This document shows positions 1-10,833 of a stretch of DNA of 10,833 nt, in pieces (the first letter of the stretch is position 1; every line of letters starts with the position of its first letter). Below the pieces are notes generated by a model. It was not told the DNA's origin. It did not search any database and saw only the letters and a list, made by a program, of their open reading frames with translations. A program made the position numbers and the translations under genes. This DNA comes from Campylobacterota bacterium (lineage in GTDB: Bacteria; Campylobacterota; Campylobacteria; Campylobacterales; Sulfurovaceae), in the NCBI GenBank assembly GCA_003646525.1, contig QMKU01000020.1:1-10833 (forward strand), read 5' to 3'.

Positions 1-2043
1 GTCAGACAAACTTCCCTTGAACTTAAGGCATTTCGTTTTGCGATAGAAAATAGTGATAATACTATCGTGATCACAGATGCAAATCGAAATATACAATATG
101 CCAATGAAGCCTTTGAGCGCAATAGTGGCTATATGAAGGATGAAGTTATAGGTAAAAATCCAAATATACTTAAATCCAATCTTCACAGTGAGGAGTTCTA
201 TAGAGAGATGAACGAAATACTTGACCGTGGTGAGAAGTGGCAAGGTGAGTTTGTCAATAAACGAAAAGATGGTGTACTGTTTTATGAGAAGGCTTCTATT
301 TCGCCTATCATTGTAAATGGTGAATTGGTGCAATATCTGGCGATCAAACTTAATGTAACTGAGTATATCAAAACACAACAGAGATTGCAACAGTCTGCTG
401 CTGTGTATGAAATGATTGCTGATGGAATCGTGATCGCAGATAGTGAGAAGAATATTCTCTCTGCCAATCCTTCATTTATCCATATGTTCGGTTATACAGA
501 AGAGGAGCTAGTAGGGAATGATATAACTATTATCAACTCTTCAGATCAGGGTGGAACTCTCTATCGGAAAATATGGGCAAAACTTCTTGTCAAAGATCAC
601 TGGAGAGGCAAAATGGACAATTTAACAAAAAATGGCAAACATATTACTGTTTTGTTGGCTGTCGCCATCGTAAGAGATGCCAAAAGAGATATTCAGAATT
701 ATATTGCTACTTATACTAATCTTGAAGAGATTATTGAAATGGAGGAGAAGGCGAATTTTCTTGCTTATTATGACACACTGACAAAGTTGCCTAACCGTGC
801 ATATGTCGAGAGAGAACTTGATGATATTTTTGAACTTGCGAGAGCAGAGGAGAAGAGGGTTGCTATACTCTTTATCGATCTAGATCGTTTCAAGGTGATC
901 AATGATAGCCTAGGGCATCATATTGGTGATGGAATGCTGGTCATATTGGCTGAGCGTCTAAAAAAAGTAGTAGGTGTACGGAATCTCTTAGCTCGTTTTG
1001 GTGGAGATGAGTTTGTTGTAGTTATGAGTGAAGTAAATGATAAGCGAGAGATCAGTCTCTTGGCAGAAAAAATACTTATGACAGTGAGGGGTATGATTAC
1101 AGTCAAAGATTATCACCTCAACACTACTGCGAGTATCGGTATCGCACTTTTTCCTGATGATGGAAATAGTATGAATGTCATTGTCAAATATGCGGATGGG
1201 GCTATGTATTATGCTAAAGACAAGGGCAAGGACAACTACCAGTTCTATACAAGGGCACTCTCCATCGATATACAAACTCGCCTTGAATTGGAGCAGAAAT
1301 TGCTCTATGCGTTAGAGAGAAATGAACTCTATATGCAGTATCACCCTCAGTATGATTTGCAGAGTAGGCAAATATGCGGTGTAGAAGCATTGGTACGCTG
1401 GTATAATCTGGAACTTGGGACTATCTCACCCGAAAAATTTATACCTATTGCCGAAGAGACAGGAATGATCGTGAAAATCGGCTATTTTGTTTTTGAGAAG
1501 GCTTGCAAAGCATATATGGATTGGAAAAAAGAAGGGATAGAACTCGAATGGGTGGCGATCAATCTTTCGAGTATTCAGTTCAGACAAAAAGATTTACTGG
1601 AGAACTTTGTTGCGATCATTGAAAAGAGTGGCATCTCTCCGCACAATCTTGAGATGGAGATTACTGAGCGTTGCATGATGGAGTACACTGAGGAAAATCT
1701 CTATATACTTGGTGGATTCAGAGAGATGGGGTGTAGCGTCTCTATCGATGATTTTGGTACGGGATACTCTTCTATGAGTTATCTCAAGAAACTCTCTATT
1801 GATAAGATCAAGATTGATAAGTCATTTGTTGACGATCTTCCTAGTGATAAAAATGATCAAGAAGTTTCAAGGGCTATTATTGCCCTTTCTCACAGTTTGG
1901 GATATCAGGTGATCGCTGAGGGAATTGAGATAAAAGAGCAGGAAGATTTTCTCAGAGAGCATGCATGTGATTATGGACAGGGGTATTATTTTGGTAGACC
2001 TTTGGATAGTGATGCTTTGATTAAATTTGTAAAAGATCTCTAG
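1..2043 (+). CDS. PAS-PAS-GGDEF-EAL cyclic-di-GMP signalling protein, 5' truncated by the window
   Basis: The frame is open from base 1 and the first codons already read as the start of a PAS domain, so the GTG at 67 is internal and the true start lies upstream. 680 residues are visible, numbered here from base 1. Two PAS domains (about 10-118 and 130-245) are followed by a GGDEF domain with an intact GGDEF motif (334-338, bases 1000-1014) and an EAL domain with EALVR (from 462), EITE, DDFGTGYSS (from 583), an IKIDKSF lysine and AEGIE. The EAL metal- and substrate-binding residues therefore look complete. By family knowledge, GGDEF makes and EAL hydrolyses c-di-GMP. The RxxD inhibitory site normally just before GGDEF reads RNLL here, so product inhibition is probably absent. 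No membrane segment is seen in the visible part. The net activity, cyclase or phosphodiesterase, cannot be decided from sequence. Confidence 0.95.
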   Translation, partial: VRQTSLELKAFRFAIENSDNTIVITDANRNIQYANEAFERNSGYMKDEVIGKNPNILKSNLHSEEFYREMNEILDRGEKWQGEFVNKRKDGVLFYEKASISPIIVNGELVQYLAIKLNVTEYIKTQQRLQQSAAVYEMIADGIVIADSEKNILSANPSFIHMFGYTEEELVGNDITIINSSDQGGTLYRKIWAKLLVKDHWRGKMDNLTKNGKHITVLLAVAIVRDAKRDIQNYIATYTNLEEIIEMEEKANFLAYYDTLTKLPNRAYVERELDDIFELARAEEKRVAILFIDLDRFKVINDSLGHHIGDGMLVILAERLKKVVGVRNLLARFGGDEFVVVMSEVNDKREISLLAEKILMTVRGMITVKDYHLNTTASIGIALFPDDGNSMNVIVKYADGAMYYAKDKGKDNYQFYTRALSIDIQTRLELEQKLLYALERNELYMQYHPQYDLQSRQICGVEALVRWYNLELGTISPEKFIPIAEETGMIVKIGYFVFEKACKAYMDWKKEGIELEWVAINLSSIQFRQKDLLENFVAIIEKSGISPHNLEMEITERCMMEYTEENLYILGGFREMGCSVSIDDFGTGYSSMSYLKKLSIDKIKIDKSFVDDLPSDKNDQEVSRAIIALSHSLGYQVIAEGIEIKEQEDFLREHACDYGQGYYFGRPLDSDALIKFVKDL

Positions 2044-2070
2044 AATCAGAAATAAGTATAAGATTTTATG

Positions 2071-2076
2071 TATACT
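2071..2076 (+). promoter_or_regulatory. Candidate -10 box (TATACT) for the beta-propeller gene
   Basis: The 56-bp gap after the GGDEF-EAL gene contains TATACT at 2071-2076, preceded by a T-rich stretch (ATTTTATG) and placed about 30 bp before the start codon. This suits a Campylobacterota-type sigma-70 promoter, which typically lacks a -35 box. There is no terminator-like hairpin in the gap, so read-through from upstream is also possible. The evidence is motif match and position only. Confidence 0.35.
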
Positions 2077-2093
2077 ACGCATAAATAAGATAT

Positions 2094-2099
2094 AAGGAG
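2094..2099 (+). promoter_or_regulatory. Ribosome binding site AAGGAG that fixes the start at 2106
   Basis: AAGGAG ends at 2099. The ATG at 2106 lies 6 bases downstream, which is good spacing, whereas the in-frame TTG at 2100 would touch the site directly. The ATG at 2106 is therefore preferred. Confidence 0.8.
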
Positions 2100-2105
2100 T
2101 TGAAA

Positions 2106-3305
2106 ATGAAGAGAAGATATTTGAGTGTGATGATCAGCCTGTCTATTTTGGGTATATTTGCAAATGCTGTCGAAGTTAAGCCTACGCAAAAGAAACCGAC
2201 TTTTGAAAAAGTATGGCAGGAGATTTATGGTGGGAGCGATACAGATAGGGCGATGGCGGTTGTAGCACTAGAGGATGGCGATGTTGCCATAGCTGGGACT
2301 TGCAAGTCTTTTGATTCGGTACAGAGTGATATCTGTGTAACACGCGTCAATAGTAAAGGAAAAACAGTTTGGCGCAAGATGCTTGGTGGTAAAAATATAG
2401 ATCTAGCTTCAGGAATATCCCGAGCCAAAGATGGTTCTATACTAGTAGTAGGAACGAGCCGGTCTTTCAGCAAAAGCAGAGACCGTGACATCTATGTCGC
2501 AAAAATTTCTCTGGATGGGAAAGGTATCTGGCAGACGACATTTGGTAAAGAGCGAGCAGAGTATGGGCGTGCTATTGCAGGGACAGATGATGGCGGTGCG
2601 ATAGTTGTAGGTGAAAGTGAATCTTTTGGCAATGGTTATAAGGATATTTATATTGTCAAGATGGACAAAAATGGTCGTATGCTTTCTGAGAAAAAGATAG
2701 GAGGAGAGAAAGAAGAGTTGGTGCGTGGATTGACTCGTACGCTTGATGGAAGTCTGGTATTGGTCGGTTCACGGGAGCTTGATCGTGCAGGCGATAGCGA
2801 CTTTTTTCTTCTCAAGATGGATCAAGATGGTAATAAAATATGGGCACGGACTTATGGTGGCGAGTATGAAGATATCCTCAATGCCGTCACTCCTACACTT
2901 GACGGCGGTATTGTAGCGACAGGATATACACGCTCTTTTGGAAGTGCACAGACCGATTTGAGTGTGATGAAATTTAGTCAGAAAGGTGATCTTATCTGGC
3001 ACAAGATTTATGGGTACAAGCACTATGATTTTGCAAATTCTATCACTATGACGAGAGAGGGAGATTTTGTCATAGCAGGCGGAACCAATTCGATGGGTGA
3101 AGGGGTCTATGATGTTTATGTATTGGCACTAGACAGAGAGGGTGAGCTTTTCTGGTCAGGACTCTATGGTGATATCAATACTGACATAGCCAACGGCATT
3201 ACGCGTACTAGTGATGGCAGTATCGTTGTGGTAGGAGAGAGTGATAGTTATGGTAATGCCAAAGATTTTTTTCTGCTCAAGCTTAAAAAAATTACAAACA
3301 AGTAA
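2106..3305 (+). CDS. Exported seven-repeat protein, probable seven-bladed beta-propeller
   Basis: The protein is 399 residues from the ATG at 2106; an in-frame TTG at 2100 is rejected on ribosome-binding-site spacing. The N-terminus is a signal peptide (basic MKRR, hydrophobic core, FANA cleavage motif near residue 23), so the protein is periplasmic or secreted. The mature part is seven consecutive repeats of about 52 residues beginning near 37, 89, 142, 194, 246, 298 and 350. Each roughly follows W..xYGG..xD.a..i....DG...v.G.t.S.g....D.yv.k.d..G. Seven such units with strand-like hydrophobic stretches suggest a closed beta-propeller. No catalytic motif is evident; binding or scaffolding is possible. 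It ends 22 bp before the DUF1538 gene on the same strand and may be cotranscribed with it, which would place a periplasmic partner next to a membrane protein. That link is inference. Confidence 0.85.
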   Translation: MKRRYLSVMISLSILGIFANAVEVKPTQKKPTFEKVWQEIYGGSDTDRAMAVVALEDGDVAIAGTCKSFDSVQSDICVTRVNSKGKTVWRKMLGGKNIDLASGISRAKDGSILVVGTSRSFSKSRDRDIYVAKISLDGKGIWQTTFGKERAEYGRAIAGTDDGGAIVVGESESFGNGYKDIYIVKMDKNGRMLSEKKIGGEKEELVRGLTRTLDGSLVLVGSRELDRAGDSDFFLLKMDQDGNKIWARTYGGEYEDILNAVTPTLDGGIVATGYTRSFGSAQTDLSVMKFSQKGDLIWHKIYGYKHYDFANSITMTREGDFVIAGGTNSMGEGVYDVYVLALDREGELFWSGLYGDINTDIANGITRTSDGSIVVVGESDSYGNAKDFFLLKLKKITNK

Positions 3306-3327
3306 TGATGCTGATTAGAGCTTCAGG

Positions 3328-4851
3328 ATGATACAAGAGAGCTTAAAAATATTTTACCAAGATTTGCAAAACTCTTTCAAGGATCTTACTCCTATTGTAT
3401 TGGTTGTGGCTTTCTTCCAAATCTTTATCGTGCAGGCTGTACCAGAGAATCTAATCTCTATTGTTGTAGGGCTTTTCATCGTTGCAGTGGGATTGGCACT
3501 CTTTATTCGCGGATTGGAACTAGGGATTTTTCCAATAGGAGAAAATCTGGCAACTGATTTTGCAAAAAAGGGTTCACTCTTCTGGTTACTCCTTTTTGCC
3601 TTTACGATAGGATTTTCTACTACAGTCGCCGAACCGGCACTGATCGCTATTGCTGACAAAGCCGCACTTGTCAGTGGAGGTCTTATTGATGCCTTCTTTT
3701 TGCGTATGACAGTGGCACTCTCAGTTGGATTTGCTATTGCATTGGGAGTTTTCCGTATCTTGGTGGGACACCCTATACAATATTATATCATTGCAGGATA
3801 TTTGATCGTGGTGATCACTACATTTTTTGCACCCAAGGAGATCATAGGGTTGGCATATGATAGTGGTGGCGTAACAACTTCAACCGTCACTGTCCCCCTA
3901 GTCGCAGCACTTGGGATAGGATTGGCTTCTAGTATCAAAGGACGAAATCCTGCCATTGATGGTTTTGGTCTGATCGCTTTTGCTTCTCTATTGCCGATGA
4001 TTTTTGTACAGGCTTATGGGATCATCGTATACTCTTCTGTGCCAACCATCGTAGAAAAAGCAGTGGCTACTAGTCAGAGAGTAGTTGAAAAGATTGGAGA
4101 GATAAAGATGCACCATTTTGAGTGGATCGATGTTATGCTTGACCTTGTGGGTGTCATCAAGGATGTTTTACCCATATTGATGGTCATCTTCTTTTTTCAG
4201 TATTTAGTAATAAAAAAACCTGTGGCACATCTGCAAAAGATCATTGTCGGAATTATTCTGGTGATCTTAGGACTTTATGCTTTTATCGTTGGTCTGGAGA
4301 TGGGACTTTTCCCTATAGGTGAAACGATTGCCTTTCAGCTTACAGCAATGAAAAATAATCTTCTGATTTATCTCTTTGCCTTTTTGATAGGTTTTTCGAC
4401 GACGATGGCAGAGCCTGCACTTTTGGCGATTGCTATCAAAGCTGAAGAGATCAGTGCTGGTACGATCAAGCAGGCAGTCCTTAGAGTTGTTGTGGCGATA
4501 GGTGTTGCGATCGGAATCGCACTAGGCTCATATCGTATTGTTGCAGGTGACCCTATTCACTATTATATAGTTGTTGGATACATTTTGGTGATTATTATGA
4601 CTTATTTTGCTCCAAAATATATCATTCCAATAGCTTATGATAGTGGAGGGGTGACGACATCGACAGTGACGGTACCACTAGTAGCAGCATTGGGATTGGG
4701 ATTGGCAGAAAATATCGAGGGTAGAAATCCCTTGATAGATGGATTTGGACTGATCGCATTTGCATCACTCTTTCCTATGCTTACGGTAATGTTATATAGT
4801 ACCTATGTGGAGTTTGAACGAAAGAAAATGAATAAAAAAGAGGTAAAATGA
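3328..4851 (+). CDS. DUF1538 family integral membrane protein, tandem duplicated
   Basis: A 507-residue, very hydrophobic protein with roughly six to seven membrane segments per half. The two halves are homologous with a 260-residue offset. GFSTTxAEPAL occurs at 95-105 and 355-365, [13 protein letters not shown] at 178-190 and 438-450, and [17 protein letters not shown] from 205 and from 465. I recognise these as DUF1538 signatures, so this is a two-domain DUF1538 protein. A polar segment (about 240-270) separates the halves. The conserved small and hydroxyl residues within or next to membrane spans, repeated in both halves, resemble the internal pseudo-symmetry of transporters or channels. 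The substrate is unknown. The start has only a weak purine-rich site before it (CAGG). The stop overlaps the next start (ATGA at 4848-4851), indicating translational coupling to the P-II-like gene. I am not aware of an established biochemical function. Confidence 0.85.
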
Positions 4852-5198
4852 AATTTAGTGCATTGATCGTTATTATTGAAGATAAACAAGAGGAAAAGGT
4901 TATTAAGGTAGCCAAAGAAGCAGGTGCTGGGAGTGTTACGATACTTCATGGTCGAAATATGGGACTCAAAGATAAAAAAATCTTTTTTGGTTTGACGCTT
5001 GAAGAAAATGTCTCCGTCCTACTCTTTGTTTTACCTGTAAGGGTTTCCATCATGGTTTTGCGAGCGATAAGGCTCAGTTACGATTTGGATAATCAAGAAA
5101 ACAACAGTTTGGCATTTACGCTGCCTCTCAGTCATGTTGTAGGGTTAGATATTGCAGAGTTACATAAATTCAAAGATGATATTAGTCATCTATTATAG
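4848..5198 (+). CDS. P-II-like signalling protein
   Basis: A 116-residue protein, close to the usual ~112 of GlnB/GlnK. The N-terminal pattern ([11 protein letters not shown], then a helix, then [14 protein letters not shown]) matches the first beta-alpha-beta unit of P-II, and [16 protein letters not shown] resembles the last strand and helix. The segment equivalent to the T-loop (after HGRNMG, about residues 40-55) is short and lacks the uridylylated tyrosine of GlnB. The glycine-rich B-loop (TGxxGDGKIF) is replaced by DLDNQENNS. It is therefore a divergent P-II-like regulator whose ligand may not be the classical ATP/2-oxoglutarate pair. It starts inside the stop of the DUF1538 gene, with AGAGG at 4839-4843 as ribosome binding site. 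By analogy with GlnK-AmtB and SbtB-SbtA, the DUF1538 protein is its likely target. That partnership is inference. Confidence 0.8.
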
Positions 5199-5204
5199 AA
5201 GGAG
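5199..5204 (+). promoter_or_regulatory. Ribosome binding site AAGGAG for the CBS gene
   Basis: AAGGAG begins directly after the stop of the P-II-like gene and lies 5 bases before the ATG at 5210. It supports both that start and tight operon organisation. Confidence 0.75.
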
Positions 5205-5209
5205 AAAAT

Positions 5210-5605
5210 ATGCTAGTAGAAGAGATTATGACACCAGTAGATAAATTAGTTATCGTACCACAAATGTCATCAGTGCGGGAAATATTACATCTAATGAAAG
5301 TAAATAGTGTTCGATCATTGGTTGTTGAAAAAAATGGTCCCAATGGGGCGTATGGTTTGGTTACTTTCAAGAATATATTACAAAGCATTATAGCAGAAGA
5401 TGGAGATATAGATCTATTGAATGTCTATGATATCGCGGCATCACCATCCATCTCTGTCTCTGCCAAACTTAATGTTAAGTATGCAGCTCGTATGATGGTG
5501 AGAGAGAGTATCAAGCGGCTTTTGGTTATCGACAATAATGAGCTTGCAGGCTTATTGACTATGACTGATATCATCACGGTGATGATGGATGAGATAGAAA
5601 ACTGA
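5210..5605 (+). CDS. Stand-alone CBS-domain pair protein
   Basis: A 131-residue protein consisting of almost nothing but two CBS motifs. The first is about residues 1-58 (VEEIMTPVDKLVIVPQ, then VNSVRSLVVEKNG and GLVTFKNIL). The second is about 70-131 (YDIAASPSISVSAKLNV, then IKRLLVIDNNELAGLLTMTDII). Such pairs form Bateman modules that usually bind AMP, ATP, SAM or related ligands; which one applies here cannot be read from sequence. It has no signal peptide or membrane segment, so it is cytosolic. It starts 11 bp after the P-II-like gene with a strong ribosome binding site and is the third gene of the DUF1538 cassette. In many transporters (MgtE, CLC channels, OpuA) a CBS pair gates transport as a fused domain. 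A gating role as a separate subunit is plausible here but inferred. Confidence 0.88.
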   Translation: MLVEEIMTPVDKLVIVPQMSSVREILHLMKVNSVRSLVVEKNGPNGAYGLVTFKNILQSIIAEDGDIDLLNVYDIAASPSISVSAKLNVKYAARMMVRESIKRLLVIDNNELAGLLTMTDIITVMMDEIEN

Positions 5606-5620
5606 TTTTTTTGCTATAAT
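5606..5620 (+). promoter_or_regulatory. Extended -10 promoter for thrC
   Basis: TTTTTTTGCTATAAT follows immediately after the CBS stop codon: a T-run, the TG extension (5612-5613) and a perfect TATAAT (5615-5620). This matches the known Campylobacter/Helicobacter-type sigma-70 promoter. Transcription would start near 5627, about 24 bp before the thrC ATG. It makes thrC an independent transcription unit, although no terminator separates it from the cassette upstream. Confidence 0.75.
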
Positions 5621-5650
5621 AAGAGATAAGAACAGATAGGATGAAAATAG

Positions 5651-7117
5651 ATGCAATTTATAGAAACACGCGGAAACGATGGTAACAGAGCAGAAAAGAT
5701 AGATTTTTCGGATGCAATTTTAAGTCCTAGTGCCAGTTATGGTGGACTCTATGTGCCTGAATCACTACCAGCAATGGATTCAATTTTTTTACGCAAACAT
5801 CTTGATAGTCATTACAAAGAGTTGGCTGCTGACTTTTTACAGGCATTTGAGATTGATATTGATTCTGCCATTATCACAGAGGCACTTGATCGCTATGATA
5901 CATTTGATGATCCCTCCGATCCTGTACCTTTGGTTCAGATTGAAGAAGATTGTTTTGTGAGCGAACTATACCATGGGAAAACGCGTGCCTTTAAAGATAT
6001 GGCACTTCAGCCTTTTGGTTATATTCTGAGTACGCTAGCACAAAAGAGGGGTGAAAACTATCTCATCATGGCAGCTACTAGTGGTGATACTGGACCAGCG
6101 ACATTGGAAACTTTCAAAAATCAACCCAATGTCAAAGTAGCCTGTATCTACCCTTCTGGTGGCACTAGTGATGTACAGAGATTACAGATGGTTACAGAAG
6201 ATGCAGAGAATATCAAAGTGATCGGTATCAAGGGAAATTTTGATGATGCTCAGAGTAGTCTCAAAGAACTTTTGTCCTCGCAGGAGTTCAGAGATGAGCT
6301 TACCCGACGCAATATCAAACTCTCTGCTGCCAATTCGGTTAATTTCGGACGCATTATCTTTCAAATCATTTATCATATTCATAGTTATCTGGAATTGGTT
6401 CGCAAAAAGATTATTGCCTTGGGTGACCCCATTTATATGGTTGTTCCTAGTGGAAATTTTGGAAATGCATTGGGTGCTTATTATGCCAAAAAAGCAGGAT
6501 TACCGATCAAAAAGATACTGATCGCATCAAATATCAATAATATTTTGACCGATTGGATCAAGACGGGTATCTATGATTTGACTGACAGAGATTTGATACA
6601 GACCGAATCACCAGCGATGGATATTCTCAAAAGTTCCAATATTGAACGAGTCATGTTTGATAAATTCGGTGGAGCACGCACCAAAGAGCTTCTCGAAGCA
6701 TTGAATGAAAAAGGTAAATTCCAATTGTCTCCAGATGAGTTAAAAAGCTTAAGAGAAGACTTTGATGCAACATTCAGTGATGATGCTGAGGGAGAAGCTG
6801 TGATCGCAGAATATGCGCAAAAGAACTATATCATGGATCCCCATACAGCTACTAGTCTAAAAGCATATCACAACCTCAGAAACGAGAAGCTACCTACCAT
6901 TATCTATTCAACAGCTGAATGGACAAAATTTAGTACAACAGTATCAAGAGCACTAGGACATCCGGTAGCTAGTGACTTGGATGCTCTAAAATGGGTAAGT
7001 AAAAACAAAGCGATTGAAGTACCTGATATGATCAGTACATTATTTGACAAGGCGATCAAACATACAGTTGTTGTAGATCAAAAATCTATAAAGGAGGAGA
7101 TGTTAAAGTTTTTATAG
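5651..7117 (+). CDS. thrC: Threonine synthase
   Basis: A 488-residue PLP enzyme that converts O-phospho-L-homoserine to L-threonine in the cytosol, the last step of threonine synthesis. The N-terminal segment (FIETRGND...PSASYGGLYVPESLP) is the typical threonine synthase N-domain. The AFKD motif supplies the PLP-binding lysine (K115). ATSGDTGPA follows, and SGNFGN (from 267) is the phosphate-cupping glycine loop. The C-terminal DPHTATSLKAY and STAEWTKFS are also family features. Length and motif order fit the longer bacterial type found in E. coli. The start at 5651 is the only sensible ATG; AGG at 5638-5640 is a rather distant ribosome binding site, and the ATG at 5641 is out of frame. Nothing about its neighbours suggests a threonine operon; homoserine kinase and dehydrogenase genes are not in the window. 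Confidence 0.97.
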   Translation: MQFIETRGNDGNRAEKIDFSDAILSPSASYGGLYVPESLPAMDSIFLRKHLDSHYKELAADFLQAFEIDIDSAIITEALDRYDTFDDPSDPVPLVQIEEDCFVSELYHGKTRAFKDMALQPFGYILSTLAQKRGENYLIMAATSGDTGPATLETFKNQPNVKVACIYPSGGTSDVQRLQMVTEDAENIKVIGIKGNFDDAQSSLKELLSSQEFRDELTRRNIKLSAANSVNFGRIIFQIIYHIHSYLELVRKKIIALGDPIYMVVPSGNFGNALGAYYAKKAGLPIKKILIASNINNILTDWIKTGIYDLTDRDLIQTESPAMDILKSSNIERVMFDKFGGARTKELLEALNEKGKFQLSPDELKSLREDFDATFSDDAEGEAVIAEYAQKNYIMDPHTATSLKAYHNLRNEKLPTIIYSTAEWTKFSTTVSRALGHPVASDLDALKWVSKNKAIEVPDMISTLFDKAIKHTVVVDQKSIKEEMLKFL

Positions 7118-7133
7118 TTTTTAACATTTTATT

Positions 7134-8417
7134 ATGAAAAAGAGTATTTTTTTATTGGGTAGTATTATAATATCGACAAATGCTTATGCTGGTGATAGGA
7201 GAATGGTGGATTGTCGTCTGGCAACAGCAAAAACCACTGAATGCAAACCTTATCCATCCAAGTTTATGTTTACGGAGAAGCTTATTTATGGCAAGGATAG
7301 CCATAAATTGATCATTTCCAAAACTCTTCCCCCAGAAGCAAGACACAAAATTCTAAAAGTGATCAATGTTGAAGATATGATAGAGAAGCATCTTGTAGTA
7401 CTCGACCCTATTCGCTTCAGTGGTAGCCAGCCTAGTCCCCTGCGAAAAACTGCAGAGGAGATCAGAGAAAAAGAAGCATTCAGAAAAGAGATGCTTGAAG
7501 TGCTAGCAGCCTATAAACTAGAAAAAGAGAAATGGGAGCTTCGAAAAAAACAGGAGCAAGAGGTCAAAGAAGAGGAAATAAGAGTAGCACAAGAACAAAA
7601 ATTTAATGAAGAAAAGGCAAAACAGCTAGAAGAAGATAAGAGAGAAAAAGAAGCATTCAGAAAAGAGATGCTCGGGGTACTAGCAACCTACAAGCTAGAA
7701 AAAGAGAAGTTTAGGCTTCGAAAAAAAGAGGAAGAGAAGCAAAAAACTTTAGCTAAAAAGAACGCATTTGAGAAGAGAGCAAAAAGGTATGCAACATATG
7801 CTGTGCAGAGTGGAGATTCTCTCATCTTGATTGCTAGAGAATTTGATCTAAGTGCAAAAGCAGTATTGCTAGCCAATGATGACCTCACGCGTGACAGCAT
7901 CTTGAAGATAGGACAAAAAATATTTATACCTACTCTCCAAAAAAAGGTTGATTTTATTGTCAGAAAAAGAGAAAAAGAGAATCTAAAAAAGGCAAAACAG
8001 AGTAAACTTGCTAAAAAACTTGAAAAAAAATATCTTTATCTTAACAAGAAAACACGAAGAAAAGTCTCGAATGAGTATGATAAAAAACTTTTCAAAACAC
8101 TCAAAGGCAAACGCAAATTGCGCGTACAAGCCACAGCCTATACTTCTCATGGTAACCAGACGGATAGTACACCGTTTTTAGCGGCATGGAATAACCGTAT
8201 TCGACCAGGTATGAAAATTATTGCCGTATCGAGAGATTTGATCACCAAGTATGGACTTGGAAATGGTAAAAAGGTGAGAATACAAGGCTTGCCTGGCTAC
8301 TATACTGTTCGTGACAAAATGAACAAACGATATACCAAGCGCATTGATATTTATATGGGAATGAATCGCCGAAAAGCATTGCGTTGGGGACGAAAAAGAA
8401 CAGTTATTTACTGGTAA
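7134..8417 (+). CDS. Exported LysM and 3D-domain cell-wall protein
   Basis: A 427-residue protein. The N-terminal signal peptide (MKKS, hydrophobic core, NAYA before GDRR) sends it to the periplasm. A short globular part with two cysteines follows, then a strongly charged K/E/R-rich helical, probably coiled-coil region (about 105-220). Next come a LysM domain (about 221-267, YAVQSGDSL...LKIGQKIFIP) that binds peptidoglycan glycan, a second lysine-rich linker, and a C-terminal 3D-type double-psi barrel domain (about 329-427). The last keeps QATAYTS, TDSTPF, VRDKMN and RIDIYM with their aspartates. Related 3D/MltA-like domains occur in lytic transglycosylases and in Rpf/YocH-type wall proteins, so remodelling of peptidoglycan is likely, though the reaction is not proven. 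The helical region holds a 29-residue internal duplication. No ribosome binding site lies just before the start; the next ATG (7203) would lose the signal peptide and is rejected. Confidence 0.87.
   Translation: MKKSIFLLGSIIISTNAYAGDRRMVDCRLATAKTTECKPYPSKFMFTEKLIYGKDSHKLIISKTLPPEARHKILKVINVEDMIEKHLVVLDPIRFSGSQPSPLRKTAEEIREKEAFRKEMLEVLAAYKLEKEKWELRKKQEQEVKEEEIRVAQEQKFNEEKAKQLEEDKREKEAFRKEMLGVLATYKLEKEKFRLRKKEEEKQKTLAKKNAFEKRAKRYATYAVQSGDSLILIAREFDLSAKAVLLANDDLTRDSILKIGQKIFIPTLQKKVDFIVRKREKENLKKAKQSKLAKKLEKKYLYLNKKTRRKVSNEYDKKLFKTLKGKRKLRVQATAYTSHGNQTDSTPFLAAWNNRIRPGMKIIAVSRDLITKYGLGNGKKVRIQGLPGYYTVRDKMNKRYTKRIDIYMGMNRRKALRWGRKRTVIYW
7464..7550 (+). repeat. Intragenic direct repeat, copy 1 (87 bp)
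   Basis: Encodes residues 111-139 of the LysM/3D protein, beginning REKEAFRKEML. It matches 7641-7727 with a 177-bp offset; the first 32 bases are identical and 25 of 29 encoded residues agree. The frame is kept, so this is an in-frame duplication of a helical unit. Confidence 0.9.
7641..7727 (+). repeat. Intragenic direct repeat, copy 2 (87 bp)
   Basis: Second copy, residues 170-198 of the same protein. It differs from copy 1 at four residues (E/G, A/T, W/F, E/R). The 30 residues between copies are also charged helix, so the true duplicated unit may be the whole 59-residue period with the rest diverged. Confidence 0.9.
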
Positions 8418-8420
8418 GGT

Positions 8421-10358
8421 TTATCCCTCTAGCTCCTCTTGGAGCTCCAAAACTTCAAGATAGCGATCGCCTATCTCTTCATATTTTTTTTGAAGCTCTT
8501 CTAACTCTTGCATAAGTATCTCTAATCCTTTTTCCTGATAGCACTCTGGGTCATAGAGACAGGTGTTGATTGTATCAATTTTATTTTCAAGATCATCGAT
8601 CTGTTCGGGCAGCATATCAAGGTCTCGCTGATCTTTGTAACTAAGCTTGGTCTTTATCTTGTTGCGCTTGACTTCTTTTGGTTTGGCTGAATGAACCTCT
8701 TTTTCAAGCTTGCCCAATTCGTTAATATCTTTTTCAAGACTGAGATATTCGCTATAGCTTTGATATGATTCTTCGATCGCCCCATCTCCCTTGAAGATGA
8801 AGAGTTTTGAAGCGATTTTATCGATGAAATAACGATCATGCGAAACAAAAAGGATCGCACCAGTGAAGTTGATCAATTTTTCTTCGAGGATGTTGATCGT
8901 CTGGATATCGAGGTCGTTGGTGGGTTCATCCATGATCAAGCAATCTACTTTTTTGGCAAGTAATAGAGCAAGTGCCACACGGTTTTTCTCTCCTCCACTC
9001 AGCATCCCTATCTTTTTGTCTAGAAATTCTTTGGGAAAAAGAAAAGATTTGAGGTAGCCAAAGACATGCATATTTTTTCCCTGCACTTCGATAATATCAC
9101 CTCCATCTGGACAAAATGTTTCGATCAACCGTTTGTCATCATCAAGCATATCTCGATGTTGGTCAAAGTATCCGATGGAGAAGTCACCCTGTTTGATTTG
9201 ACCACTATCAGGCTGTAGTCTTCCTAGCATCAATCTAAGGAGTGTTGATTTGCCTGAACCATTGTAGCCTACGATTGCTATTTTGTCTCTTTGGAGAATG
9301 CGTGTTGTCAAATTGGATATGAGTAATTTCCCAGGTACACTATAGTTGACATTTTCAAGATCAAAAAGCATCTTTTTTCTGGAGACACTCTCTTCACGAT
9401 TGAAATGCTTTTTTTCTCGTTCAAGTTCGATCATCATTTTATGTATGAGGGTAGGGTTCTTTTTGGCTTCATCTCTGAGCTCAAAGACTCGTTTTTTTCG
9501 TCCTTGATTGCGTTTTTCTCTAGCTCTGACCCCTTTGGAGAGCCAAGACTCTTCCTGTTTGAGAAGTCTGAGCAGATTATCATGACCCTTCTTGAGTGTA
9601 TGCATACGCTCCTCTTTTTGTCGGAGGTAGCTTTGGTATCCTCCCTGATAGCTTACAAGTTCGAGGTTGTCTATCTCTACAACTCTACTTGCAATACTGT
9701 CGATGAAGTGCCTATCGTGAGAGATGAGCAGAAGGGTAAATTTTTCTTTGAGAAGCATCTCTTCGAGAAATTCAACCATATAGACATCGAGGTGGTTGGT
9801 TGGCTCATCAAGCAGAAGGATATCAGGTTTCTTGAGGATCAGAGAGGCTAGGGCAACACGACGCTGTTCTCCGCCAGATAGTGTGATGACGGGTCTATTT
9901 TCGTATGCTTTGAGCCTAAATTCCTGCAAAACTCGTTCGACTTTATCATCAAGATTCCAAGCATTATGGTGATCAAGATAAGCAGAGACTCTAGCATGTT
10001 GGTTGAGGAGTGCACTGTTTTCAAAATCAGTAGCAAGTGCTTCAGTGAGTTTCTGATACTCTTTTTTGGCATTTTGTAGCTCTGTTAGTTCGTTTTCAAT
10101 CGCTTCTCGTGTCGTTAAGTTGGCTTCAAAATGTGGCTGTTGCTGTAGCATCTCTATCTGTATCGAACGGTTAATGACCCGCTTCCCGTCATCAGGTTCT
10201 TCTTCTCCTGTGATGAGCTTCATCAGCGTAGATTTACCACAACCATTTTGCCCCACGATCGCCACTCGCTCCCCCTCGCTGAGATGGAAACTGACATCAT
10301 CAAGAAGAAGTTTAATGTCATACTGTTTTTTGATATTGAAGAGATCGATGAGTGCCAT
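8421..10358 (-). CDS. uup: Uup-type ABC-F ATPase
   Basis: A 645-residue soluble ABC-F protein with two ATP-binding domains and no membrane segments. Domain 1 has Walker A GQNGCGKST (36-44), signature LSGGEQRR (from 160) and Walker B LLLDEPTNHLD. Domain 2 has GYNGSGKST (from 364), LSGGEKNR (from 453) and LIMDEPTNDLD. A charged interdomain linker lies at about 235-325. The C-terminal region (about 570-645: KLSYKDQRDLDMLP, then long E/K/L-rich helices) is the coiled-coil domain typical of Uup. ABC-F proteins act on ribosomes, and Uup is also linked in E. coli to transposon excision and DNA-structure maintenance. The assignment to Uup rather than another ABC-F rests on that C-terminal domain and overall length. 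The start ATG (10356-10358) is preceded on its strand by AGGG with 6 bases of spacing. The gene converges on the LysM/3D gene with only 3 bp between the stops. Confidence 0.92.
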   Translation of the reverse strand: MALIDLFNIKKQYDIKLLLDDVSFHLSEGERVAIVGQNGCGKSTLMKLITGEEEPDDGKRVINRSIQIEMLQQQPHFEANLTTREAIENELTELQNAKKEYQKLTEALATDFENSALLNQHARVSAYLDHHNAWNLDDKVERVLQEFRLKAYENRPVITLSGGEQRRVALASLILKKPDILLLDEPTNHLDVYMVEFLEEMLLKEKFTLLLISHDRHFIDSIASRVVEIDNLELVSYQGGYQSYLRQKEERMHTLKKGHDNLLRLLKQEESWLSKGVRAREKRNQGRKKRVFELRDEAKKNPTLIHKMMIELEREKKHFNREESVSRKKMLFDLENVNYSVPGKLLISNLTTRILQRDKIAIVGYNGSGKSTLLRLMLGRLQPDSGQIKQGDFSIGYFDQHRDMLDDDKRLIETFCPDGGDIIEVQGKNMHVFGYLKSFLFPKEFLDKKIGMLSGGEKNRVALALLLAKKVDCLIMDEPTNDLDIQTINILEEKLINFTGAILFVSHDRYFIDKIASKLFIFKGDGAIEESYQSYSEYLSLEKDINELGKLEKEVHSAKPKEVKRNKIKTKLSYKDQRDLDMLPEQIDDLENKIDTINTCLYDPECYQEKGLEILMQELEELQKKYEEIGDRYLEVLELQEELEG

Positions 10359-10377
10359 GGTTTTCCCTGAGATTAAA

Positions 10378-10383
10378 ATTATA
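10378..10383 (-). promoter_or_regulatory. Candidate -10 box (TATAAT) for uup
   Basis: On the minus strand a perfect TATAAT sits about 20 bp upstream of the uup start codon, followed by an AT-rich leader and the AGGG ribosome binding site. There is no TGn extension and no clear -35 box. The call rests on the perfect hexamer and its position; transcription would begin near 10371. Confidence 0.5.
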
Positions 10384-10462
10384 CTTGTATTTTAGCGAAA
10401 TTTTTATTGTTTTGAATTTGGCATCTTTCATATCTAGTAAAAGGTAGTTTACAGCGTTGTAG

Positions 10463-10479
10463 GTGCGACCGTGTCGCAC
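10463..10479. repeat. GTGCGAC/GTCGCAC hairpin
   Basis: Perfect 7-bp inverted arms around a CGT centre. It is GC-rich against an AT-rich background. There is only one copy in the window, and its sequence is unrelated to the two larger repeat types here. No T-run follows on either strand, so it is not an obvious intrinsic terminator. It may be a solitary short palindromic repeat. Confidence 0.6.
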
Positions 10480-10492
10480 AAGTGATTATTTA

Positions 10493-10529
10493 CTCGTTCC
10501 ACAGCTCCAGCTGTGGAATGCCTATTGGA
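10493..10529 (-). repeat. REP-like element type B, inverted copy (37 bp)
   Basis: Exact reverse complement of 10710-10746. It contains a near-perfect palindrome at 10497-10518: TTCCACAGCT and AGCTGTGGAA, 10-bp arms around a 2-base centre. The flanks are CTCG and TGCCTATTGG. It could form a stable hairpin as RNA or single-stranded DNA. Orientation is defined relative to the 10710 copy. Confidence 0.85.
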
Positions 10530-10587
10530 TTTACAACTCACCATAACCTCTCTACATTTAGTAATCCCTCAGTACCATTATAATCTC

Positions 10588-10639
10588 TTACTGTAGCTCT
10601 CGTATGCATTCCCACCGAGGACGGATGGGAACGAGCAAA
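10588..10639 (+). repeat. REP-like element type C, copy 1 (52 bp)
   Basis: Identical to 10781-10832 (offset 193 bp). Core hairpin 10609-10631: TTCCCA-CCG pairs with CGG-TGGGAA around an AGGA loop, with one bulged A on the right arm. Outer CTCGT (10599-10603) and ACGAG (10631-10635) can extend the pairing, leaving ATGCA unpaired on the left. It shares GCATTCC and GGAACGAG with element type B. Confidence 0.85.
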
Positions 10640-10709
10640 GCATCATCTGTTTACTCTGTATCAATTTGGGATGTTTTTGGTTAATGGATATCTTTTTTGC
10701 TATTGTGAC

Positions 10710-10746
10710 TCCAATAGGCATTCCACAGCTGGAGCTGTGGAACGAG
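10710..10746 (+). repeat. REP-like element type B, direct copy (37 bp)
   Basis: Exact reverse complement of 10493-10529, with the palindrome at 10721-10742. In this orientation it runs GGCATTCCACAGC to TGTGGAACGAG, in the same sense as the type C copies. It therefore belongs to the same structural family with a different stem sequence. Confidence 0.85.
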
Positions 10747-10780
10747 GAAAATGGACTTCTCTGCCTGAGTGTTTACTTTG

Positions 10781-10832
10781 TTACTGTAGCTCTCGTATGC
10801 ATTCCCACCGAGGACGGATGGGAACGAGCAAA
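10781..10832 (+). repeat. REP-like element type C, copy 2 (52 bp)
   Basis: Second identical copy of the 10588-10639 element, including the bulged A and the asymmetric left arm. It ends one base before the window edge. Perfect identity over 52 non-coding bases points to recent duplication or active homogenisation. Confidence 0.85.
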
Positions 10833-10833
10833 A

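Follow-up and report, generated by a model that had tools for sequence, protein, structure and literature searches.

A DUF1538 membrane protein with dedicated PII-like and CBS-pair partners: a candidate PII-gated monovalent cation/proton antiporter in Campylobacterota

PII proteins are trimers and belong to the most widespread signal proteins of bacteria. GlnK closes the transporter AmtB through its T-loop, and SbtB is thought to act likewise on SbtA. Escherichia coli has its own PII proteins, so that activity of the UmpAB system in this host "without PII", as described below, means activity without a cognate one. PII-gated transporters are thus already known, and those treated in the available text of a recent review carry nitrogen compounds or bicarbonate (PMC10710835). 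The nearest precedent for the case presented here is one of gene context, namely the PII relative PII-NG, encoded beside CzcABC, which the available text of the corresponding paper describes as a proton-cation antiporter (PMC7726332).

The closest described membrane proteins are UmpA and UmpB from Halomonas zhaodongensis, which belong to the Pfam family DUF1538. As far as the accessible text of the original study goes, UmpAB is a Na+(Li+,K+)/H+ antiporter whose two proteins together provide salt and alkali tolerance to E. coli KNabc, a laboratory strain devoid of NhaA, NhaB and ChaA, and everted vesicles with UmpAB display direct Na+-, Li+- and K+-dependent dequenching (PMC5484666). An earlier sequence-only reading of the locus studied here had called the substrate of the DUF1538 protein unknown, which, in view of this report on UmpAB, is not entirely so.

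The locus lies in a 10,833-nucleotide stretch of campylobacterotal DNA, hereafter the window, where three open reading frames, all on the forward strand, occupy positions 3328-5605 (Table 1). In our view, the product of this operon is probably an antiporter of the DUF1538 (UmpAB) family that exchanges monovalent cations for protons under regulation, with a PII gate and a CBS co-sensor, in the manner of GlnK-AmtB or SbtB-SbtA.

Table 1. Features of the DUF1538-PII-CBS cassette in the window (positions count from the first letter of the window).
Feature	Position	Strand	Basis or remark
Fused DUF1538-DUF1538 membrane protein, 507 aa	3328..4851	+	UmpA-like half, then UmpB-like half
DUF1538 domain 1	3394..4026	+	E 7.9e-71
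Glu102 codon	3631..3633	+	Unchanged in all 60 aligned homologues; repeat 1, at a helix break (alignment, model)
Asp178 codon	3859..3861	+	Invariant in 60 homologues; few residues before second helix break, repeat 1
DUF1538 domain 2	4174..4803	+	E 1.1e-72
Glu362 codon	4411..4413	+	Invariant in 60 homologues; Glu102 equivalent in repeat 2
Asp438 codon	4639..4641	+	Invariant in 60 homologues; Asp178 equivalent in repeat 2
ATGA, transporter stop/PII-like start overlap, 4 bp	4848..4851	+	Sequence letters; putative translational coupling of transporter and PII-like genes
Dedicated PII-like protein, 116 aa	4848..5198	+	Family profile, genome co-occurrence
PII residues 34-54, T-loop segment (assigned here)	4947..5009	+	Segment of highest conservation in the family
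AAGGAG ribosome binding site of CBS gene	5199..5204	+	Five nucleotides before ATG
CBS-pair protein, 131 aa	5210..5605	+	PF00571, two stretches, E 1.2e-17; partner-family search
Extended -10 (TGCTATAAT), perfect, ahead of thrC	5612..5620	+	Between CBS stop and thrC; probable downstream border of the cassette

When compared with these systems, the locus resembles UmpAB in that two homologous DUF1538 units of the same Pfam family act together, but the window protein has both units in one chain, and the PII and CBS partners found here have no counterpart in the available text of the UmpAB paper, where PII, P-II and CBS go unmentioned (PMC5484666). What it shares with GlnK-AmtB is the genetic linkage between a small PII protein and a transporter of the membrane and, as proposed analogue, a gate formed by the T-loop (PMC10710835, available text); however, the transporter is from another membrane family by sequence, the T-loop segment is shorter, the ligand contacts of GlnB/GlnK are missing, and a second sensor, the CBS protein, is present. 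SbtB-SbtA likewise unites a PII-like protein with its own Na+-coupled transporter, and the fused PII domain described below matches the SbtB fold, whereas SbtA was not retrieved in fold searches with the membrane part, fused forms occur here, and the window PII-like protein contains no cysteine and thus lacks the C-terminal CGPxGC loop, a feature that the available text on SbtB reports for some members only (PMC8352866). PII-NG beside czcABC and CPII are, like the PII-like protein here, PII relatives outside nitrogen control near transporters (PMC7726332, available text), but the partner in our case is a DUF1538 protein, putatively for monovalent cations, and the comparison is one of gene context. 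Finally, MgtE and CorB/MpfA are precedents for a nucleotide-sensing CBS pair that controls ion transport (PMC10710835, available text), with the difference that the CBS pair is here a separate protein encoded in a PII operon.

The sequence-level link between DUF1538 and PII is strong. DUF1538 is present in 40 of 249 Campylobacterota genomes, and the PII-like family in exactly the same 40 (E <= 1e-5, the search profile having been built on sequences from DUF1538 loci). These genomes have 43 DUF1538 loci, each with its PII-like partner: an adjacent gene at 31 (including L039, where masked sequence interrupts the PII gene) and a domain fused to the C-terminus of the transporter at 12. Only one of the 44 family matches, a partial one in G027, lies elsewhere. 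A CBS gene is found within 1.5 kb at 25 of the 43 loci. The claim that the three genes form a conserved unit is thereby borne out by the loci, the genome-level co-occurrence and the natural fusions; the expectation that DUF1538 genes elsewhere neighbour PII and CBS genes holds at all 43 of these loci for PII but at part of them for CBS, which is not universal. In Aquificota, 14 of 101 genomes have DUF1538 and 13 the PII family. Fisher values of 3e-47 for Campylobacterota and 2e-15 for Aquificota serve as description only, since they take no account of common ancestry. At the fourteenth Aquificota locus (L203, 841-1180), what is left is 83 aa of DUF1538 and, after it, 50 aa of CBS, the PII gene and all else being gone; this seems to be a cassette that decayed as a unit.

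A second, partly overlapping set of named genomes comprised the best 80 of 574 confirmed places, 74 of them with both PII and CBS, three with the fused form, one (L106) with PII near a contig end, one (L156) ending inside the gene, and one exception. The latter, L123 (4953-6503), is the only intact DUF1538 locus seen to lack a PII gene nearby; it comes from a metagenome-assembled genome (MAG) assigned to Sulfurovum, and searches of the rest of this MAG detected no member of the PII family and none of the CBS family. Unless the MAG is incomplete there, this is a real exception, possibly by joint loss of both sensors, and it shows that the DUF1538-PII link is not absolute. On plasmids of Clostridia and Alphaproteobacteria, the PII gene follows directly downstream in nine of nine loci, in the six clostridial ones as a tandem double PII. 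Seven of these nine genes bear the annotation P-II family nitrogen regulator, and two lie in records unannotated at this place, so this label already stands beside DUF1538 in public annotation. Six phage-labelled DUF1538 matches, all with PII directly downstream, are unverified metagenome or isolate fragments, which we counted apart and do not take as phage genes. Four records (L204-L207; MT835548, MT837261, MT835770, MT839021), labelled Bacteriophage sp. and unverified, carry DUF1538 with a double PII and are probably bacterial DNA in a virome; scans of viral_contigs matched DUF1538 patterns, with no relative confirmed.

The PII assignment of the window protein comes from its relatives. The protein itself has no Pfam or NCBIfam match and, searched alone, reaches SbtB with E 0.47 only. 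The family profile, in turn, finds PII proteins of solved structure (9p1x as the best with E 7.9e-9, MJ0059 with 3.2e-6), eight of nine related sequences exceed the PF00543 cut-off, and the PII domain of a fused homologue has the PII ferredoxin-like fold in a structure model, with SbtB and CPII heading its fold list. The T-loop segment is the most conserved part of the family, with a mean of 3.30 bits vs 2.97, 2.66 and 2.44 in the other segments (the family comprising about 50 effective sequences), and is, as aligned here, about six residues shorter than in Methanocaldococcus jannaschii GlnK1. In the fused model, T-loop residues 577-581 fall under pLDDT 50, so this model is silent on docking. 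The residues that we take to be the canonical PII contacts for 2-oxoglutarate and the ATP phosphates (Q39, K58, K90, R101 and R103) are replaced, both in a 25-sequence alignment and against MJ0059, and the protein may therefore not read the usual PII signal. Thr31 and Gly39, on what is presumably the adenine side of the site, are nearly invariant. As for the clostridial partner, the tandem double PII has about 220 aa (L073 6484-7152, L074, L075, L079), of which Pfam detects only the C-terminal copy in L073, and L070 encodes the two PII-like parts as separate genes.

Such a rebuilt ligand site could also belong to a protein that senses nothing, having lost its nucleotide contacts, and that acts as a standing subunit or assembly factor, always bound to the membrane protein. 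This would explain the near-perfect co-occurrence, the fusions, the missing ligand residues and the fact that residues 81-116, which hold the nucleotide loops, are the least conserved segment (2.44 bits), but we consider it unlikely, given the retention of Thr31 and Gly39, which would lie on the adenine side as in PII structures, and of a CBS sensor that accompanies the unfused form. Moreover, the MAG of L123, incomplete as it may be, has the transporter with no detected PII, and UmpAB, according to the available text, functions with no cognate PII (PMC5484666).

Turning to the membrane protein, its membership in DUF1538 (PF07556) is clear, with two domains and 468.6 bits vs a Pfam gathering cut-off of 22.6 (E 2.3e-141), and at least 4,896 relatives scored at E <= 0.001 in one search. 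Its halves are 54% identical over 235 aa, the N-terminal one nearest to UmpA and the C-terminal one nearest to UmpB in NCBIfam. Both stay well below the curated equivalog cut-offs (NF041627/NF041628), at 309.8 vs 490 for UmpA and 264.8 vs 500 for UmpB, and the whole chain reaches 531.2 for UmpA only by adding the two halves and 465.4 for UmpB, for which reason we file it as a DUF1538 family member and not as UmpAB itself. It probably works like UmpAB, its substrate being a family-level transfer from one study. In the AlphaFold model (pLDDT 87.0, pTM 0.86), the helices of both repeats break at Glu102/Glu362 and again a few residues after Asp178/Asp438, and these four acidic residues would be the natural candidates for an ion site. 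Two fold searches with this model matched no solved structure confidently; SbtA and AmtB were absent from the lists, and NCX_Mj recurred within noise. Among the relatives, P0122 (759 aa) has three DGFGL motifs and may represent a third repeat or an assembly oddity, and L071 (5713-7576) and L072 hold a second, very divergent DUF1538 paralogue, about 22% identical to the window protein, with its own PII gene and with the first AEP motif disrupted but its glutamate retained.

The transfer of substrate from UmpAB leaves room for another ion, such as bicarbonate or ammonium, with the PII-like protein serving, like SbtB and CPII, as a reporter of carbon or energy status. The fold list of the PII domain, topped by these two proteins, agrees with this, and so do the many carriers among Campylobacterota and Aquificota that are probably autotrophs; the family is, however, also present on plasmids of Clostridia, where a link to carbon fixation is not obvious. 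In the literature as far as available, the same Na+(Li+,K+)/H+ label has been given to several unrelated families, so it may be broad. The papers concerned reportedly share group and assay. The dequenching by Na+, Li+ and K+ was nevertheless direct in the case of UmpAB (PMC5484666, available text), and the genes next to DUF1538 also speak for monovalent cations, leaving another substrate improbable. K+ genes are present in the fetched stretch (up to 13 kb) at eight of the 43 Campylobacterota loci, in three bacterial families, with TrkA and/or TrkH at seven of them and K+ channel genes among the neighbours. In L049 (2725-7016), genes for a TrkA-type K+ channel and a TrkA protein lie directly upstream of a DUF1538-PII fusion, with overlapping genes, and six of the K+ proteins, from three loci, were confirmed by Pfam. 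We estimate that chance would give fewer than one such case in 43, assuming about one trk locus per 2-Mb genome, loci within a family not being independent. These neighbours fit a role in K+ and pH balance. In the accessible parts of the literature, UmpAB is named as a possible salinity adaptation in two papers on cable bacteria, and DUF1538 is among the key pH-adaptation families of a machine-learning study.

The third protein has the tandem CBS motif (PF00571), and its second motif carries GLLTMTD, which we take to fit the signature G-h-x-T/S-x-x-D of CBS adenine-nucleotide sites and thus to mark a putative site. Defined by a strict profile (E <= 1e-22), the CBS partner family occurs in 27 of the 249 Campylobacterota genomes, all of them among the 40 with DUF1538. 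It was detected in none of the 11 genomes that have the transporter solely as a fusion with PII and in 27 of the remaining 29, in G204 and G210 away from the transporter. The two without it are G060, whose transporter is divergent, and G116, where Pfam identifies two GAF-domain proteins flanking the transporter-PII pair (L038, 4777-7598) in place of CBS, possibly as a substitute sensor. This distribution, together with the GAF case, indicates that the CBS protein belongs to the unfused arrangement and that other sensors may take its place. The CBS family was not found at the plasmid loci (0 of 9) or at the phage-labelled loci examined.

Cyclic di-AMP is the usual signal in the control of K+ transport, and its receptors include PII-like PstA/DarA and CBS-type CbpB/DarB. 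The two small proteins of the cassette match these two receptor folds, and the CBS protein has a weak match to the CbpB model (E 0.018), so that both sensors might read this nucleotide. A diadenylate cyclase domain was, however, detected in one of 249 Campylobacterota genomes, vs 11 of 14 control genomes, and the search of the incomplete genome to which the window belongs yielded none. We have dropped cyclic di-AMP as a shared ligand for Campylobacterota, where the idea is largely refuted and very improbable.

The anatomy of the cassette is as the sequence-only reading described it: upon rechecking the letters, the ATGA overlap, the 11-bp gap between the PII-like stop and the CBS start, and the strong ribosome binding site of the last gene were confirmed. 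Measured over 134 junctions between the transporter and an unfused PII gene, with duplicate genomes counted, the overlap is exactly 4 bp in 81. Upstream, an open reading frame at 2100-3305 (DUF5122/PQQ propeller) ends 22 bp before the cassette and does not belong to the unit, having no relative (E <= 1e-20) at any other locus examined. At the place of the separate promoter proposed for thrC there is a perfect extended -10 element, but this element was not listed by a consensus scanner that requires a -35 box and that found promoter-like sites in 3200-5750 at chance level (8 vs 8.4 in shuffles). A LysM-domain protein (7134-8417 in the window) recurs with thrC near the cassette at eight loci, window and duplicate genomes included. 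That only shared ancestry or chance keeps the three genes side by side, with no functional coupling, is next to impossible and refuted by the locus counts and by the genome co-occurrence of PII and CBS: even though thrC (nine loci) and the LysM gene also recur (window and duplicates included in both counts), no gene family outside the cassette does so at more than 11 of 57 loci, compared with 43 of 43 for PII in Campylobacterota, and the set stays together when its order changes to PII-CBS-transporter, as in L065, L066 and L068.

In the PII-gated antiporter that we favour, the membrane protein would exchange Na+ and/or K+ for H+ by means of its two related repeats, with the conserved acidic residues at the helix breaks. 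The PII-like trimer would be a dedicated cytoplasmic gate that docks on the cytoplasmic face of the transporter, where its short, strongly conserved T-loop would hold the transporter closed until a change in the energy or metabolic state of the cell releases it. A brake is the simplest role for PII because UmpAB is active without its own PII and because the transporter seems to have been kept on its own in one MAG. Given SbtB and CPII, adenine nucleotides would be our first guess for the signal that releases it, and the CBS pair, a putative additional sensor of adenine nucleotides that accompanies the unfused form, would respond to the same pool. The fusions contain one PII domain for each transporter, which points to 3:3 docking, as in the available description of SbtA-SbtB (PMC8352866). 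The clostridial tandem double PII misfits a simple 3:3 arrangement and shows that the geometry is not identical everywhere.

More tentatively, at somewhat less than even chances, we extend this proposal to a family of PII-controlled monovalent cation/proton antiporters, with members found here in Aquificota, Campylobacterota, Clostridia and Alphaproteobacteria. Its exchange of Na+ or K+ for H+ would be gated by a dedicated branch of PII whose ligand site has been rebuilt, be it a separate trimer assisted by a CBS protein as adenylate sensor, a tandem double PII, or a domain of the transporter itself. In the literature searched, which covered few subscription papers, we found no report of the DUF1538-PII link, of natural transporter-PII fusions or of the CBS co-sensor. 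A PII branch acting on such an antiporter would widen PII control to pH and K+/Na+ balance and, if true, tie pH and K+ homeostasis directly to the metabolic state of the cell. Genes that stand next to DUF1538 under the label of P-II family regulator would gain a concrete partner, and the natural fusion would be a ready construct for structural and transport work.
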